Positions 1 to 64,000 of a DNA stretch of 64,000 nucleotides are shown here, one piece after another (the stretch's first letter is position 1; every line of letters starts with the position of its first letter). The notes beneath the pieces were generated by a model. That model was not told the origin of the DNA, made no database searches, and was given only the letters and a program-made list of their open reading frames with translations. The stretch comes from Kitasatospora sp. NBC_01246 (GTDB taxonomy: Bacteria; Actinomycetota; Actinomycetes; Streptomycetales; Streptomycetaceae): the NCBI RefSeq assembly GCF_036226505.1, contig NZ_CP108484.1, forward strand, positions 5,518,001 through 5,582,000, given 5' to 3'. Made by a program: the position numbers and the translations under genes.

Positions 1-2379
<2,379 letters not shown>

Positions 2380-2411
2380 GCACCGAAGAACATCCGACCC
2401 TCGGTCGGGAA

Positions 2412-2430
2412 CCGGCTCCACCGGAGCCGG
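2412..2430 (+). other. intercistronic hairpin between atpH and atpA
   Basis: An 8-bp perfect inverted repeat (CCGGCTCC / GGAGCCGG, 3-nt loop) lies in the gap upstream of atpA, preceded by a second short repeat (CCGAC / GTCGG) at about 2396–2408. No T-run follows, so it may be a processing or stability element rather than a terminator. This is inference only. Confidence 0.4.
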
Positions 2431-2530
2431 CAAATCGTACGGCCGGTTCGAGAGACCCGGCCGAGAGTCGAATACTTGCGGCCCTCAATGGCGGGCCGAG
2501 GATCGCAAACTAGGAGAGCAGGGAAGCCTG

Positions 2531-4105
2531 ATGGCGGAGCTTACGATCCGTCCGGAGGAAATCCGGGACGCGCTGGCCGACTTTGTCCAGTCGTACCAGC
2601 CGGACGCCGCCTCGCGTGAAGAGGTCGGCACGGTCACTGACGCGGCGGACGGCATCGCCCATGTCGAGGGTCTGCCCTCGGTCATGGCGAACGAGCTGCT
2701 GAAGTTCGAGGACGGCACGCTCGGCCTCGCGCTGAACCTCGACACCCGTGAGATCGGTGTCGTCATCCTCGGTGAGTTCGGCGGCATCGAGGAGGGCCAG
2801 ACGGTGCGCCGCACCGGCGAGGTCCTCTCCGTGCCGGTCGGCGACGGCTACCTCGGCCGCGTCGTGGACCCGCTGGGCAACGCGATCGACGGTCTGGGCG
2901 ACATCGCCTCCACCGGCCGTCGCGCCCTGGAGCTGCAGGCCCCCGGCGTCATGGTCCGCAAGTCGGTCCACGAGCCGATGCAGACCGGTATCAAGGCCAT
3001 CGACGCGATGACCCCGATCGGCCGCGGCCAGCGTCAGCTGATCATCGGCGACCGCCAGACCGGCAAGACCGCGGTGGCGATCGACACGATCATCAACCAG
3101 CGCGACAACTGGCGCTCGGGCGACCCGAAGAAGCAGGTCCGCTGCATCTACGTCGCCGTGGGCCAGAAGGGCTCCACCATCGCGTCCGTGCGTGGCGCCC
3201 TGGAGGAGGCCGGCGCGCTGGAGTACACCACGATCGTGGCTGCTCCCGCCTCCGACCCGGCCGGCTTCAAGTACCTCGCCCCGTACACCGGTTCGGCCAT
3301 CGGCCAGGAGTGGATGTACGACGGCAAGCACGTCCTCATCATCTTCGACGACCTGTCGAAGCAGGCCGAGGCGTACCGCTCCGTGTCGCTGCTGCTCCGT
3401 CGTCCGCCGGGCCGCGAGGCCTACCCGGGTGACGTCTTCTACCTGCACTCCCGCCTGCTGGAGCGCTGCGCGAAGCTCTCCGACGAGCTGGGCGCCGGCT
3501 CGATGACCGGTCTGCCGATCATCGAGACCAAGGCCAACGACGTCTCGGCGTACATCCCGACCAACGTCATCTCGATCACCGACGGCCAGTGCTTCCTGGA
3601 GTCCGACCTGTTCAACGCCGGCATCCGCCCGGCCGTGAACGTCGGTATCTCGGTCTCCCGCGTCGGTGGTTCGGCCCAGATCAAGGCCATGAAGTCGGTC
3701 GCCGGCCGTCTGCGTCTGGACCTCGCCCAGTACCGTGAGCTGGAGGCCTTCGCCGGCTTCGGTTCCGACCTGGACGCGGCCTCCAAGGCCCAGCTGGAGC
3801 GCGGTGCGCGCATGGTCGAGCTGCTCAAGCAGGGCCAGTACCAGCCGTTCCCGGTCGAGGAGCAGGTCGTCTCCATCTGGGCCGGCACCACCGGCAAGCT
3901 GGACGACGTCCCGGTCGCGGAGATCCGCCGCTTCGAGCGCGAGTTCCTGGACCACCTGCGCCTTCAGCACAAGAACCTGCTGGCCGGCATCGTCGAGACC
4001 TCCAAGCTGGAGGACGGCACCATCGACGCGCTGACCTCCGCGATCGAGGCCTTCAAGCAGGGCTACACCACGGCTGACGGCAAGCTGCTCTCCGAGCAGG
4101 CCTGA
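2531..4105 (+). CDS. atpA: F1Fo ATP synthase subunit alpha
   Basis: 524-residue alpha subunit of the F1 head; it binds non-catalytic nucleotide and forms the alpha3beta3 hexamer. The start chosen is ATG 2531 ([11 protein letters not shown]), preceded by AGGAGAGCAGGG; the reading frame is open further upstream but that part is not family-like. The P-loop is GDRQTGKT at residues 173–180. The N-terminal beta-barrel, central nucleotide-binding domain and C-terminal helical domain are all present and full length. It sits between atpH and atpG as in other bacteria. Confidence 0.98.
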
Positions 4106-4137
4106 GTCCGGTAGCGAGGGAAAGGACGTAACGACCC

Positions 4138-6500
<2,363 letters not shown>

Positions 6501-6527
6501 TCGCGTCCGGTAGCAGCCGAGTGTGAT

Positions 6528-6567
6528 CGTGAGGGGTGGGCCCCAGCCCTGGGACCCACCCCTCACG
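6528..6567 (+). terminator. hairpin between atpD and atpC
   Basis: Perfect 13-bp outer stem (CGTGAGGGGTGGG / CCCACCCCTCACG) with a further 5-bp inner pairing (CCCAG / CTGGG). No long T-run follows, which is usual for streptomycete terminators. It lies inside the ATPase operon, so it may lower transcription of atpC relative to the other subunits. Confidence 0.65.
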
Positions 6568-6686
6568 TCGCACCGGCTGTGATTCCGGTCAAATCCGTGC
6601 CGCCGGTTTCATGCCGGGGGCGCGGGCCCGTTATTCTTACCGAAACTCCCGAGTAATCGGGGGTTGCATGAGCCTAGGAGCCCACG

Positions 6687-7070
6687 TTGGCTGAGCTGCA
6701 CGTCGAGCTGGTCGCAGCCGACCGCAAGGTGTGGTCCGGTGCGGCCACCATCGTCGTCGCCCGTACGGCCTCCGGTGACACCGGCATCATGCCGGGGCAC
6801 ACCCCGGTGCTGAGCGTGCTGGAGACCGGTCCGGTCACCATCCGCACCGTGGACGGCGGCACCGTGATCGCCGCTGTGCACGGCGGCTTCATCTCCTTCG
6901 CCGACAACAAGCTGTCTCTGCTCGCGGAGATCGCCGAGCTGGCGGACGAGATCGACGTCGCGCGCGCCGAGCGTGCACTGGAGAAGGCACAGTCGGACCT
7001 GGACGAGCACGCCGAGCGACGCGCCGAGGTGCGTCTGTTCGCGGCGCGCGGTCTCAAGGCCCACGCCTGA
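6687..7070 (+). CDS. atpC: F1Fo ATP synthase subunit epsilon
   Basis: 127-residue epsilon subunit, which couples the rotor to F1 and can inhibit ATP hydrolysis. The N-terminal beta-sandwich begins AELHVELVAADRKVWSGAATIVVART, and GIMPGHTPVL is a strongly conserved segment; a C-terminal helical hairpin follows. The start is TTG 6687, six bases after AGGAG (6676–6680). The nearby ATG 6668 is in another frame, so the rare TTG start is well supported. The gap from atpD (186 nt) is the largest in the operon and contains a hairpin. Confidence 0.95.
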   Translation: MAELHVELVAADRKVWSGAATIVVARTASGDTGIMPGHTPVLSVLETGPVTIRTVDGGTVIAAVHGGFISFADNKLSLLAEIAELADEIDVARAERALEKAQSDLDEHAERRAEVRLFAARGLKAHA

Positions 7071-7102
7071 GTGCGCCGGACCCTCGCTTAGCGGGGTCGA
7101 CC

Positions 7103-7142
7103 GACGGTCCCGGGGACGCGTGAGCGTGACCCCGGGACTGTC
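7103..7142 (+). terminator. terminator after atpC
   Basis: Inverted repeat with a 9-bp perfect core (GTCCCGGGG / CCCCGGGAC), extended by GAC/GTC and an inner ACGC-GTGA-GCGT hairpin. It follows atpC by 33 nt and probably ends the ATPase transcript before the DUF2550 gene. Confidence 0.65.
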
Positions 7143-7218
7143 GTCTCAGTTGGTAGGTCAACGCGGTCGCCTGATACGACCGATACGGGGAACGCGGGTA
7201 GCGAGGAGGTAGGTGAGC

Positions 7219-7719
7219 ATGGTCCTCGCCCTTGTGGTGTGCGCGGCGGTCGTTGCGCTGGGCGTGATCGGCCTGGTGGCATTCGCGGTACGGCGCCGTG
7301 TGATCCAGCGGGTCGGCGGAACGTTCGATTGCAGTTACCGGCTCAAAATGCCCGCCGACGCCTCGACGCAGCCCGACCTCGACGAGAACGGCAAACCCAC
7401 CTCGGCCCCGGTCCCCCAGACCGATGGCAAGGGGTGGGTTTTTGGTATCGGGCGCTACAGCGGTGACTCGATCGAGTGGTTCCGGGTCTTCTCGTACGCC
7501 CCGCGCCCGCGCCGGGTGCTCCCCCGCCGGGAGATCGAGGTGCTCGGCCGGCGCTACCCCGAGGGCCAGGAGGAGCTGGCGCTGCTCTCCGGCTCGGTCG
7601 TGCTCCGCTGCCTGCACAACGGCGCCCCGCTGGAGCTGGCGATGAGCGACGACGCCCTGACCGGCTTCCTCGCCTGGCTCGAAGCCGCCCCGCCCGGGCA
7701 GAGGGTGAATGTCGCGTAG
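7219..7719 (+). CDS. DUF2550 family membrane protein
   Basis: 166-residue protein with one N-terminal membrane helix (LALVVCAAVVALGVIGLVAFAVRRRVI) and a cytoplasmic domain containing FDCSYR, GWVFGIGRYSGDSIEWFRVFS and RPRRVLPRREIEVLGRR, the pattern of DUF2550, an actinobacterial family found next to ATP synthase operons. Function is unknown. ATG 7219 is preferred over GTG 7213 because GAGGAGGT at 7203–7210 is 8 nt from the ATG but only 2 nt from the GTG. The last residues and the stop codon lie inside the first copy of a 65-bp tandem repeat, so the C-terminus may have been set by repeat spread. Confidence 0.88.
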   Translation: MVLALVVCAAVVALGVIGLVAFAVRRRVIQRVGGTFDCSYRLKMPADASTQPDLDENGKPTSAPVPQTDGKGWVFGIGRYSGDSIEWFRVFSYAPRPRRVLPRREIEVLGRRYPEGQEELALLSGSVVLRCLHNGAPLELAMSDDALTGFLAWLEAAPPGQRVNVA

Positions 7720-7935
7720 CGACGAGACCCTCGGGTTGGGGGCACCTCCCGGCCGGAGGCTGGGGGAGGGTGAATGTCGCGTAGCGACGACACGCTCGGG
7801 TTGGGGGCACCTCCCGGCCGGAGGCTGGGGGAGGGTGAATGTCGCGTAGCGACGAGACCCTCGGGTTGGGGGCACCTCCCGGCCGGAGGCTGGGGGAGGG
7901 TGAATGTCGCGTAGCGACGAGACCCTCGGGCCGGG
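7701..7935. repeat. 65-bp tandem repeat, three full copies plus a partial fourth
   Basis: Copies begin (TGAATGTCGCG) at 7706, 7771, 7836 and 7901, exactly 65 bp apart. Copies differ at only a few bases (GAGACCC against CACGC in copy 2). Each unit holds a small palindrome GTCGC-GTA-GCGAC and a GGGGGCACCTCCCGGCCGGAGG segment that can fold. The first copy covers the stop codon of the DUF2550 gene. The array ends just before the promoter of the adenosyltransferase gene. Confidence 0.95.
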
Positions 7936-7937
7936 GG

Positions 7938-7967
7938 TTAACGCGGCCTAACCCGGCTCGCTAGGCT
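7938..7967 (+). promoter_or_regulatory. probable leaderless promoter of the adenosyltransferase gene
   Basis: TTAACG (7938–7943) and TAGGCT (7962–7967) are separated by 18 bp, and the ATG at 7975 lies 7 nt after the -10 box, so transcription would begin at or next to the start codon. No ribosome-binding site precedes the ATG, which supports a leaderless mRNA. Confidence 0.6.
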
Positions 7968-7974
7968 GGGCGGC

Positions 7975-8547
7975 ATGGTCAATCTGACGCGCATCTACAC
8001 CCGTACCGGCGACGACGGCACCACCGCGCTCGGTGACATGAGCCGCACGACCAAGACCGACCCGCGCCTGATCGCGTACGCCGACACCAACGAGGCCAAC
8101 GCCGCGATCGGCGTGGCGATCGCCGCCGGAGGCCTCGCCGAGGACGTCACCGCGGTGCTCGTCCGGGTGCAGAACGACCTCTTCGACGTCGGCGCGGACC
8201 TGGCCACCCCGGTGGTGGAGGACCCGAAGTACCCGCCGCTGCGGGTGCTGCAGTCCTACATCGACAAGCTGGAGTCGGACTGCGACCACTACCTGGAGTC
8301 GCTGGAGAAGCTGCGCAGCTTCATCCTCCCCGGCGGCACCGTCGGCGCGGCCCACCTGCACCTGGCCTGCACGGTGGTGCGGCGGGCCGAGCGGGCCACC
8401 TGGGCGGCGATCGAGGAGCACGGGGACACCGTGAACCCGCTGACCGCCAAGTACCTCAACCGGCTGTCCGACCTGCTGTTCATCCTGGCCCGGGCGGCCA
8501 ACAAGGAGCGTGGCGACGTGCTCTGGGTGCCGGGCGAGAACCGCTGA
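7975..8547 (+). CDS. cob(I)alamin adenosyltransferase, PduO type
   Basis: 190-residue enzyme that transfers the adenosyl group of ATP to cob(I)alamin to make coenzyme B12. The PduO/MMAB-type ATP-binding motif TRTGDDGTTALGD lies at the N-terminus, and a C-terminal helical part contains the family segment LNRLSDLLFILAR. The start is ATG 7975 with a leaderless-type promoter. Its product would serve the B12-dependent mutase IcmA encoded at 40.5 kb and other mutases. A strong hairpin lies just after the stop. Confidence 0.93.
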   Translation: MVNLTRIYTRTGDDGTTALGDMSRTTKTDPRLIAYADTNEANAAIGVAIAAGGLAEDVTAVLVRVQNDLFDVGADLATPVVEDPKYPPLRVLQSYIDKLESDCDHYLESLEKLRSFILPGGTVGAAHLHLACTVVRRAERATWAAIEEHGDTVNPLTAKYLNRLSDLLFILARAANKERGDVLWVPGENR

Positions 8548-8551
8548 GCCG

Positions 8552-8589
8552 ACCGCCCCGCCGACCGCCCCGCCGGTCGGCGGGGCGGT
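8552..8589. terminator. bidirectional terminator
   Basis: Perfect 15-bp stem (ACCGCCCCGCCGACC / GGTCGGCGGGGCGGT) with an 8-nt loop between the convergent adenosyltransferase and membrane-protein genes. Confidence 0.8.
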
Positions 8590-8610
8590 GGGGCGTCCGG
8601 CGGCGGGCCG

Positions 8611-9201
8611 CTACTGCTGCTGGGGGATCTTCCAGCCGACCACGTGCCCGTCCTCGACGATCGCGCCGGCCGGCGCCTCCTTGGGCCAGAGCGAGTAGCA
8701 GCCGGCCACGATCACGTTGATCCCGGCCGCCATGCCCAGCCGCAGGTACCAGCCGGTGAAGGTGCCGAAGTCGGCGGCGCCGTCGGAGAGCGGGACGAGC
8801 GCGGTGATCAGCGCCAGGGTGATGGCGGCCGAGACCACGGTGCGGCGGCAGAACTCCCACTCGTGGCGGGTCCGCGCGGGCCCGTACTTGGGGGCGCCCT
8901 TGGGCTTGGGGCCGCCGGCGAAGCGGTACTGGAAGTGCCGGTCGGCCCAGCGGACCAGGGACGGCCCGAAGCCGATCGAGAAGCCCGCGTAGCTCGCGGC
9001 CAGCGCGTGCGTCCAGCTCGCGGTGGCGCCGCCGCGCAGGTCGAGCACGGTGAGCACGAAGAGCGTGAGGTCCACCACCGGCAGGCCGACCAGCAGCGCG
9101 GTGCTCACCCCGCGCAGCCGCAGCAGGTAGCGGGTGGCGAGCCCGAGGGCGAGGAGCACCCAGAAGGCGACCTCGGCCCCGATGACGAGGGTGACGATCA
9201 T
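8611..9201 (-). CDS. integral membrane protein of unknown function
   Basis: 196-residue protein with about four hydrophobic segments: residues about 3–25, 35–55, a less hydrophobic one near 60–80, and two in the C-terminal half (TVVSAAITLALITALVPL and WYLRLGMAAGINVIVAGCYSLW). A basic loop (GGPKPKGAPKYGPARTRHEWEF) joins the halves. No recognised catalytic motif. ATG 9201 is chosen because GGGAG precedes it and it begins the first hydrophobic segment. It is divergent from the two-component system at 9360, with 158 nt between, so shared regulation is possible but not shown. Confidence 0.75.
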   Translation of the reverse strand: MIVTLVIGAEVAFWVLLALGLATRYLLRLRGVSTALLVGLPVVDLTLFVLTVLDLRGGATASWTHALAASYAGFSIGFGPSLVRWADRHFQYRFAGGPKPKGAPKYGPARTRHEWEFCRRTVVSAAITLALITALVPLSDGAADFGTFTGWYLRLGMAAGINVIVAGCYSLWPKEAPAGAIVEDGHVVGWKIPQQQ

Positions 9202-9359
9202 GGTGACTCCCGGACTTCTCGGCGGTACCCCCCCAGCCTTGCCGCCCGGGGCGCCCCCGTCGTCGTCGCCGATGCCGAACCGGGCCTGCACCTTTCGATG
9301 TACGGCGGCTCCTCCCTGGACCGGAGCCGGGGGCCGGCCGGGGATGATCTGATGGGGGA

Positions 9360-10571
9360 GTGCGCAGACCGACACTCACCCCGTGGCAGGAGGACCGGGC
9401 GATCGCCCTCTTCGGGCTGGTCGGCGGGCTGGTGCTGATCGCGTCCAAGGTCTACGACCACTCCTCGGCCGTGCCGCGCTGGCTGGTGCTGCCGCCGCTG
9501 CTGGTCACGGCCGCGCTGGAGCTGTTCCGGCGCACCCGCCCGATCCTGACGGTGACGCTCGGCGGGGCGGTCTTCGCGGCGAGCATCTTCAGCGGTGCGC
9601 TGATCGCGACCACCATCATGTACACCGACCTGCTCTACGCGGCGGTGGTCTACGGGCGCCCGCGGATGTCCCGCGTCCTGCACCTGTCCGGCGCCGCCTC
9701 GGTGCTCGTCCTGAGCAGCCTGTCCTTCCTGTACAGCGACGCCCCGACGGCGCTGGCCGTCGTGGTGCTCACCTCGCTGATCTTCCTCGGACCGGTGTGG
9801 ACCGGGGACCTGGTGCGCAGGCACCGCGAGGAGGCGGAGAGCCAGCGGCTGCGCGCCGAGCAGACCGCGCTGCTCTCCGAGATGGACCGGCGCGAGGCGG
9901 TGGTCGCCGAACGGGCGCGGATGGCGAGGGAGTTGCACGACGTGGTGGCCAACCACCTGTCGGCCATCGCGATCCACGCCACCGGCGCCCAGTCGGTGGC
10001 CCGGCGCCAGCACCGGACGGCGGAGGATCCGCTGGTGGCGGCGCTGGGGGTGATCCGGGAGAACAGCGTGCAGGGATTGGCCGAAATGCGCCGCATGATC
10101 GGGCTGCTGCGCGACAACGGCGGCGGCGAGGCCGACGCGTCGTACGCCGCGCCCGACCTGGGTGCGGTGGACGCGCTGCTGGCCAAGGCCGGGGACGCCG
10201 GGCGGGCCGTGGGGCTGGAGTTCGAGCTCGCGGAGCACGGCGAGCGCGGGGAGCCGGCGGTGCCGGTCGGGCTGGCGGCGTACCGGATCGTGCAGGAGTC
10301 GCTCACCAACGCGCTCAAGCACGCCGGCCCGGGCCGGGTGCACGTCCTGCTGGAGTACCTTTCGCAGGAGCTGCGGATCACCGTGGACAGCCCGTACCGC
10401 ACCGACGTGGGCCGGGAGCTGCCCGGCGCCCGGGCGGGGATGGTGGGCATGCGGGAACGGGCCGGGCTGCTCGGTGGCAGCTTCGAGGCCGGTCCGGTCG
10501 GGGACCGCTGGACAGTACGGGCGGTGCTGCCGCGGGAGCCGGTGGCGGTGGAAGGGGAGCGGCGGGCATGA
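9360..10571 (+). CDS. two-component sensor histidine kinase, HisKA_3/NarL type
   Basis: 403-residue membrane sensor kinase. Roughly five hydrophobic segments occupy residues 15–150, then a coiled linker, a HisKA_3 dimerisation domain with phospho-acceptor His193 in RELHDVVANHLSA, and a HATPase_c domain (QESLTNALKHA; G-rich GMVGMRERAGLLGG). It would phosphorylate the response regulator encoded next, which overlaps by ATGA. The GTG start at 9360 directly follows GGGGGA with almost no spacer, so it may be leaderless. The signal is unknown; the lack of an extracellular domain suggests sensing within or at the membrane. Confidence 0.92.
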   Translation: MRRPTLTPWQEDRAIALFGLVGGLVLIASKVYDHSSAVPRWLVLPPLLVTAALELFRRTRPILTVTLGGAVFAASIFSGALIATTIMYTDLLYAAVVYGRPRMSRVLHLSGAASVLVLSSLSFLYSDAPTALAVVVLTSLIFLGPVWTGDLVRRHREEAESQRLRAEQTALLSEMDRREAVVAERARMARELHDVVANHLSAIAIHATGAQSVARRQHRTAEDPLVAALGVIRENSVQGLAEMRRMIGLLRDNGGGEADASYAAPDLGAVDALLAKAGDAGRAVGLEFELAEHGERGEPAVPVGLAAYRIVQESLTNALKHAGPGRVHVLLEYLSQELRITVDSPYRTDVGRELPGARAGMVGMRERAGLLGGSFEAGPVGDRWTVRAVLPREPVAVEGERRA

Positions 10572-11218
10572 CGATTCGGGTGCTGGTGGCCGAGGACCAG
10601 GCGGCCGTCCGGGCGGCGCTGGTGATGATCCTGCGGGCGGAGCCGGACCTGGAGGTGGTCGGGGAGGCCGCGGACGGCGAGGAGGCGGTGCGGCTGGCCC
10701 TGGAACTGCGGCCCGACGTCGTCCTGATGGACGTGCAGATGCCCCGGCTGGACGGCGTCTCGGCGACCGGCCGGGTGGTGGCCGCGGGGGCCGCCCAGGT
10801 GCTGGTGCTGACCACCTTCGACCTGGACGAGTACGTCTACGGCGCGCTGCGGGCCGGCGCGGCCGGCTTCCTGCTGAAGGACCTGGAGGCGGACACCCTG
10901 GTCGAGGGCATCCGCACGGTGGCGCGCGGGGACGGCATGTTGGCGCCCTCGGTGACCAGGCGGCTGATCGGCACCTTCGCCCGCCCCGGCCGCGCGGTCG
11001 GACCCGAGACGCGGGAGTCGGTGTCGGGGCTCACCCCGCGCGAGCGGGAGGTGCTGGCCTGCATCGGCGCGGGGATGTCGAACGGCGAGATCGCCGAGCG
11101 GCTGGAGATGGCCGAGGCGACCACCAAGACGCACGTCAGCCGGATCCTCGCCAAGCTGCGGATGCGCAGCCGGGTGCAGGCGGCGATCCTCGCGCAGGAC
11201 CTCGGTCTGACGATCTGA
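10568..11218 (+). CDS. NarL/FixJ-family response regulator
   Basis: 216-residue DNA-binding response regulator. The receiver domain (residues 1–about 120) has acidic residues at the start (AED), phospho-acceptor Asp55 in VVLMDVQMP, and a Lys in FLLKDLEAD. The LuxR-type helix-turn-helix at the C-terminus contains LTPREREVLACIGAGMSNGEIAERL and TTKTHVSRILAKLRMRSRVQA. It overlaps the kinase gene by four bases, so the two form a cognate pair. Confidence 0.95.
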   Translation: MTIRVLVAEDQAAVRAALVMILRAEPDLEVVGEAADGEEAVRLALELRPDVVLMDVQMPRLDGVSATGRVVAAGAAQVLVLTTFDLDEYVYGALRAGAAGFLLKDLEADTLVEGIRTVARGDGMLAPSVTRRLIGTFARPGRAVGPETRESVSGLTPREREVLACIGAGMSNGEIAERLEMAEATTKTHVSRILAKLRMRSRVQAAILAQDLGLTI

Positions 11219-11401
11219 ACGACGGCCTTCCGGTATCGGGCCAGGTCAGTCGCAGATCACACTCCCGGATGACACCACGGCGGGCGGAAGGGCATTAGAG
11301 TCCGGCGCATGAGCGGCGCGGCTCATGAGCGGGTGACCCCTGCGCTGAGCCGCCTTCAGGGCCCGCCCGCAGGGCGGCGACGGCATCCGGGAGACCCAGC
11401 C

Positions 11402-12271
11402 ATGAGCAACGCGTCCAGCAAGCAGATCGCCGTGATCGGTGCCGGCCTGATGGGTGCCGGTATCGCCCAGGTCTCCGCCCAGGCCGGACACCCGGTGGTG
11501 CTGCGGGACGTCACCGAGGCCGCGCTGCAGCGCGGTGTGGCCGGTATCCGGGCCTCGTACGAGAAGTTCGTCGCCAAGGGCCGGCTGACCGCCGAGGACG
11601 CCGAGGCGGCGCTCGGCCGGATCACCACCACGACGGACCTGGGCGCGGTGGCCGAGGCCGACATCGTGGTCGAGGCGGTCTTCGAGCAGTTGGACGTCAA
11701 GGAAGCCGTCTTCAAGGAGCTCGACAAGCTCGCCAAGGACGGCGCGGTCCTGGCCTCCAACACCTCGGCCATCCCGATCACCCGGATCGCCGCCGCCACC
11801 GGGCGCCCCGAGTCGGTCGTCGGCGTGCACTTCTTCTCGCCGGTGCCGCTGATGCGCCTGGTGGAGCTGGTGCGCGGCTACAAGACCAGCGACGGGACGC
11901 TCGCCACCGCGCGCGCCTTCGCCGAGGGGGTCGGCAAGGAGGTCGTGGTGGTCAACCGCGACGTGGCCGGCTTCGTCACCACCCGCCTGATCATGGCGCT
12001 GGTGGTCGAGGCCGCCAAGCTGTACGAGTCGGGCGTCGCCAGCGCCGAGGACATCGACACCGCCTGCCGGCTCGGTTTCGGACACGCCATGGGCCCGCTG
12101 GAGACCGCCGACCTGACCGGCGTCGACATCCTGCTGCACGCCGCCCGGAACATCTACGCCGAGACCAAGGACGAGAAGTTCGCCGCGCCGGAGATCATGG
12201 CCCGCATGGTCACCGCCGGTGACCTGGGCCGCAAGAGCGGGCAGGGCTTCTACCCGTACCCGGCCAAGTGA
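11402..12271 (+). CDS. 3-hydroxybutyryl-CoA dehydrogenase
   Basis: 289-residue NAD(P)-dependent dehydrogenase interconverting acetoacetyl-CoA and 3-hydroxybutyryl-CoA. An N-terminal Rossmann fold begins IAVIGAGLMGAGIAQ. Further family motifs are SNTSAIPIT, the catalytic His in GVHFFSPVPLM, and C-terminal domain motifs VNRDVAGFVTTRL and GPLETADLTGVD. ATG 11402 is preceded by GGGAG; the open frame further upstream is not family-like. It fits with the thiolase at 29 kb and IcmA at 40.5 kb in C4 acyl-CoA metabolism. A terminator hairpin follows. Confidence 0.94.
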   Translation: MSNASSKQIAVIGAGLMGAGIAQVSAQAGHPVVLRDVTEAALQRGVAGIRASYEKFVAKGRLTAEDAEAALGRITTTTDLGAVAEADIVVEAVFEQLDVKEAVFKELDKLAKDGAVLASNTSAIPITRIAAATGRPESVVGVHFFSPVPLMRLVELVRGYKTSDGTLATARAFAEGVGKEVVVVNRDVAGFVTTRLIMALVVEAAKLYESGVASAEDIDTACRLGFGHAMGPLETADLTGVDILLHAARNIYAETKDEKFAAPEIMARMVTAGDLGRKSGQGFYPYPAK

Positions 12272-12294
12272 CCCGCCGGGGCCGCTGACCGACC

Positions 12295-12324
12295 GGGCCG
12301 TGCGGTCGCAGCACCGTACGGCCC
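12295..12324 (+). terminator. terminator after 3-hydroxybutyryl-CoA dehydrogenase gene
   Basis: 12-bp stem (GGGCCGTGCGGT / ACCGTACGGCCC, one G·U pair) with a 6-nt loop, 24 nt past the stop codon. Confidence 0.7.
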
Positions 12325-12635
12325 ACCTCGCCGGGGGCGGGTGAGTTTCCTCACGCCGGGTGCCGCAGACGGGTGATTTGGGCGGTAATCGAGCGTAGGT
12401 GTGGAGACTTCCTGCGTATATTCCCTCGGACGAGTGAAGTTGCTTCAGATCTGGCCGGAACCAGCAACCTGCGGACCTGGTTCACCGTCAGATGAGGGGG
12501 ACCCGGCCCACGCCGACGATGCTGCGGCCGGCCCGGGCGCGGGGCTCCACGCCCGCCCGGTGGACACCCGATCCGGGCCCGCGCGGCCGGGGCGGAACGA
12601 CCCGTACCAGTGACCGCCAGGCGGAGGAGGAGACC
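12325..12635. other. intergenic region upstream of the STAS gene
   Basis: 311 nt without a convincing gene. It is less GC-rich around 12370–12450 (GCGTATATTCC and GAAGTTGCTTCAG), where a promoter for the STAS gene is likely, but no clear -35/-10 pair stands out. It ends with the ribosome-binding site GGAGGAGGAG. Confidence 0.5.
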
Positions 12636-12980
12636 ATGCGCATCACGGGCGACCAGACGGCGCTGGCCATCGAGGGCCGCCTCGACGTGCGCACCGCCGC
12701 CGACGCGCGGGTCCGGCTGCACCAGGCCGTCGACGGCGGTCGGGGCGACCTCGTACTGGACCTCACCCGGCTGGAGTTCTGGGACGCCACCGGCCTCGGT
12801 GTGATCATGGGGACCCACCGCCGGGCCGGCCGGATCGGCCGCCGGCTGGTGCTGCGCTCCGTCCCGGCGCAGCTCCAGCGCCTGCTGGTGGCCACCCGGC
12901 TGCACCGCATCCTCGCCGTCGAGGGTGTCGTCCCCGAGCCCTACGGTGCCACGCTGCCCGCCCTCGGCCCGGTGCTCTAG
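12636..12980 (+). CDS. STAS-domain protein (anti-anti-sigma factor type)
   Basis: 114-residue single STAS domain. Such proteins bind anti-sigma kinases of the RsbW/SpoIIAB type and are switched off by phosphorylation. The loop that carries the phosphorylated residue in SpoIIAA relatives (DSSG) reads WDATGLGVIMG, so the target would be Thr. A strong GGAGGAGG site precedes ATG 12636. No anti-sigma kinase or sigma factor gene is adjacent; the downstream neighbour is a membrane-anchored P-loop protein, so the partner is unknown. Confidence 0.88.
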   Translation: MRITGDQTALAIEGRLDVRTAADARVRLHQAVDGGRGDLVLDLTRLEFWDATGLGVIMGTHRRAGRIGRRLVLRSVPAQLQRLLVATRLHRILAVEGVVPEPYGATLPALGPVL

Positions 12981-13096
12981 GGCTCCCGCGCGCCCTCCGG
13001 GGAGGGACCGCCCTGCGCGGTCCGGACCGGATGTGCAAGAGTCTGCCGTCAGAAGACGGCCGCCGGGGACAGGACCGGCTCCTTCCCGCCCCGGCG

Positions 13097-13130
13097 GGGT
13101 GGGGGTCCCCCCGGCCGGAGGCAGGGGCGC
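13097..13130. repeat. dispersed relative of the 65-bp repeat core
   Basis: This segment carries GGTGGGGGTCCC and CCCGGCCGGAGGC, closely resembling the GGGGGCACCTCCCGGCCGGAGGCTGGGG part of the array at 7.7–7.9 kb. It lies in the 207-nt gap between the STAS and P-loop protein genes. It can form a stem-loop. Confidence 0.6.
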
Positions 13131-13187
13131 GCCCCCGGTCCGGAACGGCCGTACCGAGTCGTCGGCCGACCAGGGGCGGAGCAGATC

Positions 13188-15497
13188 GTGGGACAGCCAT
13201 CCGGTGAGTTCCGGCAGGAAGCCGTCCGCACCCGGGGCGGTGAGCTGGTCTCCGGGGCCCTGCTGGTGACCGTCGGCACCCCGGAGGGGTCCGAGGTCCG
13301 GCCCTGCCCCGAGGAGTGGCGGCCCCGCCCGCGCCGGATCGGGCGCACCGAACCCGCCCGCGGACCGGTCGGCGGCCCCGGCCGCGCGGTCGGACCGCTC
13401 GCCCTCGGTGCCGGCCCGGCCGACCTGCCGCTGCTCGACCGCGAGGCCGACATCGCCCACCTGCTCGGCCTGCTCGCCGAAGGGCGTTCGATACGCCTGG
13501 TCGGCCAGGCCGGCTCGGGTCGCAGCGCCCTGCTCTCGGCGGTCGCCGAGGCGGCGGGCGACCTCGCGCCCGGCGGCGTCGTCCAGCTCTGCGGTCATCG
13601 CCGCACCGGCGACGACCTGCTCCAGGACCTCTTCGCCGCCACCCACCAGGCCCCCGGCTTCCGGCCCGACCCGGGGCAGCTCGCCGAGCACCTCGCGCAG
13701 GTCGGCGCGGTCGTGGTCGTCGACGAGGTCGAACCGGCCGGCGCGGAGCTGGAGCGGGTGCTCGCCGCCGCCCCCGACTGCGCCTTCCTGATATCCGTCG
13801 CGCCCGACAGCCCGCCGCTGTCCGCCGACTCCCGGCTGCGGGACCACCTGGTGGCCGGGCTCTCCCGGTCCGCCTGTCTCGCGCTCGCCGCCCGGCTGGC
13901 CGGCCGGCCCCTGGACGCGGCCGAGAAGGCCTGGGCGGTCGACCTCTGGTTCGAGTCCGAGGGGCTGCCGCTGCGCTTCGTCCAGGCCGCCGCGCTGCTG
14001 CGTCAGCGGGACGTCGCCGTGGACGCGCTGGTCGCCGCGGAGGAGGACCGGCTGGACGTCTTCGGCGCGGTCGAGGAGCCCGACCGGCACCCCGACCCGG
14101 CGGTCCGTGAGAGCGAGCTGCGCGGGGCCGTCCCGCTGCCGTCGGTGGCCGAGAGCGCCTCGCCCGCAGTCCGGCTCGCCGAGGGCCTCAGCGAGCCGGC
14201 CCAGGCCGTGCTGAGGCTCGCGGTGGCGCTCGGCGGTGAGTGCCCGACCGCGCCGCACCTGCCCGCGCTGATCGACGTCGGCCAGGGCGAGAGCGCGCTG
14301 CACGAACTCGCCGACGCCGGGCTGGCGGTGTCCATCGGCGGCCACCACCGGCTCACCGCGGGCGCGCTGGACCTGCTCGCCCCGCACTGGCCGGCCCGCC
14401 GCAGCGTCGACGGCGCCGCCCAGCACTTCGCCTGGTGGCTCGGGCACAGCTCGGTCTCCACGGAGCAGATCGCCGCCGAGGCGGAGGTGGTGATCGGGGT
14501 GCTGCTGGCCGACCGGGCCGCCGGCCGGCACGCGGCCGTCCTGCGGCTGGCCCGGGCGGCCGGCCCCGCGCTGGCCCTGGCGCTGCGCTGGGGCGCCTGG
14601 GAGCGCGCCCTGCTGCTCGGCCTGGAGGCCGCCCGCAACACCGGCTCCCGGGCCGACGAGGCCTGGTTCCACCACGAGTTGGGCGTCTACGCGATCTGCG
14701 TCCGGGAGCCCGGGCGGGCCGTCGCCGAACTGGAGTCCGCCCTCACCCTGCGGGCCGCGCTCGGCGAGCCGCGCGGGGCCGCCGGCGCCCGCCGGATGCT
14801 CGATCTGCTGCGCGCCGACGGCCGGCAGCTGCCCGCCGCGGCGACGACCGCCCCGGCGCCCGTCCGACGTCCCGTCATCCGGGCCATCGCGCAGGTGCCG
14901 TGGCGGTTCAAGACCACCCCCGGCACGGCCGGCGGCACCCGGCGCACGGTGATCGCCGCCTCGGCGGCCGTCCTCGCGCTCGGCGTGCTGGGGACGGCGG
15001 TCGGGCTGAGCGTCACCGGGCCGGACGAGCACCGCGGCAACGACCCGCTCAGCAGTACGGACGACGGCACCGGCCTGCCGGCGGGGCGGCCGGCGCCCCG
15101 GCCGAGCCTGAGCCCCGAACCGACGCTGTCCGACGACGCGTCGGGCTCGCAGGGCCCGCAGACCCCGCCCGCGCAGGACCCGGCGGGCCCGGAGTCGTCG
15201 GCGGGCGGCGGGACTTCGCACTCGCCCTCGGCGTCCGGGTCGGCGTCGAAGAAGCCGAGCAAGTCGCCGACCGCGACCGGCTCGCAGTCGCCGTCCCCGG
15301 GCCAGTCGCAACCGCCGGTGGTCCCGTCCGTGCCGCCGCCGGTTCAGCCGACCGTCCCGCCCTCGGTGCCGACCAGTTCCGGTCCGGGCACGACGCCCCC
15401 GACGACCGCTCCGTCGACCCCGGGCTCCCCGACCACCGCGCCGAGCACGCCCGGGACCCCTTCGCCGACGGCGACCGGCACGGTCACACCGGGCTGA
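13188..15497 (+). CDS. membrane-anchored P-loop/TPR-like protein with Ser/Pro/Thr-rich tail
   Basis: 769-residue protein. A degenerate Walker A motif, GQAGSGRS, lies at residues 106–113 with Arg in place of the usual Lys, and a Walker B-like VVVVDEVE follows near residue 183. The middle is helical, with an AAA/STAND-like look and a TPR-like stretch at about 490–540. One membrane helix occurs near residues 587–608 (VIAASAAVLALGVLGTAVGLSV), then a roughly 160-residue Ser/Pro/Thr-rich tail that would be outside the cell. GTG 13188 is preceded by GGGGCGGA. It may signal from wall to cytoplasm, but no function is known. Its stop lies 4 nt from the convergent nucS stop. Confidence 0.82.
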   Translation: MGQPSGEFRQEAVRTRGGELVSGALLVTVGTPEGSEVRPCPEEWRPRPRRIGRTEPARGPVGGPGRAVGPLALGAGPADLPLLDREADIAHLLGLLAEGRSIRLVGQAGSGRSALLSAVAEAAGDLAPGGVVQLCGHRRTGDDLLQDLFAATHQAPGFRPDPGQLAEHLAQVGAVVVVDEVEPAGAELERVLAAAPDCAFLISVAPDSPPLSADSRLRDHLVAGLSRSACLALAARLAGRPLDAAEKAWAVDLWFESEGLPLRFVQAAALLRQRDVAVDALVAAEEDRLDVFGAVEEPDRHPDPAVRESELRGAVPLPSVAESASPAVRLAEGLSEPAQAVLRLAVALGGECPTAPHLPALIDVGQGESALHELADAGLAVSIGGHHRLTAGALDLLAPHWPARRSVDGAAQHFAWWLGHSSVSTEQIAAEAEVVIGVLLADRAAGRHAAVLRLARAAGPALALALRWGAWERALLLGLEAARNTGSRADEAWFHHELGVYAICVREPGRAVAELESALTLRAALGEPRGAAGARRMLDLLRADGRQLPAAATTAPAPVRRPVIRAIAQVPWRFKTTPGTAGGTRRTVIAASAAVLALGVLGTAVGLSVTGPDEHRGNDPLSSTDDGTGLPAGRPAPRPSLSPEPTLSDDASGSQGPQTPPAQDPAGPESSAGGGTSHSPSASGSASKKPSKSPTATGSQSPSPGQSQPPVVPSVPPPVQPTVPPSVPTSSGPGTTPPTTAPSTPGSPTTAPSTPGTPSPTATGTVTPG

Positions 15498-15501
15498 TCG
15501 G

Positions 15502-16161
15502 TCAGAACAGCTTGAGCTTGTCGTCGTCGATGCCGCGCAGCCCGTCGTAGTCGAGCACCACGCAGCCGATGCCGCGGTCGGTGGCGAGGACGCGGGCCTG
15601 CGGCTTGATCTCCTGCGCGGCGAACACGCCCTTCACCGGGGCGAGCAGCGGGTCGCGGTTGAGCAGCTCCAGGTAGCGGGTGAGCTGCTCGACGCCGTCG
15701 ATCTCGCCGCGGCGCTTGATCTCGACGGCGACGGTCGTGCCGTCGGAGTCGCGGCAGAGGATGTCGACCGGGCCGATCGCGGTCGGGTACTCGCGGCGGA
15801 TGAGCGACCAGCCGGCGCCGAGCACCTCCATCCGGTCGGCCAGCAGCTCCTGGAGGTGTGCTTCGACACCGTCCTTGATCAGGCCGGGGTCCACCCCGAG
15901 TTCGTGGGAGGAGTCGTGGAGCACCTCCTCCAGCGTGATGATGAGCTTCTCGCCGGCCTTGTTGATCACTGTCCAGACCCCGTCGCCCACCTTGAGGGTG
16001 CACGGCGGGGACATCCAGTTGAGCGGCTTGTAGGCGCGGTCGTCGGCGTGGATGCTGACGCTGCCGTCGGCCTTGACCAGGATGAGCCTGGTGGCGGAGG
16101 GCAGATGGGCGGAGAGCCGACCGGCATAGTCGACTGAGCAGCGGGCAATTACGAGACGCAC
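15502..16161 (-). CDS. nucS: endonuclease NucS
   Basis: 219-residue mismatch-specific endonuclease of the actinobacterial/archaeal NucS (EndoMS) family, which acts in non-canonical mismatch repair in place of MutS/MutL. The N-terminal DNA-binding domain begins [16 protein letters not shown]. The C-terminal nuclease domain has the RecB-like signature around [12 protein letters not shown] and [20 protein letters not shown] (Asp, Glu and Lys catalytic residues). The C-terminal DDKLKLF fits the clamp-binding tail known in the family. The start is GTG 16161, in line with relatives; a TAGCGT box lies 8 nt upstream. Confidence 0.96.
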
Positions 16162-16647
16162 GGTCGACCACGCTAGCCCACCGGGGCCAGTTGATGCGAT
16201 TCCGCGACGGCCGGGTGAAGAATCCGCGAACCCCGCGAACATGGAAGTTCGGCGATCCCGCGAATGCCTGTCGGCACTCTGGCGCCCATTCCCACGGGCA
16301 GCTACGGTGTGTGACGGCTTGCTTGCAGCGGAGCTGTCAACGGGGACGGAGACTTCAGGTGAACGATCCAGCAGGATCCGGCCAATCTGGTGCAGCAAGG
16401 CGTATTTACGGAGCAATCCACAGGAATCCCCGGCCTCGCCCCCGATCGGCTGCCACGCTGTCCTGAGCGGCCGGTGCCCCCGACGCGTCCTCCGACGCGG
16501 CCTCGGCGCCGCCGCCTCCGCGCGGTGCCGGAAACAGCCGTCCGACGGCGTTCCGGACATCACGCGCGTTTCGCCCACCCTCACCCTCAGCTTGGACTAC
16601 GCATCACCACCCGGGCGCCGCGCGGGTGGACCGCGAGAGGAGAATCC
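16162..16647. promoter_or_regulatory. divergent intergenic region, nucS / SCO5389-family gene
   Basis: 486 nt with no convincing gene. At the nucS side a -10-like TAGCGT (minus strand, 16175–16170) sits 8 nt before the GTG, suggesting a leaderless nucS mRNA. The other side ends in the ribosome-binding site GAGAGGAG before ATG 16648. Nothing else was recognised. Confidence 0.45.
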
Positions 16648-17040
16648 ATGTCGCTCGACGTCTCACCGGCCCTGCTGGAAAAGGCCGAGCGGGGCGAGGT
16701 CGACGAGCGGGAATTCGTCGACTGCGTCCGCGTCTCCCTGCCGTACGCCTGGGAGCTGATCAGTTCGCTGGTCGCCCAGGCGAAGGTCGACGGCACCGAC
16801 TTCGCCGACAACCACGTTCCGCCGCCCAGCGAGCAGGCCCGCGGCCAGCTCCTCCGGGCCCTCGCCAGCGACGCCATCCGGGGTGCGCTGCAGCGCCACT
16901 TCGGCGTCCGGCTGGCCTTCCAGAACTGTCACCGGGTGGCGGTGTTCCTGCCGTCGGACTCCAACGAGGCGCGGTTCGATCGCTTCACGTCCGTCCGGGA
17001 GCAGCTGCTCAACCAGTCCGAGGAACTCCGGGACTGCTGA
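16648..17040 (+). CDS. SCO5389-family protein
   Basis: 130-residue soluble protein matching a streptomycete family named after SCO5389 (recalled sequence: MSLDVSPALLE...; LLRALASDAIRGALQRHFGV; AFQNCHRVAVF). No known domain or catalytic motif; the sequence is a compact alpha/beta type. A strong GAGAGGAG site precedes ATG 16648. It is divergent from nucS, the same pairing as I recall in S. coelicolor (SCO5388/SCO5389), which hints at a link to DNA repair, but this is not shown. A bidirectional terminator follows. Confidence 0.88.
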   Translation: MSLDVSPALLEKAERGEVDEREFVDCVRVSLPYAWELISSLVAQAKVDGTDFADNHVPPPSEQARGQLLRALASDAIRGALQRHFGVRLAFQNCHRVAVFLPSDSNEARFDRFTSVREQLLNQSEELRDC

Positions 17041-17113
17041 TCGCGCGGGCCGACCGTGCCGGTTCGACGGTGCGGGGAACGCCGGTGCCGCCGCCGCGGC
17101 ACCGGAACCGCCA

Positions 17114-17152
17114 CCGGGCCGCCCCACTCCGCTCAGGGGAGGGGCGGCCCGG
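17114..17152. terminator. bidirectional terminator
   Basis: Perfect 12-bp stem (CCGGGCCGCCCC / GGGGCGGCCCGG) with a 15-nt loop, between convergent genes ending at 17040 and 17158. Confidence 0.75.
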
Positions 17153-17157
17153 CGACG

Positions 17158-18465
17158 TCAGCCCAGCTGCGGCAGCACCTCGGAGCCGAGCCGGGCGATG
17201 TTCCGCAGGGTGGCCTCACGGTCGCCGCTGCCCTCGGCGAGGAGGGCGAAGCGCCGGATGCCGGTGCGCTCGGCGGTGGCCAGCAGCCGGTCGGCACACT
17301 GCTTCGGCGTTCCCACCGCGTGCAGGTCGCAGAGCAGTTCGGTGTACGCGTGCGGGTCGCGCATCTTGCGCTCCCGGCCGTCCACCGTGCGGTGGGCGCC
17401 GAGCCCGTACTCGAACCAGCCGGGCATCGCGCGCAGCAGCGTGGCCCGGGCCGTCGAGGTCCGGTCGTCGACCTGCGCCACCCCGGCCGCGACGTGCTGG
17501 CGGCCGATCCGGCGCAGCTGTTCCTCGCCGCGCCCGGCGGCCAGCCAGGCGGTGCGGTAGAGCTCCAGCATCCGCAGCTTGTCGTCGTCCCCGGAGTGCA
17601 TGCCGAGCAGCATCGGCAGGCCGCGTTCGGCGGCGAGCCGGACCCCGCCGGGTGAGGTGCAGGCCACCACCAGCGGCGGGCCGGCCACCGGGCGCCCCGA
17701 GGCGGTGAGTTCGTCGACGGGCGCGTCCGCCTCCACCCGCTGGCGGGGGAAGCGCAGCAGCCCGGACTGGTCGCCGAGCCCGAGCCAGGCGCCGAGGTCG
17801 GGCCGGCGGGGCGGTTCGGTGGCACGCGGCACCACGGCCACCTCGGGGAAGCTGAACTGCGGGCCGTCCGCGCCCACCCGGGAGCCGCGCAGCCAGCGCA
17901 GCAGCAGGTCGAGCCGCTCCGGGAAGCCCTGCTCGAAGGCCTCCACCCCGCCGCCGAAGACATCGAGGTCGATCCACGGACCACCGCGCCCCACCCCGAG
18001 CGTAAAGCGCCCGCCGGAGACCAGGTGCAGCATCGCGGCCTGCTCGCCGAGGGCCACCGGGTGCGCGGTGGAGAGCACGCTGACCGCCGTGCCGATCCCG
18101 ATCCGGCGGGTGCGGCCGAGCAGCATCGCGGCGAGCGTGGCCGCGTTCGGGCAGACGCCGTAGGGGACGAAGTGGTGCTCGGCGAGCCAGACGCTGTCCA
18201 GGCCGGCCCGTTCGGCCTCGACGGTGGCCCGGACCGTCCGGTCCAGCGCCTCGCCGTGGGTCTGTCCGGGGAACTGGGCCGAGAGCAGGAAGGCACCGAC
18301 CTTGACCGGTGCGGTGTCCGCGGGGCGTGCGGCGGAGCGCTGGGGCGCCGGCAGGGGGGCGCCGGTGGCGGTGGCCGGGCCGGCGGTCGTGGGTGCCGGG
18401 CCGACGGTGGGCGGCCGGACTCCGACGGGTCGGCGGGTCTCGGCGCGGGCGCTGGTCTTGGTCAT
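17158..18465 (-). CDS. LLM-class flavin-dependent oxidoreductase (luciferase-like monooxygenase)
   Basis: 435-residue bacterial luciferase-like protein with a TIM-barrel fold that binds reduced flavin (FMNH2 or F420). The family core begins near residue 52 (VKVGAFLLSAQFPGQTHGEALDRTV) and includes WLAEHHF, GTAVSVLSTAHPVALGEQAAMLHLVSGGRFTLGVGRGG and C-terminal GTPKQCADRLLA. The first 50 residues are Pro/Ala/Thr-rich and not part of the fold. ATG 18465 follows GAGGAGG. The substrate is unknown. Upstream it is divergent from the small Cys/His protein gene. Confidence 0.9.
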   Translation of the reverse strand: MTKTSARAETRRPVGVRPPTVGPAPTTAGPATATGAPLPAPQRSAARPADTAPVKVGAFLLSAQFPGQTHGEALDRTVRATVEAERAGLDSVWLAEHHFVPYGVCPNAATLAAMLLGRTRRIGIGTAVSVLSTAHPVALGEQAAMLHLVSGGRFTLGVGRGGPWIDLDVFGGGVEAFEQGFPERLDLLLRWLRGSRVGADGPQFSFPEVAVVPRATEPPRRPDLGAWLGLGDQSGLLRFPRQRVEADAPVDELTASGRPVAGPPLVVACTSPGGVRLAAERGLPMLLGMHSGDDDKLRMLELYRTAWLAAGRGEEQLRRIGRQHVAAGVAQVDDRTSTARATLLRAMPGWFEYGLGAHRTVDGRERKMRDPHAYTELLCDLHAVGTPKQCADRLLATAERTGIRRFALLAEGSGDREATLRNIARLGSEVLPQLG

Positions 18466-18535
18466 CCTTGGGCCTCCTCGGGTGCGCGCAGGGTCTGCGG
18501 GCCCCGCCTCTCCCCTTGTGAGTAACCGATGTCAT

Positions 18536-18548
18536 GTGCCAATGGCAC
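18536..18548. promoter_or_regulatory. 13-bp palindrome in a divergent promoter region
   Basis: GTGCCA-A-TGGCAC is a perfect palindrome around one central base, 71 bp upstream of the flavin monooxygenase start and 145 bp upstream of the gene at 18693. It may be an operator; no regulator family can be named. Confidence 0.4.
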
Positions 18549-18692
18549 GCCGAACCACGAATTTCACAGAAGAACGGGTGGATATCACGGGAAACACCGA
18601 AGCACCGGGCGGCGCCGTGATAGTGGCTTCTAGGGGTGCGCGCCGGCCGTAACCTGGAACGGTCACGAGCCCCCGTAGAGAGGTAGCCAGAC

Positions 18693-19016
18693 GTGTCGCC
18701 CCGCCGCAACCGGATCAAGAGCGCAGCCGATCACGAGGACTCGGCGCCGGCCGCCCCGCTCGGCGGCGCGCTGCGCCGCACCGAGAGCTACCGGGGGGAC
18801 GAGTGGGTGGTGCAGACGGTGGCCGGCACCGCCGGCCGGCACTACCGCTGCCCGGGCTGCGACCAGGAGATCCCGCCGGGCGTGGGCCACGTGGTGGCGT
18901 GGCCGATGTACGGGGCCGGGGTGGACGACCGCCGGCACTGGCACCGGGCGTGCTGGGGCGCCCGCGACCGCCGGGCCTCGAACATCCAGCGCGGCCGCGG
19001 CGCACCCCGGTACTGA
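18693..19016 (+). CDS. small Cys/His-rich protein, likely zinc-binding
   Basis: 107-residue protein. The central part reads HYRCPGCDQEIPPGVGHVVAWP...DDRRHWHRACW: a CxxC knuckle, then a conserved His, and HWHxxC. This Cys2-His-His/Cys arrangement suggests a zinc ribbon or HNH-like metal site. From memory, streptomycete relatives are often labelled ATP/GTP-binding protein, but no P-loop is present. The N-terminus is basic (SPRRNRIKS) and may touch nucleic acid. GTG 18693 follows GAGAGGT. A -10-like TAACCT is present at about 18651. Confidence 0.8.
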   Translation: MSPRRNRIKSAADHEDSAPAAPLGGALRRTESYRGDEWVVQTVAGTAGRHYRCPGCDQEIPPGVGHVVAWPMYGAGVDDRRHWHRACWGARDRRASNIQRGRGAPRY

Positions 19017-19044
19017 GGGCGCCGCGGCCGCGTCGGCGAGCCGG

Positions 19045-19812
19045 TCAGGCGTCGCGGTTCTTCAGCACCAGCGTGCCGCCGACCAGCGCGGCCACCGTCC
19101 AGGCCAGGCAGATCGCGAAGCCGGCCCACGGCCCGTACGGCTGGTTGTGCTGCTCGTAGACGAGCATCATCCGCGAGCCCGCGTAGTCGGGGAAGTAGTG
19201 CGCCAGCGTCTTGACCTTCGGCACCGCCGAGAGGATCGGCGAGAGCAGGAAGAAGAACGGCACCAGCACGCCCAGCGCCAGCGTCTGGTTGTGCAGCATC
19301 GCGGTGACGCCGGCCGAGAAGAGGCAGAGCAGCGTCAGGTACATCGCCGCGCCGAACACCGCGCGCAGCACGTGCGGCTCGCCGAGGCTGGTGGAGTGGT
19401 CGCCGAGCAGCGCCTGGCCGACGAAGAACGTGATGAACGCGGTGACCAGGGAGACCGCGAAGGCCAGCGCGCCGAGCACCACCATCTTGCCGGTGAGCAG
19501 GGTCCCGCGCTGCGGGACGGCCGCCAGGGTGACCCTGATCATCCCGCTGCTGTACTCGTTGCCGACCGCCAGCACGCCGAAGACGATGATGGCCAGTTCG
19601 CCGAGGATGATGCCGGAGAAGGCCGTCCCGGTGGCGTCGAACGGGCTGTCCGCGTCGCCCCGGAACTCCTCGAAGTTGTTGTTGGTGAGCAGCGACAGCA
19701 GGGCGCCGATACCGAGGGTGACCACGAAGGCCAGCGCGAGCGTCCAGACCGTCGACCGGACACTGCGGATCTTCGTCCACTCGGAGCGCAGCACCGCGGG
19801 GAAGGACGCCAT
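19045..19812 (-). CDS. ABC-2 type transporter permease
   Basis: 255-residue membrane subunit with six hydrophobic segments. It begins with the common streptomycete pattern VLRSEWTKIRSVRSTVWTLAL and has the ABC-2 motif VGNEYSSGMIRVTL in the first cytoplasmic loop. ATG 19812 follows AAGGAG, one base past the stop of the ATPase gene, so the pair is co-transcribed. It is likely an exporter of a hydrophobic or lantibiotic-like substrate; the actual substrate is unknown. Confidence 0.92.
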   Translation of the reverse strand: MASFPAVLRSEWTKIRSVRSTVWTLALAFVVTLGIGALLSLLTNNNFEEFRGDADSPFDATGTAFSGIILGELAIIVFGVLAVGNEYSSGMIRVTLAAVPQRGTLLTGKMVVLGALAFAVSLVTAFITFFVGQALLGDHSTSLGEPHVLRAVFGAAMYLTLLCLFSAGVTAMLHNQTLALGVLVPFFFLLSPILSAVPKVKTLAHYFPDYAGSRMMLVYEQHNQPYGPWAGFAICLAWTVAALVGGTLVLKNRDA

Positions 19813-19813
19813 C

Positions 19814-20821
19814 TCAGTTCTCCTTCTGCTGTACGGCCGCCGGCTCCTGCTGCGCCGCCGCGCCCTGCCAGTTCGCGCCCCAGGTGCCGGGCGCCCCGGC
19901 CGCGTCGCGGCTCTCACCGCTCCCCGCGTGGTACTCCACCGAGTCGGCGGTCATCTGCATGAAGGCCTCCTCCAGCGAGGCCTGCTGGGGGCTCAGCTCG
20001 TGCAGCACCACCCCGTGGGCGGCGGCCAGGTCGCCGAGCGCGGCGAGCTCGCCGTCGACCACCTCGTAGGAGCCGTCCGGGCCCGGTTCGCCGCGCAGCC
20101 CGGCACCGGCCAGGACGTCCAGCAGCCGCTCGGGCTGGGGGCTGCGCAGGCGGACGGCGGTGCGGGAGTTGCGCCGGATGAACTCGGCCATCGGCAGGTC
20201 GGCGAGGAGCCGGCCCCGGCCGATGACGACCAGGTGGTCGGCGGTGACGGCCATCTCGCTCATCAGGTGGGAGGAGACGAAGACGGTCCGGCCCTCGGCG
20301 GCGAGGCGCTTCATCAGGTTGCGGATCCAGAGGATGCCCTCCGGGTCCAGCCCGTTGACCGGCTCGTCGAACATCACGATCTCCGGGTCCCCGAGCAGGG
20401 CGGAGGCGATGCCGAGCCGCTGGCCCATGCCGAGCGAGAAGCCGCGGGCGCGCTTGCGGGCGACCGGGGTGAGGCCGACCAGGGCGAGCACCTCGTCGAC
20501 CCGCCCGGTGGGGATGCGGTTGCTCTGGGCGAGCCAGAGCAGGTGGTCGCGGGCGGTCCGGCCGGGGTGGACGGCCTTGGCCTCCAGCAGTGCCCCGATG
20601 TACTTCAGCGGCTCGCTGAGCTGCCCGTATCTCTTGCCGTCGATGGTGACGCGGCCGCCGGAGGGCCGGTCGAGGTCCAGGATCATCCGCATGGTGGTGG
20701 ACTTGCCGGCGCCGTTGGGGCCGAGGAACCCGGTGACCACACCCTGCGGCACCTGGAAGCTGAGCCGGTCCACCGCGAGCGTCTTGCCGTAACGCTTGGT
20801 CAGTTCGTGCAACTCGATCAT
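19814..20821 (-). CDS. ABC transporter ATP-binding protein
   Basis: 335-residue ATPase partner of the ABC-2 permease. It has Walker A GPNGAGKST, the Q-loop region, signature FSLGMGQRLGIA, Walker B IVMFDEP, and switch His in VFVSSHLMSE. The C-terminal roughly 100 residues extend beyond the nucleotide-binding domain, as in many drug-resistance-type exporters, and end in a Gln/Ala-rich tail. ATG 20821 begins MIELHELTKRYG. It is divergent from the alpha/beta hydrolase gene with 92 nt between. Confidence 0.94.
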   Translation of the reverse strand: MIELHELTKRYGKTLAVDRLSFQVPQGVVTGFLGPNGAGKSTTMRMILDLDRPSGGRVTIDGKRYGQLSEPLKYIGALLEAKAVHPGRTARDHLLWLAQSNRIPTGRVDEVLALVGLTPVARKRARGFSLGMGQRLGIASALLGDPEIVMFDEPVNGLDPEGILWIRNLMKRLAAEGRTVFVSSHLMSEMAVTADHLVVIGRGRLLADLPMAEFIRRNSRTAVRLRSPQPERLLDVLAGAGLRGEPGPDGSYEVVDGELAALGDLAAAHGVVLHELSPQQASLEEAFMQMTADSVEYHAGSGESRDAAGAPGTWGANWQGAAAQQEPAAVQQKEN

Positions 20822-20901
20822 TCGCGCTCCCTCACTCTCCGTCAGGCTATGACAAACCGGACAGGGTGGCCCGCTGAGTGGGCCCGCCGGGCGCACCGAA
20901 C

Positions 20902-20907
20902 TACGGT
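20902..20907 (+). promoter_or_regulatory. -10 box, probable leaderless promoter
   Basis: TACGGT lies 6 nt before ATG 20914 of the hydrolase gene, and no ribosome-binding site precedes the ATG. The -35 region is not clear. Confidence 0.45.
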
Positions 20908-20913
20908 GGGCGC

Positions 20914-21708
20914 ATGACCCAGCTCCCCTCCGCATTGTCGGTCCGCGAGAGTGGTACCGGAATGCCCCTCGTGCTCCTGCACGCCTTCCCGCTCGATGCC
21001 TCGATGTGGTCCGCCCAACTGGACGGGCTGCCCGGGACGACCGGCCACGAGGCCCGGGTGCTCGCGCCCGACCAGCGCGGCTTCGGCAGTACCGAGCTGG
21101 GCACGGACGAGCCCTCGCTGGACGCGGTGGCCGACGACGTCGCCCTGCTGCTGGACGCGGCCGGGATCGACCGGGCGGTGATCGGCGGTCTCTCGATGGG
21201 CGGGTACGTGGCGCTCGCCTTCGCCCGCCGCCACCCGCGGCGGATGGCCGGTCTGCTGCTGGCCAACACCAAGGCGACCGCCGACACGGACACCGCCCGG
21301 GCCAACCGCGAGCGGATCGCCGCCGCCGTCCTGGCCCGGGACAGCGTCCAGCTGCTGCTCGACGAGCGGATGGCGGCGGGCCAGCTCGGGCCGGACTCCG
21401 GGCACCTGGTCGACCGCGTCCAGGGCATGATCGCCGCCGCGTCGCCGGCGGCGGTGGCCTGGGCGCAGCGGGCGATGGCGGCCCGGCCGCAGACCCTGGA
21501 CGTGCTCGCCGGGGTACGGGTGCCGACCGCCGTCGTGGCGGGGGAGCTGGACGGCCTGATGCCGCTCGAAGAGGCCGAGCTGATGGTGCGGGCGCGGCCC
21601 GACGCCGAGTTGACCGTCATCCCCGGCGTGGGGCACCTGAGCGCGCTGGAGGCGCCGGAGGCGTTCGACGCGGCGGTGCGCGGGCTGCTGGCGCGGGTGA
21701 CGCGATGA
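20914..21708 (+). CDS. alpha/beta hydrolase
   Basis: 264-residue hydrolase-fold enzyme. The nucleophile elbow is GLSMGG (Ser), the acid is probably Asp in GELDGLMP, and the base is His in GVGHLSALEAPEAF. The oxyanion region LLHAFPLDASMW is typical of the family. The start is ATG 20914 with a leaderless-type -10 box. The next gene overlaps by ATGA. Substrate unknown; it resembles the 3-oxoadipate enol-lactonase/epoxide-hydrolase type of short alpha/beta hydrolases. Confidence 0.9.
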   Translation: MTQLPSALSVRESGTGMPLVLLHAFPLDASMWSAQLDGLPGTTGHEARVLAPDQRGFGSTELGTDEPSLDAVADDVALLLDAAGIDRAVIGGLSMGGYVALAFARRHPRRMAGLLLANTKATADTDTARANRERIAAAVLARDSVQLLLDERMAAGQLGPDSGHLVDRVQGMIAAASPAAVAWAQRAMAARPQTLDVLAGVRVPTAVVAGELDGLMPLEEAELMVRARPDAELTVIPGVGHLSALEAPEAFDAAVRGLLARVTR

Positions 21709-22025
21709 AGGAGGAGCGGGCGGAGACCGGCGGCTGGGACTTCTCGGCGCTGGAGGTGACCGGCCGGGTACCGGTCACCAACCGCGGGGAGGGGCTGCTC
21801 GAACTGACCCTGGAGCCGCTCGGCGAGGACTACTGGATGCGTCCGGGGGAGACCTTCATCGTCACCTCGTACGGCGACTACGGCTCCGGACACCCCTTCG
21901 AGGTGCAGTACTGGCGGGACTCGGTCTCGGTCTGGTGCACCTCGTGGTTCGGCACCGTCTCGGACGACGACGGCAACCAGCTGAGCTGTGGCCACCAGCG
22001 GCCCGACGGGGCCTATCCGCGGTGA
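21705..22025 (+). CDS. conserved hypothetical protein coupled to the hydrolase gene
   Basis: 106-residue soluble acidic protein with an aromatic-rich core (DYWMRPGETFIVTSYGDYGSGHPFEVQYWRDSVSVWCTSWFGTVSDDDG). It looks like a small beta-sheet protein; no family was recognised. It overlaps the hydrolase stop by ATGA, so the two are translated together. A strong hairpin lies between its stop and filP. Confidence 0.75.
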   Translation: MKEERAETGGWDFSALEVTGRVPVTNRGEGLLELTLEPLGEDYWMRPGETFIVTSYGDYGSGHPFEVQYWRDSVSVWCTSWFGTVSDDDGNQLSCGHQRPDGAYPR

Positions 22026-22117
22026 ACCCGGGGAGTGGGGAGTCGGGCCGGCCGACTTCCCGCTCCGGGCCGCCAGGGGCCGCCAGGGAGCCGTCCCGGG
22101 GCCGTCGCCGGGGGACA

Positions 22118-22159
22118 GCAGGACGGGCCCCCACCCGCAAGGGTGGGGGCCCGTCCTGC
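22118..22159. terminator. bidirectional terminator
   Basis: Perfect 19-bp stem with a GCAA tetraloop, located between the convergent hypothetical gene and filP (filP stop 22167). Confidence 0.9.
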
Positions 22160-22166
22160 CGCGGCG

Positions 22167-23096
22167 TCAGCGCGACTGCTGGGCGGGCACGCCCATGGTG
22201 TCGTCGTTCGGCAGCGAGGCGGCGGCCACGGCCGCGCCGGTCAGCGTCGCCAGCATCTCGCGGACGTTGGTCAGCTGGGCGTTGATGCTGTCGCGGCGGT
22301 TGGTGAGCGCCGCCAGCTCGCGCTCGGACTCGCTGCGGATCCGGTCGGCCTTGGCGTTGGCGTCGGCCACGATGTCCTCGGACTGGCGCTGGGCCGTCTC
22401 CACCGTCTGGCGGGCGCGGCGCTCGGCGTCGGTGCGCAGCTTCTCGGCCTCCAGGCGCAGCTGCTCGGCCCGGTGCTCGATCTCGGCCAGGCGCTTCTCG
22501 GCCTTGGCCTGACGGGCGGCCAGGTCGCGCTCGGACTGCTCGCGGCGCTTGGCCAGGTTGGTCTCGAACTCCAGCGCGGCCTGGGCGGCCTTGGTGCGGG
22601 TCTCCTCGAAGAGGGCGTCCGCCTCCTCGCGCTTGTTCTGGGCGTCCTTGTTGGCCTCGGCGCGCAGCTGGGCGCTGTCGCTCTTGGCCTTGTCGACGAT
22701 CCGCAGACCCTCGTCCTCGGCCTTGGCCTTGCGGTCCTTGGCGTAGTTCTCGGCCTCGGTGCGGACCTGCTGGGCGGCGGCCTCGGCGAGCTCGCGGTGC
22801 TGCTCGGCGGCGCGGTGCGCCTCGTCGCGCAGGTCCTTGGCCTCCTCCTCGGCGAGTCGCAGGATCTTCTCGACCCGGGCGCCGAGACCGGCGTAGGAGG
22901 GCTCCGCCTCGGTGACCGCCGCCTGCGCGGTCTGGGTCTCCAGGTGGAGCTCCTCGATGCGCTTCTCCAGCGCGCTGATCCGGGTCAGGGCACTGTCACG
23001 GTCGGCCACCAGCTTGGTGATCCGCTCGTCGACCTGGGCGCGCTCGTACCCACGGCGCACCAGGTCGAAGCCGTGAGGGGAGTGACTGTCGCTCAT
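22167..23096 (-). CDS. filP: FilP, intermediate-filament-like coiled-coil protein
   Basis: 309-residue, almost entirely helical protein. FilP forms filaments that stiffen streptomycete hyphae near growing tips and works with DivIVA and Scy. The N-terminus (GFDLVRRGYERAQVDERITKLVADRDSAL) resembles the DivIVA lipid-binding start; the rest is Ala/Glu/Arg/Lys-rich coiled coil ending in LTNVREMLATLTGAAVAAA. Length matches the S. coelicolor protein (about 310). ATG 23096 follows AGGAAG. It lies 107 nt downstream of scy on the same strand. Confidence 0.95.
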   Translation of the reverse strand: MSDSHSPHGFDLVRRGYERAQVDERITKLVADRDSALTRISALEKRIEELHLETQTAQAAVTEAEPSYAGLGARVEKILRLAEEEAKDLRDEAHRAAEQHRELAEAAAQQVRTEAENYAKDRKAKAEDEGLRIVDKAKSDSAQLRAEANKDAQNKREEADALFEETRTKAAQAALEFETNLAKRREQSERDLAARQAKAEKRLAEIEHRAEQLRLEAEKLRTDAERRARQTVETAQRQSEDIVADANAKADRIRSESERELAALTNRRDSINAQLTNVREMLATLTGAAVAAASLPNDDTMGVPAQQSR

Positions 23097-23203
23097 GGGG
23101 TTCTGGGCTTCCTGTCGTCAAACCGCTGAGGTGGTTGAGGGAATCCTGACACGGTACCGGAGTGTCGTCGGCGAAATGCCGTTGTCTTGCGGAGAATGTC
23201 CGC

Positions 23204-26200
23204 TCAATCGGGTGGTGCGCTGCCGGAACGATTGCCACCCGACCGGGGGGAGCCGACTCCGGCACCCGCCTTGGCCCCCCCGTCTTTCTTGCTCGTACTT
23301 CCCCCGTTTGCCTGCACGACCGGTGACGGTGCTTCGAACGCCTCCAGCGCGGACAGCACGTCCTGCACCCTGGAGATCTCGGTGTTGATGTCCTTGCGGC
23401 GGCGCACCAGCTCGTCCAGCTCGCGCCGGCCCTCGTCGGTGACCCGCTTCGCCTCGGCCCGTGCCTCGGCGAGCACCCGCTCGGCCTCCGCCTTCGCCAG
23501 CTCGATCTGCTCGTCGGCGGCCTCGTCGGCGGTCCGCAGGCGCTTCTCCGCCTCGGCCGCCGCCGTCTCGATCCGCTCCTCGGACTCCTCCTGGGCGGAC
23601 TTCAGCTTGGCCTCGGCCTTGATGATCAGGGCCTCGGCGCGGTCGGTCGAGTCGGCCAGCTTGGTCTCGGCCTCCTTCAGCAGGCCCTCGGCCTTGCGGA
23701 CGGCCGAGATCCGGACCTTGCTGGCCTCGGCGGACGCCTGCGAGTTCAGCTCGTTGGCGTGCTCCTCGGCGGCCGCGATCAGCGCCGCCGCCCGCTCCTC
23801 GGCCTCGGCGACGGCGGCCACCGCCTGCTCCTCGGCCTCGGTCAGCTGCTCCTGGGCGGCCGTCACCAGCGCGTCCACCCGCTCGCCGGCCGACTTCATC
23901 GCCTGCGCGTTCTCCTTGCGGGCGCGCTCGTGCAGGGCCTCCACCTCGGCGTCGGTGCGCTCGCGCAGCTCCTCGGCGCGCTCGCGGATCGCGGTGGCGT
24001 CCCGGCGGGCCTCGGAGAGCAGGGCGTCGGCGTCGGCCCGGGCCTTCTCGACCGCGGCCTGCCCGGCCGCCTCGCCGGCCGCGACCAGCCGGTCGGCCTC
24101 CTTGCGGGCGGCCGCGACCATCGCGTCCGCCTGCTCCTCGGCGGCGGCGGTGGTGGCCAGCGCGGTGGTCTGGGCGTCCTCGCCGAGCGCCTCGGCGTCG
24201 GCGAAGGCCCGCTCCAGGACGGACTTGGCCTGCTCGCGGGTGGCCTTGTCGAAATGCTCGGCGGCCTCGCGGATCTCCGCGTCGAAGGCGTCGGCGCGGG
24301 CGTGGGTGTCCGCGTCGTAGTCGTCCGCGAGGGACCGGGTGGCCAGCGCGTACTCCTCGGCCTCGGCCCGCAGCGCGGCGGCGAACTCCTCGGCCTCGGC
24401 GATCGTGGCGGCGGCCCGCTCCTCGGCGGCGGCGCGCTGCTGCTCGGCGTTCTCCCGGGCGGCGTGCAGTTCGGCCTCGGCCTCGGCGCGCAGCTGCTCG
24501 TCGTAGGCCTGCGCCTCGGCGCGGCGGCGGGCCAGCTCGGCCTCGGCGGCCTGGCGCTCGCCGGCCAGCTCCAGCTCGGTCTGCTCGCGCAGCGCGGTCG
24601 TCTCGGCGGCGGTCCGGGCCCGCAGGTCCGCGGTCTCCCGGTCGGCCAGGGCCCGCTGTTCGGCGGTCTCCCGGTCGGCGGTCTCGTGCTGCTCGGCGAT
24701 CGCGCGGGCGGTGCGCTCGCGCAGCTCGGCGGTCTCCCGGTCGGCCAGCGCGCGCTGCTCGGTGGTCTCCCGCTCGGCGGTGTCGCGCAGTTCGGCGGCG
24801 GCCTGCTCGGCCTCCCGGCGGACCTCGGCGGCCTCGCGCTCGGCGGTGGCCCGCAGCTCGGCGATCTGCAGGGACGCGGCCTCGTGCATCCCGGCCACCG
24901 ACTGGCGGACCTCGGCGGCCTCGTCCTCGGCGTTGGCGACCAGCTCGGCGGCCTCGGTCCTGGCCGCGGCCGTCAGCTTCTCGCCGTCGATGCCGGCCTG
25001 CTCCAGCACCGCCCGCGCCTCGGCGCGGATCGACTCGGCGGTGGCACGCGCCTCGGACAGCTCCCGGCCGGCCTCGGCCCGGACGGTCTCGGCCTGCTCG
25101 GAGGCCAGGGCCAGGTCGGCCTCGGCCCGCTCGCGCAGCGCCGAAGCGGCGGCCTCGGCCTCGGCCGTCCGCTGCTCGGCGGCGGCCCGGGCGGCCTCCA
25201 GCGCCTCCTCGGCCTCCGCCCGCAGACGGGCCGTCTCGGCGGCGGTGTACTCGGTGAGTTCGGCGGCGGTCCGTTCGGCTTCGGTGCGGAGTCGGTCGGC
25301 GTGGGCCTCGGCGGCTTCGCGGAGCGCGGTGGTCTCGGCGGCGGTGCGCTCGGTGAGTTCGGCGGCGGTCCGTTCGGCTTCGGTGCGGAGTCGGTCGGCG
25401 TGGGCCTCGGCGGCTTCGCGGAGCGCGGTGGTCTCGGCGGCGGTGCGCTCGGTGAGTTCGGCGGCGCTCTGTTCGGCTTCGGTGCGGAGTCGGTCGGCGT
25501 GGGCCTCGGCGGCTTCGCGGAGCGCGGTGGTCTCGGCGGCGGTGCGCTCGGTGAGTTCGGCGGCGGCCGTCTCGGCCTGCTCGCGGGCGGTTCGGGCGGC
25601 GGCCAGCTGCTCGGCGGTCTCCTCGCGCTCGCGGAGCAGACCGGCGGCGGCCTCCTCGCGCTCGCGCCGGCTCTCCTCGCGCAGCGCCTCGGCGGCGGCG
25701 TCGGCCTCGGCCCGGGTCCGGGCCAGCTCGGCGTCGGCCTCGGCGCGCAGCCGCTCGGCGTCGGCGACCGCGGCGTCCAGCACGGCGGTGGCCTCGGCCT
25801 GCGCGTCGGCCCGGACGGCCTGCGCGTCGGCGTTCGCCCCGGCCCGCACCCGCTGATCGAACTCGGTTGCCTCGCGGCGCAGTTCGGCGGTCTCACGCTC
25901 GGCGGCGGAGCGGTTCTCGGCGGCCGCGGCCTTGGCCGCGGCGAGCGCGTCCTGGCCCTGCTGCTCGGCACCGGCGACGATCTTCTCGGCCTCGGCGCGG
26001 GCCCGGTCGAGGGTCTGCTCGGCGCGGCCCTGGGTCTCGGCGGCCTGCTGCTTGGTCTGCTCGCGCAGCCGCTCGATCTCGGCGGCCGCGCCGGCGCGCA
26101 GCTCGTCCGCGTCCGTCTTGGCCCTGGTCAGCAGCTCCTCGGCGTTCTTCGCCGACTCCTCGATCTGCACGACGGCCTGCCGGCGGGCCTCGCCGCGGAC

Positions 26201-27853
26201 CCGGTCGGCCTCGGCGGCGGCCTGGGCGCGCAGCTCCTCGGCCTCGGCCCGCAGCCGGGCGGCCTCGTCCTGCATCTGCCGGACCCGCTCGCGGATGCCG
26301 GCCGCGTCGTCCAGGGCGGCGTTCTGGGCCTGCTCGACGGCGGCCTGCGCCTGCTCGCGCAGCCGCTCCGCCTCGGCGGCGGCCTCGGCGCGGATCCGCT
26401 CGGCCTCCGTGGTGGCCTCGGCCCTGGCGGTCTCGGCGTCCTGGTTGGCCCGGCCCAGCATCTCCTCGGCCGTCTTGGCGGCCTTGGCGAGGTGGACGGT
26501 GGCGTCCTTGGCGCCGGCCGCCCGGCCGGCCTCCTCGGCCTCGCTGCGCAGCTGCTCGGCGGCGGCCTCGGCCTGGGCCCGCAGCTCGGCGACGTCGCGC
26601 TCGGCCTGCGAGCGCAGCTCCGCGATGGCGGCCTCGGCCTCGGACCGCAGCTGGCCGGCGACCGACTCGGCGGTGGCGCGCAGCCGTTCGCTCTCCTCGG
26701 CGGCGGCCGCCTTGGCGGCCTCCGCCTCGGCCTGCTTGGTGGCGGCCTCGGCCCGGATGGCCTCGGCCTGCTTGGTCGCCTGGGCGACCATCCTGGCGAC
26801 CTCGGCGCGGGCGGTCTGCGAGCGCTGCTCGCTGGCGGCCTCGCCGTCGGCGACCTTGCGGACGGCGGCGGCCTCGGCATCGGCCTGGAGCTGCTCGGCG
26901 GCGGCCTCGGCCTGGGCGCGGAGCTCGGCGGACTCCCGACGGGTGCGCTCGGCCTCGGCGATCGCCTCGGCGCGCAGCCGCTCGATCTCGGCCTGGGCGT
27001 GGGCGAGCGCCTCCTCGGCGCGGGCCTGCTCGGCGCTGGCGTGCTCCTTGAGCCGGCCGATCTCGGCCTGCGCGGCGGCGAGCTGCTGTTCGGCGGCGGC
27101 GTGCGCGGCGGCCAGCTGCTGCTGGGCCTCGCCGCGGGCGGCGTTCACGTCGGCGGCGGCCTGGGCGCCGGCCTGCTGGGCCTGCTCTGAGGCGGCGCGC
27201 AGCAGGCGCTCGGCGTCGGTCTGGGCGCGGTGGAGGGCGGCCTCGGCGGCGGCCTGGGCCTCACCGCGGGCGGCGTCGACGTCGGCGGCGGTCTGGGCGC
27301 GGGCGTGGTCGGACAGCGCGGCGGCCTCGGCGCGGGCCGCGGCCATCATCCGCTCGGCCTCGGCGCGGGCCTCCTGGAGCAGGCGCTGGGCCTCCTGCTC
27401 GGTGCCGGCCCGGGTCTGCTCGGCCCAGTTGACGTTCTCGTTGACGTGCTGTTCGGCGCTGCGCCGCAGCTCGGTGAGCTCGTCCTCCAGCTGGCGGCGG
27501 CGGGCGGCCAGCTCGGCCTCCAGCCGGGCGGTGCGCTCGGCGGCCTCGGCCATCAGGCGCTGGGTGGCCTGCTGGGAGTCGCGCAGCTGCCGCTCGGCGT
27601 CGGCACGCAGCTGCTGGGCCTGCATCTCGGCGGTGCGGAGCAGCTGCTCGGCCTGGCCGGAGACGGCGTCGAAAGCACGCGGCTGGGCGAGCATGCGACG
27701 GGACTCGTGCAGCTTGGCCCGGAGCACCTCCACCTGGTAGGCGAGGTCCTCGGCATGCTCGACGGTCTTGTCCCGCTCCTTGCGAGTCCGATCCATCTCG
27801 GCCTCGAACTGGGAGAGGTGATCGTCAACCTCGTAGCGGTCGTAGCCCCGCAC
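23204..27853 (-). CDS. scy: Scy, polarity and tip-organising coiled-coil protein
   Basis: 1549-residue coiled-coil protein. Scy gathers DivIVA, FilP and ParA into the tip-organising centre for apical growth. A short DivIVA-like N-terminus (MRGYDRYEVDDHLSQFEAEMDR) is followed by over 1400 residues of hendecad-type coiled coil, rich in Ala, Glu and Arg, and a Gly/Ser-rich basic C-terminal tail. The GTG start at 27853 begins the conserved RGYDRYEVD segment; the ATGs just upstream are out of frame. It is longer than the S. coelicolor protein (about 1326 residues as I recall). Residues about 768–867 are three near-identical 33-residue repeats. Confidence 0.95.
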   Translation of the reverse strand: MRGYDRYEVDDHLSQFEAEMDRTRKERDKTVEHAEDLAYQVEVLRAKLHESRRMLAQPRAFDAVSGQAEQLLRTAEMQAQQLRADAERQLRDSQQATQRLMAEAAERTARLEAELAARRRQLEDELTELRRSAEQHVNENVNWAEQTRAGTEQEAQRLLQEARAEAERMMAAARAEAAALSDHARAQTAADVDAARGEAQAAAEAALHRAQTDAERLLRAASEQAQQAGAQAAADVNAARGEAQQQLAAAHAAAEQQLAAAQAEIGRLKEHASAEQARAEEALAHAQAEIERLRAEAIAEAERTRRESAELRAQAEAAAEQLQADAEAAAVRKVADGEAASEQRSQTARAEVARMVAQATKQAEAIRAEAATKQAEAEAAKAAAAEESERLRATAESVAGQLRSEAEAAIAELRSQAERDVAELRAQAEAAAEQLRSEAEEAGRAAGAKDATVHLAKAAKTAEEMLGRANQDAETARAEATTEAERIRAEAAAEAERLREQAQAAVEQAQNAALDDAAGIRERVRQMQDEAARLRAEAEELRAQAAAEADRVRGEARRQAVVQIEESAKNAEELLTRAKTDADELRAGAAAEIERLREQTKQQAAETQGRAEQTLDRARAEAEKIVAGAEQQGQDALAAAKAAAAENRSAAERETAELRREATEFDQRVRAGANADAQAVRADAQAEATAVLDAAVADAERLRAEADAELARTRAEADAAAEALREESRREREEAAAGLLREREETAEQLAAARTAREQAETAAAELTERTAAETTALREAAEAHADRLRTEAEQSAAELTERTAAETTALREAAEAHADRLRTEAERTAAELTERTAAETTALREAAEAHADRLRTEAERTAAELTEYTAAETARLRAEAEEALEAARAAAEQRTAEAEAAASALRERAEADLALASEQAETVRAEAGRELSEARATAESIRAEARAVLEQAGIDGEKLTAAARTEAAELVANAEDEAAEVRQSVAGMHEAASLQIAELRATAEREAAEVRREAEQAAAELRDTAERETTEQRALADRETAELRERTARAIAEQHETADRETAEQRALADRETADLRARTAAETTALREQTELELAGERQAAEAELARRRAEAQAYDEQLRAEAEAELHAARENAEQQRAAAEERAAATIAEAEEFAAALRAEAEEYALATRSLADDYDADTHARADAFDAEIREAAEHFDKATREQAKSVLERAFADAEALGEDAQTTALATTAAAEEQADAMVAAARKEADRLVAAGEAAGQAAVEKARADADALLSEARRDATAIRERAEELRERTDAEVEALHERARKENAQAMKSAGERVDALVTAAQEQLTEAEEQAVAAVAEAEERAAALIAAAEEHANELNSQASAEASKVRISAVRKAEGLLKEAETKLADSTDRAEALIIKAEAKLKSAQEESEERIETAAAEAEKRLRTADEAADEQIELAKAEAERVLAEARAEAKRVTDEGRRELDELVRRRKDINTEISRVQDVLSALEAFEAPSPVVQANGGSTSKKDGGAKAGAGVGSPRSGGNRSGSAPPD
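25254..25550. repeat. three 99-bp tandem repeats inside scy
   Basis: Copies begin (GTGAGTTCGGCGGCG on the + strand) at 25254, 25353 and 25452, with a partial fourth at 25551. They are nearly identical even at silent positions; one visible change is CTCTG for GTCCG in the third copy. Each encodes 33 residues (three hendecads), so copy number can change without breaking the coiled-coil register. Confidence 0.95.
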
Positions 27854-28342
27854 TCCGCGGTCCCATCCATCTCCTGGTCGCGTCCTCGACCCGGCCGCAC
27901 CCCGGCTCCCGTGTCCGGGGCCCCGGTCCGACTGGTCCTTGCATCCGCAGCCGGTGGACGGCCCCTGTTCTGGTCGGGGGCGTCCGCCACGGTTGTCGAA
28001 GTCCTGGGCGTCGGAGCGCGGTCGTGCCGCGTTCCCCCGTCCGGGTGGACTCCTGGGCGAACTCTTGCCTTGTGGAGAATGGTGACAGATCCGAACTGCG
28101 ACTGTTCAGCCGTGCCCGCGTAATGGACTCCCCTGCGACGGGCCGGTCCACCGCTGGGCGGACAGGCCTGTCATCGGCCGTGCCCGTCGCCTCCGTCCCC
28201 CGGAGTCTTCGCGCACCTGGGCATTGTAGTGGGAGCGTCCCACGGGGGAATGGCCGCGTAGGGGTTTTCCGGGCATCGGGCGACATTACTGACGGGTCAT
28301 GAGGGCCGCGGGCCCCTCGGCGGGCCCTGGGCGGACCCCCGG
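27854..28342. promoter_or_regulatory. intergenic region upstream of scy
   Basis: About 490 nt between scy and the terminator of the epimerase gene, with no convincing gene. The promoter of scy must lie here. The sequence ATTACTGACGGGTCAT at 28285–28300 matches 15 of 16 bases of the motif upstream of the DUF6230 operon (reverse strand of 44603–44618). Confidence 0.5.
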
Positions 28343-28371
28343 CGGGTGCCGTCGGAACCCGACGGCACCCG
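28343..28371 (-). terminator. terminator of the epimerase gene
   Basis: Perfect 13-bp stem (CGGGTGCCGTCGG / CCGACGGCACCCG) with a 3-nt loop, just past the minus-strand stop at 28380. Confidence 0.8.
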
Positions 28372-28379
28372 GGTGCGGG

Positions 28380-28823
28380 TCAGTGCTCGTCGTGCTCGCC
28401 GGGCTCTGCGGCGGTGACCAGCTCGGTCAGCACACCGCCGCAGTCCTTGGGGTGCAGGAAGGTGATCCGGGAGCCCATCGAGCCGATCCGGGGCTGCTCG
28501 TAGAGGACCCGGATGCCCTTGGCGCGGATGGACTCGGAGTCGCCGTCCACGTCGGCGGTGCCGAACGCGATGTGGTGGACGCCCTCGCCGTTCTTCTCCA
28601 TCCACTTGCCGACGGCGGAGTCGGGCCGGGTGGGCTCCAGCAGCTGGAGGTAGGAGGCGCCGCCGTCACCGGTGTCGTTGATCTTGAGCATGGCCTCGCG
28701 CACCCCCTGCTCCTCGTTGACCTCGCTGTGGAACACCTCGAAGCCGTAGGTGGCGCGGTAGAACTCGACCGTCTTGTCGAGGTCTCGGCAGGCGATGCCG
28801 ATATGGTCGATGCGGGTGAGCAC
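28380..28823 (-). CDS. mce: methylmalonyl-CoA epimerase
   Basis: 147-residue vicinal-oxygen-chelate fold enzyme that interconverts (R)- and (S)-methylmalonyl-CoA. Metal-ligand and catalytic segments are [17 protein letters not shown] (N-terminal His), [14 protein letters not shown] (His) and CGGVLTELV (Glu). GTG 28823 is chosen because GGAGG lies 5 nt upstream and the family starts [11 protein letters not shown]. It is divergent from the thiolase gene, with 245 nt between the starts. Confidence 0.95.
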
Positions 28824-29068
28824 GGTGGCCTCCGGGTCTGGGCGGGCTACGGGACGGCAACAGTGCAGCGCATGCGGCCGGGGTGCGCCAGCGATCCGGG
28901 TGCGAGCCTGCTCACACGGGCGGGGTTCACCCGGACCGGGTTGACACGGTGTTGACTGGATCGTGCCAGTGCGCTCGATCACACCGTCGGTCCGGTGACG
29001 GACGGGTAGCAGGTCAGTACATTGAGCGGGATCCTCACCTGGCCACGACGTGCGAAGGGGCTCGTCCC

Positions 29069-30277
29069 ATGACCAACACCACCTCTGTGATCGTTGCCGG
29101 TGCGCGGACCCCGATGGGTCGCCTGCTCGGTTCGCTCAAGGGCTTCTCCGGCGCCGACCTCGGGGCCGTCGCGATCAAGGCCGCCCTGGAGCGGGCCGGC
29201 GTCGCGGGGGACCAGGTCCAGTACGTGATCATGGGCCAGGTGCTGCAGGCCGGCGCCGGCCAGATCCCGGCCCGCCAGGCCGCCGTCAAGGCGGGCATCC
29301 CGATGAACGTCCCGGCGCTCACCGTCAACAAGGTCTGCCTCTCCGGCCTGGACGCCATCGCGCTGGCCGACCAGCTGATCCGGGCCGGCGAGTTCGACAT
29401 CGTGGTGGCCGGCGGCCAGGAGTCCATGACCAACGCCCCGCACCTGCTGCCGAAGTCCCGCGAGGGCTACAAGTACGGCGCGATCGAGCTGCTGGACGCG
29501 ATGGCGCACGACGGCCTCACGGACGCCTACGAGAACATCCCGATGGGCGAGTCCACCGAGAAGCACAACACCCGCCTGGGCATCCCGCGCGACGTCCAGG
29601 ACGAGATCGCCGCCGCGTCCCACCAGCGGGCCGCCAAGGCCCAGCAGAACGGCGTCTTCGAGGCCGAGATCGCCCCGGTGGAGATCCCGCAGCGCAGGGG
29701 CGAGCCGCTGGTCTTCAGCCAGGACGAGGGCATCCGGGCGGACACCACCGTCGAGGGCCTGGCCAAGCTGCGCCCGGCCTTCACCAAGGACGGCACGATC
29801 ACCGCCGGCACCTCCTCGCAGATCTCCGACGGCGCCGCCGCGGTGGTCGTGATGAGCAAGGCCAAGGCCGAGGAGCTGGGCCTGAGCTGGATCGCCGAGA
29901 TCGGCGCGCACGGCAACGTCGCGGGCCCGGACAACTCGCTGCAGTCGCAGCCGTCCAACGCGATCAAGCACGCGCTGGCCAAGGAGGGCCTGGAGGTCGG
30001 CGACCTCGACCTGATCGAGATCAACGAGGCGTTCGCGGCCGTCGCCCACCAGTCGACCAAGGACCTGGGCGTCTCCTCCGACATCGTCAACGTCAACGGC
30101 GGCGCGATCGCGCTCGGCCACCCGATCGGCATGTCCGGTGCCCGCGTGGTGCTGCACCTGGCGCTGGAACTCCAGCGGCGCGGCGGCGGCATCGGCGCGG
30201 CCGCGCTCTGCGGCGGCGGCGGCCAGGGCGACGCGCTGATCGTCCGCGTCCCGAAGGAGCAGGCCGCGAAGGCCTGA
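29069..30277 (+). CDS. acetyl-CoA C-acetyltransferase (thiolase)
   Basis: 402-residue thiolase that condenses two acetyl-CoA or cleaves acetoacetyl-CoA. The nucleophile is Cys90 in [12 protein letters not shown]; the catalytic His lies in [16 protein letters not shown] and the second Cys in [15 protein letters not shown] 29069 follows GAAGGGG. A perfect TTGACA at 28941–28946 is a possible -35 element but no matching -10 is clear. A hairpin separates it from meaB. Confidence 0.95.
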
Positions 30278-30295
30278 TCATCCGACTTACCTCAG

Positions 30296-30328
30296 GGGCT
30301 GCGGACCGCCACCAGCGGTCCGCGGCCC
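30296..30328 (+). terminator. hairpin between the thiolase gene and meaB
   Basis: 14-bp stem (GGGCTGCGGACCGC / GCGGTCCGCGGCCC, one U·G pair) with a 5-nt loop and TT after it. It would reduce read-through into meaB, which begins 20 nt later. Confidence 0.65.
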
Positions 30329-30348
30329 TTCGGCGCTAGGAGCTCCTG

Positions 30349-31305
30349 ATGATCGATGTCGCGACCCTGGTCGAGCAGGCCCGCGCGGGCCGGCCGCGTG
30401 CGGTGGCCCGGCTGATCTCGCTGGTCGAGAACGCCGCCCCGCAGCTGCGCGAGGCGATGGCGGCGCTGGCCCCCTACACCGGCCGGGCCTACACCGTCGG
30501 GCTGACCGGCTCGCCCGGCGTGGGCAAGTCCACCTCGACCTCCGCCCTGGTCACCGCCTACCGGCGGCTCGGCAAGCGGGTCGGGGTGCTGGCGGTGGAC
30601 CCGTCCTCGCCGTTCTCCGGCGGCGCGCTGCTCGGCGACCGGGTCCGGATGCAGGACCACGCCACCGACCCCGAGGTGTTCATCCGCTCGATGGCCACCC
30701 GCGGCCACCTCGGCGGCCTCTCCTGGTCGGCCCCGCAGGCGCTGCGGGTGCTGGACGGGGCCGGCTGCGACGTGATCCTGGTGGAGACCGTCGGCGTCGG
30801 CCAGTCCGAGGTGGAGATCGCCGCCCAGGCGGACACCACCGTGGTGCTGCTCGCCCCCGGGATGGGCGACGGGATCCAGGCCGCCAAGGCCGGGATCCTG
30901 GAGATCGGCGACGTCTTCGTGGTGAACAAGGCGGACCGGGACGGCGCCGACGCGACCGCCCGGGAGCTGAACCACATGCTCGGCCTCGGCGAGACCCGCG
31001 AGGCGGGGGACTGGCGGCCCCCGATCGTGAAGACCGTGGCGGCCCGCGGCGAGGGCGTCGACGAGGTGGTCGAGGCGCTGGAGAAGCACCGCGCCTGGCT
31101 GGAGGAGCACGGCGAGCTGGCCGTGCGCCGCCGCCGCCGGGCCGGCGACGAGATCGAGGCGATCGCGCTGGCCGCGCTGCGCTCCCGGATCGGCGACCTG
31201 CACGGCGACCGCCACCTGGCCACCCTGGCCGAGCGGGTGGTGGCCGGCGAGCTGGACCCCTACGGCGCCGCCGACGAACTGGTCGCCGGACTCACCCAGG
31301 GCTGA
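30349..31305 (+). CDS. meaB: MeaB-family G-protein chaperone of B12-dependent mutases
   Basis: 318-residue GTPase of the MeaB/ArgK/MMAA family. It loads adenosylcobalamin into, and protects, acyl-CoA mutases. G-protein motifs are GSPGVGKST (P-loop), DPSSPFSGGALLGDR, VETVGVGQSE (switch region) and NKAD (guanine specificity). ATG 30349 follows AGGAG (30338–30342). The likely partner in this window is IcmA at 40.5 kb, although other mutases may be served. Confidence 0.94.
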   Translation: MIDVATLVEQARAGRPRAVARLISLVENAAPQLREAMAALAPYTGRAYTVGLTGSPGVGKSTSTSALVTAYRRLGKRVGVLAVDPSSPFSGGALLGDRVRMQDHATDPEVFIRSMATRGHLGGLSWSAPQALRVLDGAGCDVILVETVGVGQSEVEIAAQADTTVVLLAPGMGDGIQAAKAGILEIGDVFVVNKADRDGADATARELNHMLGLGETREAGDWRPPIVKTVAARGEGVDEVVEALEKHRAWLEEHGELAVRRRRRAGDEIEAIALAALRSRIGDLHGDRHLATLAERVVAGELDPYGAADELVAGLTQG

Positions 31306-31543
31306 ACACGACGAGGGGCCCTGTCACCCGCCGCACCGACGGCCGACCGGGCCCCGGCACAACCGGCCCACTCCGATCCCGCCCTGCCACCCACCCGACC
31401 CGCCCCGAGCCGAAGGGGCGCGCCGGTGCCGAAAGGGAGAAGCGAGGACACCCCGAGGAACGAGGGGTGTTGGAGCGCCGACCGTCGGCGCCGGGTCAAG
31501 CGCCCCGGAGGCGAGCGGGCGAAAGTACAGCGAGCGGGCGAAG

Positions 31544-32059
31544 TTACGCCCGGCCGCGCAGGTCCCGCAGGTGTTCGGCGACGGGGGCCAGGGCCTGGTA
31601 CATCGCGTCCAGCTGCTCGGGGCTGAAGCGGTCGATGAAGTGCGTCCGGACGCTGCGCACGTGGTCCGGGGCGACCTTCTGCATGGTCTCCCAGCCCTGC
31701 TCGGTGAGGTGGGCGTAGAGGCCGCGCCGGTCGCCCGGACACTCCTGCCGCAGGACCAGCCCGGCCGTCTCCATCCGCGTGATCTGGTGCGAGAGCCGGC
31801 TCTTGGACTGCAGGGTCGCGGTGGCCAGGTCGGTCATCCGCATCCGCCGCTCGGGTGCCTCGGAGAGCACGACCAGGATCTCGTAGTCGTTGATCGCGAG
31901 GTTGTGCGGCTGGAGTTCGCGGCTGAGCTGGTAGTCCAGCAGCTTGGAGACCTCCAGGTGGGCGCGCCACAGCCGCTGCTCCCGGGCGCTGAGCCACGGA
32001 GTCCCCTCCTCCGGCTGCGAGGGGGGGACGTCGGCGGCGTCGATCGTGCGCGTATCCAT
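31544..32059 (-). CDS. MarR-family transcriptional regulator
   Basis: 171-residue winged-helix regulator. The HTH region includes INDYEILVVLSEAPERRMRMTDLATATLQSKSRLSHQITRMETAGLVLR, and the wing DRRGLYAHLTEQG. ATG 32059 is chosen over ATG 32077 because the -10-like TATGCT lies 6 nt upstream (leaderless) and neither has a ribosome-binding site. Its position after meaB suggests the AbsC (SCO5405) orthologue, a zinc-linked antibiotic regulator; that link is from synteny memory and is not proven. It lies 39 nt after the last AIM24 gene. Confidence 0.9.
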   Translation of the reverse strand: MDTRTIDAADVPPSQPEEGTPWLSAREQRLWRAHLEVSKLLDYQLSRELQPHNLAINDYEILVVLSEAPERRMRMTDLATATLQSKSRLSHQITRMETAGLVLRQECPGDRRGLYAHLTEQGWETMQKVAPDHVRSVRTHFIDRFSPEQLDAMYQALAPVAEHLRDLRGRA

Positions 32060-32065
32060 GGTGCG

Positions 32066-32097
32066 AGCATACCGCATTTAGTTCAATCTTGTACGAC
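32066..32097 (-). promoter_or_regulatory. promoter and possible MarR operator
   Basis: Minus-strand TATGCT (32071–32066) is 6 nt from the MarR start. Just upstream, TTCAA-TC-TTGTA (32082–32093) is an imperfect inverted repeat of the sort bound by MarR proteins. All of this fits into the 39 nt between the AIM24 stop and the MarR start. Confidence 0.4.
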
Positions 32098-32098
32098 T

Positions 32099-33154
32099 TT
32101 ACAGGCCGAAACGCCGCCCGAGGTCGCCCAGGTTACCGAGCCCGGGCACGTTGAGGTTGCCCCCGCCGTGGCCCGCGGCCGCGGGCTGCGACGGCACCCC
32201 GCCCATCGGCACGCCCGCCTCGGCGTGCACCTGGCCGACGTTGCGGTCGGCCATCAGCACCTCGGTCGACTGCAGCAGCACCTGGCCGGCGCCGATGAAC
32301 TCGAACTGGTGCTCCTCGCCGGACGCCCCGCCCAGGCCGGTCAGCCGGCGGATCCCGCCGATCACCCCGTGCATGTAGTCGTGGTCGTAGTGGTGGCACG
32401 GCGCCGGGCAGTCCGCCCAGCCGACCAGCGCCTGCGGGTCCACCCGGATCGGCGGCTCGACGAAGTGCACCGGCCCGTTGGACGCGGCCACGAACTTGCC
32501 GCTGCCGATCAGCGTGAGGAACCCGGGGATGATCGACTGCTTGAGCCGCAGCGTGGGCTCGTACGCCAGGAGGTTGCCCGAGCGGACGGTCAGGTTCCCC
32601 TCCTCCAGGTCGTAGGAGTTGAGGTCGAAGGCGCGGTCGGCCAGCAGCAGCTTGCCCCGGCCCTCGGCGACCACCCAGTCCGCCGCGTGCATCGGCGAGT
32701 TGAAGTGCTGGCCGAGCATCCGGTCGATCGCCCCGGCGCCGACGCCCTTGAAGGAGATGTCGCCGTAGTAGGCGATCATCTTGCCCTTCTGCAGGAAGTA
32801 CGACCCGTTCAGGTCGACCGAGAAGGCGTACGGGTTGACGTTGTCGTTCGCCGGCAGGCTGTGCACGTCGTGCACCACCGGGCCGGAGCCGTCCGGCGCC
32901 TTCGGCAGCGGGGCCTGGGCGCCGCCGTACTGCTCCTGGGCGTACTGCTGCGGGTAACCCTGCTGCTGCGGAGGCGGCGGGTAGCCCTGCTGCGGGTAGC
33001 CCTGCCCGGGCGGCGGGCCGTAGCCGGGCGGCGGCGGGGCGGCCGGGTAGCCGGGCTGGGTGGGCTGGTTGTACGGCGACGGCTGGCCGTACGGCTGCGG
33101 CTGGCCGTACGGGTCGTGCGGCTGCCCGTAGGGGGGCTGCGGCGGGTAGGACAT
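32099..33154 (-). CDS. AIM24-family protein with Pro/Tyr/Gln-rich N-terminus
   Basis: 351-residue protein. Residues 1–about 85 are low-complexity repeats of PYGQP/GYPQQ type; the rest is an AIM24-like beta domain (KGKMIAYYGDISF, GRGKLLLADRAF, TVRSGNLLAYEPTL, GPVHFVEPPIRVDPQALVGW). An unusual cluster CPAPCHHYDHDYMH (C249, C253, H254, H255, H258, H262) could bind a metal. ATG 33154 overlaps the stop of the previous gene (TGATG). It is the third of three AIM24 genes in one operon. Function unknown; membrane or stress association is suspected for the family. Confidence 0.88.
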   Translation of the reverse strand: MSYPPQPPYGQPHDPYGQPQPYGQPSPYNQPTQPGYPAAPPPPGYGPPPGQGYPQQGYPPPPQQQGYPQQYAQEQYGGAQAPLPKAPDGSGPVVHDVHSLPANDNVNPYAFSVDLNGSYFLQKGKMIAYYGDISFKGVGAGAIDRMLGQHFNSPMHAADWVVAEGRGKLLLADRAFDLNSYDLEEGNLTVRSGNLLAYEPTLRLKQSIIPGFLTLIGSGKFVAASNGPVHFVEPPIRVDPQALVGWADCPAPCHHYDHDYMHGVIGGIRRLTGLGGASGEEHQFEFIGAGQVLLQSTEVLMADRNVGQVHAEAGVPMGGVPSQPAAAGHGGGNLNVPGLGNLGDLGRRFGL

Positions 33155-33804
33155 CAGAGCTTCTCCTCGCTCGCCTGCACGAACACCGTGCCGTTCCCGG
33201 ACAGCTCCAGCTGGAAGGCCTCGCCGGAGCCGCGTCCGATCATGTCGCGCCACCCCAGCGCGGTGGACAGCTTGTTCTGGACCTGGCCGCGGTGCGCGAC
33301 GTAGGCCTGGGGGTCGACGTGGACCGGCTGGTGCGGGGTGATCGGCAGTTCGAAGACGCCGCCGTGCGCCATCACCGCCACCGCGCCGTGGCCGTCCAGC
33401 TTGGTGGTGAACAGGCCCTGCCCGGTCACCTGGCCTCGGACCATGCCCATCACGCCGCCCTGCGACCCCATGAACATCGTGGACTGCTGCAGCGAGCCCT
33501 CGAAGGCCAGCAGCCGGTCCGCCTCGACGTACAGGGTGTCGCCGGCCAGGTCGATCACGTGCACGTGGTGGCCGCCGTGGCCGAACATCACGGTGCCCTG
33601 GCCCTCGACGGTCATCAGCGGGGTGTCCTCGTTGGCCACCCGGCGGCCGATCATCGACATGACGCCGCCCTGGCCGCCGGTGAGGTTCGGCGTGAACCGG
33701 ACCTCGCCGGTGTACGCGAGCATCGCGCCGCGCTGGCTGAACATCCGCTGCCCGGGGACGACCCGGGCCTCGATCATCTTGTTGTTGATCCTGGTGAACG
33801 GCAT
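33154..33804 (-). CDS. AIM24-family protein
   Basis: 216-residue AIM24-domain protein made of beta strands with Gly-rich turns: ARVVPGQRMFSQRGAMLAYTGEVRF, GQGTVMFGHGGHHVHVIDLAGDTLYVEADRLLAFE, GQVTGQGLFTTKLDGHGAVAVMAHG, VDPQAYVAHRG. No catalytic residues recognised. It overlaps both neighbours by one base (TGATG at each junction), so the three genes are translationally coupled. Confidence 0.9.
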   Translation of the reverse strand: MPFTRINNKMIEARVVPGQRMFSQRGAMLAYTGEVRFTPNLTGGQGGVMSMIGRRVANEDTPLMTVEGQGTVMFGHGGHHVHVIDLAGDTLYVEADRLLAFEGSLQQSTMFMGSQGGVMGMVRGQVTGQGLFTTKLDGHGAVAVMAHGGVFELPITPHQPVHVDPQAYVAHRGQVQNKLSTALGWRDMIGRGSGEAFQLELSGNGTVFVQASEEKL

Positions 33805-34442
33805 CAGACGTCGCCCCCGATGGTGATCTTCTCGGACGGCTGAACGTAGACCAGGCCCTCGCCGGAGAACTCCACCTGGACCGCCTCGCCGCCGCCCTCG
33901 CCGATGAAGGTCGACCAGCCGGCGCCCGACTTGAGGCTGCGGCTGAGGTTGCCGGTGTGCGCGACGTACGCCCCCGGGTCCACCCGCAGCGGCATGCCCT
34001 GGGAGACCCGCAGGATGATCGCCGGCCCCTTGGAGGTCAGCGCGGCCCAGCCGTGGCCCTCCACCTTGGTGGTGAACAGGCCGTTCCCGGAGGAGATGCC
34101 GTTGAGCCCGGTGAAGCTGGTGCCGGTCTTCAGCGTGCCCTCGGTGCAGAGGAGGTTGTCCGACTCGACGTAGAGCGTCTCGCCGTTCAGCCGGACCAGG
34201 TTGATTTCGGTGGCTCGGTCGGCGAAGTAGCAGGTGCCCTGCCCCTTCACCTCCATGACCGTCATCTGCTCACCGGTCAGCCGTCGGGTCACGACGCCGC
34301 GCAGCCCGTCACCGCCGCCGCTGAGCTTCTTGAAGTTCATCTGGCCGGTGTACGCGACCATCGAGCCGTTTCTGGCTTTCACGCCATCGCCCGTCATGTC
34401 GACGGCGAGCGTCTTGGACCCTTGGAGTCGAAACTGTGCCAC
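33804..34442 (-). CDS. AIM24-family protein
   Basis: 212-residue AIM24-domain protein, first gene of the three-gene operon. Typical strands are VKARNGSMVAYTGQMNF, GQGTCYFADRATEINLVRLNGETLYVESDNLLCTEG, GNGLFTTKVEGHGWAAL and VDPGAYVAHTGNLS. The start is GTG 34442; a TACATT box ends 6 nt upstream and no ribosome-binding site is present, so the operon is probably leaderless. Function unknown. Confidence 0.9.
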   Translation of the reverse strand: MAQFRLQGSKTLAVDMTGDGVKARNGSMVAYTGQMNFKKLSGGGDGLRGVVTRRLTGEQMTVMEVKGQGTCYFADRATEINLVRLNGETLYVESDNLLCTEGTLKTGTSFTGLNGISSGNGLFTTKVEGHGWAALTSKGPAIILRVSQGMPLRVDPGAYVAHTGNLSRSLKSGAGWSTFIGEGGGEAVQVEFSGEGLVYVQPSEKITIGGDV

Positions 34443-34448
34443 CGCCGC

Positions 34449-34454
34449 AATGTA
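34449..34454 (-). promoter_or_regulatory. -10 box of the AIM24 operon
   Basis: Minus-strand TACATT is separated by 6 nt from the GTG start at 34442, the spacing expected for a leaderless transcript. Confidence 0.5.
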
Positions 34455-34626
34455 GCGGGATCCGGCAGCTCGGGGGGAGGGGGCGGGGTCGTTCTGGTAC
34501 CTGTCTGCGACAAAACCGGCCCGTCGGACACCGGCTGTACCAGCTCCGTATCCCCTGCGTGTCCGCCGCCGGACCCCGGGCCCGCCGGCGCCGCACCCCG
34601 GGAGCGGGGTCGGACATGTGCTCGGT

Positions 34627-34663
34627 GATAATGGCGGGGATGCTTGTGAGCCGGTTCACAAGC
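34627..34663 (+). promoter_or_regulatory. promoter with Rex/Crp-type palindrome
   Basis: GATAAT (34627–34632) is a good -10 box. From 34642 to 34663 runs a palindrome with 11-bp halves matching at 10 positions; its core is TGTGAGCCGGTTCACA (34645–34660). This fits the Rex operator (TGTGAA-N4-TTCACA, one mismatch) and the Crp consensus (TGTGA-N6-TCACA, no mismatch). It sits just after the expected transcription start, where a repressor would block transcription. Confidence 0.65.
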
Positions 34664-34693
34664 GATCTTCGACTCCTGACTGAGGTGCCCATC

Positions 34694-35017
34694 GTGAACA
34701 GCAGTGCCGTCCACCGCCTGCGTCTGGTCTCCGGCCCCGAGGGCCTCTCGTTCCTCCTGCTGCTGGTCTGCTCGGTGCTCAAGCGCACCACCAGCTTCGA
34801 CGCGGTGCCGGTGATGGGCATGATCCACGGGATCCTGTTCGTCCTGTACGTGGTGTTCTGGATCATGGCCTGGCAGGCGCAGAAGTGGGACGCCAAGCGC
34901 GGCATCCTGCTGTTCGTCCTCTCGGTGCTGCCCACCGGCGGCTTCTTCGCCGAGCGGACCCTCGCCAAGGAGGAGCGCGGCGAGCTCGCACCCGCCCGCG
35001 AGCCCGCCACCGCCTGA
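34694..35017 (+). CDS. DUF3817 family membrane protein
   Basis: 107-residue membrane protein with three hydrophobic helices. The DUF3817 pattern is clear: RLRLVSGPEGLSFLLLLVCSVLKR, MGMIHGILFVLYVVFWIMAWQ and GILLFVLSVLPTGGFFAERTLAKE. GTG 34694 is preferred because TGAGGTG lies 6 nt upstream; GTG 34685 is an alternative. Function unknown. A second DUF3817 gene lies at 39.9 kb beside a MarR gene. A possible Rex or Crp site lies 31 bp upstream of the start. Confidence 0.88.
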   Translation: MNSSAVHRLRLVSGPEGLSFLLLLVCSVLKRTTSFDAVPVMGMIHGILFVLYVVFWIMAWQAQKWDAKRGILLFVLSVLPTGGFFAERTLAKEERGELAPAREPATA

Positions 35018-35045
35018 TCGCCGCCCGAACGACCGCGGGCAGGCC

Positions 35046-35092
35046 GGCAGGCTGCCGGGGCCTCCTCTCCCAGTGGGCCCCGGCAGCCTGTC
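35046..35092. terminator. bidirectional terminator
   Basis: 15-bp perfect stem (CAGGCTGCCGGGGCC / GGCCCCGGCAGCCTG), extended by two pairs, with a 13-nt loop. It lies between the DUF3817 gene and the first protease gene. The loop (CCTCTCCCAGTG) resembles that of the terminator at 37128. Confidence 0.85.
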
Positions 35093-35121
35093 GCCGTTTC
35101 CAGGTGTGGTTCCGGTGGTGA

Positions 35122-36735
35122 CTAGTTGACGTTCACCGCGCTCCAGGCCGCGGCCACCGCCGCGTACTGGGTGCTGGTGGTGCCGTAGAGGTCACCGGCC
35201 GCCTTCAGGGTCGCCGTGCGGGCGGCCTTGTAGTTGGTGGTGGAGGTGAAGTAGACGGTCAGCGCGCGGTACCAGATCGCGGCGGCCTTGTCCCGGCCGA
35301 TGCCGGTGACGGTGGAGCCGTTGGAGGTGGGGCTGTTGTAGCTGACGCCGTTGATGGTCTTGGCGCCGCTGCCCTCGGCCAGCAGGTAGAAGAAGTGGTT
35401 GGCCACGCCGGAGGAGTAGTGGACGTCCACGTTGCCGACCCCGGAGTACCAGGAGTCCTTGGACGCGCCGTCCTTCGAGGGCTTGTCCATGTAGCGCAGC
35501 GGGGTGCCGTTGCCGTTCAGGTTGAGCCGCTCGCCGATCAGGTAGTCCGGCACGTCCGAGGGCAGGTTGGCGTACCACTCGACCATGGTGCCGAAGATGT
35601 CCGAGGTGGCCTCGTTGAGGCCGCCGGACTCGCCGGAGTAGACCAGCCCGGCGGTGGCGGAGGTGACGCCGTGGGTCATCTCGTGGCCGGCCACGTCGAT
35701 GGCGGTCAGCGGGTGGGTGTTGCCCGAGCCGTCGCCGTACGTCATGCAGAAGCAGGAGTCGTTCCAGAACGCGTTGACGTAGTTGGAGCCGTAGTGCACC
35801 CGGCTGCTCGCGCCGACGCCGTTGTTCTTGATGCCGCTGCGGCCGAAGGTGTTCTTGTAGTAGTCCCAGGTCGCGCCGGCGCCGTACTGGGCGTCCACCG
35901 CGGCGGACTGGGTGTTGGAGGCGAGCCCGTTGCCCCAGACGTTGTCCGCGTCGGTGTACAGCGCGTTCCCGCTGGCGGCGTTGCCCGTCCACTGGTTGCC
36001 GCGGGAGGCGTCCTTGAGCTGGTAGGTCGAGCCGCTCTGGGTGGTGGTCAGCGGGACGCTGCCGACGAAGACGCCCTTGCCGCTGCCGTTCGCGGTCTGG
36101 AACTCCTCGTGCGTGGAGAGCACCTCACCGGTGGCCGCGTCGGTGACCAGCCGCTGGCTGCTCGGCGTGCCGTCGGCCCGCTCGCCCTTGACGACGGTCT
36201 GGTACGCCAGTCGCGGGTTGCCGTCGGCGGCCCAGACCACCAGGGTGGCCGTGCCCGCGCCGTCGACCCGGCTGATCGCCGACTCGTCCTTGTCCGCGGC
36301 GATGCCGACGGTGGCCCGGACGGCGCCGAGCGCCTGGGCGCCGGCCTTGTCGGCGGAGAGCGCCGGGGTGAGGCTCGGCAGTGAGAGCTGCCCGCCGAAC
36401 GCCCGGTCCACCGAGGTGATCGCGCCGTCGGCCTTCTGGTGCACCACCAGGTCGCCGCCGAGGACCGGCAGGCCGCCCAGGGTCCGCTCGTAGCGCAGGT
36501 GACGGGTGCCGTTGGCGTCCACCACGGCGTCCTTGGCGACCAGCCGCTCCTGGCCGCCGAGGGCGAGCGCCTGCGCCACCGGCGGGGCCTCGCTGCCGGC
36601 CAGCGAGATCAGCGCGTCGTGCTGCTGCACCACCGAGGGCGCGGCGGCCTGGGCGGGGGCGGCGGCGACCTGGATGGCGCCGGCGAGCAGGGCGGTGGCG
36701 GAGAGTACGGCTCCGGCTGTCAGCTTTCGCTTCAC
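35122..36735 (-). CDS. secreted M4 neutral metalloprotease (copy 1)
   Basis: 537-residue thermolysin-type pre-pro-protease. A signal peptide (MKRKLTAGAVLSATALLAGAIQVAAAPAQA) is followed by FTP/PepSY propeptide domains and the catalytic M4 domain. Zinc ligands are His351 and His355 in HEMTH and Glu375 in GGLNEATSD; Glu352 is the catalytic base. GTG 36735 follows GAAGGA. The C-terminal about 97 residues are almost identical to copy 2, and 291 bp are identical at DNA level. Upstream carries AdpA-type sites. There is no extra C-terminal domain. Confidence 0.96.
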   Translation of the reverse strand: MKRKLTAGAVLSATALLAGAIQVAAAPAQAAAPSVVQQHDALISLAGSEAPPVAQALALGGQERLVAKDAVVDANGTRHLRYERTLGGLPVLGGDLVVHQKADGAITSVDRAFGGQLSLPSLTPALSADKAGAQALGAVRATVGIAADKDESAISRVDGAGTATLVVWAADGNPRLAYQTVVKGERADGTPSSQRLVTDAATGEVLSTHEEFQTANGSGKGVFVGSVPLTTTQSGSTYQLKDASRGNQWTGNAASGNALYTDADNVWGNGLASNTQSAAVDAQYGAGATWDYYKNTFGRSGIKNNGVGASSRVHYGSNYVNAFWNDSCFCMTYGDGSGNTHPLTAIDVAGHEMTHGVTSATAGLVYSGESGGLNEATSDIFGTMVEWYANLPSDVPDYLIGERLNLNGNGTPLRYMDKPSKDGASKDSWYSGVGNVDVHYSSGVANHFFYLLAEGSGAKTINGVSYNSPTSNGSTVTGIGRDKAAAIWYRALTVYFTSTTNYKAARTATLKAAGDLYGTTSTQYAAVAAAWSAVNVN

Positions 36736-37127
36736 GTACGGGGTTCCTTCCACGAAACCGCGTGTGCGCGGTCACGCCGCGTACCGGGGCGCCGGGGTTG
36801 GCGCCGTGGGGCGGTAGGGCGCTGACGTGCTGCTCCCGTGCGGTTCCGACGGCCGGTCGGTGGGTGGGGCGACAGCCGTCGAACGGGGCTTTGGTCAGAA
36901 GCATGACAAGCGCAGGTCGTGAAAGGACAGGGCGCCGCCGGCGATTGGCCAGGTCTCGCCAGTCGTCGGGTACGGGTGGTTCCGGTGTGCCGAGTGACCG
37001 GTTCGGGGTGCTTCGTCCCGCTGGCGGGATCCCGCCAGCGGCCACCCTTGTCGCTCGCCGCGGCCCTTGCTACGGCGCCGGGCCGGGCGCCGCTCCGGCC
37101 CTCCCCGGCCCGGCGCGGACGCGCGAA
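36736..37127 (-). promoter_or_regulatory. upstream region of protease copy 1 with two AdpA-type sites
   Basis: No gene. TGGCCAGGTCTCGCCA lies at 36946–36961 (one mismatch to TGGCSNGWWY on each strand), and the perfect palindrome TGGCGGGATCCCGCCA at 37022–37037 matches the consensus on both strands, with outer bases extending the palindrome to 37019–37040. The segment CTTGTCATGCTT (minus strand, near 36900) is shared with copy 2 and may contain the -10 box. Confidence 0.6.
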
Positions 37128-37163
37128 CGCCCGGGGCCTCCCCTCCCAGTGAGGCCCCGGGCG
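37128..37163 (-). terminator. terminator of protease copy 2
   Basis: Perfect 13-bp stem (CGCCCGGGGCCTC / GAGGCCCCGGGCG) with a 10-nt loop (CCCTCCCAGT). It is related in loop and stem sequence to the terminator after copy 1, showing that the duplication included the 3' flank. Confidence 0.8.
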
Positions 37164-37177
37164 CTGTCGAGCGGACG

Positions 37178-38818
37178 TCAGCTGACGTTGACGCCGCTCC
37201 AGGCCGCGGCCACCGCCGCGTACTGGGTGCTGGTGGTGCCGTAGAGGTCACCGGCCGCCTTCAGGGTCGCCGTGCGGGCGGCCTTGTAGTTGGTGGTGGA
37301 GGTGAAGTAGACGGTCAGCGCGCGGTACCAGATCGCGGCGGCCTTGTCCCGGCCGATGCCGGTGACGGTGGAGCCGTTGGAGGTGGGGCTGTTGTAGCTG
37401 ACGCCGTTGATGGTCTTGGCGCCGCTGCCCTCGGCCAGCAGGTAGAAGAAGTGGTTGGCCACGCCGGAGGAGTAGTGGACGTCCAGGTTGCCGACGCCGG
37501 AGGACCAGGAGTCGGCCGAGCCGCCGTCCTTGGAGGGCTTGTCCATGTAGCGCAGCGGCGTCCCGTCGCCGTTGATGTCGATCTCCTCGCCGATCAGGTA
37601 GTCCGGCTTGTCGGTCGCGAGGTTGGCGGAGAACTCGACCATGGTGCCGAAGATGTCCGAGGTGGCCTCGTTGAGGCCGCCGGACTCGCCCGAGTAGTTG
37701 AGCCCCGCGGTGGCGGAGGTGACGCCGTGCGTCATCTCGTGGCCGGCCACGTCGATCTCGGTCAGCGGGTGGGTGTTGGCGTCACCGTCGCCGTACGTCA
37801 TGCAGAAGCAGGAGTCGTCCCAGAACGCGTTGACGTAGTTCTTGCCGTAGTGGACCCGGCTGGTGGCGCCGACGCCGTTGTTCTTGATGCCGTTGCGGCC
37901 GAACGCGTTCTTGTAGAAGTCCCAGGTGGCCGCCGCGCCGAACTGCGCGTCCACCGCCGCCGACTGGGTGTTGGAGGCGAGGCCGGTGCCCCAGGCGTTG
38001 TCCGCGTCGGTGTACAGCGTGCCCGAGCCGGAGGTGCGGCCCTTGAGGTCGCTGGTGGACTGGTTGCCGCGGGAGGCGTCCTTGAGCTGGTAGGTCGAGC
38101 CGCTCTGGGTGGTGGTCAGCGGGACGCTGCCGACGAAGACGCCCTTGCCGGTGCCGGTCGCGGTCTGCACCTGCTCGTGGGTGGAGAGCACCTCGCCGGT
38201 GGCCGCGTCGGTGACCAGCAGCTGGCTGCTCGGGGTGGAGTCGGCGCGCAGGCCCTGGACGACCGTCTGGTACGCCAGTCGCGGGTTGCCGTCGGCGGCC
38301 CAGACCACGAGCTTGGCGGCGCCGGCCTGGCGCACCTCCCGCAGCGGCGACTCGTCCTTGTCGGCGGCGATGCCGACGGTCGACTGGACCGCGCCGGAGG
38401 CCTGCGCGGCGGCCTTGTCGGCCGGGATCTGCGGGGTGAGGCTCGGCAGCTCGATGGTCGCGGCGACGGCCTTGTCCACGGCCTCGACCGAGCCGTTCGC
38501 GGCCTCGTGCACGACCAGGTCGCCGCCGAGGACGGGCAGGCCGGCGAAGGTGCGCTCGAAGCGGAGGTGGCGGGTGCCGTCGGCGTCCACCACGGCGTCC
38601 TTGGCGACCAGTTGCTCCTGGCCGCCCAGGGCCAGGGCCTGCGCCAGCGGGCCGGCCTGACCGCTCGCCAGGGCGATCGCCGCCTCGCGCTGCTGCGCGG
38701 CCTGCGCCTGCGCGGCGGGGGTCGGGGCGGCCTGGGCGGCGGTGGTGCCCACCTGGATGACGCCGGTGAGGAGGGCGGTGGCGGAGAGTACGGCGCCGGC
38801 TGCGAGCTTTCGCTTCAC
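37178..38818 (-). CDS. secreted M4 neutral metalloprotease (copy 2)
   Basis: 546-residue paralogue of the neighbouring protease. A signal peptide (MKRKLAAGAVLSATALLTGVIQVGTTAAQA) leads into FTP/PepSY propeptide and M4 catalytic domains. Zinc ligands are His360 and His364 (HEMTH) and Glu384; Glu361 is the base. GTG 38818 follows GGAAGGA. It differs from copy 1 mainly in the propeptide and the mid catalytic domain (for example SADSWSSG for SKDSWYSG). The 3' 291 bp (37195–37485) are identical to 35139–35429. Confidence 0.96.
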   Translation of the reverse strand: MKRKLAAGAVLSATALLTGVIQVGTTAAQAAPTPAAQAQAAQQREAAIALASGQAGPLAQALALGGQEQLVAKDAVVDADGTRHLRFERTFAGLPVLGGDLVVHEAANGSVEAVDKAVAATIELPSLTPQIPADKAAAQASGAVQSTVGIAADKDESPLREVRQAGAAKLVVWAADGNPRLAYQTVVQGLRADSTPSSQLLVTDAATGEVLSTHEQVQTATGTGKGVFVGSVPLTTTQSGSTYQLKDASRGNQSTSDLKGRTSGSGTLYTDADNAWGTGLASNTQSAAVDAQFGAAATWDFYKNAFGRNGIKNNGVGATSRVHYGKNYVNAFWDDSCFCMTYGDGDANTHPLTEIDVAGHEMTHGVTSATAGLNYSGESGGLNEATSDIFGTMVEFSANLATDKPDYLIGEEIDINGDGTPLRYMDKPSKDGGSADSWSSGVGNLDVHYSSGVANHFFYLLAEGSGAKTINGVSYNSPTSNGSTVTGIGRDKAAAIWYRALTVYFTSTTNYKAARTATLKAAGDLYGTTSTQYAAVAAAWSGVNVS

Positions 38819-39317
38819 GTACAGGTCCTTCCAGGGAAACCGCGGGTGTGCGGTTGCGCCGCGTCCCGGGGTGCCGGGGTTGGCACCTGAGGGGCGGGAC
38901 GGGCGCTGACGTGCTACTGCTCCGTGCGGTCGAGCGGCGGTGCCACCGGTGAGTGGGGCGGTGGCTGCCGAACGGGGCTGGGCGAAAGCATGACAATCCA
39001 ACAAGTGAAATGACAGGTCTTGTTCATCGATTGGCCAGGTCTCGCCAGCCCGGCGGAAGGTAAACGGGGCGACAAATCCGGTCGAACCACCCCGCCTTGC
39101 AGCGGGTTACCGCCCGAACCGAGGCCTGACTACGGGCCGAACGCCGGATCGGCGGCCAACGGGCGGCCGACGGCGGGCGATTGGCGGTGGTTCACACCCC
39201 CGCAATGTGCTGGTACGGACCTGTGCGTCCCACTGGCGTGATCCCGCCACGTGTCGCGCTTGTCCACCATCAGGACGCCTGGTAACACCCCGGCGGCCCG
39301 CCGGTACGGTAAGGGGC
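38819..39317. promoter_or_regulatory. upstream region of protease copy 2 and of the MarR gene
   Basis: No gene. TGGCCAGGTCTCGCCA occurs at 39032–39047, 214 bp before the protease start, close to the spacing in copy 1 (211 bp). TGGCGTGATCCCGCCA occurs at 39234–39249, matching the AdpA consensus on both strands and lying 69 bp upstream of the divergent MarR gene. TACGGT (39305–39310) is a -10 box 7 nt before the MarR GTG (leaderless). Confidence 0.6.
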
Positions 39318-39845
39318 GTGGCCAAGCCCCTCGCACTCGACTTCGACCCGATCGCCCGCGCCGACGAGCTCTGGACCCGCCGCTGGGGCGGAGTCCCCTC
39401 GATGGCGGCGATCACCTCGATCATGCGCGCCCACCAGATCCTGCTCGCGCGGGTGGACGCCGTGCTCAAGCCGTACGGGCTGACGTTCGCCCGGTACGAG
39501 GCGCTGGTGCTGCTCACCTTCAGCCGGACCGGCGAGCTCTCGCTGTCCAAGATCGGCGAGCGGCTGATGGTCCACCCGACCAGCGTGACCAACACCGTCG
39601 ACCGCCTGGAGCGGGCCGGTCTGGTCGGCCGCCGGCCCAACCCGCTGGACGGCCGCGGGGTGCTCGCGGCGATCACCGCCCGCGGCCGCGAGGTCGTGGA
39701 GGAGGCCACCCGGGAGCTGATGGCGATGGAGTTCGGCCTGGAGGAGTACGGCCCCGACCAGTGCCGTCAGGTGTTCGACCTGCTGAGGCCGCTGCGGGTG
39801 GCCGCCGGGGACTTCACCGAGCCGGGCGCGGAGCCCGCGGAGTAG
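39318..39845 (+). CDS. MarR-family transcriptional regulator
   Basis: 175-residue winged-helix regulator. The HTH region reads LTFARYEALVLLTFSRTGELSLSKIGERLMVHPTSVTNTVDRLERAGLVGRRPNPLDGRGVLAAITARGREVV. GTG 39318 has a TACGGT box 7 nt upstream and AAGGGG between, so it may be leaderless. It is followed after 92 nt by a DUF3817 gene, which it may regulate together with the DUF3817 gene at 34.7 kb. Confidence 0.92.
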   Translation: MAKPLALDFDPIARADELWTRRWGGVPSMAAITSIMRAHQILLARVDAVLKPYGLTFARYEALVLLTFSRTGELSLSKIGERLMVHPTSVTNTVDRLERAGLVGRRPNPLDGRGVLAAITARGREVVEEATRELMAMEFGLEEYGPDQCRQVFDLLRPLRVAAGDFTEPGAEPAE

Positions 39846-39937
39846 GGCGCTGCACGGCCCACCCGTAAGCGGCGGCTACCCTCGTGGGGAGCGGTGCGCG
39901 GATCCGGGCGTACCGGCCCATTCCGGCGAGCGAGGCG

Positions 39938-40288
39938 ATGAAGAGTATGAAGGCGAACCCCCTGCTGGGCTGGTACCGGGCCCTGGCCATTGCGACCGGT
40001 GTGGCCCTGCTCGTGTTCTGCGGCTTCATGGTCGCGAAGTACGGCTTCGACACGGCCGAGGACCTGACCACCTACGTCGCGATGCTGCACGGCTACCTCT
40101 ACGTCGGGTACTTCGTGGTGACCTTCCTGCTCGGCCAGAAGCTCAAGTGGCCGCTGGGCCGGATGCTCCTCACCCTGGCCGCCGGCTGCATCCCGTTCGC
40201 CTCCTTCGTCGCCGAGCGCCGGGTGGTCCGCGAGGCCGGCGAGCGGCTCCCCGCCGCCGGTGCCGCCCGGCAGGCCGCCGGCGTCTGA
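39938..40288 (+). CDS. DUF3817 family membrane protein
   Basis: 116-residue membrane protein with three hydrophobic helices: WYRALAIATGVALLVFCGFMV, YVAMLHGYLYVGYFVVTFLLG and RMLLTLAAGCIPFASFVAERRVV. The AxATG...LHGYLYV and FVAER pattern is that of DUF3817. ATG 39938 is chosen; ATG 39947 is also in frame, and neither has a strong ribosome-binding site. Function unknown. It follows the MarR gene and precedes icmA. Confidence 0.85.
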   Translation: MKSMKANPLLGWYRALAIATGVALLVFCGFMVAKYGFDTAEDLTTYVAMLHGYLYVGYFVVTFLLGQKLKWPLGRMLLTLAAGCIPFASFVAERRVVREAGERLPAAGAARQAAGV

Positions 40289-40314
40289 GCCACGCGCCGT
40301 CCACCGCGCCTTCG

Positions 40315-40349
40315 AGGGCGCCCCTCCCCGCACCGGGGAGGGGCGCCCT
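40315..40349 (+). terminator. terminator after the DUF3817 gene
   Basis: Perfect 15-bp stem (AGGGCGCCCCTCCCC / GGGGAGGGGCGCCCT) with a 5-nt loop, 27 nt past the stop codon. Confidence 0.85.
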
Positions 40350-40452
40350 TCGCTTTCCGGGGCCGCGAACCGGCCCTTCTCGTGCCCGAACCGGCCCTTT
40401 TCGGCGTTTTCCGGCGCGTTCGCCCCCGGCCGGGCCCCGGCTCCATCGACAA

Positions 40453-40489
40453 TTACTAGGACGTCCGAGTAAATTGGTAGGACGTCCTA
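40453..40489 (+). promoter_or_regulatory. paired palindromic boxes upstream of icmA
   Basis: Two copies of TAGGACGTCC start at 40457 and 40478, 21 bp apart (two helical turns). The first lies within TTACTAGGACGTCCGAGTAA (18 of 20 positions symmetric); the second is the perfect palindrome TAGGACGTCCTA. They end 53 nt before the icmA ATG. They are probably an operator for a dimeric regulator. Confidence 0.6.
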
Positions 40490-40542
40490 ACAGTTGTGCC
40501 GTCCACGTGCCGTGGCGGCCGTACGGAGCGGAGTTCGGGGTC

Positions 40543-42228
40543 ATGGACGCCGAGGAGATCGAGCGCGGACGGCAGCGCTGGCAGCAGCGGTACGACAGCT
40601 CCCGCAAGCGGGACGCGGACTTCACCACCCTCTCCGGTGACGAGGTCGAGCCGGTCTACGGCCCGCCCGCGGGCCAGCCGGTCGAGGGCTTCGAGCGGAT
40701 CGGCTGGCCCGGCGAGTACCCGTACACCCGGGGGCTGCACGCCACCGGCTACCGGGGGCGGACGTGGACCATCCGCCAGTTCGCCGGCTTCGGCAACGCC
40801 GAGCAGACCAACGAGCGCTACCGGATGATCCTGGACTCGGGCGGCGGCGGCCTCTCGGTCGCCTTCGACATGCCCACCCTGATGGGGTACGACTCCGACG
40901 ACCCCAAGTCGCTCGGCGAGGTCGGCCACTGCGGCGTGGCGATCGACTCGGCCGCCGACATGGAGGTCCTCTTCAAGGGGATCCCGCTCGGCGACGTCAC
41001 CACCTCGATGACCATCAGCGGCCCGGCCGTCCCGGTCTTCTGCATGTACCTGGTCGCCGCCGAGCGCCAGGGCGTCGACCCGGCGGTGCTCAACGGCACC
41101 CTGCAGACGGACATCTTCAAGGAGTACATCGCGCAGAAGGAGTGGCTCTTCGCGCCCGAGCCGCACCTGCGCCTGATCGGCGACCTGATGGCCTACTGCG
41201 CCGAGGGCATTCCGGCGTACAAGCCGCTCTCGGTCTCCGGCTACCACATCCGCGAGGCCGGCTCGACGGCCGCGCAGGAGCTGGCGTACACGCTGGCGGA
41301 CGGCTTCGCCTACGTCGAACTCGGCCTCTCCCGCGGCCTGGACGTGGACGTCTTCGCGCCCGGCCTCTCCTTCTTCTTCGACGCGCACCTCGACTTCTTC
41401 GAGGAGATCGCCAAGTTCCGCGCCGCGCGCCGGATCTGGGCCCGCTGGATGCGCGACCGCTTCGGCGCCCGGACGGACAAGGCGCAGTGGCTGCGCTTCC
41501 ACACCCAGACCGCCGGGGTCTCGCTGACCGCCCAGCAGCCGTACAACAACGTGGTCCGCACCGCGGTCGAGGCCCTCTCGGCGGTGCTCGGCGGCACCAA
41601 CTCGCTGCACACCAACGCGCTGGACGAGACCCTGGCGCTGCCCTCGGAGCAGGCCGCCGAGATCGCCCTGCGCACCCAGCAGGTGCTGATGGAGGAGACC
41701 GGCATCACCAACGTGGCCGACCCGCTGGGCGGTTCCTGGTACGTCGAGGCGCTCACCGACCGGATCGAGGAGCAGGCCGAGGCGATCTTCCAGCGGATCC
41801 TGGACAAGGGCCGCGAGGACCACGAGATCGGCCCGATCACCTCCGGCATCCTGCGCGGGATCGAGGACGGCTTCTTCACCGGCGAGATCGCCGAGGCGGC
41901 CTTCCAGTACCAGCAGGGCGTCGAGAAGGGCGAGAAGCGGGTCGTCGGCGTCAACTGCCACCCGCGCAGCGTCACCCCCGAGCTGGAGATCCTCCGGGTC
42001 AGCCACGAGGTCGAGCGCGAGCAGGTGCGCGTGCTGGCCGCGCGCAAGGCCGGCCGGGACGAGGCGGCGGTGCGGGCCGGGCTGGACGCGATGCTGGCGG
42101 CGGCCCGCTCGGGCGCGTCGATGATCCCGCCGATGCTGGACGCCGTCCGGGCCGAGGCGACCCTGGGCGAGATCTGCAACGCGCTGCGCGACGAGTGGGG
42201 CATCTACCGGGAGACCGCCTCCTTCTGA
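40543..42228 (+). CDS. icmA: isobutyryl-CoA mutase large subunit
   Basis: 561-residue substrate-binding (TIM-barrel) subunit of a B12-dependent acyl-CoA mutase, converting isobutyryl-CoA to n-butyryl-CoA. It lacks the C-terminal cobalamin-binding domain, which in the IcmA/IcmB type is a separate small subunit not encoded here. Phe80 (RQFAGFG) and Gln198 (KEYIAQKEW) are present where methylmalonyl-CoA mutase has Tyr and Arg, the known specificity pair. ATG 40543 gives exactly this numbering and follows GGAG. Twin GGACGTCC boxes lie upstream. MeaB at 30.3 kb could be its chaperone. Confidence 0.93.
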
Positions 42229-42246
42229 CGAACGGGGCAGCCCCCT

Positions 42247-42296
42247 GGACGCCGAGAACCGCCCCGCGCAGTCGCGCGGGGCGGTTCTCGGCGTCC
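42247..42296. terminator. bidirectional terminator
   Basis: Perfect 23-bp stem (42247–42269 with 42274–42296) with the 4-nt loop AGTC, between the convergent icmA and TetR genes. Confidence 0.92.
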
Positions 42297-42298
42297 GC

Positions 42299-42994
42299 TC
42301 AGCCGGCGAGGAGCCGCGGGAACGGTCCGAGCAGCAGCTCGGTGAAGCGGCGGATCCACTCGGCGGTGATCGGCTCGCCGCTGACCAGCACCCGGTGCTC
42401 GACCGTCCCGGCGATGATGTCGAAGATGATGTCGATCTCCTCGGCGGCCGCCGCCGGGTCGCCGTCCGGGGCGAGTTCGCCGCGCGCCTGGGCGGCGGCC
42501 CGGCCCTGGCGGACCAGGTGCTTCTGCGGGTCCACGATCGCCTCCCGGATCCGCCGCCGCAGCTGCCGGTCCCGGGTGCCCTCGGCGAACAGCGCGAGCA
42601 GCGCGGCCTGCGTCTCCGGGCGGACCAGCAGACCGGCGAACTGGGCCACCACGGCCTCGATGTCGGCCCGGAGGCTGCCGAGGTCGTGCATCACCAGCTC
42701 GTCGAAGAGGCTCGCGACGGCGTCCACCACCAGCTCGTTCTTGGAGGGCCAGCGGCGGTACAGGGTGGTCTTGGCGACCTTGGCGCGGGTGGCCACGTGG
42801 CCCATGGTCAGCCCGCCCCAGCCGAGTTCGGCCAGTGCCTCGCGGGTGGCGTCGAGGATGGCGGTGTCGGCGGCCGCGCTGCGCGGGCGGCCCTTGGCCC
42901 GGGTGGCGGTGCTCTCGGCGCCGTCCGGGGCCTGTGGGGGGTCTTCACGGCCCGCCGGGCACGCCGGGGTCGCGGGGGGCTGGGGGGCCGGCAC
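42299..42994 (-). CDS. TetR-family transcriptional regulator
   Basis: 231-residue regulator. After a Pro/Ala-rich leader of about 38 residues, the HTH reads ILDATREALAELGWGGLTMGHVATRAKVAKTTLYRRWPSKNELVVDAV; the C-terminal ligand domain belongs to the TetR_C group. GTG 42994 is chosen because AAGGAGG lies 4 nt upstream. A TACT-N4-AGTA sequence covers 43012–43023, just upstream, fitting autoregulation. Its ligand may be an acyl-CoA, but this is only suggested by context and motif type. Confidence 0.9.
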   Translation of the reverse strand: MPAPQPPATPACPAGREDPPQAPDGAESTATRAKGRPRSAAADTAILDATREALAELGWGGLTMGHVATRAKVAKTTLYRRWPSKNELVVDAVASLFDELVMHDLGSLRADIEAVVAQFAGLLVRPETQAALLALFAEGTRDRQLRRRIREAIVDPQKHLVRQGRAAAQARGELAPDGDPAAAAEEIDIIFDIIAGTVEHRVLVSGEPITAEWIRRFTELLLGPFPRLLAG

Positions 42995-43361
42995 CGGGCC
43001 TCCTTGCGATGTACTGGTAAGTAACATGGGTGGGGCAGGTAACGGTAGCGACTGTTCCCCGTCGGGGTCAGCGGATGCGGGCGGGAAAGTGGGGCAGCTC
43101 ACGTCCCGGGACGCCGGGATGGGGTTGCGGCGGGGGGCCTCGGTCCAGTTACGCTACGACTCGTAGCGAAAGCAGTGACGACCAGGCGTCGTGACCCCGT
43201 GGGGCGGGGACGGCGCGGGCGCGGATGGGGATCCGCGCCGAACGGTTCAGGTTACCGGGGGACGGGCCGTCCACCTGGGGAATCGCCGCCGCGCAGCCCG
43301 CGCGGTGCGACTTTCCGGAGGTTGGTGCCCGTCAGCGGCGCGGACGGGGGAGGATAGTGCC
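42995..43361. promoter_or_regulatory. divergent region, TetR gene / thioredoxin gene
   Basis: 367 nt with no gene. GTACTGGTAAGTAA at 43011–43024 (reverse TTACT-N4-AGTAC) is a likely TetR operator. The thioredoxin gene is preceded by GGGGGAGGA at 43345–43353. A sequence TTACGCTACGACTCGTAGCG near 43150 contains the palindrome CGCTACGACTCGTAGCG (arms CGCTACGA / TCGTAGCG around one C), which may be a second operator. Confidence 0.5.
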
Positions 43362-44357
43362 ATGCAGCCACGGAATTCGCGTCTCAACAGCTCCGCCCTG
43401 CGCGGTGCGGTCGACCTCGCCGCAGTGAAGGCAGCCGGCGAGGCCGCCCAGAAGGCCGAGCAGGCCAGGGCCGAGCGGGCCCGCCAGGCGGCGGCCGCCG
43501 AGGCGGCCGGAGTCGCCCCGGCCCAGCCCGCGTACCCGCTCGTCATCGATGTCACCGAGGACACCTTCGAGACCGAGGTCGTCCAGCGCTCCACCGAAGT
43601 GCCGGTGGTCATCGACTTCTGGGCCGAGTGGTGCGGTCCGTGCAAGCAGCTCAGCCCGATGCTGGAGCGGCTGGCGGAGGAGTACGCCGGCCGGATCGTG
43701 CTCGCCAAGATCGACGTCGAGGCCAACCAGCTGCTCACCCAGCAGTTCGGCATCCAGGGCGTCCCGGCCGTGATGGCCGTGGTGGCCGGCCAGCTGGTGC
43801 CGCTGTTCCAGGGCGCCGAGAGCGAGGCCAACGTCCGCAAGGTGCTGGACCAGCTGATCCTGGTGGCCGAGCAGCGCTTCGGCGTGGTCGGCGGGGCCGG
43901 GGCACCGGCCGAGGCGTCGGGCGAGGCCGAGACGTACCTGCCGGAGGACCCGGCCCTGGCGGCCGCGCACGAGGCGCTGGACCGGGGGGACCTCGGCGGC
44001 GCCGTCCAGGCGTACCGGAACGTGCTGGCCGACGAGCCGGGCAACACCGAGGCCCGGCTCGGCCTGGCCCAGGCGGAGCTGCTGCGCCGGGTGGAGGGTC
44101 TGGACCTGGCGGGCGTCCGCGCGGCGGCCGCGGCCGACCCGAAGGACGTCGCGGCCCAGCTGGACGCGGCCGACCTGGACCTGGTGGGCGGTCACGTCGA
44201 GGACGCCTTCGGGCGCCTGGTGGCCACCGTCGGGCGGACCTTCGGCGAGGACCGGGACACCGTCCGGCTCCGGCTGCTGGAGCTGTTCGAGGTGATCGGC
44301 ACCGACGACCCGAGAGTGACGGCGGCGCGCGGCGCGCTGGCCCGCGTGCTGTTCTGA
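43362..44357 (+). CDS. thioredoxin-domain protein with TPR domain (CnoX/YbbN-like)
   Basis: 331-residue chaperedoxin-type protein. An N-terminal Ala/Glu-rich helix (residues 15–50) is followed by a thioredoxin domain with active site FWAEWCGPCKQLSP and cis-Pro in GIQGVPAVMAV, then a TPR_20-like helical domain. Relatives protect proteins from over-oxidation and pass them to chaperones; unlike E. coli CnoX this one keeps CGPC. ATG 43362 follows GGGGGAGG. A strong terminator follows. Confidence 0.9.
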   Translation: MQPRNSRLNSSALRGAVDLAAVKAAGEAAQKAEQARAERARQAAAAEAAGVAPAQPAYPLVIDVTEDTFETEVVQRSTEVPVVIDFWAEWCGPCKQLSPMLERLAEEYAGRIVLAKIDVEANQLLTQQFGIQGVPAVMAVVAGQLVPLFQGAESEANVRKVLDQLILVAEQRFGVVGGAGAPAEASGEAETYLPEDPALAAAHEALDRGDLGGAVQAYRNVLADEPGNTEARLGLAQAELLRRVEGLDLAGVRAAAAADPKDVAAQLDAADLDLVGGHVEDAFGRLVATVGRTFGEDRDTVRLRLLELFEVIGTDDPRVTAARGALARVLF

Positions 44358-44459
44358 GGACCGTCCAACGGCCGGTTCTGGCACGGCGGATGACCTGCGG
44401 TGTCGCTGACGATTTGGCGACAATCCGGTCATCGGTCCAGAGGTTTACCAAATCTTGAC

Positions 44460-44502
44460 AACACCCGTGGGTGGTCACTTCAGGTGACCGCCCACGGGTG
44501 TT
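44460..44502 (+). terminator. terminator after the thioredoxin-TPR gene
   Basis: 19-bp stem (44460–44478 with 44484–44502, one U·G pair) with a 5-nt loop, followed by TTT. Confidence 0.9.
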
Positions 44503-45055
44503 TCGCTGGTGTTTCCGGCGGATTTCGTCCTCACCGTTCCTTCAATTCATCACTCTGGGTGTGCGGGCGGCCATTTCCATGATCGCCGCCGTCCGATGTT
44601 GGATTACCCGTCAGTAATGAACCCCTTGTGCTTCGCCCGGGATTCAAGCAGCATCGGCGACGCCCGGTCCCAGCGTTCAGCCCCCCGACAGCCGGTCGGT
44701 GGGCGGAGCCAGGGATCCCCACCGGGTGAGCCGCCGGCCGAGGCCGGCGGTGGGAGGGCAGGGGGGTATCCGCGGTCCCACGGCGGTTCCTGTCCTTCGA
44801 ACCGGCCGCGCGGCCCGCGCGGTCGCTGGTTGTCGCTCGGGGGTGATCGCCGATGTCGTCGGTCCTGCCCGCCGCCCCGCAAGGGCGGTCGGTGAAGGGA
44901 CGGGAGTGCCGCTGTGTGCCGGCCGCTCCCGCGTCCGACGACGCCAACGGCGCTCTCCGCTACCGAGGACGTAGCTCTCTCCCATCCCAGGCCCCCACCG
45001 GTGCGCGACGCACCGCCGGGGAGCCGGAGATGTACGTCCTAGAAGGAGGACTCGC
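44503..45055. promoter_or_regulatory. long upstream region of the DUF6230 operon
   Basis: About 550 nt with no convincing gene; short open frames here are Pro/Arg/Gly-rich and unlike coding sequence. ATTACCCGTCAGTAAT (44603–44618) is an inverted repeat with 5-bp arms and matches the TetR-type motif near 43011. A 9-bp hairpin with a 2-nt loop lies at 44731–44750. A long 5' leader is possible if the promoter lies near the motif. Confidence 0.45.
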
Positions 45056-45721
45056 ATGTCCCAGACCTACGGCAAGACCCGCTGGAAGCGCTTCGCCCTG
45101 GTGATGGTGCCCAGCCTCGCGGCCACCGCCGCGGTGGGCGTCGCACTGGCGAACAACGCGCTGGCGGCTTCGTTCAGCGTCTCCGGCCAGAGCTTCAAGG
45201 TCACCACGGCCGAGCTGCACGGCTCCAACTTCGCGCAGTTCGGCTCGATCGACGCGGAGACCAACGGCACGCCGCACCCGGTGGCCATCTCGGCGTTCGA
45301 CTCGGCCACCATCAAGAGCCTCTGCCAGTCCGTGGTGACCGACCCCAACGTCATCCCCGGCCTGCCGTGGAAGCTGCCGAAGATCACCCTGCGCCTGGAG
45401 GCCGGCCAGAGTGACGACCCGGCGAAGCAGGTCACTGCCAAGAACCTGCTGATCGACCTGGAGCAGCTGAACGCGGACGCCGAGTTCACCAACATCAACA
45501 TCGGCCAGGACGCGTCCACCCTGAAGGGCACCGCCACCCAGGGCTGGAAGTCCAAGCTCGGTACCGGCCTGCCCTCCGGCGCCACGGGCTTCGCCCAGGC
45601 CGCCGACAAGGCCGACCTGTCCAACGTGCAGCAGACCGCCTGGGCCACCTCGGCCGGCACCTTCAAGCTCCAGGGCCTGAAGCTCAACCTGCACACCGAC
45701 GGCGGGCACGAGTGCTACTAG
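45056..45721 (+). CDS. DUF6230 family exported protein
   Basis: 221-residue protein with a signal-type N-terminus (KTRWKRFALVMVPSLAATAAVGVALANNALA) and a beta-rich exported domain with segments FSVSGQSFKVTTAELHG, PHPVAISAFDSATIKSLCQSVV, LNADAEFTNINIGQDAS and AGTFKLQGLKLNLHTDGGHECY. This is the DUF6230 pattern; as I recall, relatives are sometimes labelled cholesterol esterase, but no Ser-hydrolase motif is present. A strong AGAAGGAGGA precedes ATG 45056. It is the first gene of a three-gene operon with a DUF6114 membrane protein and a second secreted protein. Confidence 0.88.
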   Translation: MSQTYGKTRWKRFALVMVPSLAATAAVGVALANNALAASFSVSGQSFKVTTAELHGSNFAQFGSIDAETNGTPHPVAISAFDSATIKSLCQSVVTDPNVIPGLPWKLPKITLRLEAGQSDDPAKQVTAKNLLIDLEQLNADAEFTNINIGQDASTLKGTATQGWKSKLGTGLPSGATGFAQAADKADLSNVQQTAWATSAGTFKLQGLKLNLHTDGGHECY

Positions 45722-45852
45722 GCCGTTGACCGGCGGCGGGCCCCGGCCCGCCGCCGACCGCGGTACCCGGGGGGTCGGGGGCGGTGCGTGCGCCGTCCCG
45801 GGCCCTCCCCCTCCCGTTTTTCGCCTCGTTCACACCATCGAGGAGCTGCATC

Positions 45853-46479
45853 GTGTCCAGCGCCCTTGCCGAGTTCCGGCCCGCCGAGCACGAGAACCCC
45901 GCCCAGTGGGTGCGTCGGGTGTTCCGTAACTTCCGCCGGTCCCGGCCGTTCTACGGCGGCTTGCTGGCCATGATCGCCGGCGTCCCGATCATGTACTTCC
46001 CGTACGCCAAGCTGGCGTTGAACGGCATGACCGTCACCATGGCGACCACGGCCGGTGCCGGGTCATTGATCATCGGGGTCCTGCTGATCGTGCTTGGCCT
46101 GACCGCCTGGTTCCAGCCGGCCGTCCGATTCTTCGCCGGCATCGCCACCACGCTGCTGACCCTGATCTCGATCCCGGTCTCCAATCTCTCCGGTTTCGGC
46201 ATGGCGCTGCTGCCCGGTCTGATCGGCGGCGGGCTGATGCTCTCCTGGGCGCCGAACCCGGCCGCGCCGACGACCGAGGCGGTCGCCGCCGGCGCCGGCG
46301 GCGCCAAGACCCTGCCGTCGACGGCGTCCGAGGAGCCCGGCACCGCGGAGTTCGCCGCCGAGGAGCCCGCCACCGCGCCGCTGCCGGCCGTCCCCGCGCA
46401 GGCCGCCCCGGCCGACGGCGGTACCGCCGGGGCCGGCGTCCCGTCGCAGCACACCGGTGACCAGAAGGAGGCACGGTGA
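45853..46479 (+). CDS. DUF6114 family membrane protein
   Basis: 208-residue membrane protein. A basic N-terminal region (FRNFRRSRPFYGGLLAM) leads into four hydrophobic helices up to about residue 136 (ending GLIGGGLMLSWAPNP), followed by an Ala/Pro/Glu-rich cytoplasmic or external tail of about 70 residues. This matches DUF6114, which I recall as a usual neighbour of DUF6230. GTG 45853 follows GAGGAG. The stop overlaps the next start by GTGA. Confidence 0.87.
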   Translation: MSSALAEFRPAEHENPAQWVRRVFRNFRRSRPFYGGLLAMIAGVPIMYFPYAKLALNGMTVTMATTAGAGSLIIGVLLIVLGLTAWFQPAVRFFAGIATTLLTLISIPVSNLSGFGMALLPGLIGGGLMLSWAPNPAAPTTEAVAAGAGGAKTLPSTASEEPGTAEFAAEEPATAPLPAVPAQAAPADGGTAGAGVPSQHTGDQKEAR

Positions 46480-47888
46480 GCGGGTCCCAGGAGCCGCGGG
46501 CGGAGCAGCGCTCCGGGCGGCACGCGGCGCCCCGCACGCCCGTCCGGGTCCGGCTCAGAGGCCGTGCGCTGGCGATGGCCGCGGTGCCGACCGCGCTGCT
46601 GATGGCCGCCGCCTACACGCCGAACGCCGCGATCGCCGAGACCTCGGCGGGCAAGCCCTGCGCCACCGCGCCGGACACCGCGCCGCCGGTGGTGGCTGAG
46701 ACCCCGGTGCCCAAGAGCGAGCTGCCCCCGCCGCTGCCCGGTCCGTCGGTGCCGCTCCCGGAGAGCCCGGCGACCACCCCGGCGGACACGCCGACCGGTG
46801 TGCCGACCGGTGCGCCGACCGGTGCTCCGACGAGCACGCCCACCACGGTGCCCGGCACCCCGGCCCCCTCGTCCTCGCCGGCCTCGGCCCCGGTCCGGTC
46901 CGCGACCACCGGCGGGTCCGGCGGCGGCGTCGTCCAGGCCGGGCTGATCGACGACATCGTCGGTGGGATCACCAACCTGATCCACCCGAGCGCGTCGGCG
47001 AGCCCGTCCGCCTCCGCCACCACGGCCGCTCCGGCGCCGACCCAGGCCCCGGCGACCGCGCCCGCCGCGGGAAACCGCGCGGTGGCCCCGGCCGCCGCCA
47101 CCCAGGCGCCCGCCGCGCCCGCGCCGTCCGCCGCCACGACGCCCCCGGCCGCCGGGTCGGGGACGCCGAGCCCGGCGGCCACCACGCCGGGCGCCAAGGC
47201 GAGCACGCCGGGTGCCAAGGCGAGCGGCAAGCCGTCCGCGGGTGCGAAGGCCACCGGGTCGGCCACGCCGTCGGGCCCGGCCACGCCGTCCGCCTCGGGC
47301 ACGCCGTCCGCCTCGGGCACGCCGAGCAAGGACCCGAACTGCCTGGTCCCGATGAAGGGCCTGGCCGCCGGGGAGAAGACGGACAACGCGATCCTCGTCC
47401 CGGACCAGAACTGGACCCTGCAGACCAGCCGGCTGACCCTCAACCACGCCGTCCTGATGGGCGTGGTCAAGGTCCAGACGCCGACCGGCACCAAGCGGGT
47501 GCTGAAGTTCGTGGTCGACAGCGTGGACATCGAGAACCTCGACATGTCGACCCTTGAGGGCAACGGCAAGACCTTCCACGTCAAGGGCGCCCCCGGCTCG
47601 GTCTCCACGATGCGCAAGGGCCCGGTCACCATGTACGTGGAGAAGCTCTCCGGCCACCTGTCCAAGGTGCTCGGCCTGCCGATCCCGATCGACCTGGGCG
47701 AGCTCACGCTGACCCCGGACGGGCCGCTTCCGCAGTGGCTGTACGACCTGATCGGCAAGCTCGAACTGCCGCTCTGGCTGGAGATGACCGGTGTCACCGC
47801 GGTCCAGTCCGGCCAGTTCGGCGGCACGCTGAAGATCCCCGGCATGCAGCTCTACAACGACGACAAGCCGTACGTCGGCAACCAGTAG
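46476..47888 (+). CDS. secreted protein with long Pro/Ala/Thr-rich linker
   Basis: 470-residue protein. A hydrophobic leader (about residues 31–53, ALAMAAVPTALLMAAAYTPNAAIA) is followed by about 230 residues of Pro/Thr/Ala/Ser-rich linker with short repeats (TPTGVPTGAPTGAPTSTPT; SASGTP), interrupted by VVQAGLIDDIVGGITNLI. A folded C-terminal domain of about 180 residues begins at CLVPMKGLAAGEKTDN. Its strands (QTSRLTLNHAVLMGVVKVQT; VLKFVVDSVDIENLDM) suggest a beta-sheet lipid-binding-like fold, which is inference. GTG 46476 overlaps the previous stop and follows GAAGGAGG. Function unknown. Confidence 0.82.
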   Translation: MSGSQEPRAEQRSGRHAAPRTPVRVRLRGRALAMAAVPTALLMAAAYTPNAAIAETSAGKPCATAPDTAPPVVAETPVPKSELPPPLPGPSVPLPESPATTPADTPTGVPTGAPTGAPTSTPTTVPGTPAPSSSPASAPVRSATTGGSGGGVVQAGLIDDIVGGITNLIHPSASASPSASATTAAPAPTQAPATAPAAGNRAVAPAAATQAPAAPAPSAATTPPAAGSGTPSPAATTPGAKASTPGAKASGKPSAGAKATGSATPSGPATPSASGTPSASGTPSKDPNCLVPMKGLAAGEKTDNAILVPDQNWTLQTSRLTLNHAVLMGVVKVQTPTGTKRVLKFVVDSVDIENLDMSTLEGNGKTFHVKGAPGSVSTMRKGPVTMYVEKLSGHLSKVLGLPIPIDLGELTLTPDGPLPQWLYDLIGKLELPLWLEMTGVTAVQSGQFGGTLKIPGMQLYNDDKPYVGNQ

Positions 47889-47899
47889 CGGCGGCGAGA

Positions 47900-47948
47900 A
47901 CGCCCGTGGGGCGGCCCCTCCGACGAGGAGGGGCCGCCCCACGGGCGT
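47900..47948. terminator. bidirectional terminator
   Basis: Perfect 22-bp stem (47900–47921 with 47927–47948) with a 5-nt loop, between the convergent secreted-protein gene and pyk. Confidence 0.92.
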
Positions 47949-47963
47949 GTTCGCGGGCGGGTG

Positions 47964-49391
47964 CTACGCGCTCCGGGTGCCCAGGTGGTGCACCTGGACC
48001 ATGTTGGTGTTGCCGGGGACGCCGGGGGGCGAGCCGGCGGTGACGATGACGGTGTCGCCCTCGTCCAGCTGGCCGATCTTGAGCATCTCGCGGTCGACCT
48101 GGGCCACCATCTCGTCGGTGGAGCCGACCTGCTCGGTGACGTGCGCCTCGACGCCCCAGCTCAGCGAGAGCTGGTTGCGGGTGGCGTTGTCCGGGGTGAA
48201 CGCGATCACCGGGATCGGCGAGCGGTAGCGGGAGAGCCGGCGCGCGGTGTCACCGGACTTGGTGAACGCGACCAGCGCCTTGCCGTTGAGGAAGTCGCCC
48301 AGCTCGCACGCGGCGCGGGCGATCGAACCGCCCTGGGTGCGCGGCTTGCGGCCCGGGTTCAGCGGCTGGAGACCCTGCGAGAGCAGCTCCTCCTCGGCCT
48401 TCTCGGCGATCCGGCTCATGGTGCGGACCGTCTCGACCGGGTACTTGCCGACGCTGGACTCGGCGGAGAGCATGACCGCGTCGGTGCCGTCCAGGATCGC
48501 GTTGGCGACGTCGGAGACCTCCGCGCGGGTCGGCCGCGAGGCGTGGATCATCGACTCCATCATCTGGGTCGCGACGATCACCGGCTTGGCGTTGCGGCGG
48601 GCCAGCGTGATGAGCCGCTTCTGGACCAGCGGCACCCGCTCCAGCGGGTACTCGACGGCCAGGTCGCCACGGGCGACCATGATGGCGTCGAAGGCGAGGA
48701 CGATCTCCTCCATGGCCTCGACGGCCTGCGGCTTCTCGATCTTGGCGATGACCGGCACCCGGATGCCGACCGCGTCCATGACCTCGTGGACGTCCTTGAT
48801 GTCGTCCGCGTTGCGGACGAAGGAGAGGGCGACCATGTCGACGCCCAGCTCCAGGGCGAAGCGCAGGTCGTCCTTGTCCTTCTCGGACAGCGCGGGCACG
48901 TTCACGGCCGTGCCGGGCAGGTTGATGCCCTTGTTGTTCGAGAGCACACCGCCCTCGACGACCACGGTCTTCACCTGCGGGCCGTCGACGCTGACGACCT
49001 CCAGGGCGATGACGCCGTCGTTGATCAGGATCGGGTCGCCGGGCTTCACGTCGCCCGGCAGGCCCTTGTAGGTGGTCCCGCAGATGTGCTGGTCACCGGG
49101 GACGTCCTCGGTGGTGATGATGAACTCGTCACCGTTGTCGACGGTCACCGGACCGTTGGCGAAGGTGGCCAGACGGATCTTGGGGCCCTGGAGGTCGGCA
49201 AGGACGCCGATGGCCTTGCCGGTGTCCTCCGAGACCTGGCGGACCTTGTGGTACCGCTCCTCGTGGTCCGCGTGGGTGCCGTGGCTCATGTTCAGTCGGG
49301 CGACGTTCATGCCCGCCTCGACGATGGCCTTCAGCTGTTCGTAGGAGTCCGTCGCCGGACCCAGGGTGCAGACAATTTTCGCTCGGCGCAT
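47964..49391 (-). CDS. pyk: pyruvate kinase
   Basis: 475-residue glycolytic enzyme making pyruvate and ATP from phosphoenolpyruvate and ADP. It begins MRRAKIVCTLGPATDS and carries the family motifs NMSHGTHADHEERY, ADLQGPKIRLATF, the active-site segment VPVIAKIEKPQAVEAMEEI, MVARGDLAVEYP and QMMESMIHASRPTRAEVSDVANAILDGTDAVMLSAE. ATG 49391 is chosen as in relatives; TAGACT lies 7 nt upstream, so the mRNA is probably leaderless. It precedes no other gene on this strand; ackA–pta lie 95 nt upstream. Confidence 0.97.
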   Translation of the reverse strand: MRRAKIVCTLGPATDSYEQLKAIVEAGMNVARLNMSHGTHADHEERYHKVRQVSEDTGKAIGVLADLQGPKIRLATFANGPVTVDNGDEFIITTEDVPGDQHICGTTYKGLPGDVKPGDPILINDGVIALEVVSVDGPQVKTVVVEGGVLSNNKGINLPGTAVNVPALSEKDKDDLRFALELGVDMVALSFVRNADDIKDVHEVMDAVGIRVPVIAKIEKPQAVEAMEEIVLAFDAIMVARGDLAVEYPLERVPLVQKRLITLARRNAKPVIVATQMMESMIHASRPTRAEVSDVANAILDGTDAVMLSAESSVGKYPVETVRTMSRIAEKAEEELLSQGLQPLNPGRKPRTQGGSIARAACELGDFLNGKALVAFTKSGDTARRLSRYRSPIPVIAFTPDNATRNQLSLSWGVEAHVTEQVGSTDEMVAQVDREMLKIGQLDEGDTVIVTAGSPPGVPGNTNMVQVHHLGTRSA

Positions 49392-49398
49392 ATGGATC

Positions 49399-49404
49399 AG
49401 TCTA
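49399..49404 (-). promoter_or_regulatory. -10 box of pyk
   Basis: Minus-strand TAGACT, 7 nt from ATG 49391, fits a leaderless promoter. No good -35 box was found at 17–18 bp. Confidence 0.45.
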
Positions 49405-49485
49405 TCCGTTCGTGTTATAGGTGCATTCGGCACGAAACGTGAGGAATCGTCGACGAAGGATCCCGAGGGGCGAGACGACGACGGC

Positions 49486-50700
49486 TCAGCCCCCGGACCG
49501 CCGGTGCACCAGGGCGAAGGCCTGACGCGCGATCTCCAGTTCCTCGTCGGTGGGGACCACGGCGACCGCGACCCGGCCGTACGCGGGCGAGATGATCCGG
49601 GCCTCGCCGGAGCGGACCGAGTTCAGCTCGGGGTCCACCGCGATGCCCAGCTCCTCCAGGCCGGCGGTGGCCGCGGCCCGCACCGGAGCCGCATTCTCGC
49701 CGACCCCGGCCGTGAACGCGATCGCGTCCACCCGGCCGAGCACCGCGTAGTAGCCGCCGATGTACTTGCGCAGCCGGTGGACGTAGGCCCGGAACGCCAG
49801 CTCGGCGTCGGCGTCCCCGCCCTCGGCCCGCCGCATGATCTCGCGCATGTCGTTGTCGCCGCACAGTCCCAGCAGGCCGCTGCGGCGGTTCAGCAGGTCG
49901 TCGATCTCGTCGATCGAGAGACCGCCGACCCGGTGCAGGTGGAACACCACGCCCGCGTCGATATCACCCGAACGAGTGCCCATCACCAGGCCCTCCAGGG
50001 GGGTCAGCCCCATCGAGGTGTCCACGCAGCGGCCCCCGGAGACGGCCGAGGCGGAGGCGCCGTTGCCCAGGTGCAGGACGATCACGTTCACCTCGGCCGG
50101 GTCCTTGCCGAGCAGCCGGGCGGTGGCCCGCGAGACGTACTGGTGCGAGGTGCCGTGGAAGCCGTAGCGGCGCACCCGGTGCTCGTCCGCGACGGCCTTG
50201 TCCACCGCGTACCGGGCCGCGTACTCGGGCATCGAGGCGTGGAAGGCGGTGTCGAAGACGGCGACCTGCGGCAGGTCCGGGCGCAGCGCCCGGGCCACCT
50301 CGATGCCGGTGATGTTGGCCGGGTTGTGCAGCGGCGCGACCGGGATCAGCCGGCGGATCTCGGTCAGCACCTCCTCGGTGATCACCGTCGGCTCGGTGAA
50401 CCGCAGCCCGCCGTGGACCACCCGGTGGCCGATCGCGGCCAGCTCGGGGGAGTCCAGCCCGGTGCCGTCGGCGGCCAGCTCCTCGGCGACGGCCTTCAGG
50501 GCGGCGGAGTGGTCGGGGAAGACCTGGAGCGCCTCGCGCCGCTCCCCGGAGCGCGGGGCGTGCACCAGCCGGCCGTTCGCCTCGCCGATCCGCTCGACCA
50601 GGCCGGAGGCCAGCCGGGCGCCGTCCAGCATGTCGATCAGCTGGTACTTGACCGACGAGGAGCCGGCGTTCAGGACCAGGACGCGGGTGCCTTCACTCAT
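49486..50700 (-). CDS. ackA: acetate kinase
   Basis: 404-residue enzyme that transfers phosphate between acetyl phosphate and ADP. Signatures are VLVLNAGSSSVKYQL near the N-terminus, AIGHRVVHGG, VFDTAFHASMP, RYGFHGTSHQYVS, HLGNGASASAV and FTAGVGENA. ATG 50700 overlaps the stop of pta by four bases (ATGA). Together they interconvert acetyl-CoA and acetate with ATP formation. Confidence 0.97.
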   Translation of the reverse strand: MSEGTRVLVLNAGSSSVKYQLIDMLDGARLASGLVERIGEANGRLVHAPRSGERREALQVFPDHSAALKAVAEELAADGTGLDSPELAAIGHRVVHGGLRFTEPTVITEEVLTEIRRLIPVAPLHNPANITGIEVARALRPDLPQVAVFDTAFHASMPEYAARYAVDKAVADEHRVRRYGFHGTSHQYVSRATARLLGKDPAEVNVIVLHLGNGASASAVSGGRCVDTSMGLTPLEGLVMGTRSGDIDAGVVFHLHRVGGLSIDEIDDLLNRRSGLLGLCGDNDMREIMRRAEGGDADAELAFRAYVHRLRKYIGGYYAVLGRVDAIAFTAGVGENAAPVRAAATAGLEELGIAVDPELNSVRSGEARIISPAYGRVAVAVVPTDEELEIARQAFALVHRRSGG

Positions 50701-52868
50701 GCCCGGACTCCTTCGGTGCGGTCCTGCGAGGGGGTGGCCGGGCCCTGCGGCCCGCCGTGTTCCTGCGACTGGATGGCGGTGATCGCGACGGTGTTGACGA
50801 TGTCCTCGACCAGCGCGCCGCGCGAGAGGTCGTTGACGGGCTTGCGCAGCCCCTGGAGGACCGGGCCGACCGCCACCGCGCCGGCCGAGCGCTGGACCGC
50901 CTTGTAGGTGTTGTTGCCGGTGTTGAGGTCCGGGAAGATCAGCACGGTGGCCCGGCCTGCCACCGGCGAGCCGGGCAGCTTGGTGGCCGCGACATGGGCG
51001 TCCACCGCCGCGTCGTACTGGATCGGGCCCTCGACCAGGATGTCCGGGCGCAGCGCGCGGACCAGCTCGGTCGCCTTGCGGACCTTGTCGACGTCGGCGC
51101 CGGAGCCGGAGGTGCCGGTGGAGTAGGAGAGCATCGCGACCCGGGGCTCCACGCCGAACTGGGCGGCGGTGGAGGCGGACTGGATGGCGATGTCGGCCAG
51201 CTGCTGGGCGTCCGGGTCGGGATTGACCGCGCAGTCGCCGTAGACCAGCACCTTGTCGGCGAGGCACATGAAGAAGACCGAGGAGACGATCGCGGCGCCC
51301 GGCGCGGTCTTGATCACCTCGAAGGCGGGCCGGATGGTGGCGGCGGTGGAGTGCACCGCGCCGGAGACCATGCCGTCGGCGATGCCCTCCTGGACCATCA
51401 GGGTGCCGAAGTAGCTGACGTCCGTGACGACGTCCAGCGCCAGCTCCACGGTCATGCCCTTGTGGGCGCGCAGCCGGGCGTACAGCTCGGCGAACTGGCG
51501 GCGCAGCGGGCTGGTCGCCGGGTCGACGATCCGGACCTGGGCGCGGTCGGCCGCCGGGTCCTCCTGCGGGAGGTCGATGCCGAGGGCGGCGGCCTTGCGG
51601 CGGACGGTGTCGGGGTCGCCGAGGAGGGTGAGGTCGCAGATGTTGCGGCGGAGCAGCACCTCGGCGGCGCGCAGTACCCGTTCCTCGGCGCCCTCCGGGA
51701 GGACCACGTGCCGGCGGGCGCCCCGGGCCCGCTCCAGCAGCGCGTGCTCGAACATCATCGGGGTGACCCGCTCGGACCGGCCGACCTCGATCCGGTTGGT
51801 CAACTCGGCCGTGTCCACGTGGAGTTCGAAGAGGCCCAGGGCGATCTCGGCCTTCCGCGGGCTGGCCGAGGTGAGCTTGCCCTCCAGATGGGTCAGGGCG
51901 GCGGCGGTGATCCAGCTGCCCTCGGGGACGACGGCGACCGGAGTGCCGGGGGCCAGCCGGGCGGCCAGCGCCATCACGTTCGGGCCGGGGTGCTGGCCGA
52001 GCGTCAGCAGCACGCCGGCGATCGGCGGGGCGCCGGCGGCGTGCGCGGCCAGCGAGCCGATCAGCAGGTCGGCGCGGTCCCCGGGGGTGACCACCAGGGC
52101 GCCCTCGGTCAGCGCGTCCAGGAAGGTCGGCAGCATGGCGCCGCCGAAGACGAAGCCGCGGACGTCCCGGGCCAGCCCGGCCGCGTCCCCGGTCAGGACC
52201 TCGGCGCCGGTGGCCTCGACCAGCTGGGCGACGGTCGGCGCGGCCAGCGCCGGCTCCTCGGGGATGACGTACGCGGGGATCGGCAGCTTCTCGCCGAGGG
52301 TGCGCTGGATCCGCTGCTTGGCGCCGGGCGCGACCCGGTTGGCGACCATCGCGAGGGTCTCGCAGCCGAGGTCGGTGTAGGCGCGGTGGGCGTTGCGGAC
52401 CTCGGCGATCACCGCCGCCGGGTCCTCGGAGTGGCCGCCGACCACCGGCAGCACGGCGGCGCCGAACTCGTTGGCGAGGCGGGCGTTGAAGGCCAGCTCG
52501 TCGGGGATGTTGGTGTCCGCGAAGTCGGTGCCCAGCACCAGCACCGCCTGGCAGCGCCGCTCCAGCGCCCGGAACCGGTCGACGAGGGTGGAGACCAGCT
52601 CGTCCTGGCCCTGGGCGGCCTGCAGGGCGGCCGCCTCCTCGTAGGTGAGCCCGTACAGCTCGGCGGTGGGCAGGTCGACCCGGTAGCGGGTGCGCAGCAG
52701 CTCGACGACGTGGTCGGAGCCCCGCTCGCCGGGCGCGTGCGCGTGCACCAGCGGCCGGAACACCCCGACCCGGTCCACCTGGCGGGTGAGCAGTTCCATG
52801 ACCCCGAGTTCGACGGCCTGCCGGCCGTCCCCTCGGTCGATCCCGGTCACGTACACGCTGCGCGCCAC
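50697..52868 (-). CDS. pta: phosphate acetyltransferase, long form
   Basis: 723-residue Pta. Residues 1–about 230 form a BioD-like P-loop-fold domain (SVYVTGIDRGDGRQAVELGVME), followed by a DRTGG regulatory domain (about 230–340; FVFGGAMLPTFLDALTEGALVVTPGDRADLL) and the C-terminal catalytic PTA domain (from about 390; FEHALLERARGARRHVVLPEGAEERVLRAAE; KDTV-type loop replaced here by LVYGDCAVNPDPDAQQLADIA; VAMLSYSTGTSGSG). GTG 52868 follows GGAGAG. It makes acetyl phosphate for AckA. The long form is usual in enterobacteria and streptomycetes. Confidence 0.96.
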   Translation of the reverse strand: MARSVYVTGIDRGDGRQAVELGVMELLTRQVDRVGVFRPLVHAHAPGERGSDHVVELLRTRYRVDLPTAELYGLTYEEAAALQAAQGQDELVSTLVDRFRALERRCQAVLVLGTDFADTNIPDELAFNARLANEFGAAVLPVVGGHSEDPAAVIAEVRNAHRAYTDLGCETLAMVANRVAPGAKQRIQRTLGEKLPIPAYVIPEEPALAAPTVAQLVEATGAEVLTGDAAGLARDVRGFVFGGAMLPTFLDALTEGALVVTPGDRADLLIGSLAAHAAGAPPIAGVLLTLGQHPGPNVMALAARLAPGTPVAVVPEGSWITAAALTHLEGKLTSASPRKAEIALGLFELHVDTAELTNRIEVGRSERVTPMMFEHALLERARGARRHVVLPEGAEERVLRAAEVLLRRNICDLTLLGDPDTVRRKAAALGIDLPQEDPAADRAQVRIVDPATSPLRRQFAELYARLRAHKGMTVELALDVVTDVSYFGTLMVQEGIADGMVSGAVHSTAATIRPAFEVIKTAPGAAIVSSVFFMCLADKVLVYGDCAVNPDPDAQQLADIAIQSASTAAQFGVEPRVAMLSYSTGTSGSGADVDKVRKATELVRALRPDILVEGPIQYDAAVDAHVAATKLPGSPVAGRATVLIFPDLNTGNNTYKAVQRSAGAVAVGPVLQGLRKPVNDLSRGALVEDIVNTVAITAIQSQEHGGPQGPATPSQDRTEGVRA

Positions 52869-53056
52869 GTGGGTCTCTCCGTCCCGTCGTCTCAGAGGAT
52901 GGTCATATCGACCATACCTTCGCACCGGGAACGGACGTCCGCGAGCAGAGGGCCCCGGCCGGGGCAAGGGACGAAGGTCACGTCGGGACGGCCGGGGGTC
53001 AGCCCGCCACGGGTTGGAGCCGCGGTAGCCCTCGGCCTGCGGCGGGGAGCCTGGGG

Positions 53057-53094
53057 GCCGGTCGGTGCCGGGCACGACGGCCCGGCACCGACCG
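53057..53094 (-). terminator. terminator of the glgE–glgB operon
   Basis: Perfect 16-bp stem (CCGGTCGGTGCCGGGC / GCCCGGCACCGACCGG) with a 6-nt loop, 7 nt past the minus-strand glgB stop. Confidence 0.85.
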
Positions 53095-53101
53095 GGCGTG
53101 C

Positions 53102-55609
<2,508 letters not shown>

Positions 55610-55708
55610 GGCGTGGTCCTCCTGCGGAATCGGGGTGGCCGGGGGCGTCGGTGGCGGGCGGGCGTTCTCGGGGGCGGGGGCGGGTGCGGAGCCGGTCTGG
55701 CGGGGCCC

Positions 55709-57196
55709 TCAGACGGTCAGGGCCAGCCGGTTGATCGCGGCCAGCGGGATCGGCAGCCAGCCGGGCCGGTGGCGGGCCTCGTAGACCACCTCGTACACCG
55801 CCTTGTCGATCTCCAGGGCGCGCATCAGCTCGGGCGAGGCGGCCGGGTCGGTGCCGCCGCCGGCGGTGTAGCCGGCGCAGAAGGCGGTGCGGTTGCGCTG
55901 GGCCCAGGCGGCGGCGAGGTGGGCCAGCTCCGGGTCGGGCGGTGCGCCGGCCAGCAGGTGGGCGGCCGCGTAGTCGAAGGAGCGGAGCATCGCGGCGACG
56001 TCGCGCAGCGCGGTCTGCGGTTCGCGCCGCTCGGCGACGGACTTGGCCGGCTCGCCCTCGAAGTCCAGCAGCACCCAGCCGTGCGGGGTCCGCATGGCCT
56101 GTCCGAGGTGGAGGTCGCCGTGGATCCGCTGGACCGGCATGCCGTCCGGGTGGGCGTCGGCGAGCTGCTGGAAGGCGGCGCGCAGGGCGGACCGGTAGCG
56201 GAGCAGCCCGGGCACGGCGGCCACCGCGCTGTCCAGCCGGTCGGCCATCGCGGTCGCCAGCTGCCGGGTCTGGGTGCGGTCCAGCCGGGCGACCGGCATC
56301 GAGCGCGCCAGGACCCGGTGGACCTCGGCGGTGGCCCGGCCGAGCCGGTGCGCCTCGATCGCGAAGTTGCCGGGGGACGGGTCGCCCTTGAGCCGGCCGA
56401 CCTGGTCCAGGGCCAGCTCCCAGCCGTCCTCGGCCTCCGGCAGGTAGCGCTGGAGCAGGCCGAGAGTGGCCGGTTCCGCGCGCTCCAGCCGGCTCTCGAA
56501 CCAGGCCGCGACCCGGGGGATCCGGGTGGAGCCGGCCCGCGAGAGCGCCAGCGACAGCTCCAGGTCGGGGTTGGTGCCGGGGTGGATGCGGCGGAAGAGC
56601 TTGAGGATGTACGCGGTGCCGTAGATGACCGAGCTGTTGGACTGCTCCGCGGTGGAGGCGCGACCGGGCAGGTTGGTGGGCAGCCCGGAGCCGGGGGTGC
56701 GGCGGAACGACAGCGAGCCGAACCGGTCGCCGGTGGCCAGGTGCTCCAGCAGCCGCCCGGTCAGCTCGGGATCGTGCACCGCGTCGTAGAGCGCCGCGCC
56801 GTCGTACGGGCCCTGGTTGAGCCGGCCGAGGACGGCGCTCGGCTCGATGTCGGCCGTCCCCGCGGAGCGGATGCCGAGCAGCAGCTGGTAGATGTCCCCG
56901 TGCGGTGCGCCCGCGGTGGTGGCGTGCTCGACCCGCAGCAGCAGGTGCAGCAGGGCCGGGTCGCCGACCTGGAGCGGGGTGCCGACCACGGGGGTGAGGC
57001 CGGTGATGGGCCGTCCCTTGCCGGCGTACCAGCGCTGGGTGGGGAGCCACTCGGCGATCAGGGGCAGGGCCGCCTGGACGAGTTCGCTGACCCCCAGAGC
57101 GGTTCTCCGGGCCGCGGCGCCGCGGGAGCCCACCGGCGCGGGGCCGGTGGGGGTGTCGCGGTGCAGATCGGCTTGAGAACGGGAGGTTTCGGACAT
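55709..57196 (-). CDS. mak: maltokinase (Mak/Pep2)
   Basis: 495-residue kinase making maltose 1-phosphate from maltose and ATP. The N-terminal lid region (LPLIAEWLPTQRWYAGKGRPI) is typical of Mak. The kinase-type catalytic part contains IHGDLHLGQAM (catalytic Asp/His loop) and VLLDFEGEPAKS (metal-binding Asp). ATG 57196 follows AAAGGGAG. About 35 extra N-terminal residues precede the conserved part. It lies between treS and glgB, so its product feeds GlgE. Confidence 0.94.
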   Translation of the reverse strand: MSETSRSQADLHRDTPTGPAPVGSRGAAARRTALGVSELVQAALPLIAEWLPTQRWYAGKGRPITGLTPVVGTPLQVGDPALLHLLLRVEHATTAGAPHGDIYQLLLGIRSAGTADIEPSAVLGRLNQGPYDGAALYDAVHDPELTGRLLEHLATGDRFGSLSFRRTPGSGLPTNLPGRASTAEQSNSSVIYGTAYILKLFRRIHPGTNPDLELSLALSRAGSTRIPRVAAWFESRLERAEPATLGLLQRYLPEAEDGWELALDQVGRLKGDPSPGNFAIEAHRLGRATAEVHRVLARSMPVARLDRTQTRQLATAMADRLDSAVAAVPGLLRYRSALRAAFQQLADAHPDGMPVQRIHGDLHLGQAMRTPHGWVLLDFEGEPAKSVAERREPQTALRDVAAMLRSFDYAAAHLLAGAPPDPELAHLAAAWAQRNRTAFCAGYTAGGGTDPAASPELMRALEIDKAVYEVVYEARHRPGWLPIPLAAINRLALTV

Positions 57197-57362
57197 GACT
57201 CCCTTTCCCCGGAAGCGGGCGGACTGCCCGACGGGTCTGGCCGGGTCCGTCAGTCTTCCGGATTTCGGCGGCGCGGCGGCGACGGCACGCGAGCGGTGCT
57301 CAGGTGTCACGCCTTCGTGTAAGTGGCCGTTGGGCTGTTCTCCGTACGCGGTGGTGCAGAGA

Positions 57363-57404
57363 CCTCCGGGGGCGCGGGGTGTTCAACTCTCGCGCCCCCG
57401 GAGG
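57363..57404 (-). terminator. hairpin between treS and mak
   Basis: Perfect 14-bp stem (CCTCCGGGGGCGCG / CGCGCCCCCGGAGG) with a 14-nt loop in the 239-nt gap. It may be an internal terminator or mRNA-stabilising element that splits expression of treS from mak–glgB. Confidence 0.65.
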
Positions 57405-57435
57405 GTTTGGTGGAACGGGTGCTCCTGGCGGATCG

Positions 57436-59156
57436 TTACTTCGATCGCCTGGCGCTGCTGAGGCGCGGGGGCTGCCGGAGCTGGAACCAGTAGAAGCCGT
57501 GCCCGGCGAGGGTGAGCAGGTACGGCCACTCACCGATCGAGGGGAAGCGCACCCCGCCGATCAGCTCGACCGGGTACCGCCCTCCGAACTGCCGCAGGTC
57601 GAGTTCGGTCGGCTGCGCGAACCGCGAGAAGTTGTTCACGCACATGACCAGGTCGCCCTCGTGCTCCCGCACGAAGGCCAGTACCGCGGGATTGCTGGAG
57701 GGCAGCTCGGTGTAGGTGCCGAGGCCGAACGCCGAGTTGAGCTTGCGGATCTCGATCATGCGACGCGTCCAGTGCAGCAGTGAACTCGAACTGCTCTGCT
57801 GCGCCTCGACGTTGGTCACCTGGTAGCCGTACACCGGATCCATGATGGGCGGCAGACTGAGCCTGCCCGGGTCGGCGGACGAGAAACCCGCGTTGCGGTC
57901 CGGGGTCCACTGCATCGGCGTGCGCACGCCGTCCCGGTCGCCCAGCCAGATGTTGTCGCCCATGCCGATCTCGTCCCCGTAGTAGAGCACCGGGGAGCCC
58001 GGCAGGGAGAGCAGCAGGGCGGTGAACAGCTCGATCTGGTTGCGGTCGTTCTCCAGCAGCGGGGCGAGCCGGCGGCGGATGCCCACGTTGGCGCGCATCC
58101 GGGGGTCCTTGGCGTACTCCGCGTACATGTAGTCGCGCTCCTCGTCGGTGACCATCTCCAGGGTCAGCTCGTCGTGGTTGCGCAGGAAGATGCCCCACTG
58201 GCAGCCGTGCGGGATGCGCGGGGTCTTGGCGAGGATCTCCGACACCGGGTAGCGGGACTCCCGGCGGACCGCCATGAAGATGCGCGGCATCACCGGGAAG
58301 TGGAACGCCATGTGGCACTCGTCGCCGCCGGAGGCGAAGTCGCCGAAGTAGTCGACGACGTCCTCCGGCCACTGGTTGGCCTCGGCGAGCAGCACGGTGT
58401 CGGGGTAGTCGGCGTCGATCTCCTTGCGGACCCGCTGGAGGAACTCGTGCGTCTCCGGCAGGTTCTCGCAGTTGGTGCCCTCGCGGGCGAACAGGTACGG
58501 CACGGCGTCCAGCCGGAAGCCGTCGATGCCGAGGTCGAGCCAGAACCGCAGCCCGGCGATCATCTCGTCCTGGACGCGGGGGTTGTCGTAGTTGAGGTCC
58601 GGCTGGTGGGAGAAGAACCGGTGCCAGAAGTACTGCTTGCGCACCGGGTCGTAGGTCCAGTTGGAGGTCTCGGTGTCGACGAAGATGATCCGGGCGTCCG
58701 GGTACTGCTTGTCGTCGTCGGCCCACATGTAGAAGTCGCCGTACGGGCCGTCCGGGTCCTCCCGGGAGGCCTGGAACCAGGGGTGCTGGTCGCTGGTGTG
58801 GTTCATCACGAAGTCGATGACCACGCGCATGCCGCGCAGGTGCGCGGCGTCGACGAACTCCATGAAGTCGGCGAGGTCGCCGAACTCCGGCAGGACCGAC
58901 TTGTAGTCCGCGACGTCGTACCCGCCGTCGCGCAGCGGCGAGGCGAAGAACGGCGGCAGCCAGAGGCAGTCGACCCCGAGCCACTGGAGGTAGTCGAGCT
59001 TGGACGTGAGCCCCCTGAGGTCCCCGATCCCGTCGCCGTTGCTGTCCTGGAAGGACCGCACCAGCACCTCGTAGAAGACCGCACGTTTGAACCACTCGGG
59101 GTCCAGGTTCTTCTTCGAGGTCTCGGGGAAGGTGTCGGGGACGGGCTCGTTCACTG

Positions 59157-59160
<4 letters not shown>
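57436..59160 (-). CDS. treS: trehalose synthase
   Basis: 574-residue GH13 enzyme interconverting trehalose and maltose. The N-terminus [34 protein letters not shown] is typical. Nucleophile Asp218 ([10 protein letters not shown]), acid in [12 protein letters not shown], and [12 protein letters not shown] are present. GTG 59160 overlaps the glgE stop by four bases (GTGA) and follows GGAGGA. It lacks a fused maltokinase domain; the kinase is encoded separately downstream. Confidence 0.97.
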
Positions 59161-61565
<2,405 letters not shown>

Positions 61566-62210
61566 GCCAAACTCCTGCCCGAGATCGGCGGCAGCTCCCG
61601 CGGGCCGGGCCGGCCGGGGGGAGTACCGGGAGGACTGCTGGGTGGGGAGGACGTGCGACCGGAAGCCTGCCCGCGCCGCCGTCCCCGGCAACCTGCCCCG
61701 CTCCCGCCGAGCCCCTGGCGGGGCGCCCGAGAGCCCGCGCGCGTCCCGGCGCACGCCTCTCGGGGCACGCCCCTGGGCGACCCAACCCACCCGTGAACGA
61801 GCAGGCCGAGTCCCAGGACACGCGGCGGCGCGCGGTGAGCGCCGAATGGGCTAAGGAGGTTGGGAACCGATCAACGCGAAAAGGATTCGGACGTGCTGCT
61901 TCAAGGAGGGCGCCACCCGTCGCCGCACTCCCCGCAGCATCCACGACCTTGGTTCATAGTCGCACCGGCGACCGGACTTTTGCAGCGGTACGACAGTAGT
62001 TTCGGGCTTTGTCCGGGGCGGCTCCGCCGGTGGAAATGGATCTGTTCCGCAATGTTCACGCATTGGTAGCGCGATCCGACGGAACGTGCGCCGCGCGCGC
62101 CCCCTGTGCAGCCCAATGCGCCGAATGCGATCTCATCAATAGGCCGAACGGAGGCTCAATAGTCCACTTGACGCGCCCTCATGACAGCCGCCGGGGCTAC
62201 GCTTCACGCC
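61566..62210. promoter_or_regulatory. divergent intergenic region, glgE / glgP
   Basis: 645 nt with no convincing gene. It is lower in GC near 61860–62000 and 62110–62180, where promoters are likely. TACGCT (62198–62203) lies 7 nt before the glgP GTG and fits a leaderless promoter; TTGACG (62168–62173) is too far upstream (24 bp) for a normal -35. No riboswitch or operator was recognised. Confidence 0.45.
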
Positions 62211-64000
62211 GTGAAGGCAATCCGCAGATTCACCGTCCGCACTGTCCTGCCCGAACAACTCCAGCCGTTGCACGAGCTGGCCCTCAACCTGCGCTGGTCC
62301 TGGCATCCCGAGACCAGGGACCTCTTCCGGTCCGTGGACCCGGAGGTCTGGGCGGCCACGGGGGAGGACCCGGTGCGCCTGCTGGGCGAGGTCCCGGCCG
62401 CGCGGCTCGCCGCGCTGGCCACCGACCGCCGGTTCCTGCGCAGACTCGGCGACCTCGCCGACGACCTGCGGGAGTACCTGGCCGGACCGCGCTGGTACCA
62501 GGCCGCCCAGCACGGCCTCGACCAACCGGTCGCCGATGCCGCGCAGCCCACCGCCATCGCCTACTTCTCGCCCGAGTACGGCATCGCCGCGGCGCTGCCC
62601 CAGTACTCCGGCGGCCTCGGCATCCTGGCCGGCGACCACCTCAAGGCGGCCAGCGACCTCGGCGTGCCGATCATCGGCGTCGGGCTGTTCTACCGCCACG
62701 GCTACTTCCGGCAGTCCCTCAACCGGGACGGCTGGCAGCAGGAGCGCTACCCGCTCCTCGACCCGGACGAACTCGCCGTCACGCTGCTCCGGGAGAGTGA
62801 CGGCACCCCCTGCCGGATCGACCTCGCGCTGCCCGGCGGCCGCACCCTCGCCGCGCACGTCTGGCGGGCCCAGGTCGGGCGGGTGCCGCTGCTGCTGCTC
62901 GACTCCGACATCGAGGCCAACTCGGCCGCCGAGCGCGACGTCACCGACCGCCTGTACGGCGGCGGCAGCGAGCACCGGCTGCTCCAGGAGATGCTGCTCG
63001 GCATCGGCGGCGTCCGTGCGGTGCGCGCCTACTGCCGGCTCACCGGCCACCCCGCGCCCGAGGTCTTCCACACCAACGAGGGCCACGCCGGCTTCCTCGG
63101 GATCGAGCGGATCCGCGAGCTGATCACCGACGGTCCGGCCGAGCCCGGTCTGGACTTCGCCGCCGCCCTGGAGGCCGTCCGGGCCGGCACCCTGTTCACC
63201 ACCCACACGCCCGTCCCGGCCGGCATCGACCGCTTCGACCGGGACCTGGTCGCCCGCCACTTCGGCGGCGACGCGGCACTGCCCGGCGTCCCGGCCGACC
63301 AGGTGCTCGCGCTCGGCGCCGAGACCTGGCGCGGCGGGGACCCGAAGCTGTTCAACATGGCGGCGATGGGCCTGCGGCTCGCCCAGCGCGCCAACGGCGT
63401 CTCGACCCTGCACGGCGAGGTCAGCCGGTCCATGTTCAACGGACTCTGGCCGGGATTCGACGCCGCGGACGTCCCGATCACCTCGGTCACCAACGGCGTC
63501 CACGCGGCGACCTGGATCGACCCGGCGGTCGTCCGGCTCGGCGCCGCCGAGATCGGCGCCGACCGCGCCGAGGACGCCATGACCACCGGGGACGCCAAGC
63601 GCTGGACGGGCCTGGAGCGGATCGGCAACAGCGAGATCTGGGAGCTGCGCCGCAGCCTGCGCGCCCAGCTCGTCGAGGAGGCCCGCCACCGGCTGCGCGC
63701 CTCCTGGCGCCAGCGCGGCGCCGGCGAGGCCGAGCTCGGCTGGGTCTCCTCGGTGCTCGACCCGGACGTGCTCACCATCGGGTTCGCCCGCCGGGTGCCC
63801 TCCTACAAGCGGCTCACCCTGATGCTGCGCGACCAGGAGCGGCTGCGCGCCCTGCTGCTGAGCCCGACCAGGCCGGTGCAGATCGTGGTCGCCGGCAAGG
63901 CCCACCCGGCCGACGACGGCGGCAAGCGGCTGATCCAGCAGATGGTCGCCTTCGCCGACGACCCGGCCGTCCGGCACCGGATCGTCTTCCTGCCGGACTA
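62211..64000 (+). CDS. glgP: glycogen/alpha-glucan phosphorylase, 3'-truncated
   Basis: The reading frame opens at GTG 62211 and runs without a stop to the window edge (596 codons visible). It encodes an alpha-glucan phosphorylase of the short-N-terminus actinobacterial type, releasing glucose 1-phosphate. Segments seen are LNLRWSWHPETRDLFR, AYFSPEYGIAAALPQYSGGLGILAGDHLKAASDLGVP, VFHTNEGHAGFLG, FTTHTPVPAGIDRF, MFNGLWPGF, ITSVTNGVHAATW, FARRVPSYKRLTL and VAGKAHPADDGGK. The pyridoxal phosphate lysine lies beyond the window. It is divergent from the glgE operon. Confidence 0.95.
   Translation, partial: MKAIRRFTVRTVLPEQLQPLHELALNLRWSWHPETRDLFRSVDPEVWAATGEDPVRLLGEVPAARLAALATDRRFLRRLGDLADDLREYLAGPRWYQAAQHGLDQPVADAAQPTAIAYFSPEYGIAAALPQYSGGLGILAGDHLKAASDLGVPIIGVGLFYRHGYFRQSLNRDGWQQERYPLLDPDELAVTLLRESDGTPCRIDLALPGGRTLAAHVWRAQVGRVPLLLLDSDIEANSAAERDVTDRLYGGGSEHRLLQEMLLGIGGVRAVRAYCRLTGHPAPEVFHTNEGHAGFLGIERIRELITDGPAEPGLDFAAALEAVRAGTLFTTHTPVPAGIDRFDRDLVARHFGGDAALPGVPADQVLALGAETWRGGDPKLFNMAAMGLRLAQRANGVSTLHGEVSRSMFNGLWPGFDAADVPITSVTNGVHAATWIDPAVVRLGAAEIGADRAEDAMTTGDAKRWTGLERIGNSEIWELRRSLRAQLVEEARHRLRASWRQRGAGEAELGWVSSVLDPDVLTIGFARRVPSYKRLTLMLRDQERLRALLLSPTRPVQIVVAGKAHPADDGGKRLIQQMVAFADDPAVRHRIVFLPD

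Follow-up and report, generated by a model that had tools for sequence, protein, structure and literature searches.

Which regulator reads the palindromes that stand before two tandem secreted protease genes in the soil bacterium Kitasatospora sp. NBC_01246? AdpA is the master switch of streptomycete development; its consensus is loose, and real sites are hard to tell from chance. We analyzed the locus within a 64,000-nucleotide stretch of this genome (the window) and compared it with related genomes. With a probability of about 0.7, we propose that AdpA binds the near site of each protease gene and activates its promoter, with the distal site adding to the activation. The four palindromes would probably be a genus-specific version of the known AdpA control of protease genes. 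The locus contains the following features.

35122 to 36735, minus strand: M4 (thermolysin-type) secreted metalloprotease, copy A, GTG start at 36735 (Pfam FTP, Peptidase_M4, and Peptidase_M4_C).
36900 to 36908, minus strand: inferred extended −10 of copy A, TGTCATGCT (sequence).
36925 to 36930, minus strand: inferred −35 of copy A, CTGTCC, 15 nt past the near site (sequence; same place as in copy B).
36946 to 36961, minus strand: near site of copy A, TGGCGAGACCTGGCCA in protease orientation (sequence; kept in related species).
37022 to 37037, no strand assigned: distal site of copy A, the perfect palindrome TGGCGGGATCCCGCCA (sequence; cross-species comparison).
37178 to 38818, minus strand: M4 secreted metalloprotease, copy B, GTG start at 38818 (Pfam FTP, Peptidase_M4, and Peptidase_M4_C).
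38987 to 38995, minus strand: inferred extended −10 of copy B, TGTCATGCT (promoter alignment and comparison).
39011 to 39016, minus strand: inferred −35 of copy B, CTGTCA, 15 nt past the near site (promoter comparison).
39032 to 39047, minus strand: near site of copy B, TGGCGAGACCTGGCCA in protease orientation (sequence; promoter alignment; cross-species comparison).
39210 to 39223, no strand assigned: partly palindromic element CTGGTACGGACCTG, between the distal and near sites of copy B.
39234 to 39249, minus strand: distal site of copy B, TGGCGGGATCACGCCA in protease orientation (sequence; promoter alignment; cross-species comparison).
39318 to 39845, plus strand: MarR-type regulator gene, divergent from copy B and not a likely user of the sites.

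All four 16-mers named in the original prediction are present in the window sequence. Both distal sites fit the published AdpA consensus TGGCSNGWWY on both strands, and the near sites were rightly described as deviating by one base per strand (TGGCCAGGTC and, on the other strand, TGGCGAGACC, at positions 8 and 9). The near sites lie 211 bp (copy A) and 214 bp (copy B) before the protease starts, again as predicted. The further claim, that the arrangement was copied along with the gene, applies to the near site and its promoter, which occupy the same place in both copies; the distal site differs in spacing, at 76 bp from the near site in copy A versus 202 bp in copy B.

The main argument of that prediction was the consensus match. 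The plain AdpA 10-mer is not enriched in the window (9 occurrences versus 7.3 ± 2.5 expected), so the match alone is insufficient. This chance frequency, together with the location of the copy A distal site between copies B and A, would agree with the palindromes being chance matches, or terminator hairpins with no regulatory role. Counts of the palindromic form nevertheless exceed those in shuffled sequence, and the conservation across the genus described below already contradicts such a reading, which we regard as scarcely tenable. TGGC-N8-GCCA occurs nine times in the window versus 2.2 expected from shuffles, and the pattern TGGCSDGRTCYCGCCA, which covers all four sites, four times versus 0.01 expected from the shuffled window. 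In the 8.93-Mb genome, TGGCSDGRTCYCGCCA has five exact places, four at this locus and one elsewhere; as the pattern was derived from the four sites themselves, its rarity shows local clustering, not function. A terminator function is unsupported, as a terminator scan listed none of the four sites, and copy B has a better terminator candidate of its own. This is a perfect, GC-rich 13-bp stem at 37128–37163, 3′ of protease B, which is its probable terminator; it has no T run, and similar hairpins occur at the same place in other Kitasatospora.

The marR locus was compared in 36 same-genus genomes, some order-level genomes, and 80 named genomes. The marR orthologue is 84–95% identical in all 36 same-genus genomes. 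Both palindromes, the near one 203–216 bp before protease B and the distal one about 84 bp before marR, were found in 32 same-genus genomes, the window included. The five remaining same-genus loci comprise three with no protease beside marR, which have no site there, one that retains a protease B fragment and has lost the palindromes (L113), and one on a contig that ends too soon (L125). At another locus (L128), the protease match falls in two pieces, reflecting a broken gene or an assembly error, and both palindromes are intact. The B near site occurs without an exact B distal site in Kitasatospora sp. GP82, Peterkaempfera griseoplana, and one Streptacidiphilus. Across the family, the near-plus-distal pair pattern with a gap of 145–175 bp was found in 21 of 298 genomes, every one a Kitasatospora.

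Loci that have marR and lack an adjacent protease show to which gene the sites belong. No TGGC-N8-GCCA was found near marR in about 60 such loci, mostly from Streptomyces (L115, L118, L121, L131–L134, L150, and L157–L214). Since the palindromes are absent where the protease is absent and marR is present, the sites belong to the proteases and not to MarR. The distal site of copy B does end 69 bp from the MarR start at 39318, and palindromes of such length are bound by MarR proteins, which would be in agreement with operators through which the regulator controls itself and the proteases. We rejected MarR autoregulation through these sites, which follow the protease, and the wider reading is very improbable given the protease-free loci and a separate palindrome kept in the marR promoter. 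The latter is the perfect palindrome GTCCACCATCGTGGAC (GTCC-N7/8-GGAC type) in other Kitasatospora, including one without the protease (L150), and reads GTCCACCATCAGGAC at 39262–39276 of the window, just 5′ of marR. The GTCCACCATCGTGGAC-type palindrome is a better candidate operator for MarR itself. The marR start lies about 7 nt past a TACGGT-type −10, indicating a probably leaderless transcript.

Between the distal and near sites of copy B, the motif TGGT/AGGT-N4-ACC(A/T) is present in 22 of 32 Kitasatospora B promoters. In the window, CTGGTACGGACCTG shares the TGGT-N4-ACC(A/T) outer arms of the DasR dre element, A(G/C)TGGTCTAGACCA(G/C)T (PMC4398421), whereas its centre is unlike dre and its occurrence is limited to those 22 promoters.

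Read in protease orientation, the near and distal sites of both copies yielded 35 distinct 16-mers, all with invariant TGGCG and GCCA around a variable centre. TGGC and GCCA were set by the search itself, which limits independent information to the fifth G and the regular positions; an alignment of 22 promoter regions made without this requirement displayed conserved blocks identical to these. Four A copies (L103, L117, L119, and L122) have a broken upstream arm and retain the promoter-proximal GCCAA at its position. Kitasatospora promoters share one layout, in which the near site is followed by 15 nt, CTGTCA, another 15 nt, and the extended −10 TGTCATGCT. All 23 promoters in which a −35 can be recognized have 15 nt between it and the near site; nine genomes have no recognizable −35. 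Relative to the inferred transcription start, the near site would be centred at about −60, and the distal site at about −137 in copy A and about −262 in copy B. The footprinted AdpA sites of Streptomyces griseus sgmA reportedly lie around −60 and −260, positions that closely resemble those in copy B.

The sgmA gene (vnz_25255, SCO5447) is a direct, positively regulated AdpA target, adjoined in S. coelicolor by its homologue SCO5446 (PMC12466573), and its dependence on AdpA has been described in S. griseus (PMC6784218). Like the Kitasatospora genes, sgmA encodes an M4 protease, and its adjacent M4 homologue in S. coelicolor parallels the tandem copies. Streptomyces sgmA-type promoters read GGCCA-16-CTGACA-15-TG in 20 of 20 cases, 18 of 19 promoters of the shorter second gene of the Streptomyces tandem share the 16-nt spacing, and 18 of the 20 sgmA-type boxes fit TGGCCGRAWH; in S. 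venezuelae, the TTTCCGGCCA box stands 16 nt ahead of the −35. Both genera therefore place the box 15–16 nt before the −35 within the same −35/−10 layout. In contrast to Streptomyces, the Kitasatospora box is palindromic, begins with TGGCG, and is accompanied by a matching distal palindrome; among the Streptomyces protease orthologues we found no palindrome, only the single box. The Kitasatospora genes also adjoin marR, whereas the examined Streptomyces marR loci have no M4 protease.

Copies A and B both contain the thermolysin propeptide, catalytic, and C-terminal M4 domains (Pfam). Unlike SgmA, they have no C-terminal extension: the proteins, of 537 and 546 amino acids, end in the M4 C-terminal domain, and the open frames of Streptomyces sgmA-type genes are longer (about 690–760). 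The closest Streptomyces relatives of the Kitasatospora proteases are the shorter second genes of the sgmA-type tandem. In the protease tree, the A and B copies from the part of the genus to which the window belongs fall into two supported clades; other clades and Kitasatospora sp. GP82 have further A/B pairs, which group apart. The two copies are more alike in their C-terminal halves (80–87%) than in their N-terminal halves (58–77%), with the same trend in every species tested (L096–L154). The greater likeness of the C-terminal halves and the clade-dependent pairing suggest repeated duplication or exchange between the copies, both of which are possible.

With respect to the AdpA consensus, distal B sites fit TGGCSNGWWY at 10 of 10 positions in 36 of 37 nonredundant sequences. 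Near B sites fit at 9–10 of 10 positions in 32 of 41 nonredundant sequences and depart from the strict form (W at position 8 or 9) in most species. AdpA-bound oriC boxes are likewise one base off the consensus (PMC3411110). As candidate AdpA sites, the near sites, despite their one-base deviation, turn out to be better supported than the distal ones. ChIP-seq of AdpA in S. venezuelae gave the motif TGGCCGRAWH(YSRHC), with a 3′ extension for which the authors had no explanation (PMC12466573). The Kitasatospora distal site TGGCGGGATCCCGCC fits this motif at 14 of 15 positions, differing in a G for C at position 5 and in its invariant GCCA arm; the second arm overlies the 3′ extension, which is a reading of the consensus and not a measurement.

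AdpA itself is encoded in this genome. The orn-linked AraC-family gene matches PDB entry 3w6v (E 1.7e-59), the crystallized DNA-binding domain of S. griseus AdpA, to which the domain in this genome is highly similar, and the adpA region is 97–100% identical among 12 Kitasatospora genomes. In each of 12 Kitasatospora genomes, the adpA open frame (here L267, 1029–3593) reaches far past the core at both ends, with long, variable flanks that carry Gly/His/Gln-rich stretches at the N-terminal end and Pro/Arg/Ala-rich stretches at the C-terminal end. If the whole frame is translated, Kitasatospora would have an unusually long AdpA. A scan for palindromes upstream of adpA fell mostly inside the open frame continuous with the gene and was therefore an unfair test. 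The SSI inhibitor family, another AdpA target, is absent from 9 of the 12 Kitasatospora genomes tested.

We favor AdpA because the near site holds the same position and promoter geometry as the Streptomyces sgmA box, because sgmA is a direct AdpA target and AdpA is present in this genome, and because the promoter-proximal GCCAA stays at its position even in A copies whose upstream arm was lost. The main doubt comes from the second arm, which is conserved although a one-sided AdpA site needs none; palindromic symmetry is not required by the published consensus. A further doubt is the lack of any genome-wide enrichment that would make the palindrome a regulon marker: allowing up to two mismatches, it is rarer than the reversed control, and among matches in six Kitasatospora genomes no locus except the protease locus recurs.

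These doubts bear on whether a different dimeric Kitasatospora regulator, possibly an AdpA-like AraC-family paralogue, binds TGGCG-N7-GCCA and took over the ancestral AdpA position. Two preserved arms around a variable centre are typical of sites read by a dimeric repressor or activator, the pattern hardly occurs outside the protease locus, and AdpA-like AraC-family paralogues of 48–54% identity do exist, one of them in this genome (C1:5419551–5420453). We nonetheless judge such a regulator unlikely, as the promoter-proximal arm lies exactly where Streptomyces sgmA-type genes have their AdpA-motif box, both strands of the distal sites fit the AdpA consensus, and no candidate regulator gene co-travels with the protease. 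Our tentative suggestion, which we hold with less than even confidence, is that in Kitasatospora the one-sided AdpA box was replaced by TGGCG-N7-GCCA, read either symmetrically by AdpA, a mode not described so far, or by a dimeric regulator that displaced it.

Returning to AdpA as the preferred reader, we infer its mode of action from the sequence and conservation of the sites, their link to the proteases, the promoter geometry common with Streptomyces sgmA-type genes, and the presence of AdpA. The palindromes would form two pairs of putative activator sites for two tandem sgmA-type M4 protease genes. AdpA bound at the near site, just 5′ of the −35, would recruit RNA polymerase and activate transcription from the predicted start. 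The distal site may serve as an auxiliary AdpA site that raises expression as AdpA accumulates around the onset of aerial growth. The ancestral box was probably one-sided, and the second arm would have been fixed later in Kitasatospora, giving TGGCG-N7-GCCA.

AdpA control of sgmA-type proteases is already known; for the genus-wide palindromic form with its matching distal site, we found no description in the literature searched. The locus provides an evolution-supported set of sites with a promoter geometry that is constant over dozens of species. With such a set, it becomes possible to test whether palindromes are read by AdpA and whether the 3′ extension of the S. venezuelae ChIP-seq motif is accounted for by the second arm.
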